From: Acidimicrobiales bacterium
GTDB lineage: Bacteria > Actinomycetota > Acidimicrobiia > Acidimicrobiales > JAHWLA01
Reading direction: 5' to 3'
Assembly (NCBI GenBank): GCA_035536915.1
Contig: DATLNE010000012.1
Location: 1-64,000 of the forward strand
DNA: 64,000 nt
Below, piece after piece: positions 1 through 64,000 of this stretch. Under the pieces are notes generated by a model that worked only from the letters and a program-made list of their open reading frames with translations, made no database searches and had not been told where the DNA came from. The position numbers were made by a program, and so were the translations under genes. Every line of letters begins with the position of its first letter. Positions within the stretch are counted from its first letter, which is position 1.

Positions 1-1626
1 ACGCCCGACCAGCTCACGGCCGTCACCGAGGTCAAGGGCGACATGGAAGAGCCCGTCCCCATGGACCGCCTGGTGTGCGGCGACGTGGGCTTCGGCAAGA
101 CCGAGGTCGCCCTGCGGGCCACGTTCAAGGCAGTCCAGGACGGCATGCAGGTGGCGGTGCTGGTGCCGACGACCCTCCTGGCCCAGCAGCACTTCGGGAC
201 GTTCTCGGAGCGGTTCGCCGGGTACCCGGTGCGCGTCGAGGTGCTGTCGAGGTTCCTCACCCCCGGCCAGGCCAAGAAGGTCACCGAGGGCATCAAGGAC
301 GGCAGCGTCGACGTGGTCATCGGCACCCACCGCCTCCTCAGTGGCGACATCGCGTTCAAGGACCTCGGCCTGCTGGTGGTCGACGAGGAACAGCGCTTCG
401 GCGTCACCCACAAGGAAGCCATCAAGAAGCTGCGCACCAACGTCGACGTGCTGACGCTCACGGCCACGCCGATCCCCCGCACCTTGGAGATGAGCCTCAC
501 CGGCATCCGCGACCTGACGCTGCTCAACACGCCGCCGGCCGATCGCCAGCCCATCCTCACCTACGTGGGCGAGTACGACGAGCGGGCGGTGGCCGAGGCC
601 ATCCGACGCGAGCTGCTGCGCGAGGGCCAGGTGTTCTTCGTACACAACCGGGTCATGGACATCGAGCACGTCACCGCCCGCATCAAGGAACTGGTGCCCG
701 AGGCCCGCGTGGCCGTCGCCCACGGGCAGATGGACGAAGGCACGTTGGAGAAGGTCGTGCTCGACTTCTGGGAAGGCCAGTACGACGTGCTCGTGTGCAC
801 GACGATCATCGAGTCGGGCATCGACATGCCCACGGTCAACACCCTCATCGCCGACCGAGCCGACCTGCTCGGCCTCGGCCAGCTCCACCAGTTGCGCGGT
901 CGGGTGGGGCGGGCCGGCATGCGGGCCTACGCCTACCTCTTCTTCCCGCCCGACCGGTCGCTCACCGAAGAGGCCTACGAACGGCTGAAGACGATCGGCG
1001 AGCACACCGAGTTGGGCAGCGGCTTCAAGATCGCCATGCGCGACCTGGAGATCCGTGGCGCGGGCAACCTGCTGGGCGGCGACCAGTCGGGCCACATCGC
1101 CGCGGTGGGCTACGACCTCTACGTGCAGATGGTCAGCGAAGCGGTGGCGGAGCTGAAGGGGGAGGAGCCGCGGGAGCCGGCCGAGATCAAGCTCGACCTG
1201 CCCCTCGACGCCCACCTGCCCAAGGAGTACGTGGCTCGCGAGGATCTGCGCCTGGAGGCCTACCGGCGCCTGGCCACCGTCACAACCCAGGCCGAGGTCG
1301 ACGACATCCGCGACGAGTGGCTCGACCGCTACGGTCCGCTGCCCGCCCCCGCCGAGGCGCTGCTGGCCGTCGGGCGCCTGCGGGCCGAGTGTGCACGGGT
1401 CGGCGTGCGGGAGATCGCCGTGGCCCGCGACGTGGCCCGCATGGCGCCGCTGCAACTCAAGACGAGCCAGACGATCCGCCTCCAGCGCCGCTTCCCCAAA
1501 GCCGTCTACAAAGAAGACCTCCAGCAGGTCGTCCTGCCGTTGCCCAGGGGTGCTCACCCGGCCGAGGTGCTCATGGCGTTCCTGGCCGAAATCGTCCCTG
1601 CCGAGATGCCCTCGGTAGCATCGTGA
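1..1626 (+). CDS. mfd: Transcription-repair coupling factor Mfd, C-terminal part (5' end outside window)
   Basis: Mfd is an ATP-driven translocase that removes RNA polymerase stalled at DNA lesions and recruits UvrA. The reading frame is open from base 1, so the gene starts upstream and only the last 541 residues are visible. They hold the Walker A motif GDVGFGKTE (residues 27-35 of the fragment), the Walker B/DEEQ box near residue 128, the motif [19 protein letters not shown], the helicase C half with the [13 protein letters not shown] arginine-finger region, and the C-terminal regulatory domain ending near a [12 protein letters not shown] stretch. The stop overlaps the next start (GTGA), suggesting translational coupling to the lipoprotein gene. 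The family assignment is very secure. Confidence 0.97.
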
Positions 1627-2705
1627 CCACCGTGAGACGAATCAGCGTCCTCCTCATCGCGGCCGTGCTCGCCCTCGGGGCCAGTGCGTGCGGCGACGTC
1701 GCCCCGTTTGCCGCCAAGGTCAACGGCGAGCGCATCAGCGTCGACGAGCTCAACCGCGAGCTGGAGGCGGTGAAAGCCAACCCGAAGTACCTCGACGCGC
1801 TGCGCGCCAGTCGGGAGCAGCAGGGCGTGAGCGTGCTGGGCACGGGCACCAGCGGCACCTTCGGCAGCACCTTCGTGGCCGAGACGCTGACCCGGCGCAT
1901 CTACTTCAAGCTCGTCCACCAGGAGGTGGAGCGGCGCAAGCTGCCGGTCACCGACGAGGCGGTGCGCGAGGCCCGTGAGCAATTGGCCCAGTCGCCCGAG
2001 GACAAAGAGCTCTACGACGCCTTCCCCAAGGAGTTCCTCGACGAGATCGCCCGCTCGACCGCCGAGGTCACCGTGTTGCAGGAAGACCTCCAGAAGCAGG
2101 TGTCGCCGCAACAGATCGAGGAGTTCTACCGGGGCAACCCGCAGTACTTCGAGCAGTTCTGCGCCCGCCAGATCGTCACCGGTGGCTTCTCGGGCGAGGC
2201 ACCGCCCCCGCCCGACCAGGAGGCGGCGGCCAAAGCCACAGCGGACGACATCAAGCGCCGCCTCGACACAGGCCAGGACTTCGCCGCCATCGCCCGGGCC
2301 GAGTCGAAGGACACGGCCACCGCAACCAGCGGCGGCGACCTCGGCTGCGTGCCCGGCAGCGCCTTCCCGCCCGAAGCCCAGGCTGCCGTGAGCGAGGCGG
2401 CACCGGCCCAAGTTGTGGGCCCCATCCGCACCGACCGCGGCCACTACCTCATCCAGGTGCAGTCGAAGAAGACACAACCGATCGAAGAGGTGGCCGACCA
2501 GATCCGCCAGTTCCTCGAATCCCAGGCCGGCAACGCCCTCACCACCTTCCTGCAGGAGACGCTGGCCAAAGCGAAGATCGAGGTGAACCCCCGCTACGGG
2601 CGCTTCGACCGCGAAGGGCAACGTCCTGGCGTGGTGCCGCCCGACCTGCCTGCCACGTCGACGACGACGCCGGCCGAGCCGGCAGAAGGCGTGCCTCTCC
2701 AGTGA
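1623..2705 (+). CDS. SurA/PrsA-like peptidyl-prolyl isomerase lipoprotein
   Basis: This 360-residue exported protein starts at GTG 1623, overlapping the mfd stop. An N-terminal signal (RRISVLLIAAVLALGASAC) ends in a lipobox-like SAC, so it is probably a membrane-anchored lipoprotein. A SurA N-like region (AAKVNGERISVDELNREL) is followed by a parvulin-type rotamase domain at about residues 175-300, with the hallmarks SGGDLGCVPGSAF and GPIRTDRGHYLIQV. The tail is low-complexity, rich in Thr, Pro and Ala. It likely helps fold secreted proteins on the outer face of the membrane. Its position between mfd and mazG recalls the lipoprotein genes found near these loci in other actinobacteria. The parvulin call is firm; substrates are unknown. 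Confidence 0.88.
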   Translation: MTTVRRISVLLIAAVLALGASACGDVAPFAAKVNGERISVDELNRELEAVKANPKYLDALRASREQQGVSVLGTGTSGTFGSTFVAETLTRRIYFKLVHQEVERRKLPVTDEAVREAREQLAQSPEDKELYDAFPKEFLDEIARSTAEVTVLQEDLQKQVSPQQIEEFYRGNPQYFEQFCARQIVTGGFSGEAPPPPDQEAAAKATADDIKRRLDTGQDFAAIARAESKDTATATSGGDLGCVPGSAFPPEAQAAVSEAAPAQVVGPIRTDRGHYLIQVQSKKTQPIEEVADQIRQFLESQAGNALTTFLQETLAKAKIEVNPRYGRFDREGQRPGVVPPDLPATSTTTPAEPAEGVPLQ

Positions 2706-4075
2706 CCCCTCGGGTCGTGGTGGCCGGGCTCGGCCCGGCGGGCCCCGACCTGTTGACGGTGGCCACGCAGGCCGCCATCGAACGCATCCCCCGTCGTTTC
2801 CTGCGCACCCGGAGGCACCCGGCCGCCGACGCCGTGGCCGACGCCGCCGGCTTCGACGAGCTGTACGACGCGGCCGACACGCTCGACGCCGTCTACGCCG
2901 GGATCGTGACCGCGTTGGTCGACGCCGCCGAGGAGAACGGTGAGGTGCTCTACCTCGTGCCCGGCTCGCCGGTCGTGGCCGAGCGTGCGGTGGAGCTCCT
3001 GCGCACCGACGACCGGGTCCAGGTCGAGGTGCTGCCCGCCCTGTCGTTCCTCGACCTTGTGCAGTCCCACATCGGCGCCGCGGGGCGGCTGGTCGACGGC
3101 CATCGCTTCGCCGTCGAGGCGGCGGGGGAGACGGGGCCGCTCGTCGTGTCGCAATGCGACACCAAGCTCGTCCTCTCCGACATCAAGCTCGCCGTCGACG
3201 ACGGGCCGACGGTCACCGTCCTCCAGCGCCTCGGCCTGCCCGACGAAGCGGTGTTCACCGTGGCGTGGGACGAGCTCGACCGGGCCTTCGAGCCCGACCA
3301 CCTCACGTCGTTGTTCATCCCCGCCTTGGCGTCGCCCGTGGCCGCCGAGCTGGTGCGCTTCGCCGAGCTCGTGCGCACCCTGCGGGAGAAGTGCCCGTGG
3401 GACCAGGAGCAGACGCACCGCACCTTGACCCGGCACCTGCTGGAGGAGACCTACGAAGTCCTGGAAGCCATCGAGGCGGGCGACCCCGACCACTTGTGCG
3501 AGGAACTCGGAGACCTGCTGTTCCAGGTCTTCTTCCACGCCACCTTGGGGGCCGAGTCGGGCGACTTCGACCTGGCGGAGGTTGCCCGCGGCATCCACGA
3601 CAAGTTGGTGCGCCGCCACCCCCACGTCTTCGGCACCGTCGCAGCCGACACCGCCGACCAAGTCGTCACCAACTGGGAGCAGATCAAGAAGGCCGAGAAG
3701 GGGCGCTCGTCGATGATGGACGGCATCCCCGGCGACCTGCCGTCGCTGCTGCACGCCCACAAGGTGCAGCGCAAGGCGGCCTCGGTGGGCTTCGACTGGC
3801 CGTCGGTCGACGACGTGTACCCCAAGGTGGCCGAGGAGTTGGCCGAGTTGCAGGCGGAGCCGTCCGACGAAGAGTTGGGCGACCTCTTGTTCGCCGTGGT
3901 CAACGTGGCCCGCCACCTCGACATCGACCCCGAGGCGGCGTTGCGAGGTGCGACGGCCAAGTTCCGCGACCGCTTCCGGGGCGTCGAATCGCTGGCCGCC
4001 GAACGGGGCATCGACTTGGCCACCGCAGGCTTGCCCGTGCTGGATTCCCTCTGGGACGAGGTCAAGGCCTGGTAA
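2702..4075 (+). CDS. mazG: MazG nucleoside triphosphate pyrophosphohydrolase fused to a tetrapyrrole-methylase-like domain
   Basis: The 457-residue protein starts at GTG 2702, overlapping the preceding stop by 4 nt. Residues 1-215 resemble the SAM-dependent tetrapyrrole methylase fold (VVVAGLGPAGPDLLT at the N terminus, YLVPGSPVVAERAV further on), as in YabN-type fusions. Residues 220-457 hold two MazG units. The first has the metal-binding signatures EETYEVLEAIE (near residue 248) and EELGDLLFQV; the second has EELAEL and EELGDLLFAVVNVARHL. The family hydrolyses (d)NTPs to monophosphates, removing damaged or excess nucleotides. Whether the methylase half is active cannot be judged from sequence. 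The mfd-mazG-eno neighbourhood is typical of actinobacteria. Confidence 0.93.
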   Translation: MTPRVVVAGLGPAGPDLLTVATQAAIERIPRRFLRTRRHPAADAVADAAGFDELYDAADTLDAVYAGIVTALVDAAEENGEVLYLVPGSPVVAERAVELLRTDDRVQVEVLPALSFLDLVQSHIGAAGRLVDGHRFAVEAAGETGPLVVSQCDTKLVLSDIKLAVDDGPTVTVLQRLGLPDEAVFTVAWDELDRAFEPDHLTSLFIPALASPVAAELVRFAELVRTLREKCPWDQEQTHRTLTRHLLEETYEVLEAIEAGDPDHLCEELGDLLFQVFFHATLGAESGDFDLAEVARGIHDKLVRRHPHVFGTVAADTADQVVTNWEQIKKAEKGRSSMMDGIPGDLPSLLHAHKVQRKAASVGFDWPSVDDVYPKVAEELAELQAEPSDEELGDLLFAVVNVARHLDIDPEAALRGATAKFRDRFRGVESLAAERGIDLATAGLPVLDSLWDEVKAW

Positions 4076-5736
<1,661 letters not shown>

Positions 5737-5742
5737 CGGGAT

Positions 5743-6147
5743 TCACGTCACCCGCACCACGCCGCGCATGCCGTAGGCGAAGTGCCCGGGCAGGTGGCAG
5801 GCGAAGACGAACGTCCCCCGTTGGTCGAAGCGATAGGTGGTGGCGGCCGTCGTGCCCGCAGGGACCGACACCTCGCCCGGGACTGCGCCGTGGTGGGGTT
5901 CGGTCCCCGTTTCGTGGCGGGCCTGCACGGCATCGTCGCCCACGATGAACTCGTGGTCGATGGGGTCCTCGTTGCGCACCTCGAACTGCACCGTCGTGCC
6001 GAGCGTCACGGCGATGTCGCCGGGAGTGAACCGGCTGTAGCGGGCCTCGATGTCGACGGTGCGGTCGGCGGCCCCGCCGCTCGGGTCGTCGCCCCCGCAC
6101 GCCGTGAGCGTGGCGGCGAGGACGACGACGACCAAAGCCGACCTCAT
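5743..6147 (-). CDS. Cupredoxin-domain lipoprotein (blue-copper type)
   Basis: The 134-residue product has a lipoprotein signal (MRSALVVVVLAATLTAC, lipobox LTAC) and one cupredoxin domain. Likely type-1 copper ligands are visible: His in PIDHEF, then Cys, His and Met in the C-terminal FACHLPGHFAYGM. It should be an extracytoplasmic copper protein that carries electrons or stores copper; the redox partner is unknown. The ATG at 6147 overlaps the stop of the DUF2330 gene (ATGA), so the two are probably one transcript. An upstream in-frame extension lies inside the DUF2330 gene and was not used. Confidence 0.85.
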   Translation of the reverse strand: MRSALVVVVLAATLTACGGDDPSGGAADRTVDIEARYSRFTPGDIAVTLGTTVQFEVRNEDPIDHEFIVGDDAVQARHETGTEPHHGAVPGEVSVPAGTTAATTYRFDQRGTFVFACHLPGHFAYGMRGVVRVT

Positions 6148-7184
6148 CCGAAGCGGCGGTTGAGGACGAGGACGGCGACGGTGCACAGGGCCAACGTGCC
6201 TACCGCAAACGGCCACAGCGGCGGGTCGTCCTGCGTCAGGGGACCGTCGACGGCGATCGACGTCGCCCCGGCCAGGTCGTAGCCCGCGTCGACTCTCGAC
6301 GGGGTGCGGCCGTCGACGGAGATGGCCAGGTCGTGGTCGAGCTCCTTGGCGGCGGCGTCGACTTCGAGGTGGGTGAACCACATCTTCTGGGGCACCCAGC
6401 CCATGCCCTTGTCGGAGCGCAGGTCGTCGAGCAGCGACTGGCCGGCGGCCGAACTGCGTGACGTACGCATGCCGCGCAGGCCCAGGAGCGAGGGCTCTTC
6501 GTCGGTGAGCAGGAACACGTCGGCTTCCACCGGCTCGTCGGGGCCGCGGCCCAGGCTGAGGATGCGGATGGGCACCCAGGGCGTGCGGGTGGGGATGGTG
6601 ACGTGGATGGGGGTGCCGTCGCCCAGCCCCTGGCCCAGGGCCTGGGCGGCGTTGGCGTCGAAACGGGCGGCCAGGAAGATGGGGCTGCGCGAGGCGTAGA
6701 ACTCCAGCACCTCGGGGGCGTCGGGCGACAGGTTGAAGCCGTGCTCCCGAGCCCAGTTGCCGACGGCCACGGCGCCGCCCTTGAGCACGGTGAGGTCGAG
6801 GGCGTCGATGCGCTTCTCCAGCAGCACCTGGGCGGAGTCGGCGGAGACGGCGGACAGTGCCCCGCCCTCGGCAGAGGAGCGGCGCGCGGTGTTTGTCTCC
6901 CGCACCAGCCGCTGGAGCATCCAGTCGCCGCCCCGTTCCACCTCACTGGGGATGCCCGGCAGCGGCACGATCGAGCCGAACTCGCCGCCGCCGCCCGAGA
7001 AGGTGAACGAGGTGATGTAGTGCTCGATGCCTTGGTGGTAGGCGGCCAGGGTGGCGGTCTCGAGCAGTCGCACGGTGCCGTTTGGTGCGACCAAACCGCC
7101 GCAGGCAACCGCGGGTGCCGCGGCGAGCCCCGAGACGACAAGGGCGACGGACAGGGCACCGAGCAACCTTCGAGTCGTGCGCAT
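6144..7184 (-). CDS. DUF2330 family secreted/membrane protein
   Basis: The 346-residue protein has an N-terminal signal peptide (MRTTRRLLGALSVALVVSGL, cleavage near AVACGG), a large extracytoplasmic domain beginning CGGLVAPNGTVRLLETATL, and one C-terminal transmembrane helix (PFAVGTLALCTVAVLVLNRRFG) with a short basic end. This is the layout of the DUF2330 family, whose function is unknown. The nearby Cys-Gly-Gly motif after the signal is typical. It is the first gene of a two-gene operon with the cupredoxin lipoprotein, so a link with copper or redox chemistry outside the cell is possible but only inferred. The start at ATG 7184 is chosen from the signal peptide. Confidence 0.82.
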   Translation of the reverse strand: MRTTRRLLGALSVALVVSGLAAAPAVACGGLVAPNGTVRLLETATLAAYHQGIEHYITSFTFSGGGGEFGSIVPLPGIPSEVERGGDWMLQRLVRETNTARRSSAEGGALSAVSADSAQVLLEKRIDALDLTVLKGGAVAVGNWAREHGFNLSPDAPEVLEFYASRSPIFLAARFDANAAQALGQGLGDGTPIHVTIPTRTPWVPIRILSLGRGPDEPVEADVFLLTDEEPSLLGLRGMRTSRSSAAGQSLLDDLRSDKGMGWVPQKMWFTHLEVDAAAKELDHDLAISVDGRTPSRVDAGYDLAGATSIAVDGPLTQDDPPLWPFAVGTLALCTVAVLVLNRRFG

Positions 7185-7222
7185 GCCGGTTCGACGGCCG
7201 AGCCGAGCGACCTGGTTCCCGT

Positions 7223-7228
7223 TAGCGT
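7223..7228 (+). promoter_or_regulatory. Putative -10 box (TAGCGT) of coxL, leaderless
   Basis: TAGCGT matches the TAnnnT pattern and ends 7 nt before the GTG start at 7236, so transcription would begin at or next to the start codon. This supports the chosen start. No clear -35 was identified. Confidence 0.45.
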
Positions 7229-7235
7229 CCTGAAG

Positions 7236-9500
7236 GTGAGCATCCTCGGCAACCGCGTGCTGCGAAAGGAAGACCCCAAGTTCCTCACCACCGGGGGCGT
7301 GTACCTCGACGACCTGCCGCTGGTGGGTGCCGCGCACGTGACCTACGTGCGCTCGACGATGGCCCATGCCCGCCTGCTGACGGTCGACGTGTCGGAGGCC
7401 CGCAGCGCGCCGGGCGTGCTCGCCGTGCTCACCGTCGACGACCTCGACCTCGAGCCCATCGCCCCCTTCGGCTTCGTGAACTCGGCCATGGCGTGGCCGT
7501 GGTTGGCCCGCGACGTGGTGCGATACGTGGGCGAGCCCATCGCCGCCGTGGTGACCGAGGAGCGCTACCAAGGCCAGGACGCCGCCGAGTTGGTGTACGT
7601 CGACTACGACCCGCTCCCTGCGGTGGTCGACCCCGTCGAGGCGTTGACCTCGGAGACGGTCCTCTTCCCGGAAGCCGGCACCAACCTGGCCTCTGAACTC
7701 GACTTCGGGCAGAGCGACTCGCTGTTCGAGGACTGCGAGGTCGTGGTGCGCGCCCGCATCGTCAACCAGCGGGTGGCGCCGTGCCCGCTGGAGGGACGGG
7801 CGGCCGCCGCGTCGTGGGGTGACGACGGCAGGCTGACGATGTGGGTCTCGACCCAGACGGTGCACTCGGTGCGCGACCAGTTGGCCCGGCACTTCCGGTT
7901 GGAGCCCGAGCAGGTGCACGTGATCGCGCCCGACGTGGGCGGCGGCTTCGGCGCCAAGATCGGCCAGTACCCCGAGGAGATGCTGATGGCCGAGGTGGCG
8001 CGGCGCATCGGCCGTCCGGCCAAGTGGGTGGAGACCCGCTCGGAGAGCATGGTCGGCCTGGGCCACGGCCGAGCCCAGGTGCAGGACATCGCCATCGGGG
8101 GCAGCAGCGAGGGACGCGTCACCGCTTACCGCCTCGTCGTCACCCAGGACACCGGCGCCTACCCCCGGATGGGCGCGGCGCTGCCGGTGATGACCCGCAC
8201 CATGGTCAACGGGGTGTACGACATGCCGCGCTGCGAGTTCGTCAGCCGCGCCGTGGTCACCAACACCACGCCGACCACCGCGTACCGCGGCGCGGGCCGG
8301 CCCGAGGCCACGGCCGCCATCGAGCGGGCCATGGACCTGTTCGCCGCCGAGATCGGGATGGACCCCGTCGACGTGCGCCGTCGCAACCTCATCGCCAAGG
8401 ACGCCTTCCCGTACACCACGCCGGTGGGCACCGTCTACGACATCGGCGACTACGAACGAGCGCTCGACCTGGTGCTCGACGCCGCCGATTACGACGGGCT
8501 GCGAGCGGAGCAGCGCCGTCGCCGGGAGGCGGGCGAGACGGTGCACCTGGGCATCGGCGTGTCGGTCTATGTGGAGATCACGGCGGGCGGCGGGCCTGCC
8601 AACGAGTGGGGTGCCGTCGAGGTAAAGCCCGACGGCAAGGTGCTGGTGCGCACCGGCGTGTCGCCCCACGGGCAAGGGCACGTGACGTCGCTGTCGATGA
8701 TCGTGGCCGACAAGCTCGGCGTCGACCTCGACGACGTGGAGGTCGTCTTCGGCGACACCGACCTGGTGGTGCGAGGCGTGGGCACCATGGGGTCACGGTC
8801 GCTCCAGACCGGCGGGGTGGCCGTGCTGCGGGCTGCGGGCCAGGTACTCGACACCGCCCGGGCAGTGGCGGCCGACCTGCTGGAGGCGGCGGCCGACGAT
8901 GTCGTGTTCGACCCGGCCGGCCAGGTGTTCTCGGTGGCGGGCACGCCGTCGATCACCACGTCGTGGGCCGAGGTGGCGGCGGGCGCAGGGCCGGGTGCGC
9001 TGGCGGTGGAGCTCGACTACCAAGGCAGCAGCGCCACGTTCCCGTTCGGCGCCCATGTGGCCGTGGTCGAGGTCGACACCGAGACCGGCAAGGTCGAGTT
9101 GCGGCGGCTGGTGGCGGTCGACGACGCGGGCCGCATCCTCAACCCCATGCTGGCCGAAGGCCAGGTGCACGGCGGGTTGGCCCAAGGCGTGGCCCAGGCG
9201 TTGCTGGAAGAGGTGCGGTACGACGAGGACGGCAACCCCATCACGTCGAACCTGGCCGACTACGCCTTCGTCACCGCCGCCGAGCTGCCGAGCTTCGAGA
9301 CGCTGCACATGGAGACGCCGACGCCGGTCAACGAGTTGGGGGCCAAGGGCATCGGCGAGTCGGGGACCATCGGGGCGACGCCTGCGGTGCAGAGTGCGGT
9401 GATCGACGCCCTGTCGCACCTGGGCATCCGCCATCTCGACATGCCCGCCACCCCCGAGCGGGTGTGGCGGGCATGTCGTAGTGCTCAGGAGATGGGGTAG
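7236..9500 (+). CDS. Form II CoxL-type molybdenum hydroxylase large subunit (xanthine/aldehyde/CO dehydrogenase family)
   Basis: The 754-residue product is the molybdopterin-binding subunit of the xanthine oxidase superfamily. It has the N-terminal LRKEDPKFLTTGGVYLDDL, the PDVGGGFGAKIG loop, the active-site loop AYRGAGR (residues 349-355), GTMGSRSLQTGG, and the catalytic Glu region AKGIGESGTIGATPAV. True aerobic CO dehydrogenases (form I) carry AYxCSFR here; AYRGAGR marks form II, whose substrate is uncertain (CO, aldehydes, purines or other heterocycles). Its partner FeS and FAD subunits are not adjacent but at 17821-19115. It ends 16 nt inside the convergent RDD gene. A leaderless -10 (TAGCGT) supports GTG 7236 as the start. 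Confidence 0.92.
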   Translation: MSILGNRVLRKEDPKFLTTGGVYLDDLPLVGAAHVTYVRSTMAHARLLTVDVSEARSAPGVLAVLTVDDLDLEPIAPFGFVNSAMAWPWLARDVVRYVGEPIAAVVTEERYQGQDAAELVYVDYDPLPAVVDPVEALTSETVLFPEAGTNLASELDFGQSDSLFEDCEVVVRARIVNQRVAPCPLEGRAAAASWGDDGRLTMWVSTQTVHSVRDQLARHFRLEPEQVHVIAPDVGGGFGAKIGQYPEEMLMAEVARRIGRPAKWVETRSESMVGLGHGRAQVQDIAIGGSSEGRVTAYRLVVTQDTGAYPRMGAALPVMTRTMVNGVYDMPRCEFVSRAVVTNTTPTTAYRGAGRPEATAAIERAMDLFAAEIGMDPVDVRRRNLIAKDAFPYTTPVGTVYDIGDYERALDLVLDAADYDGLRAEQRRRREAGETVHLGIGVSVYVEITAGGGPANEWGAVEVKPDGKVLVRTGVSPHGQGHVTSLSMIVADKLGVDLDDVEVVFGDTDLVVRGVGTMGSRSLQTGGVAVLRAAGQVLDTARAVAADLLEAAADDVVFDPAGQVFSVAGTPSITTSWAEVAAGAGPGALAVELDYQGSSATFPFGAHVAVVEVDTETGKVELRRLVAVDDAGRILNPMLAEGQVHGGLAQGVAQALLEEVRYDEDGNPITSNLADYAFVTAAELPSFETLHMETPTPVNELGAKGIGESGTIGATPAVQSAVIDALSHLGIRHLDMPATPERVWRACRSAQEMG

Positions 9501-9928
9501 GCGGAGACGGGGACGACGACCGTCTGGGCGGCCATGTCGTGCCAGGTCTGCTTCTCCTTGTTGAAGAACGCCCAGATGTAGCCCAAGAAGCAGGCCAAGC
9601 CCGAGACGATGCGGACGAGGTTGCGCACGACTGCCCGAGACATGTCGATCGGCCCGCCGGTGTTGAAGTCGACGACGCGGATGCCCATGACCCGCTTGCC
9701 CAACGTCTGCCCGGTGGCCGATCCCTCGAAGTAGATGTAGTAGGCCAAGCCCAACACGGTGCCGATCACCCGGGCGGCGGTCATGCCGAGGATCAGGGCG
9801 ATGACGAGCTGTGCGACACCGACGATGATGCCGTCGACGATCAGTGCGACGAACCTGACCCCCACGCTCGCCCTCGGGCCGCTCGGGCCTCCTGCTACGG
9901 CGGCACCTCCGGTGTTGTATTCGCTCAT
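9485..9928 (-). CDS. RDD family membrane protein
   Basis: A 147-residue protein with three likely transmembrane helices. The RDD signature lies in VRFVALIVDGIIVGVAQLVIAL (Arg then Asp in the first helix) and the conserved GQTLGKRVMGIRVVDFNTGG follows. RDD proteins are poorly characterised; some are thought to be transporters. The start ATG 9928 is preceded by a purine-rich Shine-Dalgarno (AAAGGAAG). The 3' end overlaps the coxL end. It is the last gene of a reverse group with DUF2752 and a longer RDD protein. Confidence 0.88.
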   Translation of the reverse strand: MSEYNTGGAAVAGGPSGPRASVGVRFVALIVDGIIVGVAQLVIALILGMTAARVIGTVLGLAYYIYFEGSATGQTLGKRVMGIRVVDFNTGGPIDMSRAVVRNLVRIVSGLACFLGYIWAFFNKEKQTWHDMAAQTVVVPVSAYPIS

Positions 9929-9949
9929 TGCGGCTTCCTTTCCGAAGCG

Positions 9950-10321
9950 TCAGATAACGGCGAAGCGGTGCAACTGGAACAACCACATGGCCGCGAAGGC
10001 CGAACCGACGGCCCACCATGGCACGCGCAGTGCTGTTGGCCGGCGGACCACCAGGAGCACGACGGCGACGACCACGGCGGCGATCCCCACCGGGTTGGCC
10101 GCCCACGCGTCGGCCAGGTCGAGGCGAACCGCCGCGGTCACGCTCGTCGTCATGCCGCACAGCGGGCAGGGGATGCCGGTGAGGGCCCGCATCGGGCACG
10201 GGAGGCCCTGGTCGCCCGGCGCCGCCGACAGCACGGCCGCCGCCCCCAGCATCAGAGCCCCGACCGGGCGCAACCCGGTGAGGTCGACCGTCGCTCGCGT
10301 GGTGAGGAGGGCGGGCGGCAC
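9950..10321 (-). CDS. DUF2752 family membrane protein
   Basis: The 123-residue product carries the DUF2752 hallmark CPMRALTGIPCPLCGMTTSV (paired Cys motifs) between two or three hydrophobic helices. The function of the family is unknown. GTG 10321 is chosen because a TACGCT -10-like box ends 7 nt upstream; a longer open frame reaches back into the upstream RDD gene but has no better start. It lies 20 nt after that gene's stop and 21 nt before the next RDD gene, so all three may be co-transcribed. Confidence 0.8.
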   Translation of the reverse strand: MPPALLTTRATVDLTGLRPVGALMLGAAAVLSAAPGDQGLPCPMRALTGIPCPLCGMTTSVTAAVRLDLADAWAANPVGIAAVVVAVVLLVVRRPTALRVPWWAVGSAFAAMWLFQLHRFAVI

Positions 10322-10328
10322 GGCGCGC

Positions 10329-10334
10329 AGCGTA
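10329..10334 (-). promoter_or_regulatory. Putative -10 box (TACGCT) of the DUF2752 gene
   Basis: On the reverse strand TACGCT ends 7 nt before GTG 10321, the leaderless pattern seen across this window. It lies just after the stop of the upstream RDD gene. Confidence 0.35.
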
Positions 10335-10341
10335 CCGAGGG

Positions 10342-11124
10342 TCAGCCTCGGGTGGCTTTTACTGCGGCGAGGTCGAGCAGGAAATGCTCGGGGTGCATGT
10401 CGTCGTCGGGGCCGACGACCTTGGCCCGCAGCCGAACGGCGAGGTCGTGCCCCAGGCGCGCTCGGGCTTCGGGGGTGAGGGCGGCGCGTCGTTCGAGGAA
10501 GCGCCGCACGGCCAGCAGCTCCTCGTTCGTCACCGCCGAGACGTCCCATGCCTTGGCGGCTTCGGAGGGCTCGTGGCGTACTTCGGCTCGCAACCAGGGC
10601 GGTGTCTTGTCGGGCCGTCCGCCGGTTTGCTCGCGCACCACGATGGTGCCCGCTGCCATGTCACCGAGGCGCTGGTTCCTCTTGCTCGACAGGACGGCGA
10701 TCATGCCGACGAGGTACAGCCCGGGCAGGGCGTCGACGAGGCGGACCAGGTTGCGGATCGCACTACTGGTGAACGTCACCGGGCCGCCGCCCAGCTTGAC
10801 CACGCGCAGGCCGGTCCAGCGCTTGCCCGGGGTGCGTCCCGACGCCAGCGTCTCGAACAAGACGGGGTAGCCGAACTGCACGACGAAGACGCCGAGGATG
10901 AACAGGGCAGCGAACAGCATCCCGGAACCGTCGCTCATGTTGCCCTCGTCGTCGGCGAACACGGCAGACACGAGCGCGAGGCCGAAGAACCCCGCCAGGA
11001 TGAGCAGCCACTGGAGGGTCTGGTCGATGAGCGTGGCGGCGAAGCGGGAACCGAGGCCCGCCAGCGTCACGTCGAGCTCCACGCCCTCCGGCGTGGCCAT
11101 GGAAATGCGATCCTCGTAGCTCAC
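10342..11124 (-). CDS. RDD family protein with C-terminal cytoplasmic extension
   Basis: This 260-residue RDD protein begins YEDRISMATPEGVELDVTLAG, the usual start of this subfamily, then has the RDD domain (GSRFAATLIDQTLQWLLILAGFF, SGRTPGKRWTGLRVVKLGGG, AIRNLVRLVDALPGLYLVG, QRLGDMAAGTIVVRE). Residues about 180-260 are a soluble basic tail. GTG 11124 is preferred over ATG 11100 because it includes the conserved YEDRI start and because TAGCTT lies 8 nt upstream. It is divergent from the SpoIIM-like gene with only 5 nt between start codons. RDD and SpoIIM-like genes commonly neighbour MoxR/DUF58 operons in actinobacteria. Confidence 0.86.
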   Translation of the reverse strand: MSYEDRISMATPEGVELDVTLAGLGSRFAATLIDQTLQWLLILAGFFGLALVSAVFADDEGNMSDGSGMLFAALFILGVFVVQFGYPVLFETLASGRTPGKRWTGLRVVKLGGGPVTFTSSAIRNLVRLVDALPGLYLVGMIAVLSSKRNQRLGDMAAGTIVVREQTGGRPDKTPPWLRAEVRHEPSEAAKAWDVSAVTNEELLAVRRFLERRAALTPEARARLGHDLAVRLRAKVVGPDDDMHPEHFLLDLAAVKATRG

Positions 11125-11129
11125 CGCCG

Positions 11130-12098
11130 ATGAAGCTAGACCGATTCCTCCGCAGCCGAGAGCCGTCGTGGGCCGAGCTCCACGGGTTGGTGGCGCGGGC
11201 GCGGGGCCGCGCTGAGCGGCTGGGCGCCGACGACGTGCGCCGCCTCGGGACGCTCTACCGCGGGGCGGCGGCCGACCTGGCCATGGCTCGTCGGAGCTTC
11301 CGCGGCGACCCGGTGGTGGCCCGCCTCGAAACGCTGGTGGGAAGCGCTCGGGGGCTGGTCTACGCATCCGAGCCCACGCGAGAGTCGTTGTGGTCGTTCC
11401 TGTCTGTGCGCTACTGGCGCCGCATCCGGGAACGGCCGGTGCCGTTGCTCGTGAGCTTTGCGCTGTTGTTCGGTCCGATCGCCCTCTCGTCGGTGTGGGC
11501 GCACGGCGACCCGTCCGCCGCGGTGGCGTTGGTGCCGGGCGACTTCCACGGCGGCGACGGCCAAGCGCCCGCTGCGGGGGGCACCGACCTCGGGTTGTCG
11601 TCGGTCGAGCGCACGGCGTTCTCCATCGAGATCTTCGTCAACAACATCCGGGTGACGTTCATGGCCTTCGCGGGCGGCATCAGTGGCGGCCTGCTGACTG
11701 CTGCGGCGTTGTTGTTCAACGGCTTGATCATCGGCGTGGTGGGCGGTCTGGCGGCCGAGGCGGGCACCACGGGGCCGTTGTTGGAACTGATCGTGCCCCA
11801 CGGGGTGCTCGAGTTGTCCTGCATCGTGGTGGCGGGCGCCGCGGGCCTGCGCATGGGGTGGGCCGTGGTCGACCCGGGGCGGCGCCGGCGAGGGGCGGCC
11901 TTGCTGGCCGAGGCCCGCCCAGGCGCAGAGCTGGTTATGGGCACCGCCTTGTGGCTGGTGCTGGCCGGACTGGTAGAGGGATACATCTCGCCCGCGGGCT
12001 TGGGCCCGGCCGTCAACTGGAGCGTCGGCGTCGGCCTCGGCCTCGTGTTCTGGGGCCTGGCGTGGTGGCGAGGCGCGCCCGCGCCCGTTGATACCTAA
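11130..12098 (+). CDS. Stage II sporulation protein M (SpoIIM/DUF95)-like integral membrane protein
   Basis: The 322-residue protein has a cytoplasmic N-terminal helical region (residues 1-100) followed by about five transmembrane helices, with conserved NNIRVTFMAFAGGISGGLLTAAALLFNGLIIG and VPHGVLELSCIVVAGAAGLRMGW. This is the SpoIIM/DUF95 fold. In endospore formers SpoIIM takes part in engulfment; in non-sporulating actinobacteria such proteins of unknown role travel with RDD and MoxR/DUF58 genes, as here. The ATG 11130 start lies 5 nt from the divergent RDD start, so its promoter must lie within the RDD coding sequence. Confidence 0.87.
   Translation: MKLDRFLRSREPSWAELHGLVARARGRAERLGADDVRRLGTLYRGAAADLAMARRSFRGDPVVARLETLVGSARGLVYASEPTRESLWSFLSVRYWRRIRERPVPLLVSFALLFGPIALSSVWAHGDPSAAVALVPGDFHGGDGQAPAAGGTDLGLSSVERTAFSIEIFVNNIRVTFMAFAGGISGGLLTAAALLFNGLIIGVVGGLAAEAGTTGPLLELIVPHGVLELSCIVVAGAAGLRMGWAVVDPGRRRRGAALLAEARPGAELVMGTALWLVLAGLVEGYISPAGLGPAVNWSVGVGLGLVFWGLAWWRGAPAPVDT
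11133..11138 (-). promoter_or_regulatory. Putative -10 box (TAGCTT) of the longer RDD gene, inside the SpoIIM-like ORF
   Basis: Reverse-strand TAGCTT ends 8 nt before GTG 11124. Because the forward SpoIIM-like ORF begins at 11130, this promoter element lies within the first codons of the divergent gene. Confidence 0.38.
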
Positions 12099-12210
12099 AA
12101 GCATCACGTCGTGGGTACGTTGCGATGTATGCTGGCACCGCCCGGTGATCGGGCCCTTCGGGAACACGGCGTTCCCCTTCGTACGGCCACCCGCCCGACT
12201 GGAGGAGTCC

Positions 12211-12639
12211 GTGGCGATCACCGAGCAGTCCAGGAAGCAGTTGTACGACGGCCTTGAACAGGTCCTCGACAAGGAGCAGGCGACGACGCTCATGGAGCAC
12301 CTGCCACCAGTGGGCTGGGCCGACGTGGCCACCAAGCAGGACCTGACAGGCGCCATCCAGGGCGTGCGCGTCGAGATCGAGCACGTGCGCAGTTCCCTCT
12401 CGGCCGAGATCGGCCATCTCCGCGAGGTCATGGAACTCCGGTTCGCTCGCGTCGAAGAGCGCTTCGCTCGCGTAGACGACCGCTTCGACCGCATCGACGA
12501 GCGCTTCGCCGGCCTCGACCAGACGTTCGCCACCAAACGCGAGTTGGCCGACTTCCGTGCCGACATGTTCAAGCTGATCGCCGCCCAGACCGTCGCCTTG
12601 GTGATCGCCATGCTCACCATCGCCACCCGGCTGGGATAG
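12211..12639 (+). CDS. Small coiled-coil protein with C-terminal membrane anchor (CCDC90/DUF1640-like)
   Basis: A 142-residue protein with an N-terminal conserved block (QLYDGLEQVLDKEQATTLMEHLPPVGWADVATKQDL), a central coiled coil built on a seven-residue repeat (RFARVEERFARVDDRFDRIDERF) and one C-terminal transmembrane helix (IAAQTVALVIAMLTIATRLG). I know many actinobacterial proteins of this layout, but none with an assigned function. The start is GTG 12211, fixed by a strong GGAGGAG Shine-Dalgarno at 12201-12207. A TATGCT -10-like box at 12128-12133 would give a leader of about 75 nt. The repeats are also visible as tandem DNA units of about 21 bp. Confidence 0.72.
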   Translation: MAITEQSRKQLYDGLEQVLDKEQATTLMEHLPPVGWADVATKQDLTGAIQGVRVEIEHVRSSLSAEIGHLREVMELRFARVEERFARVDDRFDRIDERFAGLDQTFATKRELADFRADMFKLIAAQTVALVIAMLTIATRLG

Positions 12640-12653
12640 CCGTGCCCAACTCC

Positions 12654-13897
12654 CTACAGGCGGGCCATGGCCTTCATGCGCAGGTAGGCGCTGACGCAGG
12701 CGTGGGCTAACCCGGCAGGCGGTGCTTCCACCACTTCGGCCCCGGCCGTGCGTAGTTGCGCCGCCACGACGGCCCGCGCCTCCAGCACGTCGACAGCCAC
12801 CGAGGCGGCGTAGCCGTCCGCCACGTTCGCCGGCGGCGTGCGCAGCAAGCCGGCCAAGTCGGGGTCGGTGACGCTGGCCACGACGACGACATGGCGGCGA
12901 GCCAGCACCGGCACGGCGTCGACCAGGGGACGGGCGGCCGACTCTTCGAGCAGGTCGGTGAGGACGAGCACGAGCGACCGCTTGGCCCCACCCACCGTGT
13001 GGAAGGCGAGCTCGTAGTCGCTGTCGACCGACGTCGGCTCCACATCGAACAAGGCGTCCACCACGGCGCGGCCCCCCGCTCGCCGGGGCCGCACCTGTCG
13101 GCGGATGGCCGAGTCGAAGGCCACGGCGCCGCACCGGTCGCCTACTTCGTCGGCCACCAAGGCCACCGCCGCCACCGCGTCGAGGGCGATGTCGAGCCGC
13201 GTGGTGCGCGGCGTCACCGGCGCCGTCATCAGGCGCCCGCAGTCGACGACGCACAACACGTCGCGGTCCTGGTCGAGCCGGTACTGGTTGCTCATGGGCC
13301 GTTCCAGCCGCGCCGTGGCCCGCCAGTTCACTTGGCGGATGTCGTCGTCGGGCGAGTAGTCGCGCATCGACTCGAAGTCGGTGCCCAGGCCCAGCGCCCC
13401 CCGGGTCAACCGGCCCTGCTCGCGCAACTGCCCGAAGCGCACGGCCGTGGCCAAGCGGCGGGCGGCGGGCAGGTCGGGGTAGACGGCCACCTCGGCAGGC
13501 TCGCCCACCCGATGGTCCCAACGGCCGAGGCCGAGCGGGCCGGTGGTGCGCGCCACGGGCGCGGGCAGCACGTGGCGCCCGCGCCGCAACGGCGTCAGCG
13601 TGGCCTCCAGCCTGCCCACCGCGTCGGTGGGCTCGACCCGGAGGTCGGGAGGCACCGGCTGGCGCACTGCGACCACGGCCCCCGGCGCACTGCCTTCGAC
13701 GACAAGGTGGGCGGCCACGCCCCGGGCCAGCACCGTCGGCGCTGTTCGCTCGACGGCGGGCGCACGGCGGGCGGCCGCCATGTCGACGGCGACCGCACCG
13801 AGCAGGGCCACCACGCCGAGCAACGCCAGCCCCGGCGGGACCACCAGCGCGGAGAGCGCCAACACCCCGAGGACGACGACCGCCCTCGGGCTGGGGC

Positions 13898-13901
<4 letters not shown>
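12654..13901 (-). CDS. DUF58 domain-containing protein
   Basis: The 415-residue product has two N-terminal membrane helices (VVVLGVLALSALVVPPGLALLGVVALLGAVAV), an extracytoplasmic or Ig-like segment, and the DUF58 core with GTDFESMRDYSPDDDIRQVNWRATARLERPM and a von Willebrand A-like continuation (DVLCVVDCGRLM). DUF58 proteins are partners of MoxR AAA+ ATPases; the pair is thought to assemble or activate protein complexes. The start overlaps the MoxR stop (ATGA), confirming operon coupling. The exact client is unknown. Confidence 0.9.
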
Positions 13902-14859
<958 letters not shown>

Positions 14860-14866
<7 letters not shown>

Positions 14867-15981
14867 GTCGATCCCTCCAGCCTGGCCAGCGCTCGTGCCG
14901 CCGCCAGGATGTCGTCGTCCCCGGTCGGGGTCTTGGTCAATGCCTCGAGCTCGTCGTCGGCCAGGCCCAGTCGTGCGGCCGCGACGACAACATCGTCGTC
15001 GGGCGCATCGGGCGGCAAGCCTGCCCTGGCCACCACGCGTCGGCGCGCAGCGCGCTGCAGCGGCCGCGCCGCGGCGGCGGGTTCGCCGGTCTTGGCCAGG
15101 GTTGCACCCACGGCGTCGACGTAGGCGCGGCGGGGCGGAGGCAGCTCCCGCTCCAACTCGTCGGGCGGGCCGAAGCGCCGGCCCTTCGACCACATCCACG
15201 CCAGCGCGGCGAGGGCGCCGAGGAAGAGCGCCCACTTCCAGCGGCTCGGCAGGGCGCCGAGTCCCACGGAATCGGCGTAACCGTGGGCGGCTTCGGCGAA
15301 GCGGACGGGGCGGCGGGCCTCGCCTGCCGCGGCCAGGGCGAAGGCGGCGTTGTCGGCCTCGTCGAGGAACCGGTTCTGCAAGACGGACGCATCGGCCAGT
15401 GCCACCACCCGGCCCTGCCCCACGGTGGCGACTGCGGCCAGCACCTGTGGGCCGTCGGCCAGGACAGGCAGGCCGCCCGCGGCGTGGCGCCAGCTGCCGT
15501 TGCCTGCGGCGCGAACCTCACCGACCGCCGCCACCTCGCTCACCGGCACCAGCGGGCGGGCACGCTCGGCACCCGAGGCCGACCAGTCGAGGTCGGTACC
15601 GAGCAGGCGCCGCAAGGCCGGGTTGGTGCGTGGCCCGGCGGCGATCAAACGGCCACCGCCACGCACGAAGGCGGCCACGGCGTCGGCCTCCTCCGTCGAG
15701 AGGTCGTCGGGGTCGGCCATCACCAAGGTCGTCTCGACGGCCAAGTCGGCCTCGTCGAGTGACGTGCGCAGGCGTTCGACGGGGTGGCCGCGCGCTTGGA
15801 GGAGGTCGGCGTACGCCGCCAAGCCGTCGTCGGCGGTGGCATACGACGACGACGTCGGCCCCCCGGGCGTGGTGCCCACGATGCTGCGCAGCATTCCGAG
15901 CGCGAGGTTGAGGGCGACGATGACGGCTATCAGCGCGGTGACGCCGCGAGCCGCGGGCGACAGGCCCCGCCACCACGTCAT
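14860..15981 (-). CDS. DUF4350 domain-containing membrane protein
   Basis: The 373-residue product starts with a transmembrane helix (VTALIAVIVALNLALGML), then a DUF4350-type GATase-like domain (SYATADDGLAAYADLLQARGHPVERL, VRGGGRLIAAGP, GQGRVVALADASVLQNRFLDEADNAAFAL), a second helix (WKWALFLGALAALAWMW) and a cytoplasmic tail rich in Arg, Ala and Asp. DUF4350 proteins are of unknown function but nearly always accompany MoxR and DUF58. The start overlaps the DUF4129 gene by 4 nt. Confidence 0.85.
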
Positions 15982-16829
15982 CGCCGCGCCTCTTGCAACA
16001 CGCGAGGCCAGTCGCGTCGGGCGGCTGCCACGTCGTCGGCGTCGGCCGGCTCACCGGCGTAGGCCACTGCCTCGAAGGTGGTGGTCAGGTCGCGCATGGT
16101 GTCCGATCGCAGGCGTCGACGCAGTTCTCCCGTGGTGAGGGAGGGCCGGAGCTCCACCACGCCCGCCGCATCGAGGCGCAACAGTCCCGCTCGAAAGCGC
16201 AGCCGCACGGCGAGGTCGTAGTCGCCGCTGCGCTCGGCGTCGTCGGCTTGATGTTCGAGGGCGGCGGGGTCGTCGTGCCGTCGACGGCGGAACTCGCGCC
16301 CCTCGTCGGAGGCGACCGCCGCTGCCTTTCGGCGTGACACGAGGCGTGCCGCAACAGCCACGGCGACGGCGACGACCGCCAGCCCGAGCACACCCTTGGC
16401 CCAGTCGGGGATGCTGAGCTTGGCCAGCAGGTCGCCGATCGGCCGCAACCAACCGCCGATGCGGCGAAGCACGCCGCGCAGCGGTCGCGGGGGTTCCGCC
16501 GGGTTGTAACGACGGCCGTCGAGGATGCGCTTGGCGTCGTCGCGAGCTCCGACGACCGGAGCGCCCTCCGCGCCTTCTGCCAACGTCCGTAGTCGCGACC
16601 GGCGCTCTGTCTCGTCGGCACCTTCGAGGGCGGCGGCCACGTCGACGGGGCGACCGTCGACCCGTCGCACCTCCGTCAACTCCCGTCGCGCCTCGGGGTC
16701 GTGCTCGGCCCGGGCCGCCAAGGTGCGCAGTTCACTCGCCGTCACCTCTTCAGCCGCCGTTGCCGCCCCTGTCGAGGTACCGACGCCGACGAAGAGGACG
16801 ATCAGGAGGCAGGCGAGGCGCTCACGCAT
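15978..16829 (-). CDS. DUF4129 domain-containing membrane protein
   Basis: A 283-residue protein with an N-terminal signal (MRERLACLLIVLFVGVGTSTGAA), a central transmembrane helix (GVLGLAVVAVAVAVAARLV) and a C-terminal DUF4129 segment (YDLAVRLRFRAGLLRLDAAGVVELRPSLTTGELRRRL ... FEAVAYAGEPADADDVAAA). Role unknown; it belongs to the MoxR/DUF58/DUF4350 set. ATG 16829 overlaps the upstream gene's stop by 8 nt, supporting co-transcription from the 17766 gene. Confidence 0.84.
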   Translation of the reverse strand: MRERLACLLIVLFVGVGTSTGAATAAEEVTASELRTLAARAEHDPEARRELTEVRRVDGRPVDVAAALEGADETERRSRLRTLAEGAEGAPVVGARDDAKRILDGRRYNPAEPPRPLRGVLRRIGGWLRPIGDLLAKLSIPDWAKGVLGLAVVAVAVAVAARLVSRRKAAAVASDEGREFRRRRHDDPAALEHQADDAERSGDYDLAVRLRFRAGLLRLDAAGVVELRPSLTTGELRRRLRSDTMRDLTTTFEAVAYAGEPADADDVAAARRDWPRVLQEARR

Positions 16830-17766
16830 CCGGTGGCCGCCACCCGGGGGGAGGCGGCCAGAACGGCGGCTCCGCACCGGCCGACGGCGGTGGGGGAGGC
16901 GGCGGCGGGAGGAACGTCGGTCGCGCACCCGCGGGCGGCGCCACGCCGACGTCGCGTGCCAGCAGCTCGACGTCGAAGCCTTCCTTGCGCACGCGGAGGT
17001 CGAAGTAGAGGACCGTCGCCACTGCCGCGGTGAACGGGGTCACAACGGCGCCCGCCAGGGTGGCGCCGATGGCGCCGACGACCACTGCCACGATGTCGCT
17101 GTCGGTGGCACCCAACGCCAGCTCCACGACGCCGGTCAGCATGCCCGACACGATCACGCCCAGGAGGAAGCCGAGGAAGACCACCGCGGCCACCGGCCAC
17201 CAACGACCCTTTGTCAGCGACCTCGATCGCTTCAACGCCCGTGTGCCCCGGACGTTCTCGACGAAGAGGACGGGAATGGCGACCGAGAACGCCGCCCACA
17301 GGTAGATCCCGGGAACGATGCAGAAGAGGAAGCCGATGACGATCACGAATCCCATCAGGATCGACAGCCAGATCAGCGCCCACAACCGTTTCCGGGCGAA
17401 GCGAAGGGATTCGGGCCAGTCGACGTCCTCACCCAGGTAGGTGGCGCTCACGATGCGGAAGGCAGCTCCCGTCGCCAACTGGGTGGCCAGGTACCCGGCG
17501 AAGCCGAGCACGATGGCCGCAGCCACGAAGGCCCAGATCTGCTCGACGTCGACCTCGGGGAGCCCGGTGGCGGGATCGATCGTGGAGAACTCCTCGCGGT
17601 CCAGGGGTTCCACCAGGGAGAGCTCGACCAGCGCCGACAGGAAGTGCACGGGTGCGACCACCACGGCCACTGCCTTGACCAGTGTGAGGAACCGGTTCCG
17701 GTAGAGCTTGATCGCCACGTCGAGTATCTCGCCGACACCGAGGGGGCGGAGACTGGCCGCGTCCAT
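16822..17766 (-). CDS. Multi-pass membrane protein with proline-rich C terminus (glycerophosphodiester phosphodiesterase membrane-domain-like)
   Basis: The first gene of the MoxR/DUF58 operon encodes 314 residues with about six transmembrane helices and the start MDAASLRPLGVGEILDVAIKLYRNRFLTLVK, typical of membrane proteins related to the membrane domain of GdpP-type proteins. Conserved RSRSLTKGRWWPV lies between helices. The C terminus is a poly-proline tail (FLPPPPPPPP ... PPGWRPPDA), probably cytoplasmic and protein-binding. The function is unknown. TAGTGT 8 nt upstream of ATG 17766 is a plausible leaderless operon promoter. Confidence 0.75.
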   Translation of the reverse strand: MDAASLRPLGVGEILDVAIKLYRNRFLTLVKAVAVVVAPVHFLSALVELSLVEPLDREEFSTIDPATGLPEVDVEQIWAFVAAAIVLGFAGYLATQLATGAAFRIVSATYLGEDVDWPESLRFARKRLWALIWLSILMGFVIVIGFLFCIVPGIYLWAAFSVAIPVLFVENVRGTRALKRSRSLTKGRWWPVAAVVFLGFLLGVIVSGMLTGVVELALGATDSDIVAVVVGAIGATLAGAVVTPFTAAVATVLYFDLRVRKEGFDVELLARDVGVAPPAGARPTFLPPPPPPPPSAGAEPPFWPPPPGWRPPDA

Positions 17767-17774
17767 GCGCGCTC

Positions 17775-17780
17775 ACACTA
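17775..17780 (-). promoter_or_regulatory. Putative -10 box (TAGTGT) for the MoxR/DUF58 operon
   Basis: On the reverse strand TAGTGT ends 8 nt before ATG 17766, fitting leaderless transcription of the five-gene operon running down to 12654. The forward coxS gene starts 41 nt away on the other side. Confidence 0.4.
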
Positions 17781-17820
17781 ACGGCGGGTAAGCGGGCGCG
17801 TGCCGGCATCATGAGCGACC

Positions 17821-18297
17821 ATGCACCTGACCGTCACCGTGAACGGCGAGCAGCGGGAAGGCGACGTGGAACCGCGGCTGCTCCTCGTGCACTACCTGCG
17901 CGACGTGCTCGGGCTGACGGGCACCAACGTCGGCTGTGACACGTCGTCGTGCGGCGCCTGCACCGTCCTTTTCGACGGCGAGTCGGTGAAGTCGTGCACG
18001 GTGCTCGCCGTCCAAGCCGACGGGGCGGTGGTGACAACCGTCGAAGGGCTGTCGTCGGGCGACCTGCACCCGGTGCAGCAGGCGTTCCGCGAGAACCACG
18101 GGCTCCAGTGCGGGTACTGCACGCCGGGCATGGTGATGGCCGCCGTGTCGCTGCTGCGGGAGAACCAGGCGCCTTCGGAAGCCGACGTGCGCGAGGGGCT
18201 GGAGGGCAACCTCTGCCGCTGCACCGGCTACCACAACATCGTGAAGTCGATCCTCGCCGCCGCCCGCATGCCTGGAGCCACCGAGGTGCCTGCGTGA
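17821..18297 (+). CDS. CoxS-type [2Fe-2S] subunit of a molybdenum hydroxylase
   Basis: The 158-residue iron-sulfur subunit binds two [2Fe-2S] clusters. The plant-ferredoxin-type cluster has [12 protein letters not shown] with a fourth Cys in KSCTVLA; the second, all-helical, cluster has QCGYCTPGM and [10 protein letters not shown]. It passes electrons from the molybdenum site to the FAD subunit. It begins an operon of tightly overlapping genes to 24685. A nearby ATG at 17811 is out of frame. No CoxL gene follows; the only candidate in the window is at 7236. Confidence 0.95.
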
Positions 18298-19115
18298 TCC
18301 CGGCCGCCTTCGAGTACGTGCGGGCGAGCTCGGTCGACGAGGCCCTGGCGTTGCTGGCGGAGCACGGCGAGGACGCCAAGCTCCTGGCGGGCGGGCACTC
18401 GCTGCTGCCCCTCATGAAGTTGCGGCTGGCCGTCCCCTCGGTCTTGATCGACGTCGGCCGACTGCGGGAGCTGTCGTTCGTCGACGAGCGCGACGACCAC
18501 ATCGCCGTCGGCGCCCTCACCCGGCACCACGACCTCGACGTGTCGCCGGTACTGCGTCGTGAGGTGCCGTTGTTGTCGGCCGCCGCCCACAGCATCGGCG
18601 ATCCGCAGGTCCGGCACCGGGGCACGCTCGGCGGCAGCCTGGCCCACGCCGACCCCGCTTCCGACTTGCCCGCCGTGGCGCTGGCCACGCGAGCGACGCT
18701 GGTGGTGCGGGGGCCGGCCGGCGAGCGGGTGATCGAGGCCGACGACTTCTTCCGCGGTTTTCTGGAGACGGCGTTGGAGCCGGGCGAGATCCTTGCCGAG
18801 GTGCGCTTCCCCAAGTTGGCCTCGGCGGGGTGGTCGTTCCAGAAGTTCACCCGTCGAGCGCAGGACTGGGCCATCGTCGGCGTGGCCGCTGTGCGCAACG
18901 GCACCGCCGGGGTGGCGTTGGTGAACATGGGCTCGACGCCGGTGCGGGCGGCTGCCGTGGAACAAGCGCTGGCCTCGGGAGCGTCGGTCGACGAGGCCGC
19001 TTCATTGGCCGCGGAGGGCACCGACCCGCCCGGCGACCTCCACGCCGGGCCTGACTTCCGTGCGCACCTCGCTCGCGTGCTGGTGCGGCGAGCGCTGGAG
19101 GAAGCGAGCCGCTGA
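18294..19115 (+). CDS. CoxM-type FAD-binding subunit of a molybdenum hydroxylase
   Basis: A 273-residue FAD subunit starts at GTG 18294, overlapping the CoxS stop. FAD-binding signatures are [19 protein letters not shown] near residue 33 and the [18 protein letters not shown] loop near residue 105. The C-terminal CO-dehydrogenase flavoprotein domain includes [19 protein letters not shown]. It accepts electrons from the FeS subunit and passes them to the respiratory chain or another acceptor. Length and motifs fit the family well. Confidence 0.94.
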
Positions 19116-19116
19116 A

Positions 19117-19995
19117 GTGAGCGAGCTCTCGGTCGAGTCGGTGCGAGCGGCGTTGGCCGAGCACGACTACCTGGCCGACGAAGGGCTGGCCACCGCCGTC
19201 TTCCTCGCCCTGCGCCTGCGCCGACCGCTGCTGCTCGAAGGGGAGGCGGGCGTGGGCAAGACCGAAGTGGCCAAGGTGCTGGCCCGGTGGACCGGTGGCG
19301 AACTGCTGCGGCTGCAGTGCTACGAAGGCATCGACGTCGCCCAAGCCGTCTACGAATGGGACTACGCCCGCCAGCTCCTCCACCTGCGCGCCGCCGAGGC
19401 CCGGGGCACCGACGTAGAGGACGAGCTCTACTCCGAGCGGTTCCTGGCCCGCCGCCCGCTGTTGCAGGCCATCGGCCATGACGGCGACGGCCCGCCGCCC
19501 GTGCTCCTGATCGACGAGGTCGACCGCGCCGACGACGAGTTCGAGGCCTTCCTGCTGGAGATCCTGTCGGACTACGCGGTGACCGTGCCCGAGCTCGGCA
19601 CGTTCCGAGCGACGGTTCCGCCCGTGGTGGTCATCACGTCGAACCGCACCCGCGACGTGCACGACGCGCTCAAGCGCCGCTGCCTCTACCACTGGGTGGA
19701 GCACCCCGACTTCGAGCGCGAGGTGGAGATCGTGCGGCGTCGGGTGCCCGCGGTCAGCGTCGAGTTGGCGGGCGAGGTGGCTCGCGCCGTGGGGCGGCTG
19801 CGCGAGCTCGGGCTCTACAAGCCGCCGGGCGTGGCCGAGGCCATCGACTGGGCCGAAGCCTTGGGCGCACTGGGGCGTACGTCACTCGACGCCGCCACCG
19901 CCGAGGCCACCTTGGGCACGGTGCTGAAGTACCGCGAGGACCAACAGCGGGTGCGCTCGGCCGGGCTCGACGAGCTGTTGGCGGCGACCCGATGA
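19117..19995 (+). CDS. CoxD-like AAA+ ATPase (MoxR family)
   Basis: The 292-residue ATPase has Walker A LLEGEAGVGKTEVAK, the conserved RLQCYEGIDVAQAVYEWDYARQLL, Walker B PVLLIDEVDRADDEFEAFLLEIL, and arginine-finger region NRTRDVHDALKRRCLYHWVEHPD. In Oligotropha, CoxD with the VWA protein CoxE matures the Mo/Cu active site of CO dehydrogenase. GTG 19117 is one base after the CoxM stop, and the stop overlaps the VWA gene. By context it should help insert or mature the cofactor of the CoxSM-type enzyme. Confidence 0.92.
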   Translation: MSELSVESVRAALAEHDYLADEGLATAVFLALRLRRPLLLEGEAGVGKTEVAKVLARWTGGELLRLQCYEGIDVAQAVYEWDYARQLLHLRAAEARGTDVEDELYSERFLARRPLLQAIGHDGDGPPPVLLIDEVDRADDEFEAFLLEILSDYAVTVPELGTFRATVPPVVVITSNRTRDVHDALKRRCLYHWVEHPDFEREVEIVRRRVPAVSVELAGEVARAVGRLRELGLYKPPGVAEAIDWAEALGALGRTSLDAATAEATLGTVLKYREDQQRVRSAGLDELLAATR

Positions 19996-21041
19996 CCACG
20001 CCCGAGCGCATGGCGGTTGCCTTCGCCGCCGTGCTCCGAGGTACCGGGCTCGACGTCGGCGTGGGGCGTGTCGTGACCTTCACCGAGGCGCTGGCCGCGG
20101 TGGGCTTGGCGCGGCGCGACGGCGTGTACTGGGCGGGACGGGCCACGTTGCTCGCTCGGCCCGAAGACGTCGAGCTCTACGACCGGGCCTTCGAGGCGTT
20201 CTGGCTGGGCCTGCCCGCGCCCGCGGTGTTCGACGTCGATGCAGCGACGCCCCGGCCCGTGGCGGTGGAAACGTCGGCGTCGGCGTACAGCCCGCATGAA
20301 CGCTTGCGGCACAAGGACTTTTCCGCTTACTCGCACGACGAGTGGTCGGAGGCCCGTCGACTCATGGCCGAGTTGCGGCTGTCGGGGTCGCGGCGTCGGT
20401 CTCGGCGCTTGGCGCCCGGTCGGCGGGGGCGGCCCGACGTGCGACGCACCGTGCGCGCCGCCCTGCGAACGGGCGGCGAAGTAGTGGCCCGTCCCCGGCT
20501 GGCGCCGTCGCACCGACCCCGGCGAGTGGTGCTCCTGTGCGACGTCAGCGGGTCGATGGAGCCCTACGCTCGGGCACTGGCCCGGTTCCTGCACGTCGCC
20601 GTGGCCGGCGGCAGTCGGGTGGAGGCGTTCGCGTTGGGCACCCGCCTGACCCGGGTCACCCGCGAGCTGTCGTCGCGCGACCCCGACGCCGCCTTGGCGG
20701 CTGCGGCCCAGGCCGTGGCCGACTGGAGCGGCGGCACCCGCTTGGGCGAGGGGCTGCAACGGTTCAACGACGAGTGGGGCGTGCGGGGCATGGCCCGCGG
20801 CGCGGTCGTGGTGGTGCTGTCCGACGGGTGGGACCGCGGCGATCCCGCCGTGCTCGTCGAGCAGCTGCGGCGCCTCACCCGGGTGGCCCATCGCCTGGTG
20901 TGGGTCAACCCGCTCAAGGCATCGCCCGGCTACGAACCGCTGGCCCGGGGCATGGCTGCGGCCATGCCGTTCGTCGACGAGTTCCTCGACGGCCATTCGT
21001 TGGCGTCCCTGGAGGCGTTGGCCGAGGCGGTGGCTCGGTGA
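19992..21041 (+). CDS. CoxE-like VWA domain protein
   Basis: A 349-residue protein with a C-terminal von Willebrand A domain. The MIDAS motif DVSGSM (near residue 184) is followed by the Thr in SGGTRLGEGL and the Asp in VVLSDGWDRGDP. The N-terminal region has the conserved YSPHERLRHKDFSAYS. VWA proteins next to a CoxD-type AAA+ ATPase act with it as a maturation pair. The ATGA overlap with the ATPase stop shows coupling. Confidence 0.92.
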   Translation: MTTPERMAVAFAAVLRGTGLDVGVGRVVTFTEALAAVGLARRDGVYWAGRATLLARPEDVELYDRAFEAFWLGLPAPAVFDVDAATPRPVAVETSASAYSPHERLRHKDFSAYSHDEWSEARRLMAELRLSGSRRRSRRLAPGRRGRPDVRRTVRAALRTGGEVVARPRLAPSHRPRRVVLLCDVSGSMEPYARALARFLHVAVAGGSRVEAFALGTRLTRVTRELSSRDPDAALAAAAQAVADWSGGTRLGEGLQRFNDEWGVRGMARGAVVVVLSDGWDRGDPAVLVEQLRRLTRVAHRLVWVNPLKASPGYEPLARGMAAAMPFVDEFLDGHSLASLEALAEAVAR

Positions 21042-22156
21042 AAGAGGTGCTCGACGACATCGGACGCTGGCGGGCCGCGGGCCGGCGCATCGCCATTGCG
21101 CGGGTCGTCGGCGTGGAAGGGTCGGGGCCGCGTGACCCCGGGGCCACCATGGCGGCGAACGAAGACGGCGAGGTGGCCGGGTCGGTGTCGGGCGGTTGCG
21201 TGGAAGGCGCGGTGCTCACCGAAGCGCTCGACGTGCTGTCCACGGGCACGCCGCGCACGGTGAGCTTCGGCTACTCCGACGACGAAGCCTTCGCCGTCGG
21301 GCTTACGTGTGGGGGCACCATCGCCGTCTACATCGAGCCGCTCGACTGGAGCGACACGCTGGCCGCCGCCCTGCGGGCCGAAGCGCCGGTGGCGGTGGTG
21401 ACCGAGATCGAGGGGCCGCACGTGGGCGCCCGGCTCGTCGTGCGGCCCGATGCCGACGCCGAAGGAACGTTGGGCGACGCCGAGCTCGACCGGGTGGTGG
21501 CCCGTGACGCACTGGGCGAGTTGGCGTCGGGGTTGACGGTGATCCGCCACTACGGCCTGCGCGGCGAGGCCCGCCGCCGCGACGTCGCCGTGTTCGTGGA
21601 GTCGTTCGCCCCGCCTCCGCGTATGGTGATCTTCGGGGCGGTCGACTTCACCGCCGCGCTGGCGAGGGTGGGCAAGGCATTGGGCTTCCGGGTCACCGTC
21701 TGCGACGCCCGTGCCGTGTTCGCCACGCCGGCACGTTTCCCCATGGCCGACGAGGTGGTGGTCGACTGGCCCGATCGGTACCTGGCCAAGGTGGGCGACG
21801 ACCTCGGGCCGCGTGACGCCGTGTGCGTGCTCACCCACGACCCCAAGTTCGACGTGCCCGCCATCACTGCCGCCCTGCGCACCGAGGTCGGCTACGTCGG
21901 TGCCATGGGGTCGCGGCGAACGCACGCGGCGCGGCTCGAACGGCTGCGGGAGGCGGGCGTGACCGACGACGACTTGGGCCGCCTGCTGGCGCCCATCGGC
22001 CTCGACATCGGCGCTCGCACGCCGGAGGAGACGGCGGTGTCGATCTGCGCCGAGGTCATCGCCTTGCGTACCGGCAGGCGCGCACCGTCGTTGCGCGACA
22101 GCGACGGGCCCATCCACGCGCCGACGAGCGGCGTGCCGGGCGCTTTGGGAGACTGA
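21038..22156 (+). CDS. XdhC/CoxF family molybdenum hydroxylase maturation factor
   Basis: The 372-residue product begins with the XdhC N-terminal domain (RRIAIARVVGVEGSGPRDPGATM ... GSVSGGCVEGAV, and GLTCGGTIAVYIEP) and ends with the Rossmann-like C-terminal domain (PPRMVIFGAVDFTAALARVGKALGFRVTVCDAR ... YVGAMGSRRTHAARLERL, PIGLDIGARTPEETAVSI). XdhC proteins bind molybdenum cofactor and deliver the sulfurated or cytidylated form to the hydroxylase. The GTG start overlaps the CoxE-like stop. Only a 5-nt gap separates it from the cyclase fusion. Confidence 0.93.
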   Translation: MKEVLDDIGRWRAAGRRIAIARVVGVEGSGPRDPGATMAANEDGEVAGSVSGGCVEGAVLTEALDVLSTGTPRTVSFGYSDDEAFAVGLTCGGTIAVYIEPLDWSDTLAAALRAEAPVAVVTEIEGPHVGARLVVRPDADAEGTLGDAELDRVVARDALGELASGLTVIRHYGLRGEARRRDVAVFVESFAPPPRMVIFGAVDFTAALARVGKALGFRVTVCDARAVFATPARFPMADEVVVDWPDRYLAKVGDDLGPRDAVCVLTHDPKFDVPAITAALRTEVGYVGAMGSRRTHAARLERLREAGVTDDDLGRLLAPIGLDIGARTPEETAVSICAEVIALRTGRRAPSLRDSDGPIHAPTSGVPGALGD

Positions 22157-22161
22157 GGGCG

Positions 22162-23337
22162 ATGCTCGAAAAGTCGGCGGTCCCCCCGAGCGACGCAGAG
22201 CGCGACCATGCCGTGGCCACGCTGCGCACGCATTGCGCCGACGGGCGGTTGACGCTCGACGAGTTTGCCGACCGTGTCTCGGCGGCGATCCAGGCCCGCA
22301 CCTCGGCCGAACTGGCCACGGTGACCGCCGACCTCCCGCCTGCGCAGTTGGACCAGGAGCGGCCGCCGGCTACCGCGTGGGTCGTTGCCGTCATGTGCGG
22401 GGCCAAGCGCCGCGGGCGGTGGCGCATGGGCGAACAGGTCAACGCCTTCGCCTTTTGGGGTGGCTGCCACCTCGACCTGCGGGCCGCGGAGATGACGACC
22501 CCGGTCGTGCACGTGTCGGCCGTGGCCATCATGGGCGGCATCGAGATTGTGGTGCCCGAGGGCGTGCAGGTCGAAGTCGACGGCATCCCCCTCATGGGCG
22601 GCATCGAGCGCCGCATCCGCGACGTGCCGACACTGCCGGGCACGCCGGTGATCAAGGTCAAGGCGTTCGCCTTCTGGGGCGGCGTGACGGTGCGCAGCAA
22701 GCCCAGCCGCACCAACGAGCAGCGGGCCATCGGTGAAGAAGACCGCCGGTCGCGATCGCTGGAGCGGGTGGCCGCCGCCGTGCAGGAGGAGCGTCCCGAC
22801 CTCAGCCGCGATGCCATGCCCGACGGCACGGTGACGATCCTGTTCAGCGACATCGAGGACTTCACCGGGCTGACCGAGCGGTTGGGCGACCTGCGGGCCC
22901 AGGACATCGTGCGAGCCCACAACGAGATCGTGCGGGCGCAGGTGGCGACGTGCGGCGGGCGTGAAGTGAAGTCGCAGGGCGACAGCTTCATGGTGTCGTT
23001 CGCCGGTGCGTGGCGGGGGGTGCGGTGCGCCATCGGGATCCAGCGGGCGTTCTCCGAGTGGTCGGAGAAGCACCCGGAGACGCCGTTGCGGGTGCGGATC
23101 GGCCTGCACACCGGCGAGGCCATCCGGGAAGAGGACGACTTGTTCGGGCGCAGCGTGATCCTGGCCGCCCGCATCGCCGCGTCGGCCGAGGGCGGCACCA
23201 TCCTGGTGTCGTCGCTGCTGAAGGAGTTGGCCGACTCGAGCGGCGAGTTCCGTTTCGGCGAGCCGCGTCGCACAGCGCTCAAGGGCTTGTCAGGGGAACA
23301 TGTCGTCTACCCCGTGGAGTGGGAAGCCGACGAATGA
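22162..23337 (+). CDS. DUF1707 - LiaF-C-like - class III nucleotide cyclase fusion protein
   Basis: This 391-residue soluble protein joins three parts. Residues 10-62 form a DUF1707 domain (SDAERDHAVATLRTHCADGRLTLDEFADRV). Residues 75-180 form a LiaF/YvqF C-terminal-like beta domain (NAFAFWGGCHLDLRAAE ... IMGGIEIVVPEGVQVEVDG). Residues 210-388 form a class III cyclase homology domain. The cyclase has the metal Asp pair in TILFSDIEDFTGLTERLGD and KSQGDSF, but GRSVILAARI has Ile where the transition-state Asn of the VNxAAR motif is expected, so catalysis is uncertain. It lies in the middle of the cox operon with a 4-nt overlap to the MocA-like gene. A regulatory role is inferred. Confidence 0.85.
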   Translation: MLEKSAVPPSDAERDHAVATLRTHCADGRLTLDEFADRVSAAIQARTSAELATVTADLPPAQLDQERPPATAWVVAVMCGAKRRGRWRMGEQVNAFAFWGGCHLDLRAAEMTTPVVHVSAVAIMGGIEIVVPEGVQVEVDGIPLMGGIERRIRDVPTLPGTPVIKVKAFAFWGGVTVRSKPSRTNEQRAIGEEDRRSRSLERVAAAVQEERPDLSRDAMPDGTVTILFSDIEDFTGLTERLGDLRAQDIVRAHNEIVRAQVATCGGREVKSQGDSFMVSFAGAWRGVRCAIGIQRAFSEWSEKHPETPLRVRIGLHTGEAIREEDDLFGRSVILAARIAASAEGGTILVSSLLKELADSSGEFRFGEPRRTALKGLSGEHVVYPVEWEADE

Positions 23338-23894
23338 CCGTGGCCGCCGTGGTGCTGGCGGCGGGGGCGAGCAGCCGGTTCGCTGGTGGGGCGCACAAGC
23401 TGGCCACGCCGTTCCGGGGCAAGCCGCTGGTGTGCTGGGCGGTCGAGGCGGCCGGTGCCGCCGGGCTCGACGAAATCTTGGTGGTGGAGGGGCGGACGGC
23501 GTTGCGCGACCTGCTCCCCGGCCACGTCACGGTCGTGGGCAATCCGTTGTGGGCAGACGGCCTGGCCACCTCGCTGCGGGCCGGCCTCGATGCGGCCGCG
23601 GCGTCCGGGCACGAGGCCGTCGTGGTCGGCTTGGGCGACCAGCCGCTCGTGCCTGCGACGGCGTGGCGGGCGGTGGCGGATGCCGGCGAGAGGCCCATCG
23701 CCGTGGCCACCTACGGGGGCAAACGTCGCAACCCGGTGCGGCTGCACCGGTCGGTGTGGCACCTGGTGCCGTCCACGGGCGACGCGGGCGCTCGGGCGTT
23801 GTACCGGGAGTTCCCTCACCTCGTGGGCGAAGTAGCGTGCGACGGGGAGCCCGCCGACATCGACACCGTGGAGGACTTGGCCCGATGGAGTTGA
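23334..23894 (+). CDS. MocA/MobA-like molybdenum cofactor nucleotidyltransferase
   Basis: A 186-residue nucleotidyltransferase with the N-terminal VVLAAGASSRFAGGAHKLATPFRGKPLV (nucleotide-binding loop plus Lys), NPLWADGLATSLRAGLDAA and GLGDQPLVPATAW. These fit enzymes that add CMP (MocA) or GMP (MobA) to molybdopterin. Next to XdhC and CoxSM, cytidylylation to MCD, the cofactor of CO-dehydrogenase-type enzymes, is the likelier reaction. Both ends overlap neighbours (ATGA with the cyclase; 10 nt with coxG). Confidence 0.87.
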   Translation: MTVAAVVLAAGASSRFAGGAHKLATPFRGKPLVCWAVEAAGAAGLDEILVVEGRTALRDLLPGHVTVVGNPLWADGLATSLRAGLDAAAASGHEAVVVGLGDQPLVPATAWRAVADAGERPIAVATYGGKRRNPVRLHRSVWHLVPSTGDAGARALYREFPHLVGEVACDGEPADIDTVEDLARWS

Positions 23895-24685
23895 CCAACG
23901 AGTTCCGGGTGGGCGTCCCCGTCGACCAGGCGTGGGCGGTGCTGACCGACGTCGAACGCATCGCGCCGTGCCTGCCGGGGGCAGAGCTGCAAGAGGTCGA
24001 AGGCGACGAGTACCGCGGCGTGGTCAAGGTCAAGGTCGGCCCCATCACCGCCCAGTACAAGGGCAAAGCCACGTTCGTGGAGCGCGACGACGCCGCCCAT
24101 CGGGCCGTGCTGCGGGCCGAAGGACGCGACACCCGTGGAGCGGGCAACGCTAACGCCACCATCACGGCCACGTTGGTCGACGAGGGTGACGCCACCTTGG
24201 TGCAGGTCGTCACCGACCTGACGGTGACGGGCAAGGTCGCCCAGTTCGGCCGTGGCGTGCTGGCCGACGTCAGTGCCAAGTTGCTCGACCAGTTCGTGGA
24301 GTCGCTGGAGGCGGACGTGCTGTCTGCGCCTGCACCTGCTGCGCCTGGGGCCGAGGTGCCTGCGGCCGAGGTGCCTGCGGCCGAGGTACCTGCGGAGTCC
24401 GCAGGCGAGCCCGCCGCCCCCGCCGAGCCCGACCCGGCGTGGGCCGCTGCCGCCCCGCAACCGGAGGCCGAGGTGGCGGCCGTGGCCGTGGCCGAGCGTG
24501 CTGCGGAACCGTCGGCCAACGGATCGTCGTCGGGCGTGCGCAAGATCGAGTCCGCCGCCGCCAAGCCCGTCGACCTGCTCGATGCCGCAGGCGGCTCGGT
24601 CGCTCGTCGCGTCGGCCCGGCGGTGGGCGCCGTGGTGTTCCTGCTGTGGGTGTTCACCCGCCGCCGGCGGCGCAAGCACCGTTGA
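23885..24685 (+). CDS. CoxG-like SRPBCC protein with long tail and C-terminal membrane anchor
   Basis: Residues 1-150 of this 266-residue protein form the CoxG SRPBCC fold (VPVDQAWAVLTDVERIAPCLPGAELQEV, YKGKATFVERDD, QFGRGVLADVSAKLLDQFVESL). After that comes an Ala/Pro/Glu linker with a short tandem repeat, then one transmembrane helix (AVGAVVFLLWVFT) and a basic end (RRRRRKHR). CoxG is thought to recruit the CO dehydrogenase to the membrane; a built-in anchor fits that job. Its stop overlaps the TTG start of DUF501 (TTGA), physically joining the cox operon to the ancient DUF501-ppx pair. Confidence 0.9.
   Translation: MELTNEFRVGVPVDQAWAVLTDVERIAPCLPGAELQEVEGDEYRGVVKVKVGPITAQYKGKATFVERDDAAHRAVLRAEGRDTRGAGNANATITATLVDEGDATLVQVVTDLTVTGKVAQFGRGVLADVSAKLLDQFVESLEADVLSAPAPAAPGAEVPAAEVPAAEVPAESAGEPAAPAEPDPAWAAAAPQPEAEVAAVAVAERAAEPSANGSSSGVRKIESAAAKPVDLLDAAGGSVARRVGPAVGAVVFLLWVFTRRRRRKHR
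24350..24394 (+). repeat. Short tandem repeat (15-bp unit, three copies) in the CoxG-like linker
   Basis: Three near-identical units of GCCGAGGTGCCTGCG encode the repeated peptide AEVPA in the flexible linker. The third copy has one changed base (GTACCT). Such arrays vary in copy number between strains. Confidence 0.7.
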
Positions 24686-25122
24686 GCGACGAGCACGGGC
24701 GCATCGTCGTCCTCCTCGGGCGCGAGCCCCGAGGCGGCTACGACGTGGTGGTGCGCGACGACTCCGGTGACCCCGTGGTCATCCGCAACAAGCCGTTGTT
24801 GGCCGACGCCACGCCCATGCCCACCCTCTACTGGCTGGTGGGCGAGGCGGTGCGCGAGGCGGTGAGCCGGCTGGAGGCGGCGGGCGGCGTCAAGGAGGCC
24901 GAGTCTGCGGTCGACGCCGACGAGCTGGCTGCCGCCCACGCTCGGTACGCAGCCGAACGCGACGCCCTGTTGCCCGCCGATCACCGCGGGCCGCGTCCCA
25001 GCGGCGGGGTGGGCGGCACCCGGCTGGGGGTCAAGTGCCTCCACGCCCATTACGCGTGGTTCCTGGCGGGTGGCGACGACCCCGTCGGGCGGTGGGTGGC
25101 CGACCGGCTGGAGCAGCAGTGA
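24682..25122 (+). CDS. DUF501 family protein
   Basis: The 146-residue protein starts at TTG 24682 through a TTGA overlap with the coxG-like stop; no in-frame ATG or GTG fits better. Family hallmarks are VVLLGREPRGGYDVVVRD, NKPLLADATPMPTLYWLVG and the C-terminal GVKCLHAHYAWFLAGGDDPVGRWV. The function is unknown, but in actinobacteria it sits between ftsB and ppx. Here ftsB is at 5374, so the usual partner has been separated. The stop overlaps the ppx start. Confidence 0.88.
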   Translation: MSDEHGRIVVLLGREPRGGYDVVVRDDSGDPVVIRNKPLLADATPMPTLYWLVGEAVREAVSRLEAAGGVKEAESAVDADELAAAHARYAAERDALLPADHRGPRPSGGVGGTRLGVKCLHAHYAWFLAGGDDPVGRWVADRLEQQ

Positions 25123-26021
25123 ACGTCGCCGCCATCGACTGCGGTACCAACTCCACCCGCCTGCTGGTGAACGACGGCGAGCGGACGCTGGAGCGCTTGA
25201 TGCGCATCACCCGCCTGGGCCAAGGCGTCGACGCCACCGGGCGACTGGCCCCGGATGCGATCGAGCGCACGGCGGCGGTGCTGCGGGAGTACCGCGAGGT
25301 GATGGACCGCTTCGGGGTGGAGCGGGTGCGCATGACGGCCACGTCGGCGGCCCGTGACGCGGCCAACCGCGACGAGTTCTTCGACGTGGCCGAGAAGGTC
25401 GTGGGTGTTCGGCCCGAGTTGCTGCCCGGCGACGAAGAAGGGCGACTGTCGTTTCTGGGCGCCACCGCCGAGCTTGACCCCGGCGACGGGCCTTTCCTCG
25501 TGGTCGACATCGGCGGCGGCTCCACGGAGTTCGTGGTCGGCACCACCGAGCCCGACGGCGTGGTGTCGGTCGACATGGGCTGCGTGCGCATGACCGAGAA
25601 GTTCCTGCACTCCGACCCCCCTGCCGCCGAGGAGCTCTCACAGGCCATCTCGGTGGCCCATGCCCATCTGGAGGACGTGGCCCGTGCGTTGCCCACGTTG
25701 CGGGAGGCCAAGACGTTGGTGGGGCTGGCGGGCACGGTGTCGGCCATGGCCGCGGTGGAGATCGGCCTCCCTGCCTACGACCGCGACAGCATCCACCACT
25801 TCGTGCTGACGCGGGCGGCGGCCGAGGACGTGTTCCGCACCCTGGCCACGGAAGCCTTGGCCGACCGGGTGTGGAACCCCGGCCTCGAACCCGACCGCGC
25901 CGAGGTCATCGTGGGCGGCGCGCTGGTGCTCGTGACCATCCTGCGCCACTTCGACCTCGACGCCTGCTTGGTGTCGGAGTCCGACATCCTCGACGGGCTG
26001 GTGGCCTCGCAGGTGGGCTAG
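25119..26021 (+). CDS. ppx: Exopolyphosphatase / guanosine pentaphosphate phosphohydrolase (Ppx/GppA)
   Basis: A 300-residue member of the Ppx/GppA family of the ASKHA superfamily: VAAIDCGTNSTRLLV (phosphate 1 motif), MTATSAARDAANRDEFF, PGDEEGRLSFLGA, VVDIGGGSTEFVVG (phosphate 2 motif) and the C-terminal VGLAGTVSAMAAVE. It is the short actinobacterial form lacking the HD domain. It degrades polyphosphate and/or pppGpp; which one cannot be told from sequence. The stop TAG shares the palindrome CTAG with the stop of the convergent gene. Confidence 0.92.
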   Translation: MNVAAIDCGTNSTRLLVNDGERTLERLMRITRLGQGVDATGRLAPDAIERTAAVLREYREVMDRFGVERVRMTATSAARDAANRDEFFDVAEKVVGVRPELLPGDEEGRLSFLGATAELDPGDGPFLVVDIGGGSTEFVVGTTEPDGVVSVDMGCVRMTEKFLHSDPPAAEELSQAISVAHAHLEDVARALPTLREAKTLVGLAGTVSAMAAVEIGLPAYDRDSIHHFVLTRAAAEDVFRTLATEALADRVWNPGLEPDRAEVIVGGALVLVTILRHFDLDACLVSESDILDGLVASQVG

Positions 26022-27868
26022 GTGGGCGTGACCTTGAGGATGCGGTCGCCACTGCCGTTGGACGTGGTGACGTAGAGGCTGCCGTCGGGGCCGAGCACCG
26101 GTGAGCGCAGGCGATCGGGCACGTCCAAGATGAGCTCGTGGGCGGTGACGTTGTTGCTGCCGTCGAGGAAGAAGGCCCGTAGTTGCCTGCCCTTCAGGCA
26201 GGCGACGACGAGGGCGCCGCTCCACGACTTCCACGCCGAGCCGGTGACAAAGGTGGCGCCCGAGGTGGCGATCGTCGGAGAGCCCGAGGCCCACGCGGGC
26301 CGCATGGCCGACGGGAACTTGGCCAGGTCGGTCATGGGCACGGACTGGTTGTAGTTGGGAACGGGGTCCCAGCCGCTGTTGCCGCCCGACTGCAACGGCG
26401 TGATCTCGTCGTCACGGTCGGGGCCGTGTTCCACGGAAAAGGCCTGCCCCGAGCCGGGCCGAAAGGCGAGCCCTTGGATGTTGCGGTGGCCGTAGGTGTA
26501 GATCCGGGAGGCCCCGATGTTGCCGGGCGCACCCGCCCCGCTCAGCTTGTCGATGCGCAGGACCTTGCCCGCCAGCGAGCCCAGGTCCTGCGGCGCCGTG
26601 CCGATCGTGCTGTCGCCGGTGCCGACCCACAAGAAGCCGTCGGGGCCGAACCGTGGTCGACAACCGGTATGGATGCCCGTGGTCGCCGGCGCGCCGCTGA
26701 ACAACGGCCCGCCTGACCGGGTGGCCGTGGTGTACGCGTTGTCGACCGTCCAGGCGTAGAGGCGCACGTCGCGTGTGCTGCCGTTGGTCCACGTCTGGCA
26801 CACGTAGATGCGCCGGTTGGCGGCGAAGTCGGGGTCGACGGCCATGCCGAGGACGCCGCCTTCGGTGTTGACGTAGGCGTCGCCGACCGTGGCGATCGTG
26901 CGCGGCGCCCCGCCGACCACGGCCCCGATGCGGCCGGGCCGCTCGGTGTAGAGGAGGGTGCCGTCGGGCGTGAAGCCGATGTCCCAGGGGATGGTCAGCC
27001 CTGAGGCCACGACCGAGACGGAAAGGCTCGGCGCCGTCCCCGGGAAGGCGAAGATGCCGCCGTCGGAGGCGACCAGCCAGTACCCGCCACCGCTCGGCGT
27101 CGCCGCCATGCCGACGACCGGCCGGTTGAGGGCCATGCTGCCGGTCGAGCCGTGGAAGGCAGCCGTCCCGAAGGTGAAGATGCCGCCGTCGCGGGCGACG
27201 GTCCAGTAGCCGCCGTTGGGATCGGCCGCCATGCCCACCATGGGTTGGTTGAGCGGGCGACCGCCCATGGAACCGAGGAACGGTGCCCCGCCGAAAGCGA
27301 AGATGCCGCCGTCGCGCGCCACCATCCAATAGCCACCGCCTGCGGCCGCGGCCATGCCCACGATGGGCTGGTTGAGCGGTTGGCCGCCCATCGATCCGGC
27401 GAAGGCAGCGTTGCCGAAGGTGAAGATGCCGCCGTCGGACGCCACCAGCCAGTACCCGCCGCCGTCGTTGGTGGCTGCCATGCCCACGATGGGAGCGTTC
27501 AACGGCTGGCCCCCCTTCGAGCCGAGGAAGGGAGCGCTTCCAAAGGCGAAGATGCCGCCGTCGCTCGCCACCATCCAGTAGCCGCCGCTCGGGTTGGCGG
27601 CCATGCCCACGATCGGGGAGTTGAGCGGTCGGCCGCCCATCGACCCGGCGAAGGCCGCGTTGCCGAAGGTGAAGATGCCGCCGTCGGAGGCGACCAGCCA
27701 GTAGCCGTCACCTTGCTGGGTGCGGGCCATGCCGACGATCGGCGCGTTGAGCGGTTGTCCGCCGGTCGACCCGTAGAAGTGTGCGGGGCCATGGTCGGCC
27801 TGGGCCGCAGCGGGAGCCACCAGCAGGACGACCAGGAGCAGCAACGAGAGGCGCCGAACGAACGTCAT
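26018..27868 (-). CDS. Secreted protein: six DGGIF-type repeats followed by a glucose/sorbosone dehydrogenase-like beta-propeller
   Basis: The 616-residue protein has a signal peptide (FVRRLSLLLLVVLLVAPAAAQA). Residues about 30-285 are six repeats of roughly 42 residues centred on GYWLVASDGGIFTFG and GGQPLNxPIVGMAA. Residues 290-616 resemble PQQ-type glucose/sorbosone dehydrogenases (SGLTIPWDIGFTPDGTLLYTERPGRI, GGVLGMAVDPDFAANRRIYV, YTYGHRNIQGLAFRPGSGQAFSVEHGPDRDDEI). The enzyme half would oxidise a sugar or related alcohol outside the cell; the repeats may form a second propeller or a binding surface. ATG 27868 is supported by a TACCCT -10 box 7 nt upstream. Confidence 0.85.
   Translation of the reverse strand: MTFVRRLSLLLLVVLLVAPAAAQADHGPAHFYGSTGGQPLNAPIVGMARTQQGDGYWLVASDGGIFTFGNAAFAGSMGGRPLNSPIVGMAANPSGGYWMVASDGGIFAFGSAPFLGSKGGQPLNAPIVGMAATNDGGGYWLVASDGGIFTFGNAAFAGSMGGQPLNQPIVGMAAAAGGGYWMVARDGGIFAFGGAPFLGSMGGRPLNQPMVGMAADPNGGYWTVARDGGIFTFGTAAFHGSTGSMALNRPVVGMAATPSGGGYWLVASDGGIFAFPGTAPSLSVSVVASGLTIPWDIGFTPDGTLLYTERPGRIGAVVGGAPRTIATVGDAYVNTEGGVLGMAVDPDFAANRRIYVCQTWTNGSTRDVRLYAWTVDNAYTTATRSGGPLFSGAPATTGIHTGCRPRFGPDGFLWVGTGDSTIGTAPQDLGSLAGKVLRIDKLSGAGAPGNIGASRIYTYGHRNIQGLAFRPGSGQAFSVEHGPDRDDEITPLQSGGNSGWDPVPNYNQSVPMTDLAKFPSAMRPAWASGSPTIATSGATFVTGSAWKSWSGALVVACLKGRQLRAFFLDGSNNVTAHELILDVPDRLRSPVLGPDGSLYVTTSNGSGDRILKVTPT
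27040..27780 (-). repeat. Tandem DNA repeats of about 126 bp encoding the DGGIF modules
   Basis: The core GAAGATGCCGCCGTC (forward-strand reading) recurs six times at spacings of about 123-129 bp, each followed by a codon set for the conserved Tyr-Trp segment. The repeats are coding and match the modules of the gene at 54956 at protein level. Confidence 0.8.
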
Positions 27869-27875
27869 GCTTTCG

Positions 27876-27906
27876 AGGGTAGCGAGGGGTTGCGACGTTT
27901 TAGAGT
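27876..27906. promoter_or_regulatory. Divergent pair of putative leaderless -10 boxes
   Basis: On the reverse strand TACCCT (27881-27876) ends 7 nt before ATG 27868; on the forward strand TAGAGT (27901-27906) ends 7 nt before GTG 27914. The boxes are back to back in the 45-nt gap between the secreted repeat protein and the aminotransferase, and they fix both starts. Confidence 0.5.
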
Positions 27907-27913
27907 GCGCAGC

Positions 27914-28996
27914 GTGCCGACCACCGATCGCGTCCTCATGGGACCCGGACCCTGCAACCCGTACCCGGAGGCGATGGCGGCTTTGGGGCGGCCGATGCTC
28001 GGCCATCTCGACCCCGAGTTCCTGGGCATCCTCGACGAGACGTGCGACCGGCTGCGGGCGGTGTTCAGGACCGACAACGCGCTCACGCTGCCGCTGTCGG
28101 GGACCGGCTCGGCGGGCATGGAGGCGGCGTTCGTGAACACCGTGCGCCCCGGCGACGTGGTGGTGGTCGGGGTGAACGGTGTGTTCGGCGAGCGCATGTG
28201 CGACGTGGCCGGCCGTTGCGGCGCGGAGGTGGTGCGGGTGGAGGCGCCGTGGGGGGAGCCGGTGGCGCCGGAACGGCTGCTCGCCGCACACCCCTCACCT
28301 GCGGTCATTGCCGTGGTGCACGCCGAGACCTCGACGGGCGTGCGCAACGACGTAGCCGCCCTGGGTGCGGGAAAGGGCGACGCCCTGTTGCTCGTCGACT
28401 GCGTGACGTCGCTCGCAGGCATCGAAGTCGACGTCGACGGATGGGGCGTCGACGTGGCCTACGCAGGCACGCAGAAGTGCCTCGGGGTGCCGCCCGGGCT
28501 GGCGCCGTTCACCATGAGCGAGCGGGCGCGTGAGCGGGCGGTGGAACGGCCGCAGTCGTGGTACCTCGACGTGGGCATGATCGGGAAGTACACGACGGCC
28601 GGGCAGGCGCGCACGTACCACCACACCGCGCCCATCTCCATGGTGTTCGCCCTGCACGGAGGCCTTGGCGCCGTGCTCGACGAGGGGCTGGAAGCGGCGT
28701 GGGCGCGGCACGCGGCGTGCGGGTCGGCGCTGCAGGCGGGCGTGGCGAAGCTGGGCTTCCGGCTGTTCGCGGCCGAGGGCCATCGGCTGCCGCAGCTGAC
28801 GTCGGTGTGGGTGCCGGAGGGCATCGACGAAGCGGCGGTGCGACGGCGCTTGCTCGACGACTACGGCATCGAGGTGGGTGGGGGGCTCGGCCCCGTGGCG
28901 GGCAAGGTATGGCGCATTGGGTGCATGGGGCACACGGCCCGCATGCGCAACGTGACGTTGTTGGTGGGGGCTCTCGAGGAGGTATTGGGCCGTTGA
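27914..28996 (+). CDS. Class V aminotransferase (alanine/serine-glyoxylate type)
   Basis: The 360-residue PLP enzyme has the N-terminal VLMGPGPCNPYPEAMAALGRPMLGHLDPEF, SGTGSAGMEAAFVNTVRPGD, VHAETSTGVRND, the LLVDCVTSLAGIEVDVDGWGVDVAYAGTQKCLG block with the PLP-binding Lys in TQKCLG, and the C-terminal GLGPVAGKVWRIGCMGH. It fits alanine-glyoxylate or serine-glyoxylate transaminases. GTG 27914 is preferred over 27905 because TAGAGT lies 7 nt upstream. It leads a three-gene operon with an acyl-CoA synthetase and an acetyltransferase. Confidence 0.9.
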   Translation: MPTTDRVLMGPGPCNPYPEAMAALGRPMLGHLDPEFLGILDETCDRLRAVFRTDNALTLPLSGTGSAGMEAAFVNTVRPGDVVVVGVNGVFGERMCDVAGRCGAEVVRVEAPWGEPVAPERLLAAHPSPAVIAVVHAETSTGVRNDVAALGAGKGDALLLVDCVTSLAGIEVDVDGWGVDVAYAGTQKCLGVPPGLAPFTMSERARERAVERPQSWYLDVGMIGKYTTAGQARTYHHTAPISMVFALHGGLGAVLDEGLEAAWARHAACGSALQAGVAKLGFRLFAAEGHRLPQLTSVWVPEGIDEAAVRRRLLDDYGIEVGGGLGPVAGKVWRIGCMGHTARMRNVTLLVGALEEVLGR

Positions 28997-30876
28997 GCGA
29001 GCCCGTGTGGTTCCCCACCGATCCTGCGGCGACGAACGTCGGGCGGTTCATGGCAGCCGAGGGCGTGGCGTCGTTCGACGAGCTGGTCGCTCGGTCGATC
29101 GACGAGCCGGAGTGGTTCTGGGCTGCGGTGGTCGACTTCCTGGGGCTGCCGTTCTCCCGCCGGTGGGACCGCGTGCTCGACACCACCGAGGGCATCCCCT
29201 GGGCCAAGTGGTTCGTGGGGGGTCGGCTGAACTTCGCCCAGGCCTGCTTGCGTCACGCGGGGTCGCGTCGGGCCCTCGTCTGGGAGGGCGAGGACGGCGA
29301 GGTGCGTTCGTGGACGTACGGCGAGCTGGCCGCCGAGGTCGACGGGCTGTGCGCGCTGTTGGCTTCGCGTGGCGTGGGCGTCGGCGACCGCGTCGGCATC
29401 TTCATGCCGATGGTCCCCGAGACGGTGGCCGCCGTGCTGGCCGTGGCCAAGCTGGGAGCGGTGTTCCTGCCGTTGTTCAGCGGCTACGGCGCAGGCGCGG
29501 TGGCGAGCCGACTGCAGGATGCGTCGGCTGTGGCCTTGATCACTGCGGACGGCACCTACCGCCGGGGCAAGCCGGTCGACATGTTGTCGGTGGCGGAAGA
29601 GGCGGTGATCGAGTGCCCGTCGGTGACGACGACGGTGGTGGTGCCTCGGCTGGGCCGAGGCGGCGGCGTGCCGTGGCCGGGCCCCGGTGAGCCCCAGCCG
29701 TTCGAGGAGGTCGACAGCGAGCACCCGTTGTTCATCGCCTACACGTCGGGCACGACGGGCAAGCCCAAGGGCTCGGTGCACGTGCACGCGGGCTGGCTGG
29801 CCAAGGTGGCGGAGGAGGGTGCCTTCCAGACCGACTGCGGGCCTGACGACACGCTGTTCTGGTTTACCGACATGGGCTGGATCATGGGGCCGTGGGAGGT
29901 CACGGCGGCGTTGGCCAACGGCGCCACGCTGGCCCTCTACGAGGGTGCGCCCGACTGGCCCGAGCCCGACCGGCTGTGGGCGTTCTTGGAACGGCACGGG
30001 GTCACGATCCTCGGCATCAGCCCGACCTTGGTGCGGGCGATGATGCCGCACGGCGACGAGCCGGTGCGTCGCCACGACCTCTCGGCGTTGCGCATCCTCG
30101 GGTCGACGGGCGAGCCGTGGAACGAGGGGCCGTGGCAGTGGTTCTTCTCGGTCGTGGGCGGCGGGCGGTGCCCGATCATCAACATCTCCGGCGGGACGGA
30201 GGTGGGCGCGTGCTTCTTGTCGCCCCACCCGGTGGCTCCGTTGAAGCCGATGTCGTTGGGCGGACCGTCGCTGGGCATGGCGGTCGACGTCTTCGACGAC
30301 GACGGCAAGCCGGTGCGCGAAGCGGTGGGCGAGCTGGTGTGCACCCGTCCGTGGCCGGGGATGACGCGGGGGCTGTACCAGGCGCCGGAGCGCTACATCG
30401 AGACGTACTGGAGCCGCTGGCCCGACGTGTGGGTGCACGGCGACTGGGCGTCGGTCGATGCCGACGGCAATTGGTTCCTGCACGGGCGCAGCGACGACAC
30501 CATCAAAGTGGCAGGCAAGCGGTTAGGGCCTGCCGAGGCGGAGTCGGCGGCGGTGGCGCATCCGGCCGTGCTGGAGGCGGCCGCAGTGGGCATCCCCGAC
30601 GAGGTGAAGGGCGAGTCGCTCTGGATCTATGCGGTGCTGGTGCCGGGCACGGACGAGTCCGACACGCTGCGCTCCGAGATTGCCGCGGTCGTGGCCGACG
30701 CGCTGGGCAAGTCGTTCAAGCCGTCGGTGGTGCGGCTCTGCGACTCGCTGCCGAAGACCCGCAACGCCAAGGTGCTGCGCCGGGCGGTACGGGCCGTTGC
30801 CGTCGGAAAGGACCCCGGCGACCTGTCGTCGCTGGAGGACCCCGCCACCATCGAGGCAGTGCGGGCGGCCCGGTGA
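28993..30876 (+). CDS. Acetyl-CoA synthetase-like AMP-forming acyl-CoA ligase
   Basis: This 627-residue adenylate-forming enzyme activates a carboxylic acid with ATP and CoA. Motifs are FIAYTSGTTGKPKGSVH (P-loop), the acetyl-CoA-synthetase-like FWFTDMGWIMGPWEV and ILGSTGEPWNEGPWQWFF, ISGGTEVGACF, and the C-terminal HGRSDDTIKVAGKRLGPAEAES hinge with the catalytic Lys region LPKTRNAKVLRRAV. The substrate may be acetate, propionate or acetoacetate. The TTG start 28993 overlaps the aminotransferase stop (TTGA); GTG 29005 is an alternative. Confidence 0.91.
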   Translation: MSEPVWFPTDPAATNVGRFMAAEGVASFDELVARSIDEPEWFWAAVVDFLGLPFSRRWDRVLDTTEGIPWAKWFVGGRLNFAQACLRHAGSRRALVWEGEDGEVRSWTYGELAAEVDGLCALLASRGVGVGDRVGIFMPMVPETVAAVLAVAKLGAVFLPLFSGYGAGAVASRLQDASAVALITADGTYRRGKPVDMLSVAEEAVIECPSVTTTVVVPRLGRGGGVPWPGPGEPQPFEEVDSEHPLFIAYTSGTTGKPKGSVHVHAGWLAKVAEEGAFQTDCGPDDTLFWFTDMGWIMGPWEVTAALANGATLALYEGAPDWPEPDRLWAFLERHGVTILGISPTLVRAMMPHGDEPVRRHDLSALRILGSTGEPWNEGPWQWFFSVVGGGRCPIINISGGTEVGACFLSPHPVAPLKPMSLGGPSLGMAVDVFDDDGKPVREAVGELVCTRPWPGMTRGLYQAPERYIETYWSRWPDVWVHGDWASVDADGNWFLHGRSDDTIKVAGKRLGPAEAESAAVAHPAVLEAAAVGIPDEVKGESLWIYAVLVPGTDESDTLRSEIAAVVADALGKSFKPSVVRLCDSLPKTRNAKVLRRAVRAVAVGKDPGDLSSLEDPATIEAVRAAR

Positions 30877-31475
30877 TCAGGGCGCTGCCGCCCGTGCTCG
30901 AGGGACGACGGGTGTTCCTGCGGTCGCTGGGGACCGGCGACTTCCGGCAGTGGCAGGAGGTCCGGCGGCGCTGCCACGACTGGTTGACGAAGTGGGAGCC
31001 CGCGCCGTCGCCAGGGGCGCCCGACGTGGTCGACGACCCCCGGGCGTTTGCGGCTCGTTGCGGCGCCCGTGAACGCGAGCGGCAGTTGGGGACGGGCTAC
31101 GGGTTCGGCGTGTTCGTCGACGGCCGCTTCGCCGGGGAGATCAACGTCTCCAACGTGGTGCGGGGCGCCACGCAGGGCTGCACGGTCGGGTACTGGGTCG
31201 ACCAGGCGCAGGCGGGCCACGGGTACGTGCCCGAGGCACTGGTGCTGATCCTGCGCTTCGCCTTCGAGGAGTTGCAGTTGCACCGGGTGGAGATCGGCAT
31301 CATCCCCCGCAACGCCGCCAGCCGGCGGGTGGTGGAGAAGCTCGCTATCCGCGAAGAAGGGTTGGCGCAGCGTTTCCTGCAGATCAACGGGCGGTGGGAG
31401 GACCACATCCGCTACGCCATGACGGCCGAGGAGTGGGCCGACCGGGCCGACGACCTGGTGAAGGAGTGGCTCTAG
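30873..31475 (+). CDS. GNAT family N-acetyltransferase (RimJ/RimL type)
   Basis: A 200-residue acetyltransferase: LEGRRVFLRSLGTGDFRQW at the N terminus, FGVFVDGRFAGEINVSNVVRGA, the acetyl-CoA loop region GYWVDQAQAGHGYVPEALVLILRFAFEELQLHRVEIGI and IPRNAASRRVVEKLAIREEGLAQRFL. This resembles ribosomal-protein alanine acetyltransferases. GTG 30873 overlaps the ligase stop. The target is unknown. It ends 4 nt inside the end of the convergent epimerase gene. Confidence 0.9.
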   Translation: MIRALPPVLEGRRVFLRSLGTGDFRQWQEVRRRCHDWLTKWEPAPSPGAPDVVDDPRAFAARCGARERERQLGTGYGFGVFVDGRFAGEINVSNVVRGATQGCTVGYWVDQAQAGHGYVPEALVLILRFAFEELQLHRVEIGIIPRNAASRRVVEKLAIREEGLAQRFLQINGRWEDHIRYAMTAEEWADRADDLVKEWL

Positions 31476-32524
31476 GCGGTTGCGTCGGGCTGGCGGACCA
31501 CGGCGGGGGAGTGGCGGAAGAAGGCTTCCACGTCGGCGTCGTAGGTGTAGGCGGGGCGGCTGTCGCCCACCGTGCGCCGGAGGCGCTGGGCCCGGGCGAA
31601 GTTCTCGACGGCCCCCGCAGAGGTGTAGCGGTACTCGAAGCCGGCCTGCTTGAGCCGGCGGTTGTCGATGCCGCGGCCGTAGCGGAGGAGGTCGAGCGTC
31701 TCGGGCGGGAGGTCGACGATGCCGAGGCGGCTCAACGGCGACAAGGCCAGGTTGGTGAAGAAAGGGGGGAGCGGGGCCAGGCGCTTGTTGCAGATGGAGG
31801 CCACTTCGCTCCACGGCAGCCGACCGTCGCCCGCCACGTTGAAGATGCCGGGGACGTCGTTGCGCATGGCGAACTCGATGGAGCGCACCACGTCGTCTTC
31901 TTCGGCGAACTGCAACAACGGGTCGAAGCCGAAGACGGCGGGTGCGGCGGGCAGGTCGAGGGCTTTGGTCAGCGGCGTCACGATGTCGGTGCCGACGACG
32001 TTGGCGAAGCGCAGGAGGCTGACCGTGACATGGGGGTTGTCCTCGGCGAAGTCTCGTAGGTAGTCCTCGGCCTCCAGCAGCGAGCGCTCGACCCGGGTGC
32101 GGGGGGAGCGGCTGCGGGGGGTTTCCTCCCGGAACCACACGGGGTCGTCGGCGGTGGCGCCGTAGACGAGGGCCGACGACTTGACCACGATCTTGCGCAC
32201 CGAACTGCCGGGGGCGCCCGCCGCAGCCAGGAGGTTCATGGTGCCGATGACGTTGATCTCGTGCAGGGTGCGCCCGCTCATGCGGGTCGAGTCGACGACC
32301 AGGAAGGTGTGGAGGATGGTGTCGACCTGGGTGGCCTGCACGATCCGACTGAGGATCGAGTAGCTCTGGTCGGACTTCACGAACTCGGTCCGCTCGAGGG
32401 GGATTTTGGGCGCTTCCCGGTCGAGGCCGACGATGACCTCGACGTTGGGGTCGGCCTCGAGGACCTGGGCGACGCGGCCGCCCCAGAAGCTGCCGAGGCC
32501 GGTGACGAGGACGCGGTGGCCCAT
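31472..32524 (-). CDS. NAD-dependent epimerase/dehydratase (extended SDR)
   Basis: The 350-residue protein has a Rossmann N terminus (RVLVTGLGSFWGGRVAQVL, dinucleotide-binding glycines), a conserved KSSALVYGATADDPVWFRE, and a substrate domain containing SLLRFANVVGTDI and IFNVAGDGRLPWSEV. It is paired with PlsC (stop and start share one base), a pairing I have seen in actinobacterial genomes; a role in lipid or glycolipid modification is therefore possible but not shown. Confidence 0.85.
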   Translation of the reverse strand: MGHRVLVTGLGSFWGGRVAQVLEADPNVEVIVGLDREAPKIPLERTEFVKSDQSYSILSRIVQATQVDTILHTFLVVDSTRMSGRTLHEINVIGTMNLLAAAGAPGSSVRKIVVKSSALVYGATADDPVWFREETPRSRSPRTRVERSLLEAEDYLRDFAEDNPHVTVSLLRFANVVGTDIVTPLTKALDLPAAPAVFGFDPLLQFAEEDDVVRSIEFAMRNDVPGIFNVAGDGRLPWSEVASICNKRLAPLPPFFTNLALSPLSRLGIVDLPPETLDLLRYGRGIDNRRLKQAGFEYRYTSAGAVENFARAQRLRRTVGDSRPAYTYDADVEAFFRHSPAVVRQPDATA

Positions 32525-33408
32525 CAGCCGAACCAGACGCTCTTGCGGCGGGCCAGCATCTCGTAGAGCGTGTCCTGCAGCTTCACCCGGATGTCCTCCG
32601 CTTCGTCCATGACCCGGCTCTTGGAATAGCGCTCTTGGTCGGGGGGCACGTCGATGTGCACCGGGTCGAGGACCCGGAGCTTGAACTTGGTGGGGAAGTA
32701 GAGGACGGTGCCCAACAGCGGCCCGAACACCAGGTGGTTGGCGGTGATAGGGACGTAGGGGACGCCCAGCATCTTGGCCAGCGAGGGGACCTTGAAGATG
32801 ATCGGCATCGACTCTTCGGCGCCGACCACGGCGATGGGCACGATCGGCACCCCCGCCCGCATGGCGATCTCCACGAACCCGCCCCGACCGAAGCGGCGCA
32901 GGCGGTACTTCTCGTCGTAGGTCTTGCCCGGCCCCTTGCCGCCTTCCGGGAACACGAGGACCAGCTGCTGCTGCTCCCGCAGGAGGCGGTAGGCGTTCTC
33001 GGGGTGGGCGGGCACGCCGCCGGTGCGCGACCACAAGGTGCCAACGACCGGGACGGTCCGGAAGAAGTTGTCGGCCAAGCCGTAGACCGGTCGCCCCAGC
33101 TCCTCTTCGATCCCGTGGATGATCACCGGCGCGTCGGAGGGGATGGCCGCCGCATGGTTGGCAACGAGCAGTGCACCGCCGTTGCGGGGGATCTTCTCCA
33201 GGCCTTCCCACTCGACCCGGAACCAGCGCCGGTAGATGGGGTCGTAGAGGCGACGGGCCAGTTCCCGCATGCGCTCGGAGCGCCCCCACTCGTCGACGTC
33301 GGACAACCGGGGGTCGGCCGGGCCTTGCTTCGCCCGCGGCAGGGGGACGAGCTCGCCGCCCTTGGTCGACAGTTCTGGGCGTAGCTGCGTCGGATTCTCG
33401 GCCCCCAT
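32524..33408 (-). CDS. 1-acyl-sn-glycerol-3-phosphate acyltransferase-like protein (PlsC superfamily)
   Basis: The 294-residue acyltransferase has the block NHAAAIPSD (His and Asp six residues apart, as in a mycobacterial-type subfamily), the substrate-binding VFPEGGKGPGKTYDEKYRLRRFGRGGFVEIA and the PIVPIAVVGAEESMP motif. It would acylate a glycerolipid or related lipid at the membrane. ATG 33408 is chosen over ATG 33456 because a TAGGAT -10 box lies 8 nt upstream. It is translationally linked to the epimerase. Confidence 0.87.
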   Translation of the reverse strand: MGAENPTQLRPELSTKGGELVPLPRAKQGPADPRLSDVDEWGRSERMRELARRLYDPIYRRWFRVEWEGLEKIPRNGGALLVANHAAAIPSDAPVIIHGIEEELGRPVYGLADNFFRTVPVVGTLWSRTGGVPAHPENAYRLLREQQQLVLVFPEGGKGPGKTYDEKYRLRRFGRGGFVEIAMRAGVPIVPIAVVGAEESMPIIFKVPSLAKMLGVPYVPITANHLVFGPLLGTVLYFPTKFKLRVLDPVHIDVPPDQERYSKSRVMDEAEDIRVKLQDTLYEMLARRKSVWFG

Positions 33409-33416
33409 CGCCGTTG

Positions 33417-33422
33417 ATCCTA
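33417..33422 (-). promoter_or_regulatory. Putative -10 box (TAGGAT) of the PlsC/epimerase operon
   Basis: Reverse-strand TAGGAT ends 8 nt before ATG 33408, consistent with leaderless transcription and useful in choosing that start. Confidence 0.42.
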
Positions 33423-33476
33423 GGGCGTGGTCGGGCTGGCGTTCCCCGGCGGGCATGGGGAAGGGTGTCCCCCGTC

Positions 33477-34277
33477 ATGCCCACGTTCATGCGGGACGAC
33501 CTGCGGCTGCACTACGGCGCGCGCGGCCGGCCGGACGGGCGTCCGGTGGTGCTGATGCACGGGCTGCTGTGGTCGTCTCGCATGCTGGAGCGGGTAGCCG
33601 CCCTGCTCCCGGAGCAACGCATCGTCTTGCTCGACCTGCACGGGCACGGCAAGTCGGACAAACCCACGGACCCGATTCGCTACACGTGGGCCGAGCTGAC
33701 GGCCGACCTCGTCGGCCTGCTCGACCACCTGGGCGTGGAACGAGCGGTCGTCGGTGGGTTGTCGCTGGGCGCCAACGTGGCGCTGGCCGCCGCCCACGAG
33801 CACGCCCGGCGCATGGACGCGCTGGTACTCGAGATGCCCGTGCTGCTGCGCGGGCACCGCGTCGGTCGTCCGGCCTTCTCGGCGCTGGCCGCCGCCTACG
33901 CAGGGGCGGCGCCGTTCCTGGCTCCGGCATCGAGGGTGCTCGCTCGCCTGCCTGCGCCGAGAGGGCGGCTGCCCGAGGCCGCGGCGATGCGCGACGTGGC
34001 GTCGCTCGACCCCCGAGTGGCGCGAGCGATCCTCACCGGCCTGCTGGCCGAGGCTCCCATCGCCGAGGACGAGGCCTCCCTGCGCCGCCTGACCATGCCT
34101 GCGCTCGTCATCGCCCATCGCAACGACCCGCTGCACGCCTTGGCCGACGCTCGCGACCTCGTCGCCCGCCTGCCCGACGCCACCTTGGTGGAGGCGTCCT
34201 CGATCGTGGAGTACCGCATCCGTCCGGCCACCCTCGCCCGCCACCTGCGGCATTTCCTGGCGACAGTCCCCGACTAG
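33477..34277 (+). CDS. Alpha/beta hydrolase
   Basis: A 266-residue alpha/beta-fold hydrolase with the oxyanion region VVLMHGLLWSSRM, LDLHGHGKSDKP, and the nucleophile elbow VVGGLSLGANVAL (Ser nucleophile). The acid residue is probably in VIAHRNDPLHAL. The usual catalytic His near the C terminus is not obvious: EASSIVEYRIRPATLARHLRHFL has His only in the last helix. ATG 33477 is used; GTG 33465 in frame behind GGGAAGG is an alternative. The substrate is unknown. Confidence 0.85.
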   Translation: MPTFMRDDLRLHYGARGRPDGRPVVLMHGLLWSSRMLERVAALLPEQRIVLLDLHGHGKSDKPTDPIRYTWAELTADLVGLLDHLGVERAVVGGLSLGANVALAAAHEHARRMDALVLEMPVLLRGHRVGRPAFSALAAAYAGAAPFLAPASRVLARLPAPRGRLPEAAAMRDVASLDPRVARAILTGLLAEAPIAEDEASLRRLTMPALVIAHRNDPLHALADARDLVARLPDATLVEASSIVEYRIRPATLARHLRHFLATVPD

Positions 34278-34296
34278 GCGCGCCTCGCAAGCGCGC
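34278..34296. terminator. GC-rich hairpin between convergent genes
   Basis: GCGCGC at 34278-34283 and 34291-34296 form a 6-bp stem with a 7-nt loop immediately after the hydrolase stop. No T-run follows, so it would be a non-canonical terminator at best. Confidence 0.3.
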
Positions 34297-34332
34297 GCAA
34301 GCAACCGTCGTTCAGTTGTCGAAGTGGGCCAG

Positions 34333-35283
34333 TCAGATCACCCCCGCCTCCGCTCGTTGTTCGATCCAGGCCTGGGCGCCCGGGCACGTGGCGCGCACCA
34401 CGCAGTACCCGCACGTCGGACCGGGTTGCAGGCGGGCCTCCCGCTCACCCGCCTGCAACTCGATCACCTTTGCCACACCGTCGACGACGCGCCGGGCCGC
34501 GGCTGCCAGCACGTCCTCGTCGATGTCATCCCACTGGCCGTGCCCCGAGTCGAGGTACCAGCTCGCCACCCGGAAGGGCGGCACCCCGGCCCGAAGCGTC
34601 TCCAGTAGGGCGTAGTACCAAAGATCGTCGCGGTGGCCGGCCGCTGGTTGGCCGGTCTTGAAGTCGACGATCATCACGCGGGCTTCGGTCCCCTGGGCTT
34701 GGCCCAGCGCCAGGTCGACCTTTCCCCGCAACGTCACCCGACCGCCGCACAGCACGGCCGAGAGCGACGACTCCAGACGAGGCCGCCATGCGGGCTTCAG
34801 CGGCGGGAACTCGTCGGAGAACTTGTGCACCACGTCGGCGGCGTACGCCCGCAGCTCCGCCGCCTCCGTGGGTGGGGCCTCAGAGAGCCATCGACCGGGG
34901 CCCCAGTCCCAGTCCTCCTCTACCAACCGGTCGATGGCGAGGTCGACCAACGCTGCGGGCGGCGGGCACGGCCGCAGGTTGACCGACAACTCGATTGCTT
35001 TGTGGGCCACCGTCCCTCGGGCGTTGCGGGAGTTCCACCCGTCCCACGGTGACGTCTTCTCGGCGAGGTAATGCGCCTCGCAAGCGTGGACCTGCGAGAG
35101 GTCGGCCTTGCGGACAACGAGCCCGTCGGCTCCCACCCGCACTGCCGCCTCGGAGAGGCCCTCCTCCAACATCGCCCTGAGCCGTTCGGCCAAGGTGTCG
35201 GGGAACGACGGCCGCGGCCGACCGGCCGCCATCAGTTCCTCCAGCACTCGGCGCTGGGTCGGCGTCAGAGGGGAATCCTCCAC
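34333..35283 (-). CDS. PD-(D/E)XK nuclease family protein (RecB/Cas4-like)
   Basis: The 316-residue protein has RNARGTVAHKAIEL (the His of the RecB-like nuclease motif), TLRGKVDLALGQAQGTEARVMIVDFKTGQPAAGHRDDLWYYALLE (Asp in GKVDLAL and the DFKTG catalytic core) and a C-terminal Cys cluster (CGYCVVRATCPGA), although the fourth Cys of an FeS-type cluster is not clear. It resembles AddB/Cas4-type single-strand nucleases. No cas genes are near. GTG 35283 is chosen because TAACAT lies 7 nt upstream. Confidence 0.83.
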   Translation of the reverse strand: MEDSPLTPTQRRVLEELMAAGRPRPSFPDTLAERLRAMLEEGLSEAAVRVGADGLVVRKADLSQVHACEAHYLAEKTSPWDGWNSRNARGTVAHKAIELSVNLRPCPPPAALVDLAIDRLVEEDWDWGPGRWLSEAPPTEAAELRAYAADVVHKFSDEFPPLKPAWRPRLESSLSAVLCGGRVTLRGKVDLALGQAQGTEARVMIVDFKTGQPAAGHRDDLWYYALLETLRAGVPPFRVASWYLDSGHGQWDDIDEDVLAAAARRVVDGVAKVIELQAGEREARLQPGPTCGYCVVRATCPGAQAWIEQRAEAGVI

Positions 35284-35290
35284 GCCGACG

Positions 35291-35296
35291 ATGTTA
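35291..35296 (-). promoter_or_regulatory. Putative -10 box (TAACAT) overlapping the upstream gene's stop codon
   Basis: Reverse-strand TAACAT includes the TAA stop of the membrane-protein gene (35296-35294) and ends 7 nt before GTG 35283 of the nuclease gene. Confidence 0.42.
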
Positions 35297-35950
35297 CGGA
35301 CGGGGTGAGACAGTTCGGCTTGCCCGGGACAATCCGAGGCAAGCCGCGAGGGCCACGAGGGCGGTGCCGAGGGTGCCGGCGACGTAGGTGGCGAGCACCC
35401 GCCGGGCCAGGGCGTCGACGGCCTGGCCGCCCACGTCGAGGGCATGGATGCGGGCCCGCACGGCGATGGGCGTGCCCAGCACGAGGAGCACGGCGAGCAC
35501 CCCGCCGATGCCGAAGACCAGCGCCTGGCGGCGGCGCACGCCCTCGCTCGTCGGCGCACCCAGCAGGGTGGGCAGGCCCGCCACGACGGCGGCAACCAGG
35601 AGGGCGAGGCCGTTGGCGCTGCCCACGTTGCTCAGCAGGACGACGCCCAGCTTGTGGAAGAAGTCGCCGGGGTAGCGGGCCACCGCCAGGCTCTGGGCCA
35701 GGGTGCCCAGCAGCACGAGCGCCTGCACGAGCACCAAGCCGAGCCCGACGCCCGTCACTGCGCTCACCCACGCGGGAGAGGACGGCACGGCAGCCGGGAC
35801 GGGCTCCCAGTCCGCCTCGTCGTCCAAGGCCTCGGGCGGCTCCGGCGCAAGGCCCTCGTCGGGCCCCAGGACAGGGACGGGATCAATCCCCGCCACCTCT
35901 TCCGCGTCGTCGTGCTCCCCGCCGGACCGTGTCTCGAACTGGTCGCTCAT
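35294..35950 (-). CDS. Membrane protein of unknown function
   Basis: A 218-residue protein with an acidic cytoplasmic N terminus (residues 1-60, rich in Glu, Asp and Pro) and four to five predicted transmembrane helices (VTGVGLGLVLVQALVLLGTLAQSLAV, NGLALLVAAVVAGLPTLLG, ALVFGIGGVLAVLLVLGTPIAV, LATYVAGTLGTALVALAACLGL). I do not recognise the family. It precedes the nuclease gene with 10 nt between stop and start. ATG 35950 is the first good start; there is no clear leaderless box. Confidence 0.65.
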   Translation of the reverse strand: MSDQFETRSGGEHDDAEEVAGIDPVPVLGPDEGLAPEPPEALDDEADWEPVPAAVPSSPAWVSAVTGVGLGLVLVQALVLLGTLAQSLAVARYPGDFFHKLGVVLLSNVGSANGLALLVAAVVAGLPTLLGAPTSEGVRRRQALVFGIGGVLAVLLVLGTPIAVRARIHALDVGGQAVDALARRVLATYVAGTLGTALVALAACLGLSRASRTVSPRP

Positions 35951-35999
35951 AGCGCCAGCCTTGCCGCTCCAGCCTTTGTTGTCACACCCCCTCGTCAAG

Positions 36000-36314
36000 A
36001 TGGTCCTTGTGCACGCGTCGTCCCTCTCCTTCAGCGCCTTGGCCCAGGTGCTTGCCGCCGAGGTACGTCGCCACGGGCTCGTGCTGCCGTCGTTCTCGAG
36101 CCCGCCCCGGGTTGCGGGTGCCCGGAGGACCATTCGACGGCTGCAAGGCGGGGGGTTGATGGTGAGTGTCCAGGTGCGTGGCCGGTCGATCGACGACGTG
36201 CTGGGCGACATGGTCGACGGGGTCGTCGTCGCCAACGGCCTGCGCGGGCGCGAGGCCGAAGGGTGGCGACTGGCGCTGCGGGCCGCCGTGGTCCCGGAGG
36301 CGATGGCGGCATAG
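36000..36314 (+). CDS. Conserved hypothetical protein (about 104 residues)
   Basis: The product has the sequence features HASSLSFSALAQVLAAEVRRHGLVLPSFSSPPRVAGARRTIRRL, then VSVQVRGRSIDDVLGDMVDGVVVANGL. The regular helix-strand pattern, the Pro-Pro-Arg centre and a codon bias like that of its neighbours suggest a real gene, and I have a weak memory of similar small actinobacterial proteins. It is divergent from the membrane-protein gene, with 49 nt between starts. No function can be given. Confidence 0.55.
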   Translation: MVLVHASSLSFSALAQVLAAEVRRHGLVLPSFSSPPRVAGARRTIRRLQGGGLMVSVQVRGRSIDDVLGDMVDGVVVANGLRGREAEGWRLALRAAVVPEAMAA

Positions 36315-36480
36315 GTGCAGGTATGGGAGGTCGAGCCGAAAGGAGGTGGGAGTGAGTCAGCGCGGTGGCCGGCTACCGCACCTACGAAAAGGCTGGGTTC
36401 GTTCTACATGCCGGATCGCGACTCGGCGCCGGTGCCGCTGCCGGCCTTCGGGCTCGACCTCACCGGTACCGTGGACCTGC

Positions 36481-36567
36481 GCCCGGGTGGTGGAACACGG
36501 CAGACACGGGGGGCTTAAACCCTCCTGGCCCGAAAGGGCCGTGCGGGTTCGAATCCCGCCCCGGGCA
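36481..36567 (+). tRNA. tRNA-Leu, anticodon UAA
   Basis: The acceptor stem pairs GCCCGGG (36481-36487) with CCCGGGC (36560-36566), with discriminator A at 36567. The anticodon stem GGGGG/CCTCC encloses the loop CTTAAAC, with anticodon TAA at 36516-36518. A long variable arm (GGCCC GAAA GGGCC) marks class II, and the T arm is GCGGG TTCGAAT CCCGC. The CCA end is not fully encoded (ACCT follows). The upstream 36315-36480 holds no gene I can support, although several frames are open there. A weak CCGTC/GACGG hairpin follows at 36571-36585. Confidence 0.95.
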
Positions 36568-36575
36568 CCTCCGTC

Positions 36576-36665
36576 CTAGCGACGGCGGTGCGAGGTGGTC
36601 GAGCCCACGGTGCCGAAGCCCGCCAGTGCAACGACCAGAAGTGCAACCGATACGGCGACGTCCAT
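36576..36665 (-). CDS. Possible 29-residue single-pass membrane peptide
   Basis: A short reverse ORF between the tRNA and the MFS gene encodes MDVAVSVALLVVALAGFGTV followed by GSTTSHRRR: one hydrophobic helix and a basic tail, the look of a small membrane peptide. It fills an otherwise empty gap of about 140 bases. No Shine-Dalgarno or -10 box is convincing, so it may be a chance ORF. Confidence 0.28.
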   Translation of the reverse strand: MDVAVSVALLVVALAGFGTVGSTTSHRRR

Positions 36666-36711
36666 GGACACCACGTCGGCAGCCGGAGGCCGACGCTGTA
36701 GCGCGCGCCCC

Positions 36712-37959
36712 TCAGGTGCCGGAGGGTTCGGGCAGCGCCGCCTCGCCCGCCACCGCGTCGGCTTCAGCTCGGACCTTGCGCCCGAGCCGGGCCAGCACGA
36801 CCGCACCGACCGCGCACATGCCCGCAGGCAAGCCGTAGCCGCCGCCGAACCCCCACCGGTCGGCGACCGCCCCCACGGCGTAGCCGCCGGTCGATGAGCC
36901 GATGTCGAAGAAGGCGGTGAACGAACCGACGGCGGCGCCCCGCTCGGTCTCCGGCACGCGGTCGACGGTGAGGGCCATGAGCGCAGGGAACACCAACGAG
37001 AAGCCCACCCCGAACCCGGCGACCCCAACGAAGGCCAGGGCGGGCGAGACCTGCAAGGCCATCAACGTCAGGCCCGCCACCGCCAGCACCATGCCAGGCA
37101 GGGCGACTTCCACTCGGCCGTACCGATCGGCCAGCCGCCCCGAGACCAAGCGCACCACCAACACGCTCAGGGCGAACGTCGCGTACAGCGGACCGGAGGT
37201 GGCCATCCCCATGCGCCGGGCGTACAGGGGCGAGAACGCGGTGATCGACGTGTAGCCCACCGCCGCGGTGATGATGACGACGCCAGGCCCCACGGCGGCG
37301 GGGTGCAGGAACCGGGCGAAGCCCCGTGGCGCCACCGCCTCCAGCCGGGCGGCGGCCGCCTCGGCCGAGCGCGTCTCGGGGAGGGCCAAGGCGACGACCA
37401 GGCACACGACGGCCGAGGTGCCGGCCGCAGCCCACGTCCACCCGAACCCCCGGCTGCTCACGATGGCCTCCCCGAGGGCAGGGCCGATGGCGAGCCCGCC
37501 GTACAGGAACAGGCTGAACCGGGCCAAGTACTCCGCCCGCCGGCCCTCCGGGGCGAGGTCGGTGGCCACCGTGGCCGCCGCCGTGTAGAAGCACGCCCCG
37601 GCCACTCCCTGTGCCAAACGCAGCGCCACCGCCACCGGCACGGCCCGGGCCAGGCCGAAGCCCGCCGAGGTGACGATGAGGATCAACGGTGCGGCGGCCA
37701 GGAACAACCGACGCCCCCGCTTGTCGATCTCGCGCCCCACCGTGGGCCGCAGCAGCACCGCCGACAACGAGAAGGCGCCGACGGTGAGCCCAACGGCGGA
37801 GCGGGACCCGCCGAGCTCGCCCGTGACGAACAGCGGCAGGGCCGACAAGTAGATGCCCATGGTGACGAACTGGAACAGCGTCGCCCCGCACAGCAGCCCG
37901 AATCGGAGCCCGTTGGACGGGGAGGCGGTGCGGGCCACCGTCCTAGGCTCGTCGGCCAT
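36712..37959 (-). CDS. MFS transporter
   Basis: The 415-residue protein has 12 predicted transmembrane helices and major-facilitator signatures: GREIDKRGRRLFL between helices 2 and 3 and GRLADRYGRVEVALPG in the second half. Similar proteins are often annotated as multidrug or sugar efflux systems; the substrate is unknown. The ATG 37959 start overlaps the ATG of the divergent ArsC-like gene within the palindrome CCATGG; GTG 37965 is an alternative that would overlap even more. No obvious promoter could be placed. Confidence 0.88.
   Translation of the reverse strand: MADEPRTVARTASPSNGLRFGLLCGATLFQFVTMGIYLSALPLFVTGELGGSRSAVGLTVGAFSLSAVLLRPTVGREIDKRGRRLFLAAAPLILIVTSAGFGLARAVPVAVALRLAQGVAGACFYTAAATVATDLAPEGRRAEYLARFSLFLYGGLAIGPALGEAIVSSRGFGWTWAAAGTSAVVCLVVALALPETRSAEAAAARLEAVAPRGFARFLHPAAVGPGVVIITAAVGYTSITAFSPLYARRMGMATSGPLYATFALSVLVVRLVSGRLADRYGRVEVALPGMVLAVAGLTLMALQVSPALAFVGVAGFGVGFSLVFPALMALTVDRVPETERGAAVGSFTAFFDIGSSTGGYAVGAVADRWGFGGGYGLPAGMCAVGAVVLARLGRKVRAEADAVAGEAALPEPSGT
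37944..37949 (+). promoter_or_regulatory. Putative -10 box (TAGGCT) of the ArsC-like gene
   Basis: Forward TAGGCT ends 8 nt before ATG 37958, inside the first codons of the divergent MFS gene. Confidence 0.38.
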
Positions 37960-38317
37960 GGACACGACCGTCTACTTCAATCCTCGGTGCTCGAAGTGCC
38001 GCACCACCCAAGGCATCCTGGCCGAGCAGGGGATCGAGGCCGACTACGTCCGCTACCTGGAGCAGGTGCCCACCCGCGAGGAGCTGGAGCGGGTCATGAA
38101 ACTGCTGGGCATCGACGACCCCCGGCAGATGATGCGCACCGGCGAGGACGTCTACGCCGAGCTGGGCCTGGCCGACGCCGACGCCGACGGCGACCGCCTC
38201 CTCGACGCCATGACAGAGCACCCCATCCTCATCGAGCGCCCCATCGTCATCCGGGGCGACCGGGCCGTGATCGCCCGACCCCCCGAACGCGTCCTCGACC
38301 TGTTGAGCGATCAGTAG
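37958..38317 (+). CDS. ArsC-like thioredoxin-fold protein (arsenate reductase family)
   Basis: A 119-residue ArsC/Spx-family protein. The active-site loop reads NPRCSKCRTT, a CxxC where classical ArsC has CSKSR. The conserved arginines of the ArsC pocket are present in QMMRTGEDVY and ERPIVIRGDRAVIARPPERV, and the C terminus fits. It may reduce arsenate with glutaredoxin or mycothiol, or act as a general thiol reductase. The divergent MFS gene is not an obvious arsenite pump. Confidence 0.85.
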   Translation: MDTTVYFNPRCSKCRTTQGILAEQGIEADYVRYLEQVPTREELERVMKLLGIDDPRQMMRTGEDVYAELGLADADADGDRLLDAMTEHPILIERPIVIRGDRAVIARPPERVLDLLSDQ

Positions 38318-39396
38318 CCCGGGGCGACCGGCGTCCAACTGCCGTCGCTCGACGGCCGGATCGTCCCCAACGAGTGGAACTCCTCCAGCGAGTCGTCGCG
38401 CCGCGGGTGCCCGTCGAGCGCGTGCTCGACCTCGCGCAAGGTGAGGGCCAGGTTTTGATTGCGACGCGGCCCCAGCGACTCGGCCTTGGCCCGCTCCCAC
38501 AGCCCACCCACGATCTCGGTCCCCGGCACCTTGCGCCCGTCCGACGTCACGAACGTGCGGTCGCGCATCTCGCTCAGCACCGTCTTCAGGTACGCCACAT
38601 GCGGCGCCTCGTCGGCCCTGATGTACGACACCAGCCGGGCCGCCTCGCCGTCGCCCGCCACCAGCGACGGGTCGGACAGCACCTCCTCGGCCCAGGCGAA
38701 CACGTGGTGGGCGCTGATCTCGATCAGCAGCAGGCTCGCCATGCGGGCGATGAGCATCTCCAGGTTGGCGTCGACGGCCGGGAACATGGGTTCGGGGATG
38801 ATCGGCCCCCGCGACCCGTTCGACGTGGTGATCCCCATGCGCTGGAGCATGACCTCGGTCTGGTCCTCGGTCACCGGGTGCTCGAAGGCCACGTCGCGCG
38901 CCGCGAACCACATCTGCTTGTGGCCGCCCTCGTCGCCGTAGCCCGCCTCGTCCCGTGCGTGCGCCTCGAACAGCCCGTTGTCGAGGTGCACCATGGCCGT
39001 GCCTTCCACCGGCTCGTCGAAGCACGCCTGGAAGTCGGGGATGAGTGAGTACCGGATCATGGCTCCGAACCCCTCGACGGTGCCGATGCGGGTGAGCGAC
39101 GAGATGATCGGCTCCGGCACGCCCTGCGCCAGCAGGAACTTCGCCTGGGCCACGTTGGGGTACGCCTCGGGCCACGACTCCAGCAGGATGTCGAGCAGGT
39201 CGGTGCCGAACTGGGCCCGGTGCTGCTCCTGCCAGGAGTGAATGGCCGGCCACCGGTTGCGGGTGCGGGGCGACACGTAGCGCCCCTCGGCATCGAACCC
39301 GCCATGGCAGCGCACGCCGCCGGCGACGAGCCGCTCGACGATCGGCTCGCTCTCCAGAAGATCCTGGCGCGCCCACTCCACCGCGACCGTGGTCAT
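38311..39396 (-). CDS. Uncharacterised ferritin-like (probable diiron) protein
   Basis: The 361-residue product is not a family I can name. Several ExxH pairs suggest a ferritin-like diiron centre: EGGHKQMW, EISAHHVFAWAEE and DEAPHVAYLKTVLSEM, all in helical context, together with acidic helices near QMGITT-type turns. A redox or oxygenase role is inferred. It is divergent from a TetR regulator and shares with it a symmetric operator, so it is the likely regulated target. ATG 39396 is 7 nt downstream of a TACACT -10 box. Confidence 0.6.
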   Translation of the reverse strand: MTTVAVEWARQDLLESEPIVERLVAGGVRCHGGFDAEGRYVSPRTRNRWPAIHSWQEQHRAQFGTDLLDILLESWPEAYPNVAQAKFLLAQGVPEPIISSLTRIGTVEGFGAMIRYSLIPDFQACFDEPVEGTAMVHLDNGLFEAHARDEAGYGDEGGHKQMWFAARDVAFEHPVTEDQTEVMLQRMGITTSNGSRGPIIPEPMFPAVDANLEMLIARMASLLLIEISAHHVFAWAEEVLSDPSLVAGDGEAARLVSYIRADEAPHVAYLKTVLSEMRDRTFVTSDGRKVPGTEIVGGLWERAKAESLGPRRNQNLALTLREVEHALDGHPRRDDSLEEFHSLGTIRPSSDGSWTPVAPGY

Positions 39397-39402
39397 CTTC
39401 CT

Positions 39403-39428
39403 AAGTGTAAACTCGTGCGTATACACTT
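39403..39428. promoter_or_regulatory. TetR operator whose two arms are also the -10 boxes of both divergent genes
   Basis: The arms AAGTGTAAAC (39403-39412) and GTATACACTT (39419-39428) form an inverted repeat, 9 of 10 bases matching, with a 6-nt spacer. The left arm read on the reverse strand gives TACACT 7 nt before ATG 39396; the right arm gives TACACT 7 nt before GTG 39435. A repressor bound here would cover both -10 boxes. Confidence 0.65.
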
Positions 39429-39434
39429 GGCAAG

Positions 39435-40034
39435 GTGAACGTGCCGCAAGTCACCCGCCAACTGCTCCCCAGAGCGGAGCGCCGTGCGGCCATCCTCAAG
39501 GCAGCAGCGACCGCATTCGCCCACAAGGGGTTCGCCGCCACCTCCATGGACGACGTGGCCGCCGAAGCGGGCATCACCAAGCTGATCGTCTACCGCCACT
39601 TCGCCTCCAAAGAGGAGCTGTACGAGGCCGTGCTCGAACGGGTCTCGAAGCGCTTGGCCGAGGAGTTCGTGGCGGGCCTCGACCAGCACCCGCCCCGGGG
39701 TGTGGGGGTGCGCACGCTGCTCACCGTCGCCCGCGAGGACCCCGACGGCTTCGTCCTCCTGTGGCGTCACGCCGCCCGCGAACCGCAGTTCGCCGAGCAC
39801 GCCGAGCGCTTCCGCCAACAAGCGGTCAAAGTCGCCGTCGCCATGCTGTCGCAGCGCGCACTGGGCGGCGATCGGCGCCGCAAGCGGTGGGCGGCCGAAG
39901 CGCTGATGTCGTGGCTGGTCGACGCCGTGGTCCACTGGCTGGAAGAGGGCACCGCCGATCGTGACGACGAACTCATCGAGCTCGTCTCCCGCTCGCTGCC
40001 CGCCATGATCACCGCCTGGTCCGAGGTCGACTGA
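39435..40034 (+). CDS. TetR family transcriptional regulator
   Basis: A 199-residue regulator with the N-terminal TetR helix-turn-helix (ILKAAATAFAHKGFAATSMDDVAAEAGITKLIVYRHFASKEELYEAVLERV) and a helical ligand-binding C-terminal domain. GTG 39435 is supported by a TACACT box 7 nt upstream. It almost certainly represses itself and the divergent ferritin-like gene through the operator between them. The ligand is unknown. Confidence 0.92.
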   Translation: MNVPQVTRQLLPRAERRAAILKAAATAFAHKGFAATSMDDVAAEAGITKLIVYRHFASKEELYEAVLERVSKRLAEEFVAGLDQHPPRGVGVRTLLTVAREDPDGFVLLWRHAAREPQFAEHAERFRQQAVKVAVAMLSQRALGGDRRRKRWAAEALMSWLVDAVVHWLEEGTADRDDELIELVSRSLPAMITAWSEVD

Positions 40035-40041
40035 ACGCCTT

Positions 40042-40063
40042 CCGAACGTCTGTTCGATACAAT
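40042..40063 (+). promoter_or_regulatory. LexA-type SOS box and -10 hexamer of the radical-SAM gene
   Basis: CGAAC-GTCT-GTTCG (40043-40056) matches the actinobacterial/Bacillus-type LexA box, with C in place of the first T of TCGAAC. TACAAT at 40058-40063 is a near-consensus -10, ending 6 nt before ATG 40070. LexA bound here would block the promoter, so DNA-damage induction is predicted. Confidence 0.62.
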
Positions 40064-40069
40064 CGTGGC

Positions 40070-41146
40070 ATGCCCTCGGAGACCAAGCTCCGCTGGAAGC
40101 TGGCCGACGACCAGCTCGGCCAAGGCGCCTTCTTCGACGACGAGGAACTGGTCGAGCGTCACGTCGGCACAGGCGAGTTCCGCGGCCTGGAGTTCCTCCA
40201 CGTCAACGCCCGCCGCATCGTCAACGAGGTGCCCGCCGCCTCCCGCATGCCCTTCCGCTACACCATCAACGCCTACCGGGGCTGCAGCCACGCCTGCACC
40301 TACTGCTTCGCCCGCCCGACCCACGAGTACCTCGGCCTCGATATCGGCGCCGACTTCGACAGCAAGATCGTCGTCAAGGTCAACGCCGTCGAACGCCTGC
40401 GCGCCGAACTGCGCTCGCCCAAGTGGCAGGGCGACCACATCGCCATGGGCACCAACACCGACCCCTACCAACGCTGCGAGGGCAAGTACCACCTGACGCG
40501 CGGCATCCTGCGCGTGCTGGCCGAGGCTCGCAACGACTTCTCCATCCTCACCAAGTCGACGCTCATCCTGCGCGACCTCGACCTCCTCGTCGCCGCCGCC
40601 GAGCGAACCCAGGTGCGCATCAACTTCTCCATCGGCACCCTCGACGAAGCGGTCTGGAAAGCCACCGAACCGGGCACGCCGCACCCCTGCCGTCGCGTGG
40701 AGGCAGTGCGCAAGCTGAACGACGCGGGCATCCCCTGCGGGGTCCTCGTCGCCCCCGTCCTGCCCGGCATCTCCGACGGCGACGACCAGCTGCGTGAGGT
40801 GGTGACTGCATGCGTCGGCGCAGGCGCCGTGTCGCTGTCGGCCATGTCGCTCCACCTGCGCCCCGGCGTCCGCGAACACTTTCTGGCCCGGCTGGCCGAG
40901 CAACGTCCCGACTTGGTCGACGAGTACCGCCGCCGCTACAAGGGCGCCTACCTCCCCAAGAAGGAGCAGGAGGCGCTGACCGCCCGGGTGGGCGACCTCG
41001 TCGCCCAAGCGGGCGGGCTGCCGCGCAACCGGCCCCGGCCGCTGTTCGCCGAGTCGCCTTCCGACGTCACCGAAGCCCGCCGCCGAACAGGCGCAGCACC
41101 GACGACGCCGACCGCCGAGGTCGAGCAACTGGGACTCGGCGTCTGA
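40070..41146 (+). CDS. Rv2578c-family radical SAM protein (spore photoproduct lyase-like)
   Basis: The 358-residue protein has the radical SAM cysteine motif in YRGCSHACTYCFARPTHEYLGL (Cx3Cx2C) and the conserved MGTNTDPYQRCEGKYHLTRGIL, FSILTKSTLILRDLDLL and SFSIGTLDE-like segment NFSIGTLDEAVWKATEPGTP. These fit the Rv2578c family, related to spore photoproduct lyase; the exact reaction is unknown. The LexA-type box and leaderless -10 just upstream suggest SOS control, and the YcaQ-type glycosylase ends 1 nt after its stop. A DNA repair role is inferred. Confidence 0.88.
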   Translation: MPSETKLRWKLADDQLGQGAFFDDEELVERHVGTGEFRGLEFLHVNARRIVNEVPAASRMPFRYTINAYRGCSHACTYCFARPTHEYLGLDIGADFDSKIVVKVNAVERLRAELRSPKWQGDHIAMGTNTDPYQRCEGKYHLTRGILRVLAEARNDFSILTKSTLILRDLDLLVAAAERTQVRINFSIGTLDEAVWKATEPGTPHPCRRVEAVRKLNDAGIPCGVLVAPVLPGISDGDDQLREVVTACVGAGAVSLSAMSLHLRPGVREHFLARLAEQRPDLVDEYRRRYKGAYLPKKEQEALTARVGDLVAQAGGLPRNRPRPLFAESPSDVTEARRRTGAAPTTPTAEVEQLGLGV

Positions 41147-41147
41147 C

Positions 41148-42290
41148 TCAAGCCAGCGCGGCCTGCAGCGGAGCCAGCACGGCAGTCGGCGTGACCCGCT
41201 CGACCACCACGTCGTCGCAGCCGACCCAAGCGGCTGCTTCCCGCAACGCCACGGCCAAGGCGTCCACCGCTCCCGTGGCTACTGAGACCTGCCGAGCCAC
41301 CAACGTCCGCCCCGACCGGGCCGGGTCGACGCGGCCCACCAGCCGGCCCCCGGCCAACAGCGGCATGGTGAAGTACCCGTGCACGCGCAGCGGCTTGGGC
41401 ACGTACGCCTCCAGCTTGTGCTCGAACCCGAACACCCGCAGGGTGCGCGCCCGGTCCCACACCAGCGAGTCGAACGGCGACAGCAACGTCGTGCGGTGCC
41501 TGCCCCGTTCGCCCAGCCGGGCCAACGCGCCAGGGTCGGCCCACGCCGCCTCCGGCCACCCCGCCACCGACACCGGCACCAACCCGCTGTCGGGCAAGGC
41601 CCCCTGCACGTCGACGACCTTGAGCCGGTAGTAGTCGGCCAGGTCTCGCACGGTCGCCACGCCCAACCGGGCTGCCGCCCGCTGCACCAACTGCACCCGG
41701 CACTCGTGGTCGTCGGGCTCCGCGTCCAGCAGCGCCGCCGGCACCACCCGCTCGGGCAGGTCGTAGACGCGCTTCCACCCCCGCCGTTCGACGCACACCA
41801 CCTCACCCCACGCCAGCATGCGCTCCACGGCGATCTTCACCTCCGACCAGTCCCACCACGGCCCCCCTCGTTTGGCACCGCCCAACTCGGTGGCGGTGCA
41901 GGGCCCGTCGGCCAGCCGGTCGCGCACGATGGCGAGCGCGGTGGCCGACACCTCCCGCGACCAGTCGTAGTCGTGGTAGCGGCGCCGACGGGCGGCGAAC
42001 CACGGCCAGTCCTCCATCGGCAGTACCGAGGCGGCATGGGCCCAGTACTCGAAGGCCCGAGGCGGCGCGCCCCAGTACGCCGACTCCACGGCAGCCCGGC
42101 CCACTGCGCCCAGGCGCGCGTAGGCCACCAGCTCGTGCGACCGGGCCAGCACGGAGATCGTGTCGAGCTGCACGGCACCGAGCAGTCGCAGCACGCCCTC
42201 CACGCCCGTGCGCCGGTCGACCGCACCGAGTACGCCTTGTGCGCGCAAGAAGGCGCGCCGCGCCTCGTCGGCGGAGAGGAGATCGGCCAC
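41148..42290 (-). CDS. YcaQ/AlkX-like winged-helix DNA glycosylase
   Basis: The 380-residue HTH_42 family protein contains the catalytic-type motif in GAVQLDTISVLARSHELV (Gln-Leu-Asp, the QxD form of YcaQ/AlkX), the YWAHAASVLP region, LADYYRL, and SPFDSLVWDRARTLRVFGFEHKLEAYVP. E. coli YcaQ unhooks interstrand DNA crosslinks. GTG 42290 is chosen since TACGAT ends 6 nt upstream. It is convergent with the SOS-boxed radical-SAM gene and divergent from an SDR gene with 24 nt between starts. Confidence 0.88.
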   Translation of the reverse strand: MADLLSADEARRAFLRAQGVLGAVDRRTGVEGVLRLLGAVQLDTISVLARSHELVAYARLGAVGRAAVESAYWGAPPRAFEYWAHAASVLPMEDWPWFAARRRRYHDYDWSREVSATALAIVRDRLADGPCTATELGGAKRGGPWWDWSEVKIAVERMLAWGEVVCVERRGWKRVYDLPERVVPAALLDAEPDDHECRVQLVQRAAARLGVATVRDLADYYRLKVVDVQGALPDSGLVPVSVAGWPEAAWADPGALARLGERGRHRTTLLSPFDSLVWDRARTLRVFGFEHKLEAYVPKPLRVHGYFTMPLLAGGRLVGRVDPARSGRTLVARQVSVATGAVDALAVALREAAAWVGCDDVVVERVTPTAVLAPLQAALA

Positions 42291-42296
42291 CGCCGG

Positions 42297-42306
42297 ATCG
42301 TAGAGT
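42297..42306. promoter_or_regulatory. Bidirectional promoter: two -10 boxes sharing one TA
   Basis: ATCGTAGAGT reads TAGAGT forward (42301-42306, 8 nt before ATG 42315) and TACGAT in reverse (42302-42297, 6 nt before GTG 42290). The central TA at 42301-42302 serves both strands. Confidence 0.55.
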
Positions 42307-42314
42307 CGCCGGCC

Positions 42315-43064
42315 ATGTTCTCCCTCGAAGATCGCGTCGCAGTCGTGACCGGTGCCTCCAGCGGACTCGGTGTGCAGATGGCCCGTGCCCTGCACGGCGC
42401 CGGCGCGCAGGTGGTCGTCGCCGCCCGCCGCGCCGACCGGCTGGAAGCGCTGGCGGCCGAGCTGCCGGGCAGCCTCGCCGTGCAGTGCGACGTCGTCTCC
42501 GACGACGACTGCGAGGCATTGGTCGCCCGCGTCCTCGACGCCTACGGGCGCATCGACGTGCTGGTCAACAACGCGGGCATCGGCGACAAGGTGCCCGCCG
42601 AGGACGAGCCCCGGGAGATGTTCCGGAACGTGGTTGCCGTCAACCTCGAAGCCGTCTTCGTCCTGTCGCAGCTCGTCGGCCGCCACATGCTCGAACGGGG
42701 CTCCGGGTCGATCGTCAATATCGCATCCGTGCTCGGCTTGGTCGGCGTGGGCCAGATCCCGCAAGCGGGCTACGCGGCGAGCAAGGGCGCCGTCGTCAAC
42801 CTCACCCGCGAGCTCGCCGCCCAGTGGGCCCGCCGTGGCGTGCGCGTCAACGCCATCGCGCCGGGTTGGTTCCCCAGCGAGATGACCGGCGACATGACCA
42901 CCGACGAAGACAGGGGCCTGCGCTGGATTCGCACAAAGGTCCCCATGGGCCGCCCTGGCCGTGAGCACGAGCTCGACGGCGCCCTGCTGTTCCTGGCCGG
43001 CGACGCATCGACCTACGTCACCGGCCAGACCATCGTCGTCGACGGCGGCTACACCGTGGTCTAA
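42315..43064 (+). CDS. Short-chain dehydrogenase/reductase (SDR)
   Basis: A classical SDR of 249 residues: TGASSGLG nucleotide-binding motif near residue 14, NNAGIG, catalytic Ser in SIVNIASV, YAASKG (Tyr/Lys), and the C-terminal TYVTGQTIVVDGGYTVV. It would oxidise or reduce an alcohol/ketone with NAD(P); the substrate is unknown. The stop overlaps the convergent quinone oxidoreductase stop (CTAA shared). The leaderless box TAGAGT supports ATG 42315. Confidence 0.93.
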   Translation: MFSLEDRVAVVTGASSGLGVQMARALHGAGAQVVVAARRADRLEALAAELPGSLAVQCDVVSDDDCEALVARVLDAYGRIDVLVNNAGIGDKVPAEDEPREMFRNVVAVNLEAVFVLSQLVGRHMLERGSGSIVNIASVLGLVGVGQIPQAGYAASKGAVVNLTRELAAQWARRGVRVNAIAPGWFPSEMTGDMTTDEDRGLRWIRTKVPMGRPGREHELDGALLFLAGDASTYVTGQTIVVDGGYTVV

Positions 43065-44002
43065 GGAGCAAGGACGATCTTGCCGAGCTTGCCGCCCGCC
43101 GCGAACCGCTCGTAGGCGGCGGCCACCTCGTCGAGGGGGTAGGTCGCCACCAGCGGCACCCGGTGGCGGCCCTCCTCGAACAACGGCAGCACGTGCGCCT
43201 CCATGCGCCGTGCCGCGTCGGCTTTCTGCTCCAAGGGCCGGGCTCGCAACGTCGACGCGGTGATGCGGGCCCGCTTGGCCATCAGCGCCAACAGGTTCAC
43301 TTCCGCCGACGCCCCGCCGCCCACGCCGATGACGACGATGCGCCCGCCCGGAGCCAGCGCCTCCACGTTGCCTGCCATGTTCGGCCCGCCGATCAGTTCG
43401 AGCACGACATCGAACGGCCCGGCGCCGACGAAGTCCTCGGGCGCCACCACGACCGATGCGCCCAATGCCTGCACCTCGCCGCGCAACGCCTCGTTGCGCA
43501 CCGACGCCACCACTCGGGCGCCCGCCGCCGCGGCGAGGTGCACCGCCGCTGTGCCGACGCCGCCTGCCGCACCCGAGATGCACACCCGTTCGCCCATCGA
43601 CAGCCCGCACTGGGTGAACAGGGCGTCGTGCGCCGTCATGTAGGCCTCAGGGATGGCGCCCGCCTCCTCCCACGACAACCCCTCCGGCACGGGCATCAGC
43701 GCCCGCTCGTGGACCACCGCCCATTCGGCCTGGCCCCCGCCCGCCACCACCGCCATGACGCGGTCGCCGGGCGAGAACCGCAGGGCATCGCGCCCCACGG
43801 CCACCACTTCGCCCGCCAGCTCCAAGCCGGGGATGTCGGCGGGCACGCCGGGCGGCGCCGGGTAGAAGCCCTTGGCCTGCAGCAGGTCGGCGTTGTTGAC
43901 CCCCGCGGCGCGCACCCGCACCAGCACCTCGCCCACGCCGGGCTCGGGGTCGGGGTGTTCGGCCACCGCTACTGCGCCGTCGCTGATCGTCACCGCTCGC
44001 AC
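43061..44002 (-). CDS. NADPH:quinone oxidoreductase-like zinc-independent MDR protein
   Basis: The 313-residue medium-chain dehydrogenase/reductase has RVRAAGVNNADLLQAKGFYPAPPGVPADIPGLELAGEVVAVG, EAGAIPEAYMTAHDALF, and the Rossmann motif SGAAGGVGTAAVHLAAAAGARVVA. The zinc-binding residues of alcohol dehydrogenases are absent, fitting the QOR/PIG3 branch. GTG 44002 is supported by a TATGGT box 6 nt upstream. Confidence 0.9.
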   Translation of the reverse strand: MRAVTISDGAVAVAEHPDPEPGVGEVLVRVRAAGVNNADLLQAKGFYPAPPGVPADIPGLELAGEVVAVGRDALRFSPGDRVMAVVAGGGQAEWAVVHERALMPVPEGLSWEEAGAIPEAYMTAHDALFTQCGLSMGERVCISGAAGGVGTAAVHLAAAAGARVVASVRNEALRGEVQALGASVVVAPEDFVGAGPFDVVLELIGGPNMAGNVEALAPGGRIVVIGVGGGASAEVNLLALMAKRARITASTLRARPLEQKADAARRMEAHVLPLFEEGRHRVPLVATYPLDEVAAAYERFAAGGKLGKIVLAP

Positions 44003-44008
44003 CGCCGC

Positions 44009-44014
44009 ACCATA
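44009..44014 (-). promoter_or_regulatory. Putative -10 box (TATGGT) of the quinone oxidoreductase gene
   Basis: Reverse-strand TATGGT ends 6 nt before GTG 44002, the leaderless pattern. Confidence 0.4.
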
Positions 44015-44082
44015 GGGAAATCCGCCGATTGCTACGAGTTCGCTGTAGAAGACGCCTGCGGAAAAGAACTCAATGACTAGCT

Positions 44083-44343
44083 GTGGGGGAAGGACGCCGC
44101 GGGGTCGACGAGCTGCTGCAGAAGCTCGCCCTTCGCGTGCGCCGACGCCGCAAGGAGTTGGGCCTCTCCCAGGAGGCGCTGGCCCTCAAGGCAGGCCTCC
44201 AACGCTCGCATGTCGGCCATGTCGAACAGGCCAAAAGAGACGTGAGGTTCTCCACCTTGGTGAAGCTCGCCTTTGCACTGGGCATCGACCTCGGCGAGTT
44301 GCTCAAGGGGATCGAGCTAACCCACCCGCCCGACGCCCGCTAG
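44083..44343 (+). CDS. XRE family helix-turn-helix regulator
   Basis: An 86-residue protein that is almost entirely one Cro/C1-type HTH: VRRRRKELGLSQEALALKAGLQRSHVGHVEQAKRDVRFSTLVKLAFALGIDLGELLKG. An in-frame TGA at 44074 leaves GTG 44083 as the earliest start. Its target is unknown. The last 27 nt overlap the end of the convergent NlpC/P60 gene, so the two transcripts are antisense there. Confidence 0.88.
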   Translation: MGEGRRGVDELLQKLALRVRRRRKELGLSQEALALKAGLQRSHVGHVEQAKRDVRFSTLVKLAFALGIDLGELLKGIELTHPPDAR

Positions 44344-45450
44344 GTCACGGCGGTAGATCGACGCGTATCGCACCGGCGTGCCCGTCTGCGAGGCCTCGAT
44401 CATCTTGCCGTCGCCCACGGCGATGCCGACGTGGTGGATGGGATTGCCGTAGAACAACAAGTCGCCCGGCTGCACCTGGGTGATCGACACCCGGCTGGTC
44501 GAGTTGAACTGGGCCTGCGACGAGTGGGGGAGGTACTTGCCGCCCGCCTTCCACGCCCACTGGGTCAGCCCTGAGCAGTCGAAGCTGTCGGGACCGTCGG
44601 CGCCCCATTCGTACGGCTTGCCCAACTGGCGCCGGGCTTCCTCCACGGCGGCGGCCGCACCGGCAGCGGGAGGCCGGGCCGGGCCGGGAGCAGGCGACGG
44701 GGATGGCGACGGCGACGGCGAAGGCGACGGCGACGACGGCGGGCGGTTGCGCCGCTGCTCCTCCTCGCGCCGTCGCGCCGCTTCTTCCTCGGCTTGGCGG
44801 CGAGCCAGTTCCGCCTGTGCCCGCTGGGCCGCTTCCTCTTCGCGTCGGCGGCGGTCGGCGTCGACCAACGCGCCCAGTTCGCCCTGGACCCGGGCCAACG
44901 TGGCCCGCTGCGCGGCCTCGGCGGCTGCCGCCTCGCGCCGCGAGCCCTCCACCGCGGCCAATGCCTGGCGGGCCGCCGCCCGTGCCGCGTCCATCGAGGC
45001 CTGCTTGGCCTTGCGATCCTGCTGGGCGGCGTGCAGTGCTTCGAGGGCGGCCTGCTCCTGGCCCACCACCGTCTCCACGTAGGTGTTGCGCAGCGCCAGG
45101 TCGTCGGAGTCGCCCGAGATCAGCATCTGCACGGCGGGCAGCCGCCCGCCGCGCACGTAGGCGTTCACCGCCTGCACCCGAAGGCGGGCCCGGGCGTCGC
45201 CCACCTCTCGCTCGACGCGCGCCAACTCCGCGGCCACGGCCGCGGCGTCGGCCTCCACCTTGTCGGCCTCGATGCGGGCGTTGTTCACCTGCTCGGCCAG
45301 CTGGCTGATGCGCTCGCCCTGTTCGTCGAGCTGCTGGGCCAGCCGTTCCGCCTCGGCCCGCTTGTCGGCCAGCGGGTCGGCCGATGCAACCGGCGCAGCC
45401 AGCGACAGCACCAGCGCCGCCGCGACGAGGGTTCGGAGGGGACGGGCCAA
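44317..45450 (-). CDS. Secreted NlpC/P60 peptidoglycan endopeptidase with coiled-coil domain
   Basis: The 377-residue protein starts at TTG 45450 with a signal peptide ([23 protein letters not shown]). Residues 25-240 are a long coiled coil ([42 protein letters not shown] ...). A Pro-Ser linker follows, then the NlpC/P60 domain from about residue 270: catalytic Cys in [24 protein letters not shown], His in [15 protein letters not shown]. The layout matches RipA/CwlO-type cell-wall hydrolases that cut peptide stems during division or growth. TAGCCT lies 8 nt upstream of the TTG. Confidence 0.92.
44693..44749 (-). repeat. Low-complexity tandem repeat encoding the Pro-Ser linker
   Basis: Repeated units related to GGCGAC (forward reading) encode alternating Pro and Ser between the coiled coil and the NlpC domain. 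Confidence 0.7.
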
Positions 45451-45458
45451 GAACCACC

Positions 45459-45468
45459 AGGCTACCTT
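45459..45468. promoter_or_regulatory. Bidirectional promoter: two -10 boxes sharing one TA
   Basis: AGGCTACCTT reads TACCTT forward (45463-45468, 7 nt before ATG 45476 of fumC) and TAGCCT in reverse (45464-45459, 8 nt before TTG 45450 of the NlpC/P60 gene). Same design as at 42297. Confidence 0.55.
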
Positions 45469-45475
45469 CGGCCCT

Positions 45476-46858
45476 ATGAGCGAGTACCGCATCGAGCACG
45501 ATTCGATGGGCGAGGTCAAGGTCCCGGCCGACGCCCGCTGGGCGGCCCAGACGCAGCGCGCCGTCGAGAACTTCCCCATCTCCGGGTTGACCATCGACCG
45601 CCTGCTGATCCGGGCCTTGGCCGAGATCAAGGGCGCGGCGGCGCTGGCCAACGCCCGCCTCAAGGTGCTCGACAAGGACGTCGCCACCGCCATCTCCGAA
45701 GCTGCTCGCGAGGTGGCCGACGGGCAGTGGGACGGGCACTTCCCCATCGACGTGTTCCAGACGGGCTCGGGCACCTCGTCGAACATGAACACCAACGAGG
45801 TGCTGGCCTCACTGGCCACCGAGAAGCTGGGCAAGCACGTCCACCCCAACGACCACGTGAACGCCTCGCAGTCCTCGAACGACGTGTTCCCCTCGGCCAT
45901 CCACATCGCCGCCTGCTACGGCTTGGTCAACGACCTCATGCCGTCCTTGGAGCACCTGGCCAAGTCGTTGCGCAAGAAGCAGCGGGAGTTCAAGACGGTG
46001 GTGAAGTCGGGGCGCACCCACCTCATGGACGCCACCCCCGTCACCTTGGGCCAGGAGTTCGGCGGTTACGCCCAGGCCGTGGAGATCGGCATCGAGCGCA
46101 TCCAGGCCGCCCTGCCCCGGGTGGGCGAGCTTCCCCTCGGCGGCACCGCGGTGGGCACCGGCATCAACGCGCCGAAGGGCTTCGCCAAGGGCGTGATCAC
46201 CCGCTTGGCCGCCGACATGGACTTGCCGCTCACCGAGGCCCGCGACCACTTCGAGGCCCAAGGCGCTCGTGACGCACTGGTCGAGTGCAGTGGCGTGCTG
46301 CGCACCATCGCCGTGTCGCTCTACAAGGTCGCCAACGACCTGCGCTGGATGGGCAGCGGCCCCCGCACCGGCCTGGCCGAGATTCGCATCCCCGACCTGC
46401 AGCCCGGTTCGTCGATCATGCCGGGCAAGGTCAACCCCGTGGTGCCCGAGGCCGTGTGCCAGGTGGTGTCGCAGGTGGTCGGCAACGACGCCGCCGTCGC
46501 CTTCGGCGGCGCCGCCGGCAACCTCGAGCTCAACGTCATGCTCCCGGTCATCGCCCGCAACCTGCTGGAGTCGATCCGCCTGTTGTCGTCGGTCAGCCGG
46601 GTCTTTGCCGACAAGTGCATCCTGGGCATCGAGGCCAACGTGGAGCGCTGCAAGGCGTATGCCGAGTCGTCGCCGTCGATCGGCACCTCGCTGAACCCCT
46701 CCATCGGCTACGAGAAGGCGGCCGAGGTCATCAAGGAGTCGACCAAGACCGGCCGCTCAATTCGGGAGCTGGTGCTGGAGCGAGGATGGATGACCGACGC
46801 CGAGCTCGACCGGGCGCTCGACACCCTGGCCATGACCAAGGGTGGAATAGTTAAGTAA
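45476..46858 (+). CDS. fumC: Class II fumarate hydratase
   Basis: The 460-residue TCA-cycle enzyme interconverts fumarate and malate. Visible signatures: [86 protein letters not shown] and the superfamily signature [15 protein letters not shown]. Length and motifs are those of class II (FumC) enzymes rather than aspartase or argininosuccinate lyase. It has a leaderless -10 at 45463. Confidence 0.95.
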
Positions 46859-46860
46859 CT

Positions 46861-46892
46861 GCTTGACTGTTATGGTCAAGCGTGTGCTTGAC
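46861..46892. promoter_or_regulatory. Probable ArsR operator: inverted repeat plus a third half-site
   Basis: GCTTGAC (46861-46867) and GTCAAGC (46875-46881) form a perfect 7-bp inverted repeat with a 7-nt spacer; GCTTGAC recurs at 46886-46892. TATGGT at 46871-46876 is a -10 candidate 7 nt before GTG 46884. A dimeric repressor made by the next gene probably binds here. Confidence 0.52.
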
Positions 46893-47222
46893 CATCCCGA
46901 CGAGGGCCTGGACCGGGTGTTCCAGGCCCTCGCCGACCCGGCGCGGCGGACGATGGTCGACCGGCTCTGTCAGGGACCGGCGTCGGTGAGCGAGCTCGCC
47001 GCGCCTCTCGACATGACGCTGGCCGCTGTCGTCCAGCACGTGCAGGTGCTCGAAGCGAGTGGCCTGGCCAGCTCGGAAAAGGTCGGACGGGTGCGGACGG
47101 TCCGCATCGAGCCCGCCGTGCTGCGGGCGGTCGAGCACTGGATCGCCCGACGGCGAACCGGCTGGGAACGCCGGCTCGACCGCTTGGGCGAGGTCCTCGA
47201 CGAGACAGGAGAGCGGTCATGA
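46872..47222 (+). CDS. ArsR family helix-turn-helix regulator
   Basis: A 116-residue winged-helix regulator: LDRVFQALADPARRTMVDRLCQGPASVSELAAPLDMTLAAVVQHVQVLEASGLASSEKVGRVRTVRIEP. It belongs to the ArsR branch that is usually co-transcribed with an AHSA1 protein, as here (ATGA overlap). ATG 46872 is used; GTG 46884 may be the true start if the TATGGT box at 46871 is a leaderless -10. TTG 46863 is also open. The Cys metal-binding motif of metalloregulators is absent. Confidence 0.9.
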   Translation: MVKRVLDHPDEGLDRVFQALADPARRTMVDRLCQGPASVSELAAPLDMTLAAVVQHVQVLEASGLASSEKVGRVRTVRIEPAVLRAVEHWIARRRTGWERRLDRLGEVLDETGERS

Positions 47223-47668
47223 TCACCCACGCCAGCTTCACGTTGGAGCGCACCTACGACGTACCCCCGGAGCGGGTCTTCGCCCAGTTCGCCGACCGCG
47301 ACCTCAAGAAGAAGTGGTTCTCCGGGCCGCCGGAGTGGACGAGCGTGGCCGGTGAGATCGACTTCCGGGTCGGCGGCCACGAGGTCGACGCGGGCGGCCC
47401 GCCTGGCGGTCCTGTGCACTGGTTCAAGGCGACCTTCTACGACATCGTCGAGAACGAGCGCATCGTCTACGCCTACGAGATGGCGCTCGACGACGAGCGC
47501 ATCTCGGTGTCGCTCTCGACCATCGAGTTCGAGCCCGCAGGCGGCGGCACCCGGCTGGTGTTGACCGAGCAGGGCGCCTTCCTCGACGGCTACGACGATC
47601 CCGCGCTCCGGGAATCGGGCACCAAGGAGATGCTCGAAATGCTGGGCGCCGCGCTGGCGGGGGACTAG
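47219..47668 (+). CDS. SRPBCC/AHSA1 family protein
   Basis: The 149-residue START-like fold protein has FTLERTYDVPPERVFAQFADRDLKKKWFSGPPEW and GGGTRLVLTEQGAFLDGYDDPALRESGTKEML. Such proteins bind small hydrophobic ligands or act in stress responses; those paired with ArsR regulators are of unknown function. The start overlaps the ArsR stop, so regulation by that repressor is likely. Confidence 0.9.
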   Translation: MITHASFTLERTYDVPPERVFAQFADRDLKKKWFSGPPEWTSVAGEIDFRVGGHEVDAGGPPGGPVHWFKATFYDIVENERIVYAYEMALDDERISVSLSTIEFEPAGGGTRLVLTEQGAFLDGYDDPALRESGTKEMLEMLGAALAGD

Positions 47669-48153
47669 CCCAGCGCGGGCGTGCCCTCGAAGGGGCCGGG
47701 GTCGCCGGGCACCGGGAAGCTCGGCGCCGTCCAGGCCATGCGCTTGGCCAGGTTGTCGGTGATGGCCTTCCACTCGGCGGGCCGCCACCCTTCCGACGCG
47801 CCGACGAGGGTGCCGTCGATGCCGAGGTGCACGAGGGCGGGCAGGCGTTCGAGGCCGAAAGCCTTGACCGCCTCCCGCTCGGGGTCGGCGAAGGTCATGA
47901 CGTTGCGGGCCCACGGGCCGAGGAACATCCGGCATTCGTCCGGGGTGGCCGTGCACAGGAATGCCACCCGCACGTCGGCCTGGTCGAACACGGTGAGGAC
48001 GCGCCCTGCTGTTTCGAGGATCCAGGCGCTCTCGTGCGTGAACGGGTCGACGGCCACGAAGCACAGGTCGAACATGGTGAGCAGTTGCTCGACCGCCCGC
48101 TCCGGGCCGTTCAGTGGCGCGAGGACGAGGTCGGGAGGGGGGTTGCTTGCCAC
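47665..48153 (-). CDS. Thioredoxin-fold protein without a CxxC motif
   Basis: The 162-residue protein has a thioredoxin-like pattern: FDLCFVAVDPFTHESAWILETAGRVLTVFDQADVRVAFLCTATPDECRMFLGPWARNVMTFADP, then RLPALVHLGIDGTLVGASEGW with a cis-Pro-like Leu-Pro. No CxxC redox pair is present, so a disulfide reductase role is unlikely. It starts at GTG 48153, 8 nt after a TACCTT box, and overlaps the AHSA1 gene end by 4 nt. The function is unknown. Confidence 0.68.
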   Translation of the reverse strand: MASNPPPDLVLAPLNGPERAVEQLLTMFDLCFVAVDPFTHESAWILETAGRVLTVFDQADVRVAFLCTATPDECRMFLGPWARNVMTFADPEREAVKAFGLERLPALVHLGIDGTLVGASEGWRPAEWKAITDNLAKRMAWTAPSFPVPGDPGPFEGTPALG

Positions 48154-48161
48154 GGCGCCAG

Positions 48162-48180
48162 AAGGTAGCCCAGCTACCCT
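48162..48180. promoter_or_regulatory. Divergent -10 boxes within an inverted repeat
   Basis: GGTAGC (48164-48169) and GCTACC (48173-48178) form a perfect inverted repeat with a 3-nt spacer. Reverse TACCTT (48167-48162) serves GTG 48153; forward TACCCT (48175-48180) would give the DUF2269 gene a leader of about 36 nt. Confidence 0.42.
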
Positions 48181-48222
48181 CGCCGCTGCGAAGCCAACGT
48201 CGTCTGTCGAAAGGAGACCCGC

Positions 48223-48723
48223 GTGGGTGTCGAAAGCGGGATCTACAAGGTTCTGTTGGTGCTGCACATCCTCTCGGCGATCATCGGCTTCGGCGGGGTG
48301 ATGCTCAACGGGCTGTACGGGGCCCAGGCCAAGAAGCGCAAGGGGACCGAGGGCCTCGCCGTCCTGGAGTCGACGATCGGCGTGTCGAAGGTCGCCCAGA
48401 AGTTCATCTACGCCGTGTTCGTGTTCGGACTGCTGCTCATCGTGACGAGCGACGAGACGTGGAAGTTCAGCCAGCTCTGGCTGAGCGCGTCGATGGGCCT
48501 CTACATCGTGGCCGTCGGGATCTCCCATGCGGTGGTGGCCAAGAACGTCGGTCGCATGCGCGACCTCATGGCCGAGATGGCCGCAGGCCCGCCGCCCGCC
48601 GGGGGGCCGCCCCCGCAGGCGGCCGAGATGGAGCGGCGAGGCAAGACGGTGGCTGCCGCCAGCATGGTGCTCGACGTGATCCTGGTGACGATCCTGGTGC
48701 TCATGGTCTGGAAGCCGCTGTAA
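48223..48723 (+). CDS. DUF2269-type integral membrane protein
   Basis: A 166-residue membrane protein with four helices: YKVLLVLHILSAIIGFGGVMLNGLY, FIYAVFVFGLLLIVTSDETW, LWLSASMGLYIVAVGISHAVV and ASMVLDVILVTILVLMVWKPL. The HILSAIIGFGG start resembles DUF2269. Function unknown. GTG 48223 follows an AAGGAG Shine-Dalgarno (48211-48216), so this gene has a leader. Confidence 0.78.
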   Translation: MGVESGIYKVLLVLHILSAIIGFGGVMLNGLYGAQAKKRKGTEGLAVLESTIGVSKVAQKFIYAVFVFGLLLIVTSDETWKFSQLWLSASMGLYIVAVGISHAVVAKNVGRMRDLMAEMAAGPPPAGGPPPQAAEMERRGKTVAAASMVLDVILVTILVLMVWKPL

Positions 48724-48726
48724 CGT
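48721..48726 (+). promoter_or_regulatory. Putative -10 box (TAACGT) overlapping the DUF2269 stop codon
   Basis: TAACGT begins with the TAA stop of the preceding gene and ends 7 nt before ATG 48734. Confidence 0.42.
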
Positions 48727-48733
48727 CCGCTTG

Positions 48734-49507
48734 ATGCACCCCATCGAGCGGTTGCGCCATGTGGCCCGGGCCGAGGGCGCGGGCGCGTCGCTGCTGGTGC
48801 GGGAAGCGGCGGGGGCGTTAGCGGGTTTCGGGTCCGACCCGCCCGGCATGGTGACGGCGTGCCGGCGCTTGGTCGACCGGCACCCGGCTGTGGGGCCCAT
48901 GTGGTGGCTGGCCGCCAACGTGTTGGCCGCGGGCGAACCGGTGGCCGCGGCATGGCGAGCGGCCGACGAGCTCGACAGCGACCCCACGCCCGCCGCGCTG
49001 GCCAAGGAGCTGCCCGACGACGCCACCGTCGTCGTCGTGGGCTGGCCCGAGCTGGCGGCCGACGCGCTGCGCCGGCGAGCCGACCTGGAGGTGCTGGTGG
49101 TCGATGCCGCGGGCGAGGGAGCGGGCCTGGCCCGGCGGTTGCGGGGCGCAGGGGTCGACGCCATCGACGTGCCCGACGCAGGCATCGGCGCGGCGGTGGC
49201 CGAGTCCGACCTGGTGCTGCTGGAGGCGGGCGCCATTGGCCACGACGGCTTGGTGGCGGTGGCCGGGTCGCGGGCCGCAGCGGCCGTCGCCCAGCACGCG
49301 GGCACGCCCGTGTGGGTGGTGGCGGGCGTCGGCCGTGCGCTGCCCGACGCGTTGTGGGACGCCTTGGTCGACCGGCTCGGCGCCGACACCTCGGAGCCGT
49401 GGGACCGCATCGACGAAGTCGTGCCCCTCGACTTGGTCGACGAGCTCATCGGGTCGCGTCGGGCCACCTGCGCGGTTGCACCCGAGTTGCTCAAGCCGCT
49501 CGACTGA
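48734..49507 (+). CDS. eIF-2B alpha/beta/delta-like protein
   Basis: The 257-residue protein has IF2B-like features: PIERLRHVARAEGAGASLLVREAAGAL, VVVDAAGEGAGLARRLRGAGVDAIDVPDAGIGAAVAESDLVLLEAGAIGHDGLVAVAGSRAAAAVAQHAGTPVWVVAGVGRALP and the closing EVVPLDLVDELIG. In bacteria, relatives include methylthioribose-1-phosphate isomerase and ribose-1,5-bisphosphate isomerase, but the key catalytic Cys is not visible. The true role is unknown. Confidence 0.75.
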   Translation: MHPIERLRHVARAEGAGASLLVREAAGALAGFGSDPPGMVTACRRLVDRHPAVGPMWWLAANVLAAGEPVAAAWRAADELDSDPTPAALAKELPDDATVVVVGWPELAADALRRRADLEVLVVDAAGEGAGLARRLRGAGVDAIDVPDAGIGAAVAESDLVLLEAGAIGHDGLVAVAGSRAAAAVAQHAGTPVWVVAGVGRALPDALWDALVDRLGADTSEPWDRIDEVVPLDLVDELIGSRRATCAVAPELLKPLD

Positions 49508-49517
49508 CGGCCCCGCC

Positions 49518-49568
49518 GAAGTTGCGTAGGAATCGCGCCGTTTTGCAGCGCGATCTGTACGCAACTTC
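49518..49568. repeat. Large nested palindrome (51 nt) upstream of the PPOX gene
   Basis: The outer arms GAAGTTGCGTA (49518-49528) and TACGCAACTTC (49558-49568) are perfect complements. Inside, ATCGCGC (49532-49538) pairs with GCGCGAT (49548-49554), leaving 3-nt symmetric internal loops and a 9-nt apical loop. It lies 10 nt after the IF2B-like stop and 10 nt before ATG 49579. It may be a mobile REP-like palindrome, a protein-binding site or an RNA hairpin; no second copy was seen in the window. Confidence 0.75.
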
Positions 49569-49578
49569 ACTGGTCGGC

Positions 49579-50037
49579 ATGAGCCGGCGCGACCAGATCC
49601 GCATGTCCCCCGAGGAAATCGACGCCTTCCTGGCGTCGGGGCACACCATGAACGTGGCCACCATCGGGGCCGACGGCCAACCCCATCTGGCGGCCATGTG
49701 GTACGCCCTGCTCGACGGCGCCCCCGTGTTCTGGACCTACGGCAAGTCACAGAAGATCGTGAACCTGCGGCGCGACAACCGCATCACCTGCCTGGTCGAG
49801 ACGGGCAAGGACTACAACGAGCTGCGAGGCGTCGAACTGGTCGGCACGGCCACCATCCTCGAGGACCGCGAGGCGATCATGGCCGTGGGCCGCGCCGTGT
49901 TCGAGCGCTACACCGGGCCGTTCTCCGAGACCGACCTGCCGGGCCTCGAACAGGTCGGTGCCAAGCGGGTGGCGGTGCGCATCGACGTGCGCAAGACGGT
50001 GTCGTGGGACCACACCAAGCTGGGCGGCGCGTACTGA
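49579..50037 (+). CDS. Pyridoxamine 5'-phosphate oxidase family (F420/FMN-dependent) protein
   Basis: A 152-residue split-barrel protein: RMSPEEIDAFLASGHTMNVATIGADGQPHLAAMWYALLDGAPVFWTYGKSQKIVNLRRDNRITCLVETGKDYNELRGVELVGTATI. It matches PPOX-class proteins, many of which in actinobacteria use coenzyme F420 or FMN. The substrate is unknown. The ATG is only 10 nt behind a strong palindrome and shows no TAnnnT box, so its expression control differs from its neighbours. Confidence 0.87.
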   Translation: MSRRDQIRMSPEEIDAFLASGHTMNVATIGADGQPHLAAMWYALLDGAPVFWTYGKSQKIVNLRRDNRITCLVETGKDYNELRGVELVGTATILEDREAIMAVGRAVFERYTGPFSETDLPGLEQVGAKRVAVRIDVRKTVSWDHTKLGGAY

Positions 50038-50049
50038 TCGAGGCGGCGG

Positions 50050-50055
50050 TATGGT
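50050..50055 (+). promoter_or_regulatory. Putative -10 box (TATGGT) of the dienelactone hydrolase gene
   Basis: TATGGT ends 8 nt before ATG 50064 in the 26-nt gap after the PPOX gene. Confidence 0.42.
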
Positions 50056-50063
50056 CACCCGCC

Positions 50064-50741
50064 ATGGGTGAGATCGTCGAGTTTCCGAGCAACGGCACCA
50101 CCGGCCAGGGCTACCTGGCGTTGCCCGAGGCGGGCACCGGTCCTGGCGTCGTGGTCATCCAGGAGTGGTGGGGGCTGGTCGACCACATCAAGGACGTGTG
50201 CGACCGTTTCGCCGCCGAGGGATTCGTCGCCTTGGCGCCCGACCTGTACCACGGCGAGACCACCACCGAGCCCGACGAAGCGGGCAAGTTGATGATGGCG
50301 CTCAACATCGACAAGGCCGGCAAGGACATGGGCGGCGCCGTCGACTACGTGCGTGACCGGGCGGCGGGCCACGGCGTCGGCGTCATCGGGTTCTGCATGG
50401 GCGGCGGCCTGGCCCTGGTGCTGGCCGCGCAACGGCCCGACGCGGTCAAGGCGTGCGTGCCCTTCTACGGGCTCATCCCGTGGCCGGAGGCCCAACCCGA
50501 CTACTCCAGGATCAGCGCCGCCGTGCAGGGCCACTATGCCGAACGCGACGACTTTTTCACGCCCGACCTGGCTCGCGGGTTGGAGGAGCAGCTGGGTGAG
50601 CTGGGCAAGGACGTCGAGTTCTTCCTCTACGACGCCCACCACGCCTTCTTCAACGACGCCCGACCCGAGGTGCACGACCCCGAGGCGGCGGCCACGGCAT
50701 GGGGCCGCGCCCTGTCGTTCCTGCGGGCGCAGCTTGGCTGA
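50064..50741 (+). CDS. Dienelactone hydrolase family protein
   Basis: The 225-residue alpha/beta hydrolase has the DLH catalytic triad: Cys in VIGFCMGGGLAL, Asp in HYAERDDFFTP and His in YDAHHAFFNDARPEVHDPEAA. VVVIQEWWGLVDHIKDVCDRFAAEGFVALAPDLYHG is a family signature. DLH cleaves 4-carboxymethylenebut-2-en-4-olide in chloroaromatic breakdown, but most family members have other, unknown substrates. It overlaps the next gene by 8 nt. Confidence 0.92.
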   Translation: MGEIVEFPSNGTTGQGYLALPEAGTGPGVVVIQEWWGLVDHIKDVCDRFAAEGFVALAPDLYHGETTTEPDEAGKLMMALNIDKAGKDMGGAVDYVRDRAAGHGVGVIGFCMGGGLALVLAAQRPDAVKACVPFYGLIPWPEAQPDYSRISAAVQGHYAERDDFFTPDLARGLEEQLGELGKDVEFFLYDAHHAFFNDARPEVHDPEAAATAWGRALSFLRAQLG

Positions 50742-51915
50742 GCCCGACGTCGTCGAGCGGTACCTCGTCCTCGGGCTCGCCCTGGGGCGTCACATCGACG
50801 GCTTGGTCGACGCCTACTACGGGCCGCCGTCGTTGGCCGAGCGGGCGGCGGCCGAGCCGGTGCGCCCACCGGCTGCGCTCCTCGCCGAGGCGGGGCGGCT
50901 GTTGGCCGACGTGGAAACGTCCGACCTGGAAGCGGCCCGCCGCCACTGGCTGGCCGCCCAGGTGCGAGGCCTGCGCACGGTCGCAGCCAAGCTCGCAGGC
51001 GAGCCCATCTCCTACAGCGACGAGGTGGAGGCGTGTTACGGCGTGCGCCCCCGACGCCTCGACGAAGAGGTGTTGTCGGCTGCCCACCGCAAGCTCGACG
51101 AAGTGCTCCCCGGGTCGGGGCCCGTGCGCGACCGGCTGGTGGCGTGGCGGGAGGCCCAAGCCGTCCCCGTCGACAAGCTCGACGCTGCCATCCAGTCGCT
51201 GGCCGACGACCTGCGGGAGCGCACGCAGCGGCTGTTCGGCCTGCCCGAGGGCGAGCACATCGACTTCGAGTTGGTGAACGACAAGCCGTGGTCGGGGTTC
51301 AACTACTACCTCGGCGGCCTGCACAGCCGGGTGGCGGTCAACACCGACCTGCCGGTGCTGTCGACGTCGCTGGCCCACCTGGTGGCGCACGAGGCCTACC
51401 CCGGGCACCACACCGAGCACTGCCGCAAGGAGGTGGGCTTGGTGCGGCGGCGTCGGCTGGTGGAAGAGACGATCTTCTTGGTGGGCACGCCCCAATGCCT
51501 GCTGGCCGAGGGCTTGGCCGACCTCGGCTTGGAGGTGGTCATGGGGGAGCGCCCGGAGGCGACGGTCGCCGGCCACCTGCACCCGCTCGGCATTCCCTAC
51601 GACGCCGAGGTGGCGGCCCTGGTGGCCGAAGCAGGTGAGGCCATGAGCGCAGTGCGGGGCAACGCCGCCCTGCTGCTGCACGAGGATGGCGCCGATGCCG
51701 ACGAGGTCGTCGACTACCTCAGCCGCTGGGCGCTGCTGCCCGAGCCCCGTGCCCGCAAGGCCGTGGAGTTCCTGTCGGACCCGACGTGGCGGGCGTACAT
51801 GACGTGTTACGTCGAGGGGCTGCCGCTGTGCCGGTCGTACGTGGCGGGCGACCCCACACGGTTCGAGCGCCTCATCACCGACCAGCTCACCCCGGACCAG
51901 CTGCTGGCGAGCTGA
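50734..51915 (+). CDS. DUF885-like putative zinc metallopeptidase
   Basis: The 393-residue protein starts at TTG 50734. It carries the zinc-type motif HEAYPGHHTEHCRKE (HExxPGH) near residue 220, a downstream acidic AEGLADLGLEVV, and NDKPWSGFNYYLGGLHSRVAVNTDLP before it. The HExxPGH form is typical of DUF885, related to gluzincin peptidases. The substrate is not known. The last 29 nt overlap the end of the convergent Fic gene. Confidence 0.78.
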   Translation: MAEPDVVERYLVLGLALGRHIDGLVDAYYGPPSLAERAAAEPVRPPAALLAEAGRLLADVETSDLEAARRHWLAAQVRGLRTVAAKLAGEPISYSDEVEACYGVRPRRLDEEVLSAAHRKLDEVLPGSGPVRDRLVAWREAQAVPVDKLDAAIQSLADDLRERTQRLFGLPEGEHIDFELVNDKPWSGFNYYLGGLHSRVAVNTDLPVLSTSLAHLVAHEAYPGHHTEHCRKEVGLVRRRRLVEETIFLVGTPQCLLAEGLADLGLEVVMGERPEATVAGHLHPLGIPYDAEVAALVAEAGEAMSAVRGNAALLLHEDGADADEVVDYLSRWALLPEPRARKAVEFLSDPTWRAYMTCYVEGLPLCRSYVAGDPTRFERLITDQLTPDQLLAS

Positions 51916-53125
51916 GTTCGCGCTCCAGGTCGGCGAAGGCGTCGATGACGGCCTTGGCCTCGAACGCTCGATTGCGTTTGCCGACGTTCACCTGTTTCAG
52001 CACGCCCGCTTCCAGCAACCGCTCGACGGCGCCGTTGGCCGCCTGGAAGCTGCGCCCGATGAGCTCTGCTGCCCCCGCTGCGGTCACGACGGGGGCGCCC
52101 GGCAGCCGGCGCACGAGCAGGTCGACGGACGAGTCGGCCCGTACCTTGCCGAGCGCCTCGCGCCACTGCTTCTGGATGTCGGCGATGCGTGCTTCGAAGG
52201 CCCGGGCATCGTCGACCGCCTGTCGACAGGCAGCGGCGAACTGGGCGACCCAACTGTTGATGCCGTCGTGGGCTGCTCTCGAATCCGCCCGGCCCCGGTA
52301 GCGCGTGGCGGTCAATCCCTCGACGTAGGACGCGGACGACCGCGCCAAGGCCATCGACAGCGGAGGCAACACACGGGGAGCCACCCCTCGGCGGCGTAGG
52401 ACGACGTGGCTGAGCGCTCTCCCCACTCGGCCATTGCCGTCGGCGAACGGGTGGATCGTCTCGAACTGGGCATGGGCGACGGCGGCCTGGGCCACGGCCG
52501 GAAGCGTGTCGAGGTTGCAGAACGTCAGCAGGTCCTGGACCAGCGGCGCCACATGGTCGGGCGGAGGCGGCACGAAGGATGCCCGGCACGGCGTGTACGC
52601 ACTGCCGCCGATCCAGTTCTGCCGATGACGGAGGCGACCGGCGAACTCCTTGGCCCCGGGGGTGCGGGCCAGCAGCCGACGGTGGACTTCGAGCAGACCG
52701 TCGATGGTGAGGACGGGGGCAGCGGAGAGCGAGTCCACGGCCCACCGCATCGCCTCGATGTTGCCGAGCACCTCTTCCGCGGTTACGTCGTCGGCCGGCA
52801 CCCCCATGCTCAGAGCGGACTCGGCGCGCAGCAGGCGGCGTCCGCCGATCTGCAGCCCCTCGATGTGCGACGACGCCACCGACTCGCTGCGCAAGAGCAG
52901 GCGTGCCAACGCTTCGGTGTCGACCAGCGCGGATGCTTCGAGGTTGAGCCGGGTTATCGCTGCCTCGGCATCGGCGACATCGGCCGCCACGTCGGCGTCG
53001 AGCATCATTCCCCGGCCCACGAGCGGGTCCGGTACGTATGCCTCGTACTCGCACCCGTGCCGGTCGCGACGCGGGAGTCCTGCCGCGGGCGAGGGTGGCC
53101 ACTCCATTCTCAGGACCTTGCTCAT
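51887..53125 (-). CDS. Fic family protein with C-terminal winged-helix domain
   Basis: The 412-residue protein carries the Fic core motif HPFADGNGRVGR (residues about 226-237) for AMP transfer from ATP to a target hydroxyl. The inhibitory-helix motif SSHIEG near residue 85 marks N-terminal self-inhibition (class II). Residues about 330-400 look like a winged helix (APVVTAAGAAELIGRSFQAANGAVERLLEAGVLKQVN). ATG 53125 follows an AAGGAG Shine-Dalgarno that forms the edge of a perfect inverted repeat. The wHTH plus the repeat suggest self-repression. No separate antitoxin gene is seen. Confidence 0.9.
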   Translation of the reverse strand: MSKVLRMEWPPSPAAGLPRRDRHGCEYEAYVPDPLVGRGMMLDADVAADVADAEAAITRLNLEASALVDTEALARLLLRSESVASSHIEGLQIGGRRLLRAESALSMGVPADDVTAEEVLGNIEAMRWAVDSLSAAPVLTIDGLLEVHRRLLARTPGAKEFAGRLRHRQNWIGGSAYTPCRASFVPPPPDHVAPLVQDLLTFCNLDTLPAVAQAAVAHAQFETIHPFADGNGRVGRALSHVVLRRRGVAPRVLPPLSMALARSSASYVEGLTATRYRGRADSRAAHDGINSWVAQFAAACRQAVDDARAFEARIADIQKQWREALGKVRADSSVDLLVRRLPGAPVVTAAGAAELIGRSFQAANGAVERLLEAGVLKQVNVGKRNRAFEAKAVIDAFADLERELSSPAAGPG

Positions 53126-53132
53126 GTCGACT

Positions 53133-53167
53133 CCTTGTTAAAGGTTACATAATAACCTTTAACAAGG
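53133..53167. promoter_or_regulatory. Perfect 15-bp inverted repeat, probable Fic operator
   Basis: CCTTGTTAAAGGTTA (53133-53147) and TAACCTTTAACAAGG (53153-53167) are exact reverse complements with a 5-nt spacer CATAA. The site is strikingly AT-rich compared with its surroundings and ends 8 nt from the fic start, overlapping the fic Shine-Dalgarno and probable core promoter. It also lies about 50 nt upstream of the citE-like -10. Confidence 0.68.
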
Positions 53168-53217
53168 GCTCTCGCCGTTCAAGGTTGTGGGGTTGGCGTC
53201 GCCTGGTTACCGGCTCG

Positions 53218-53223
53218 TAGCAT
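53218..53223 (+). promoter_or_regulatory. Putative -10 box (TAGCAT) of the CitE-like gene
   Basis: TAGCAT ends 7 nt before ATG 53231, a leaderless pattern. Confidence 0.45.
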
Positions 53224-53230
53224 TCCGGGC

Positions 53231-54178
53231 ATGTCCGAACGCACGAGGAACTTGCCCCGCCGGTCCTGCCTCTCGGTCCCGGCTTCGAGCGAGAAGATGC
53301 TCGGCAAGGCGCCCGGCCTGCCCGCCGACATGGTGTTCCTCGACCTCGAGGACTCGGTGGCACCCCTGGAGAAGGAGTCGGCTCGGGCCAAGGCCGTCGA
53401 TGCCATCAAGAACCAGGACTGGGGCGACAAGATCCTCTGCGTCCGCATCAACGCCTGGGACACCAAGTGGACCTACGGCGACGTCATCGAGGTCGTCGGC
53501 AATGCCGGTGAGCGCCTCGAAGAGGTCATGCTCCCCAAGGTGCAGTCGGCCGCCGAGGTCGTGGCCATGGACCTGCTGTTGACCCAGGTCGAGCAGAACG
53601 CCGGCCTGCCCGTCGGCCACATCGGCATCGAGGCCCAGATCGAGACGGCCCGTGGCCTCATCAACGTCGAAGAGATCTGCGCCGCCTCCAAGCGGCTGGA
53701 GACCATCATCCTCGGCCCCGTCGATTTCTCGGCCTCGATGGAGATGCCGTCGCTGTTGGGCGGCCTGCAGATCCCCGAGTACCCGGGCGACTACTTCCAC
53801 TATCCGTTCATGAAGATCCTCATGGCGGGCCGGGCCAACGGCCTCCAGGTCATCGACGGCCCCTATGTGAAGGTCCGCGATCCCGAGGGCTTCCGCGACT
53901 TCTGCACCCGCACGCAGATCCTCGGCTACGACGGCAAGTGGGCGCTGCACCCCGACCAGGTCACCATCCTCAACGAGGTGTTCTCGCCCTCGCAGGAGCA
54001 GTTCGACCGGGCCTGGGCCGTGCTCGACGCCTACAAGGAAGCCACCGAAGGCGCGGAGCGCAAGGGCGCCGTCATGTTCGGTGACGAGATGATCGACGAG
54101 GCCTCGCGCAAGGTGGCCGTGAAGATGGTCAGCCGGGGCGAGCGCGCCGGCCTCAAGCGCACAAACGCGGCCCAGTAG
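53231..54178 (+). CDS. HpcH/HpaI-CitE family CoA-ester lyase (malyl-CoA lyase-like)
   Basis: A 315-residue TIM-barrel lyase: RRSCLSVPASSEKMLGKAPGLPADMVFLDLEDSVAPLEKESAR (Mg-binding ED), VRINAWDTKWTYGDV, MLPKVQSAAEV, IGIEAQIETARGLINVEEI, LGPVDFSASMEMP and GYDGKWALHPDQV. It fits malyl-CoA/beta-methylmalyl-CoA lyases or citramalyl-CoA lyases, which split CoA esters into acetyl- or propionyl-CoA plus glyoxylate or pyruvate. The methylsuccinyl-CoA-dehydrogenase-like gene 2 kb away favours a role in the ethylmalonyl-CoA pathway. Confidence 0.88.
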   Translation: MSERTRNLPRRSCLSVPASSEKMLGKAPGLPADMVFLDLEDSVAPLEKESARAKAVDAIKNQDWGDKILCVRINAWDTKWTYGDVIEVVGNAGERLEEVMLPKVQSAAEVVAMDLLLTQVEQNAGLPVGHIGIEAQIETARGLINVEEICAASKRLETIILGPVDFSASMEMPSLLGGLQIPEYPGDYFHYPFMKILMAGRANGLQVIDGPYVKVRDPEGFRDFCTRTQILGYDGKWALHPDQVTILNEVFSPSQEQFDRAWAVLDAYKEATEGAERKGAVMFGDEMIDEASRKVAVKMVSRGERAGLKRTNAAQ

Positions 54179-54186
54179 GCACGACC

Positions 54187-54873
54187 GTGGCGGGCCGACG
54201 GCACGCCATCGACGTCGTCATCCCGGCTCGCAACGAGGGCCTCACCGTGGCCGACGTGGTGCTCGCTTGCCACGGCTGCCGCTACGTCCGCGACATCATC
54301 GTGGTCGACGACGGCTCCACCGACGACACCGCGGCCAAGGCGGCCGGTGCCGGGGCGCGAGTCGTCGCACGCACGCCGGGCGGGTCCAAGGCCCACGCCA
54401 TGCGAGCTGGCGTCGACGCCACCGACGCCGAGGCGGTGTTCTTCGTCGATGCCGACCTGCTCGGCCTGCGCAGCCATCACCTCGACGCCATTTGCGAGCC
54501 GGTCGTCGACGGCCGCGCCGTCATGTCGATCGGCACCTTCGACTACGGCGCGTGGAACCCCGTCGTCCTGCGCTTCCCGCCGACCACCGGCGAGCGGGTC
54601 CTGCCTCGCTGGGCCTTCGACGCGGTGGCCCCAGACAAGCTCGACGGCTACACCATCGAGGTGATGATCAACGAGGTCATCGCCGAGGGGCGGCTGCTCA
54701 CCACGGCCCGGGTGATGAAGGGCGTGACCCATCGCACCAAGCGCGACAAGTTCGGGCCGGTTGAGGGATGGCGGCGCTCGTGGCGCATGTTCTGGCAGCT
54801 GGTCGGCCTGGCCCGGGTGGTGCGCCTGCGGACGTACTGGTTCTACCTGCGCGACCTGACTATTGAGACGTAG
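54187..54873 (+). CDS. Family 2 glycosyltransferase
   Basis: The 228-residue enzyme has the GT-A fold signatures DVVIPARNEGLTVADVVLAC, IIVVDDGSTDDTAAKAAGAGARVV, GGSKAHAMRAGVDA and the DxD-type FFVDADLLGL. It resembles small actinobacterial GT2 proteins distantly related to glucosyl-3-phosphoglycerate synthase, but is shorter. No transmembrane helix is evident. GTG 54187 lies 8 nt after the CitE-like stop, so co-transcription is likely. Confidence 0.83.
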   Translation: MAGRRHAIDVVIPARNEGLTVADVVLACHGCRYVRDIIVVDDGSTDDTAAKAAGAGARVVARTPGGSKAHAMRAGVDATDAEAVFFVDADLLGLRSHHLDAICEPVVDGRAVMSIGTFDYGAWNPVVLRFPPTTGERVLPRWAFDAVAPDKLDGYTIEVMINEVIAEGRLLTTARVMKGVTHRTKRDKFGPVEGWRRSWRMFWQLVGLARVVRLRTYWFYLRDLTIET

Positions 54874-54882
54874 TCCTTCGAG

Positions 54883-54906
54883 AACCGTCCTGTGATTCGG
54901 GCGGTT
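54883..54906 (+). terminator. Hairpin after the glycosyltransferase gene
   Basis: AACCGTCC (54883-54890) pairs with GGGCGGTT (54899-54906), 8 bp with one G-T pair and an 8-nt loop. No T-run follows; the hairpin precedes the -10 box of the next gene. Confidence 0.35.
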
Positions 54907-54913
54907 GCGCCGC

Positions 54914-54919
54914 TACCAT
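54914..54919 (+). promoter_or_regulatory. Putative -10 box (TACCAT) of the ASH/DGGIF-repeat protein
   Basis: TACCAT would start a transcript near 54926, giving a leader of about 30 nt that holds a GAAGGGA Shine-Dalgarno before ATG 54956. Confidence 0.35.
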
Positions 54920-54955
54920 CCGAAGTTCACGCGGGGGCACTCGAAGGGACACACA

Positions 54956-56245
54956 ATGAAGCAACGGCGGTATTCGCACGCGAGCGCGGTGGTCGCCGCC
55001 ATCGTCGGCCTCTCAGCGTGGCTCGTGCCGGCCTCGCCTGCGGCTGCAGCAGGCTCCCTCTCGATCGATAGAGTCCACATCGACTTCGGCGCCCAGCGCG
55101 TGGGGACGTACGGGGGCGTCGAGCGCCTCACCGTCACAGCCACCGGGGAAGCCGTCGACATCGAGAGCGTCGACCTGGTCGGCGGCTCGGCCCGCTACGA
55201 CTTCACGCCGGTCGACCCTGTAGACGGTGCGACCGATTGCTGGTCGGACTCGGTCGTGACATTGGCGGTGGGCGAGAGCTGTGTCGTCGACCTCGTCTTC
55301 TGGCCTGACGACGACGGGCGCCGCACGAGCACTCTCCAGTTCGCGACCGACGCCGAGAGCAACCCCTCTCTCCCGGTGGCCGGCTTCGGGACGGTGGGCT
55401 ACTTCATCGCCGGATCGGCCGGCCAGGTCGCCAACTTCGGCGATGCCAACGACCTCGGTGACGTCTCGCACCTCCCGCTGAACTCGCCGATCGTGGGCAT
55501 GGCGGCCACCCCGAACGGCGAAGGCTTCTGGCTGGCAGCGGCCGATGGCGGCGTCTTCGCCTTCGGCAACGCCCGGTTCCTCGGCAGCAAGGGCGGGCAA
55601 CCGTTGAACCAGCCGATCGTCGGCATGGCGGCCACGCCCGACGGCGCCGGCTATTGGCTGGTGGCTGCTGACGGTGGCATCTTCACCTTTGGTACCGCCC
55701 CGTTCCTGGGCAGCAAGGGCGGCCAGCCGCTGAACCAGCCCATCGTCGGCATGGCTGCCGACCCGTGGGGGGCCGGCTACTGGCTGGTGGCCCGCGACGG
55801 CGGCATCTTCACCTTCGGCGACGTGCCCTTCCACGGCTCCAAGGGCGGCCAACACCTCAACCAGCCCATGGTCGCCATGGGGGCCACGCCGACCGGCGAC
55901 GGCTATCACACCTTGGCACTCGACGGCGGCGTGTTCACCTTCGGCGACGCCGAGTTCCACGGCTCCAAGGGCGGCCAGCCGCTCAACGCGCTGATGGTGG
56001 GGATGGCGGAGACCCCGACCGGCCACGGCTATTGGACGGTGGCGGCCGACGGCGGCATCTTCACCTTCGGTGACGCCCCCTTCCACGGCAGCCTCGGCCA
56101 CATCGGTGTCGACGATGTCATCACCATGGCGGGGACCGCGCCGCCTGCATTCCCAGCGATGTTCGGCCTCGCCTCGGCGGCGGCCGCCGATGGCGGTCGT
56201 GCCCCCCGTCAGGTGCTCCCCGAGAGCAGGCGGACGAGCAGTTAG
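54956..56245 (+). CDS. Secreted protein with ASH/choice-of-anchor-like domain and five DGGIF-type repeats
   Basis: The 429-residue protein has a signal peptide ([25 protein letters not shown]). Residues 32-150 look like an Ig-type ASH/choice-of-anchor domain ([39 protein letters not shown] ... [22 protein letters not shown]). Five repeats of about 42 residues follow, with [39 protein letters not shown] as the clearest unit. They match the modules of the protein at 26018. The C terminus is basic and unanchored. ATG 54956 has a GAAGGGA Shine-Dalgarno; the earlier in-frame ATG 54905 would put the signal peptide too far in. Confidence 0.82.
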   Translation: [429 protein letters not shown]

Positions 56246-57831
56246 CTCTTGGCGGCTTCGACGAGGCGGCGGGCGATGACCTTCAGAGCGAGGATCTCGT
56301 CCGCCCCCTCGAAGATCGACAGCACACGGGCGTCGACGAAGTACCGGCTCACGGGGAACTCCTCGGCGTAGCCCATCCCGCCGTGGATCTGCATGGCCTC
56401 CCGGGTCACCCACTCGGCGGCCCGGCACACGTAGGCCTTGACCATCGAGGCTTCCATGGCGCCTTCGCCCTTGGCCATGAGCCGGGCCACTTGGTAGGCG
56501 AACTGGCGGCTGGCCTGGATGATCACACCCATGCGGGCGAGCTTGGCCTGCGTCAGTTGGTAGTCGCCCACGGGCTTGCCGAAGACCTTGCGCTCCTCCG
56601 CGTACGACAGCGCCGCCTCGTAGGCCGCCTGCATGACGCCGACGGCGCGGGCCGCGGTCTGGAGCCGCCCGTTCTCGAAGCCCTCCATCTGGAGGTAGAA
56701 GCCGCGGCCCATGCCCTGCTCGCCGCCGATGAGGTTGGCGGCGGGGACGAGCCAGTTGTCGAAGGCCACCTCGTAGGAGTGCATGCCGCGGTAGCCGATG
56801 GTGTCGATGGGCCGGCCCTCCATTTTCCCGCCCTCTGGCTGGGTGAGCTCGAAGCCGTGGCCGTCACCGCGTTCCTTGGGCACGATGAACAGGCTGAGCC
56901 CGCGGTGGCCCTTGGAGCGGTCGGGGTCGGTGCGGGCCAGCAGCATGAGCACGTCGGCCCGAGCGGCGAAGGTGCACCACGTCTTGACGCCGTTGATGCG
57001 CCAGCCGCCGTTGGCCTCGTCGGGCGTGGCCGTGACCTTGATGCCCGCCACGTCGGAGCCGAAGTCGGGCTCGGTGACCGCCACCGCGTTCATGATCTCG
57101 CCGGTGGCCAGACGGGGCAGCCACTCGTGCTTCTGCTCCTCGGTGCCGCCCTTGACCAGTGCCCGAGTGAGGATCTCGGGTCGGGTGATGAGCGAGCCGC
57201 CCACGCCGAGCGAACCCCGGCTCAGTTCCTCGGTGGCCACCACCATGGCCAGGTACTCGCCCTCGCCGGCCGAAGCGAAGCCGCCGTACTCCTCGGGCAC
57301 GCTGAGCCCGAAGGTGCCGATCTCGGCCAGCCCGGAGATGACGCGCTCGGGGATGTCCTCGTTGTTGCGATGGACGTGCTCGGCCACCGGCCGGATCTCG
57401 TCCTCGGCGAAACGGCGGAAGGTGTCCTGCACCATCTCGAAGTCGGTGTCGAGGTGGCGCGGCCCCTGCTCGCCTGCCAGCGAGGCCAGGAACTCGGGCG
57501 AGCGGTAGGTGCGCACGAAGTCGCGGGCGCCGTCGAGGGCGCCCGGCGTGGTGCCGAACTCCTCTTCCCGGCCCAGGATGCGGGCGCTGACGTCGTACAC
57601 GGCGTCGGCCACGAAGGCGCAGGCGATGCGGGCCTCGACGTCGCCCTTGGCCCCGTAGTCGAGGATGGCTCGGGCGTTTTCGACGGCGGCCGAGGCGTGG
57701 GCGGTCTCGTAGGCGAGGACCTGGTGGTCGTCGAGGTCGCCGAGGGTGGCGAGGTGGCGAGCGGCGCCGTCGGTGACGGCCTTGGCCAGCTCGACAGCGG
57801 ACGCGGCGGCGTTGAGGTCGGGAGCACCCAT
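56242..57831 (-). CDS. Acyl-CoA dehydrogenase, probable methylsuccinyl-CoA dehydrogenase
   Basis: The 529-residue flavoenzyme carries the ACAD core in residues about 140-525 (FAEDEIRPVAEHVHRNNEDIPERVISGLAEIGTFGLSVPEEYGG, TEPDFGSDVAGIKVTATP, NGVKTWCTFA, AMQIHGGMGYAEEFPVSRYFVDARVLSIFEGADEILALKV). An extra N-terminal helical domain of about 135 residues precedes it. This extended form and the FEGADEIL end fit (2S)-methylsuccinyl-CoA dehydrogenase of the ethylmalonyl-CoA pathway. The specific substrate is inferred. TACCCT 6 nt upstream supports ATG 57831. Confidence 0.85.
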   Translation of the reverse strand: MGAPDLNAAASAVELAKAVTDGAARHLATLGDLDDHQVLAYETAHASAAVENARAILDYGAKGDVEARIACAFVADAVYDVSARILGREEEFGTTPGALDGARDFVRTYRSPEFLASLAGEQGPRHLDTDFEMVQDTFRRFAEDEIRPVAEHVHRNNEDIPERVISGLAEIGTFGLSVPEEYGGFASAGEGEYLAMVVATEELSRGSLGVGGSLITRPEILTRALVKGGTEEQKHEWLPRLATGEIMNAVAVTEPDFGSDVAGIKVTATPDEANGGWRINGVKTWCTFAARADVLMLLARTDPDRSKGHRGLSLFIVPKERGDGHGFELTQPEGGKMEGRPIDTIGYRGMHSYEVAFDNWLVPAANLIGGEQGMGRGFYLQMEGFENGRLQTAARAVGVMQAAYEAALSYAEERKVFGKPVGDYQLTQAKLARMGVIIQASRQFAYQVARLMAKGEGAMEASMVKAYVCRAAEWVTREAMQIHGGMGYAEEFPVSRYFVDARVLSIFEGADEILALKVIARRLVEAAKS

Positions 57832-57837
57832 GGCGAG

Positions 57838-57843
57838 AGGGTA
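57838..57843 (-). promoter_or_regulatory. Putative -10 box (TACCCT) of the acyl-CoA dehydrogenase gene
   Basis: Reverse-strand TACCCT ends 6 nt before ATG 57831, leaderless pattern. Confidence 0.42.
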
Positions 57844-57882
57844 CCGACCGGTAACTCCGCCCCACCAACCCCGGGACGGAGG

Positions 57883-58527
57883 TCAGCCGGGGCGGCGGGC
57901 GACGACGGTGACCAGCGGGGGCAGGACGACGGGGTCGTCGCCGGGGTCGACCTCGGTGAGCACGGTCAAGTAGTCGCGCACCGGGCCGTCGCCGACGCCC
58001 GCGGGGGCTTCGGCCCAGGCGTCGACCAGTTCGAGCCCGGCGTCGCGAGCCAGGGCAGGCAGCACGGCGCCCACGTCGGGGTGGCGGGCATCGGGCATCG
58101 ACAACGCCACGCCGCCGACACGCCCCGCGGTCGTGATGGGTTCCTGCGCCACCACCCAACCGCCCGGTCGCACCGACATCGCCATGCGCTGCAGGACGGC
58201 GACGGGCTCGTGCACGTGCATCAGCAGGAACCGGCAAAAGGCCAAATCGACGGGCTCGGGCAGCGTCAGCGCTTCTGCTGCCTGGGTGATGGCGAGCACC
58301 TGGGCGTGGGCGGCGGCCGCCTTGGCCACCTCGTCGCGGGCCTGGGGGTCGCTGTCGACGGCGTAGACCCGCCCGTCGCGCCCCACGATCTCGGCCAGCG
58401 CCACCGTCACGTCGCCGCCACCGGCGCCCACGTCGACGCACCGCCACCCCTCACGCAAGCCCAGCCGGTCGAGGGCGGTGGCCAGCGGCCGGCGGTACAC
58501 GTCGTTGCGCAGCCCGAGCTCGATCAC
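57883..58527 (-). CDS. Class I SAM-dependent methyltransferase
   Basis: A 214-residue methyltransferase with SAM motif I VDVGAGGGDVTVALAEIVG, the acidic motif II VYAVDSDPQARDEV, and CRFLLMHVHEPVAVLQRMAMSVRPGGWVVAQEP (motifs IV-V). The target is unknown. GTG 58527 is chosen for the leaderless TACCGT just upstream, which overlaps the stop codon of the previous gene. Longer in-frame extensions run antisense-like through that gene and were rejected. Confidence 0.85.
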   Translation of the reverse strand: MIELGLRNDVYRRPLATALDRLGLREGWRCVDVGAGGGDVTVALAEIVGRDGRVYAVDSDPQARDEVAKAAAAHAQVLAITQAAEALTLPEPVDLAFCRFLLMHVHEPVAVLQRMAMSVRPGGWVVAQEPITTAGRVGGVALSMPDARHPDVGAVLPALARDAGLELVDAWAEAPAGVGDGPVRDYLTVLTEVDPGDDPVVLPPLVTVVARRPG

Positions 58528-58531
58528 GTCC

Positions 58532-60301
58532 TCACGGTAGGCGGGCCAGGAGGGAGGCCGCTTCGGCGTTGGCCGGGTCGAGCCGGCGGGCTTCCTCGGC
58601 CGCTCGCCGGGTGCCATCCGGGTCGCCGAGCGCGGCGCGCAACTTGGCCAGGTTGATCCACGCGGGCACGTGGTCGGGCTTGATCGCCAGCGTGAGCTCC
58701 AGCTTCGCCACTGCCCGCCCGCGCAGGTCGCGATCGCCGCGGGTGGCGTTCGACCAGGCGTTGAGCAGCAGGGCATGGCCGTTGTGTACTTCCCAGTTGT
58801 GCGGGTCGAGCTCGGCCGCCCGGCGCCAGGAGCCGTCGGCGGCGGGGTACTCACCCGCCTGCCCGAGGGCCCGCGCCCGTCCGGCCAAGGCGTGCACGCT
58901 GTGCGGCTGCCAGGCCAGCACGTCGTCGTAGTGGCGCATGGCTTCGTCGAAACGACGCCCCCGCTCGTCGGCGAACGCCGCACCGAAGCGATACGTCGGC
59001 TGGCCCGGGTGCCACGACGCCGCCGTCTCCCAATCGCCGCTGCCCGCGGCCAGGTCGGCCCGCAGCGCCACAGCGCCGAGGACGACGACAGCGGCCGCGG
59101 CGACGGTCCGCGCCACCATCGGCGCCTGCTTCCGTGTCGCCTTGGCCGCAGGCGCGGAGGCAGCCACGATCCCGGCGATCATCACCCAGCCCAGCAACGC
59201 CAACGGCGGCACGTCGATCGACACGAACGCCTGCGCCAGGTAGGCGGCCAGGCCCGCCACGAAGACGGCGGCCTCACGCCGGGCCCGCCGGAACGCCAGC
59301 ACGATCACCGCCGCGTAGGCGGCGAAGCCGAGCACGCCGGTGTCGGTGGCCTTCTCCAGCAGCACGTTGTGGGGCTTGTCGGCGATCTGCATGCCGAGGG
59401 TGCGCCCGTCCTCGCCTGAACGGTGGGCGGGGAAGGCGAACTCGAAGGTGTCGGGGCCGGTCCCGATGACGGGGGAGTCCAAGAACACCTGCCACGCGCC
59501 CGCCCATTGGCGGCCCCGTGCTTCGACGCTCTCCGTTCGCAACAGTTCGGTGCGCTCTACGAACGACGGCCGCAGGGCGACGAGTGCGAGGGCGACGCCG
59601 GTCAGCGCGCCCGCACCCACCCAGACCCGTCGCGGCACGCGATCGCGCTCGACGATGCCGAGGACGAGCAAGCCGACCGCTCCCGCCAACAGCCCGCCAC
59701 GGCTGCGGGTGGCGACGAGCCCGGCGGCGACCACGAGGGTGGCGGCGCCGAACAACCACCGGTTGCGCATGAGCGCGGCGCGCACGCCGAAGGGCAGCGC
59801 CATGCCGAGCAGCCCGCCTGCGAAGTCGGGGTTGCCCATGAAACCCGCCGCGTAGCGAGTGGTGCCGCCCGCCGCCTGCTCCCACTCGTACACGTCCACG
59901 CCTGCCGTCTGCAGCAGCACATAGGCGGCCACCACGGCGGCCGAGCCCACGACGGCGACCGGCACGAGGTCGAGCCGGTCGGGGCGGCCCCGGAAGGCGA
60001 CGACCACCAGCGCTGCGAACCAGAGGTACACGAGCAGCGGCAGGAGGCCGCCGTAGCGCTGGTGCGAGCCGAACACCGAGTCGAGGACGCTGCGCGAGAA
60101 CAACGACGAGATGGCGACGACGCCGACGTAGGCGACGACCGCCCACTCGAGGGCGCCCATGCGAATGGAGCGCAGCCGCCCCGGCGATGCCAGCCAACCG
60201 ACAGCGGCGGCTACGGCGACGACGACCAGCTTGGGCAGCCCGAAGATGTCGGCCGCGGGCGGCAGGATCACCAGTGGCACCGCCACCAAGGCGGCCAGCA
60301 C
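58532..60301 (-). CDS. O-antigen ligase-like polymerase with C-terminal TPR region
   Basis: The 589-residue protein has 10-12 transmembrane helices in residues 1-400, the Wzy/WaaL-type loop (RYAAGFMGNPDFAGGLLGMALPFGVRAA and RQWAGAWQVFLDSPVIGTGPDTFEFAFPAHR), and a C-terminal part of TPR-like helices (FDEAMRHYDDVLAWQPHSVHALAGRARALGQAGEYPAADGSWRRAAELDPHNWEVHNGHALLL). It may polymerise or ligate surface polysaccharide. GTG 60301 is the best start; the frame upstream runs into the neighbouring gene's end with no ATG. Confidence 0.82.
   Translation of the reverse strand: MLAALVAVPLVILPPAADIFGLPKLVVVAVAAAVGWLASPGRLRSIRMGALEWAVVAYVGVVAISSLFSRSVLDSVFGSHQRYGGLLPLLVYLWFAALVVVAFRGRPDRLDLVPVAVVGSAAVVAAYVLLQTAGVDVYEWEQAAGGTTRYAAGFMGNPDFAGGLLGMALPFGVRAALMRNRWLFGAATLVVAAGLVATRSRGGLLAGAVGLLVLGIVERDRVPRRVWVGAGALTGVALALVALRPSFVERTELLRTESVEARGRQWAGAWQVFLDSPVIGTGPDTFEFAFPAHRSGEDGRTLGMQIADKPHNVLLEKATDTGVLGFAAYAAVIVLAFRRARREAAVFVAGLAAYLAQAFVSIDVPPLALLGWVMIAGIVAASAPAAKATRKQAPMVARTVAAAAVVVLGAVALRADLAAGSGDWETAASWHPGQPTYRFGAAFADERGRRFDEAMRHYDDVLAWQPHSVHALAGRARALGQAGEYPAADGSWRRAAELDPHNWEVHNGHALLLNAWSNATRGDRDLRGRAVAKLELTLAIKPDHVPAWINLAKLRAALGDPDGTRRAAEEARRLDPANAEAASLLARLP
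58534..58539 (-). promoter_or_regulatory. Putative -10 box (TACCGT) overlapping the polymerase stop codon
   Basis: Reverse-strand TACCGT shares its last base region with the TGA stop of the O-antigen-ligase-like gene (58534-58532) and ends 6 nt before GTG 58527. Confidence 0.4.
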
Positions 60302-60327
60302 CGCCCGCTCGGAGGTGGCCGAGTTGG

Positions 60328-63300
60328 TCAGGCGGCGCGACCGCCGATACGCCGCGCCTTCACCGAGTTCGACTCGTCGGACGGCGGGCTGGTGCCGACC
60401 GCGTTCGTGGCCGTCGCCGTGAACGTGTAGCGCTGCCCGTTCGTCAGCCCGGGAACGGTTGCGGAGCGGGCCGAACCCGGGACCGTCACGTTTGTGCTCG
60501 TGCCCACCACTGTCACTGTGTAGTTCAGGATGGGGGTACCGCCGTCGGATGCCGGCGCCGTCCACGTCACGAGGGCCGAGCCGTCACCGCCCTCGGCCCG
60601 CACCGAAAGGGGCGAGCCGGGGACGGGCAAGGGGATGACGGCGTTCGACGGCGCCGACTCGGCGCTGTCGCCCATGGCGTTGGTTGCCCGAACGGTGAAG
60701 GTGTACGACGTGAGGTTGGTGAGGCCGGTCACCACCACCGACGTGCTCGTGGTGGTGGCGGTTGTGCCGCCCGACGAGGTGACGGTGTAGAGCGTCACCG
60801 GGCTGCCCCCGTCGGAGGCAGGCGCCGTCCAGCTCACTCGGGCCGACATGTTGCCTGCTGTGGCGCTCACGTTGGTGGGGGCGTCGGGCGTGGTGGCCGG
60901 CGTCACTGCGTTCGACGGCGCCGACTCGGCGCTGTCGCCGATGCCGTTGGTGGCCCGCACGGTGAACGTGTAGCTCGTGCCGTTGGTAAGGCCGCTGAAC
61001 ACCAACGACGTGCCATCGGTCGTCGCCGTCGCACCGTTGGAGGCCGTCACCGTGTAGCCGCTGACCACACTGCCGTTGTCGACCGACGCCGTCCACGAGA
61101 CGGTGGCCGACTGGTTGCCCGCGGTAGCGGTGACGCCGGTGGGAGCTGCAGGCAGTCCGGCCGGCGTGACCGCATTCGACGGCGCCGACTCGGCACTGTC
61201 GCCCACGCCGTTGGTGGCTCGCACGGTGAACGTGTAGCTCGTGCCGTTGGCGAGCCCGCCGAAGACGACCGACGTGTCGGCCGTCGTGGCGCTTGCCCCG
61301 CTGGAAGCCGTCACCGTGTAGCCCGTGATCGCACTGCCGTTGGCCGCTGACGCGGTCCACGACACCGTGGCCGACCCATCGCCTGCCACGGCGGTGACCT
61401 CGGTAGGCGCGGTGGGGGTACCCGCAGGGGTGACTGCGTTCGACGGCGCCGACTCGGCGCTGTCACCCACGCTGCTTGTGGCCCGCACCGTGAAGGTGTA
61501 GCTGGTGCCGTTGGTGAGGTTGCCGAACACCAGCGACGTGCCCGCCGTGGTCGCCGTCGCACCGGTGGAGGCCGTCACCGTGTAGCCGGTGATGGGGTTG
61601 CCGTTGTCGGCCGGAGCGGTCCACGAGACGGTGGCCGAGCTGTCGCCTGGCGTCGCGCTCACCCCGCTCGGTGCATCAGGTACACCCGACGGCGTGACCG
61701 CATTCGACGGCGCCGACTCGGCACTGTCGCCCACGCCGTTGGTGGCCCGCACCGTGAACGTGTAGCTGGTGCCGTTGGTGAGGCTTCCGAAGACGAGCGA
61801 CGTGCCCGACGTGGTCGCCGTGGCCCCGTTCGATGCCGTCACCGTGTAGCCCGTGATCGCACTGCCGTTGTCGGCCGACGCGGTCCACGACACCGTGGCC
61901 GACTGGTCGCCGGCCGTAGCGCTGACGCCGGTCGGGACTGCGGGCAGCCCGGCAGGAGTCACCGAGTTGGACGGCGCCGACTCGGCGCTGTTGCCCACGC
62001 CGTTTGTGGCCCGCACGGTGAACGTGTAGCTGGTCCCGTTGGCGAGCCCTTCGAACACCAACGAGGTGCCCGTCGTCGTGCCGGTGGCCCCGTTGGAGGC
62101 CGTCACCGTGTAGCCGGTCAACGCACTGCCGTTGGCCGCCGATGCCGACCACGAGACCGTGGCCGACCCGTCGCCTGCCGTGGCGGTGACGTCGGTCGGG
62201 ACCGAAGGCAACGCAGCAGGGGTCACCGGGTCGGACGGCGCCGATTCGGCACTGTCACCGACGCCGTTTGTGGCCCGCACGGTGAAGGTGTAGCTGGTGC
62301 CGTTGGTGAGGCCGCCGAACACCAACGAGGTGCCCGTCGTGGTCGCCGTCGCGCCGTTCGACGCGGTCACCGTGTAGCCGGTCAACGCACTGCCGTTGGC
62401 CGCCGATGCCGACCACGAGACCGTGGCCGACCCGTTGCCTGCCGTGGCGCTGACGTTCGTCGGCGCAGGGGGCGGGCCTGCCGGGGTCACCGAGTTCGAC
62501 TCGGCTCCCCAACTCTCGCCCACGGCGTTCCTGGCCGTGACCACGAAGTAGTACGACCGGCCGTTGGTGAGGCCCGGCACTGTGAGCGACGTGCCCGTGG
62601 TTGTGGTCGCCTCGTACGTCACGCCGTTGTAGACGGTGTACGACGTGACCGGGCTTCCGCCGTCCCACGCGGGCGGCGTCCAGTTCACGGTGGCGGCGCC
62701 GTCTCCGGCCGTTGCCGTCACGTTCTCCGGCGGTCCCGGGTCGGTGGCCGGTGTCACGGGGTTCGAGGGCGCCGACTCGGGGCCGTAGCCGTACTGGTTC
62801 ATGGCCTTGACGGTGAACGTGTACGTCTCCCCGTTGGTGAGCGAACCCACCAAGACCGGTGACTCGGAGGCGACGACCTCTGTGCCGTCGGACCCGGTGA
62901 TGACGTAGTGGGAGATGGGCGAGCCGCCGTCGGCCGGGGCCGTCCAGCTGACCTTCGCCGACTCGTACCACGGCTCTGCGACGACGTCGGTCGGGGCGCC
63001 AGGGGCTGCGAACGGTGTGGCGAGGCCCGACGAGGTCTCGCTGCTGTCGCCGACGGCGTTTGTCGCTCGCACGGTGAACCAGTACGTCTCGCCGTTGGTG
63101 AGGCCGTCGACGGTCACGCCGGTTTCGCTCGTTGTGATCGTCGTGCCGGTGGGATGCACGGTGACCGTGTAGCCGGTGACGGGACGCCCGCCGTTGCCCC
63201 ACGTGGCAGGCCATGAGACGTAGACCGTCGAGTCGCCTGCGTATGTGGCGACGTACGAGGGCGCGTTAGGGGCGCGCACTGTGCCGAAGTCCTCGTCGAC

Positions 63301-64000
63301 CACGGTGTCCTGGCCCGCCACCACCTCGACGGGTGTGGCGGCAGCCAGCGACGTCTGCTCGTCGTAGTACTCGGTCTGGTAGCCGTACTGGCCGCAGTCA
63401 CTGAACATCAGCTTGTACGAGCCCGACGGCATGGGCCGGAAGCGGTAGTTGCCGTCGGCGTCGGTCCACGCGTACCACCGGTTGCCGTTGGCGTCGTCGG
63501 CCATGGCGCACACGTCGCGCAGCGGCACGCCGGTCGAGTCGACGACGGTGCCGAGCAGGGTGCCCGCCGCGCCGGTCACCGTGAAGTCGATGCCGGAGAC
63601 GACGCCGCCGGCGGTCACGGCAACAGGGTCGGCCTCGGCCGCGGAGGCGGCCTCGTTGTACCACTCCTCGCCGTAGATGCCGTTGCCGCAGTCGAAGGCG
63701 CGGACGAGGTACGAGGAATTGCCCAGGCCGGTGACGGTGTAGTTCCCGTCGTCCTGCGTCGTGGCCCACGTCGCGTAGGTGCCGTCGACGTCGCGGGCTT
63801 CGACACAGGTGCCGGCTGCAGGGCGTCCGGCGGCGTCGATGACGGTGCCGGTGACCTTGCCACCGGGCACCAAGTTGGCGTCGATCCCTTCGACGGCGCC
63901 GCCGCGCGTCGTTGTCACCACATCGGCGGTGGCCATGGTGGGCTGGTCGTCCCACCACTCGGGCGCCAGTGTGGCCTGTTGGTCGCACTGGCCGAACTGC
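60328..64000 (-). CDS. Giant surface protein: carboxypeptidase-regulatory-like modules and eleven fibronectin III domains (5' end outside window)
   Basis: The frame is open to the right edge, so the N terminus is missing; 1,223 residues are visible. The first part has cna/carboxypeptidase-regulatory-like modules (GGKVTGTVIDAAGRPAAGTCVEARD, GTLLGTVVDSTGVPLRDVCAMADDANG) separated by conserved Cys and Tyr-rich strings (YGEEWYNEAAS, YGYQTEYYDEQTS). Eleven FN3 domains follow, of about 88 residues each, with TGYTVTASNGATATT and GTSYTFTVRATNGVGDSAESAPSNAVTP repeated. The C terminus (ARRIGGRAA) has no LPxTG signal or membrane helix. It is probably secreted and adhesive; no anchor is visible. Confidence 0.88.
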   Translation of the reverse strand, partial: QFGQCDQQATLAPEWWDDQPTMATADVVTTTRGGAVEGIDANLVPGGKVTGTVIDAAGRPAAGTCVEARDVDGTYATWATTQDDGNYTVTGLGNSSYLVRAFDCGNGIYGEEWYNEAASAAEADPVAVTAGGVVSGIDFTVTGAAGTLLGTVVDSTGVPLRDVCAMADDANGNRWYAWTDADGNYRFRPMPSGSYKLMFSDCGQYGYQTEYYDEQTSLAAATPVEVVAGQDTVVDEDFGTVRAPNAPSYVATYAGDSTVYVSWPATWGNGGRPVTGYTVTVHPTGTTITTSETGVTVDGLTNGETYWFTVRATNAVGDSSETSSGLATPFAAPGAPTDVVAEPWYESAKVSWTAPADGGSPISHYVITGSDGTEVVASESPVLVGSLTNGETYTFTVKAMNQYGYGPESAPSNPVTPATDPGPPENVTATAGDGAATVNWTPPAWDGGSPVTSYTVYNGVTYEATTTTGTSLTVPGLTNGRSYYFVVTARNAVGESWGAESNSVTPAGPPPAPTNVSATAGNGSATVSWSASAANGSALTGYTVTASNGATATTTGTSLVFGGLTNGTSYTFTVRATNGVGDSAESAPSDPVTPAALPSVPTDVTATAGDGSATVSWSASAANGSALTGYTVTASNGATGTTTGTSLVFEGLANGTSYTFTVRATNGVGNSAESAPSNSVTPAGLPAVPTGVSATAGDQSATVSWTASADNGSAITGYTVTASNGATATTSGTSLVFGSLTNGTSYTFTVRATNGVGDSAESAPSNAVTPSGVPDAPSGVSATPGDSSATVSWTAPADNGNPITGYTVTASTGATATTAGTSLVFGNLTNGTSYTFTVRATSSVGDSAESAPSNAVTPAGTPTAPTEVTAVAGDGSATVSWTASAANGSAITGYTVTASSGASATTADTSVVFGGLANGTSYTFTVRATNGVGDSAESAPSNAVTPAGLPAAPTGVTATAGNQSATVSWTASVDNGSVVSGYTVTASNGATATTDGTSLVFSGLTNGTSYTFTVRATNGIGDSAESAPSNAVTPATTPDAPTNVSATAGNMSARVSWTAPASDGGSPVTLYTVTSSGGTTATTTSTSVVVTGLTNLTSYTFTVRATNAMGDSAESAPSNAVIPLPVPGSPLSVRAEGGDGSALVTWTAPASDGGTPILNYTVTVVGTSTNVTVPGSARSATVPGLTNGQRYTFTATATNAVGTSPPSDESNSVKARRIGGRAA
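60400..63280 (-). repeat. Array of about 264-bp tandem repeats encoding eleven FN3 domains
   Basis: Each unit carries a near-identical block, GGCGCCGACTCGGC (forward reading) among others, recurring about every 264 bp. The middle seven copies are the most alike, which suggests recent duplication or gene conversion; the outer ones are more diverged. Confidence 0.82.

What the first reader, a model, noticed from the sequence alone, without database searches (positions are those of the whole stretch)
53100..53230. Perfect 15-bp AT-rich inverted repeat in front of a self-inhibited Fic-wHTH protein
The arms are identical over 15 bp, AT-rich in a very GC-rich region, and include the fic Shine-Dalgarno. 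The Fic protein has both an inhibitory motif (SSHIEG) and a C-terminal winged helix. This suggests a self-contained module in which Fic represses its own gene, and AMPylation state could alter DNA binding. The divergent CitE-like gene may be co-controlled.
Basis: partly seen in the sequence, partly recalled or inferred. Interest (0 to 1): 0.6.

Follow-up and report, generated by a model that had tools for sequence, protein, structure and literature searches.

The report
Self-regulating Fic toxin with readable operator
A bacterial enzyme of the SoFic anti-phage toxin type almost certainly reads a symmetric DNA switch at its own gene: across 95 relatives, one amino acid in its DNA-binding helix predicts one letter of that switch.

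Summary
The inverted repeat is real: 53133-53167, two perfect 15-bp arms, 5-bp spacer, 8-42 bp before the fic start codon, unique in the 3.2-Mb genome. It is conserved as a structure. Relatives at 56-68% protein identity carry a repeat at the same distance with different arm letters, including all four base-pair types at mid-arm. An unbiased scan of the whole Fic protein shows that the stretch co-varying best with operator letters is the start of the wHTH recognition helix, above all residue 362. The rule Ala/Pro->A, Arg->C, Gln->G, Ser->G, His->C held for 48 of 52 half-sites in new genomes from another class. The repeat is only the middle of a larger operator: four half-sites, symmetric about the same centre, the last reaching into fic codons 2-4. 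This is autoregulation by a SoFic-type class II Fic protein. One Fic autorepressor, CccR, is known, with a different operator. Self-repression is therefore well supported. Control of the divergent CitE gene is not supported. Modulation by AMPylation was not testable. All evidence is computational; no binding was measured.

The parts
   Evidence: conserved in place among homologues
53176..53186 (-). outer half-site H1, AACCTTGAACG on the - strand
   Evidence: fixed offset -36 from the palindrome centre, z=6.1 over 95 homologues; genome-wide pattern search
53154..53164 (-). inner half-site H2, TGTTAAAGGTT
53136..53146 (-). inner half-site H3, AACCTTTAACA
53114..53124 (-). outer half-site H4, TGAGCAAGGTC, inside fic codons 1-4 (MSKV)
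   Evidence: offset +26, z=6.4; GTT at codon 4 in 20/22 homologues vs 14% elsewhere in the genes
53149..53154 (-). -10-like hexamer TATTAT at the centre of the operator (inferred promoter element)
   Evidence: sequence; TAnnnT tendency at the centre in homologues; no transcription start measured
53131..53136 (-). Shine-Dalgarno AAGGAG, overlapping the palindrome's right arm
   Evidence: sequence
51887..53125 (-). fic gene, 412 aa, SoFic-type class II Fic AMPylase
   Evidence: Pfam Fic and Fic_N; PADLOC SoFic E=1e-71
52856..52873 (-). inhibitory motif SSHIEG (residues 85-90)
   Evidence: S85, S86, E89 and G90 invariant in 34 homologues
52418..52453 (-). catalytic motif HPFADGNGRVGR (residues 225-236)
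51911..52129 (-). C-terminal winged-helix domain (residues 333-405)
   Evidence: helices 333-343, 349-356, 360-372; wing strands 377-381 and 385-389
52010..52048 (-). recognition helix (residues 360-372)
   Evidence: model; best co-varying stretch of the whole protein
52040..52045 (-). codons of specificity residues Gln361-Ala362
   Evidence: top two single columns of the scan; code

Best explanation
This is the promoter-operator of a self-regulating, self-inhibited Fic AMPylase of the SoFic type. The C-terminal winged helix of the Fic protein binds half-sites of the form AACC-TTnAAnA. Four half-sites lie symmetrically about one centre, arranged as two 33-bp units (H1-H2 and H3-H4, each AACCTTnAAnA-N11-TnTTnAAGGTT). 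The central palindrome is where the two units meet. Residues 361-362, in the first turn of the recognition helix, read the bases next to the GGTT/AACC core; residue 362 reads the base directly beside it. The operator covers a -10-like hexamer, the ribosome-binding site and the first codons, so the bound protein should block transcription of its own gene and keep this toxin-like enzyme scarce. Shown here computationally: site conservation, the specificity code, four-half-site geometry, and a single target in this genome. Inferred: actual binding, repression rather than activation, one dimer per 33-bp unit, and low expression as the purpose.
For: In 24 of 26 homologues with at least 55% identity the upstream region beats its shuffles (p<=0.05; 18 at p<=0.01), and the centre is 25 nt before the start in 19 of them. 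Watson-Crick pairing is 325/405 cells in register versus 76-168 when slid by 1-3 nt; mid-arm pair d=10 takes all four pair types. In a partial Mantel scan over the whole protein the best windows all lie in residues 356-368 (recognition helix), the top columns are 362 and 361, p=0.0005. Table over 95 homologues: A->A 115/120, P->A 12/12, R->C 16/16, Q->G 25/26, S->G 8/10, H->C 2/2, N->T 3/4. Out of sample 48/52. On a tree of residues 1-329, independent pairs go the same way 8 times, the opposite way 0 times, p=0.008. Outer half-sites stand at exactly mirror-symmetric offsets, z=6.1 and 6.4, and obey the same code: 36/39 (permuted 20.0) and 51/57 (permuted 37.2), each p=5e-5. GTT at codon 4 in 20/22 versus 14% background. 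In the host genome the 33-bp unit pattern (up to 3 mismatches) hits only H1-H2 and H3-H4. Model: residues 361-362 lie in the first turn of the recognition helix. Precedent: CccR represses its own gene through its HTH (PMC9755527).
Against: No binding or expression data. Not every homologue shows a recognisable site: 69 of 104 passed the cut, and for example L127 and L188 have none. Many changes of residue 362 sit in a few clades; only 8 well-supported independent pairs could be drawn. H4 is weak in this genome (3 mismatches). The -10 assignment is by eye, and the -35 region is not conserved.
Confidence: 0.9

Rival explanations
1. The repeat acts as RNA: a hairpin in the fic leader that sequesters the Shine-Dalgarno (translational control), or a terminator.
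For: As RNA the region folds at -24.2 kcal/mol, z=-5, and the arm pairs with AAGG of the Shine-Dalgarno.
Against: Any perfect palindrome folds well. A -10-like hexamer lies at the centre, so the left arm is probably not transcribed. Arm letters track a protein recognition helix. Outer half-sites in mirror places obey the same code, which a hairpin does not need. In many homologues the repeat centre lies 35-94 nt upstream, away from the Shine-Dalgarno. No U-tract follows.
Confidence: 0.04
2. The operator belongs to another regulator, and fic is only one target.
For: Divergent promoters are often controlled by unrelated repressors (general knowledge).
Against: Covariation maps to the Fic protein's own recognition helix and not elsewhere in the protein. 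The site is unique in the genome. Neighbouring genes are not conserved.
Confidence: 0.03
3. The Fic protein binds here but mainly activates, or uses the DNA as an allosteric switch of its enzyme (free monomer AMPylates, DNA-bound dimer does not), with repression secondary.
For: In CbFic2, DNA binding through the C-terminal HTH switches the enzyme towards a deAMPylating dimer (PMC10628234). The class II inhibitory motif is invariant in the 34 aligned homologues.
Against: The site overlaps the -10-like hexamer, the ribosome-binding site and the start codons, a position typical of repression. CccR's toxic and regulatory activities were separable (PMC9755527).
Confidence: 0.1
4. The operator co-controls fic and the divergent CitE-like gene as one switch.
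For: Only about 105 bp separate the two start codons; H1 ends 44 bp before the CitE start.
Against: CitE is absent beside fic in all other loci, 91 of which hold at least 1 kb upstream. CitE has a plausible leaderless promoter (TAGCAT, 7 nt before its ATG) outside the operator.
Confidence: 0.1

Closest known systems
CccR (YPK_0951) of Yersinia pseudotuberculosis, PMC9755527
   Same: Class II Fic AMPylase with C-terminal HTH that represses its own promoter through an inverted repeat near -35/-10.
   Different: CccR's operator is AGATAATCAT-N26-ATGATAATCT, 46 nt and two half-sites. Here there are four half-sites in two 33-bp units with a central 35-bp palindrome. CccR is a T6SS effector; no such link was seen here. 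No specificity code was found in the passages of that paper that I read.
SoFic / EcSofic (PADLOC SoFic; PDB 3EQX, 3ZCN; PMC12249575)
   Same: Same domain order and fold (VIA-align Z 36-37 over about 353 residues); PADLOC SoFic E=1e-71.
   Different: 20% sequence identity in the structural alignment. The defence study reports the C-terminal domain as a regulator of toxicity and a downstream antitoxin AS1; no AS1-like gene was searched for here. PMC10628234 states that SoFic DNA binding had not been shown.
CbFic2 of Coxiella burnetii (PDB 8CIL, PMC10628234)
   Same: Class II Fic with a C-terminal two-stranded winged HTH that binds DNA.
   Different: CbFic2 was studied with random DNA sequences, without a defined operator; its reported substrate is host histone H3.
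Fic protein of Mycobacterium marinum, PDB 7CB8
   Same: Closest solved structure: Z 45.6, rmsd 2.6, 387 residues, 35% identity.
   Different: Found only as a structure with CDP; no paper on an operator was found.

Membership tests
Class II Fic AMPylases | Core motif HxFx(D/E)GNGRxxR | tested here: met
   HPFADGNGRVGR, residues 225-236, invariant
Class II Fic AMPylases | N-terminal inhibitory helix (S/T)xxxE(G/N) | tested here: met
   S85-SHI-E89-G90
Class II Fic AMPylases | AMP transfer to a target protein | not testable with these tools
   needs an enzyme assay
SoFic anti-phage systems | Match to the SoFic profile over the whole protein | tested here: met
   PADLOC PDLC03963 E=1.1e-71, residues 26-397
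SoFic anti-phage systems | NCBIfam SoFic equivalog cut-off | tested here: not met
   NF046030 56.9 bits against a cut-off of 550: related, not an equivalog of SoFic itself; hence 'SoFic-type', not SoFic
SoFic anti-phage systems | Protection against phage | not testable with these tools
   needs a phage assay
CccR-like Fic autorepressors | C-terminal HTH that recognises the gene's own promoter | tested here: met
   recognition helix-operator covariation and out-of-sample prediction; indirect evidence
CccR-like Fic autorepressors | Two 10-bp half-sites separated by 26 bp | tested here: not met
   four half-sites, 33-bp units with 11-bp gaps
CccR-like Fic autorepressors | Increased expression when the gene is deleted | not testable with these tools
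   needs a reporter assay
Bicistronic Fic-antitoxin (class I, VbhT-VbhA) | Separate small antitoxin gene carrying the inhibitory helix | tested here: not met
   the inhibitory helix is inside the Fic protein

The most novel reading that the evidence does not exclude
The operator is also a sensor switch. Fic dimers parked on the four half-sites are the inactive (or deAMPylating) store, and loss of the site or of intact promoter DNA, for example during phage takeover, both frees active AMPylase and derepresses its gene: a toxin-antitoxin circuit made of one protein and its own promoter, with a specificity code carried largely by one residue.
Probability: 0.15. Interest if true: 0.85.

Novelty: new variant of a known kind. 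Interest (0 to 1): 0.6.

Why it matters
SoFic-type proteins are widespread anti-phage AMPylases whose C-terminal winged helix has had no shown DNA target (PMC10628234 says so for SoFic; PMC12249575 treats the domain as a regulator of toxicity). Here that domain is tied to the gene's own promoter by a residue-to-base code that predicts sites in other genomes, and the arrangement recurs in distant phyla: 34 of 79 distant fic genes have a strong palindrome against 2.3 expected, and extra half-sites lie at the same distance in 12 of 37 against 2.7 expected. It suggests that many apparently lone Fic toxins are single-gene autoregulated modules, and it gives one-residue, one-base experiments to test this. 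It also shows an operator reaching into coding sequence, so that codons 2-4 of the enzyme follow its own DNA specificity.

Tried and rejected
RNA hairpin: folds well but does not explain covariation with the helix or the mirror-placed outer half-sites; the G-U versus other mismatch count was not decisive. Co-control of CitE: no conserved neighbourhood. A wider regulon: none found in the genome at up to 3 mismatches. Broadening within single families gave few new homologues, but showed a patchy distribution (3 of 10 and 1 of 6 genomes). Phage records: only distant Fic hits. Searching the wHTH alone against PDB sequences found nothing. The first upstream scan was worthless because loci on the - strand had not been turned; it was redone. 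The repeat finder missed the palindrome; it was confirmed by pattern search and script.

Full report
OBSERVATION. The fic gene runs from 53125 down to 51887 on the - strand; a CitE-like gene starts at 53231 on the + strand. Between them, 53133-53167 is CCTTGTTAAAGGTTA-CATAA-TAACCTTTAACAAGG, two perfect 15-nt arms. Shuffles give none, and its core is unique in the 3.2-Mb genome at up to 3 mismatches. The Fic protein carries the class II inhibitory motif S85-E89-G90 and an intact HPFADGNGRVGR. A confident model (pLDDT 89) has a C-terminal winged helix with recognition helix 360-372. Pfam gives Fic and Fic_N. PADLOC gives SoFic, E=1e-71, although the NCBI SoFic equivalog cut-off is not reached.

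HOMOLOGUES CARRY THE REPEAT WITH OTHER LETTERS. Searches of 296, 397 and 395 genomes of the phylum, order and class gave homologues at 35-68% identity. In 24 of 26 with at least 55% identity the 75 nt before the start contain a 15+5+15 pairing beyond shuffles (p<=0.05), with the centre at -25 in 19. In 27 aligned sites 325 of 405 position pairs are Watson-Crick in register, against 76-168 when slid. The middle pair takes CG 8, TA 8, GC 4 and AT 2 times. So symmetry is kept while letters change. Examples are TTGGAGG..CCTCCAA, TTTAGGG..CCCTA and TTTCAGG..CCTGAAA.

THE FIC PROTEIN READS THE REPEAT. For 69 homologues with a site, I asked which 7-residue window of the whole protein explains operator differences (positions 8-13 from the centre) after removing the overall distance of residues 1-329. 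The seven best windows start at residues 360, 361, 362, 358, 359, 357 and 356, all at the recognition helix; the best columns are 362 and 361; Mantel p=0.0005. The table (95 homologues) is nearly a code for the base next to GGTT: residue 362 Ala -> A 115/120, Pro -> A 12/12, Arg -> C 16/16 in four different sequence contexts, Gln -> G 25/26, Ser -> G 8/10, His -> C 2/2, Asn -> T 3/4. The rule was fixed on the first set and then applied to a different class of the phylum, with site finding that ignored the predicted position: 48 of 52 half-sites were right. On a tree built without the winged helix, 8 independent pairs go the expected way and none the other (p=0.008).

FOUR HALF-SITES. Scanning every offset around the centre for further copies of each homologue's own half-site gave two outstanding peaks, -36 in one orientation (z=6.1) and +26 in the other (z=6.4), mirror images of each other; both persist in the more distant half of the set. 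These outer sites obey the residue-362 rule: 36/39 and 51/57 where the core is recognisable, permuted means 20.0 and 37.2, p=5e-5 each. In the close group the downstream one lies in codons 1-4. With Ala or Pro at 362 it is usually AAG-GTT (Lys-Val), with His at 362 ACG-GTT (Thr-Val), with Gln in two of three CGG-GTT (Arg-Val). The valine codon is GTT in 20 of 22 genes against 14% elsewhere in them. In the host genome itself the 33-bp unit AACCTTnAACA-N11-TGTTnAAGGTT occurs, at up to 3 mismatches, only at 53154-53186 and 53114-53146, the two halves of this operator. The palindrome first noticed is the junction of these units.

MECHANISM. The centre carries a -10-like TATTAT (53154-53149; TAnnnT tendency in relatives), and the right arm carries the Shine-Dalgarno. 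Occupation should block RNA polymerase: negative autoregulation, as measured for CccR (PMC9755527). The 22-bp spacing of half-site centres within a unit (about 75 A, about two turns, same face of DNA) is close to the 70.2 A between DNA-binding helices in the CccR dimer. I therefore infer one dimer per unit and two dimers per operator; this is not shown. AMPylation-dependent binding is open. In CbFic2, DNA binding switches the enzyme to a deAMPylating dimer (PMC10628234).

GENERALITY. Among 79 distant fic genes from many phyla, 34 have an upstream palindrome of score 9 or more against 2.3 expected. Among 37 genes with a strong palindrome, a third half-site lies 27-34 bp from the centre in the predicted orientation in 12, against 2.7 with shuffled flanks (p=0.003). 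These 37 include one of two further fic genes in the window's own genome (L032).

WHAT FAILS. CitE is not a conserved neighbour, so co-control is unsupported. The gene is patchy (56 of 397 genomes of the order at E<=1e-60; 3 of 10 in one family), as expected of a horizontally moving defence or toxin gene, but no mobile element was shown here.

STATUS. Shown by computation: conservation, code, geometry, uniqueness. Inferred: binding, repression, dimer arrangement. Known kind: Fic autorepressor (CccR). New, as far as the papers searched show: autoregulation in the SoFic-type clade, the four-half-site operator reaching into coding sequence, and the residue-base code.

Noticed in passing
L032 (own genome, contig C44 289000-291400): A second fic paralogue (36% identical) has its own different palindrome, CCATTTACGGAAG-N14-CTTCCGTAAATGG, overlapping its start codon; a third paralogue (L033) shows none.
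   Followed up: partly
L006 upstream of fic: Two complete palindromes in tandem (TCCTTATTTCAGGTTA...), each followed by AAGGAG; L204 also has two repeats.
   Followed up: no
window 53190-53231: The CitE-like gene appears leaderless: TAGCAT ends exactly 7 nt before its ATG and no Shine-Dalgarno is visible.
   Followed up: no
window 54905-56245: ORF with several repeats of the form FGxAxFxGSKGGQPLNxPIVGMAxTPxGxGYWLVAADGGIFTFG, a repetitive, probably secreted protein.
   Followed up: no
window 51887-51915: The fic stop overlaps the end of the convergent ORF (50353-51915) by 29 bp, so fic appears monocistronic, with no evident room for a downstream small antitoxin gene on its strand.
   Followed up: no
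L213-L226 (another class of the phylum): A clade with Gln362 has TTGAC a few bases before the left arm at a constant distance from the operator, a likely -35 box.
   Followed up: no
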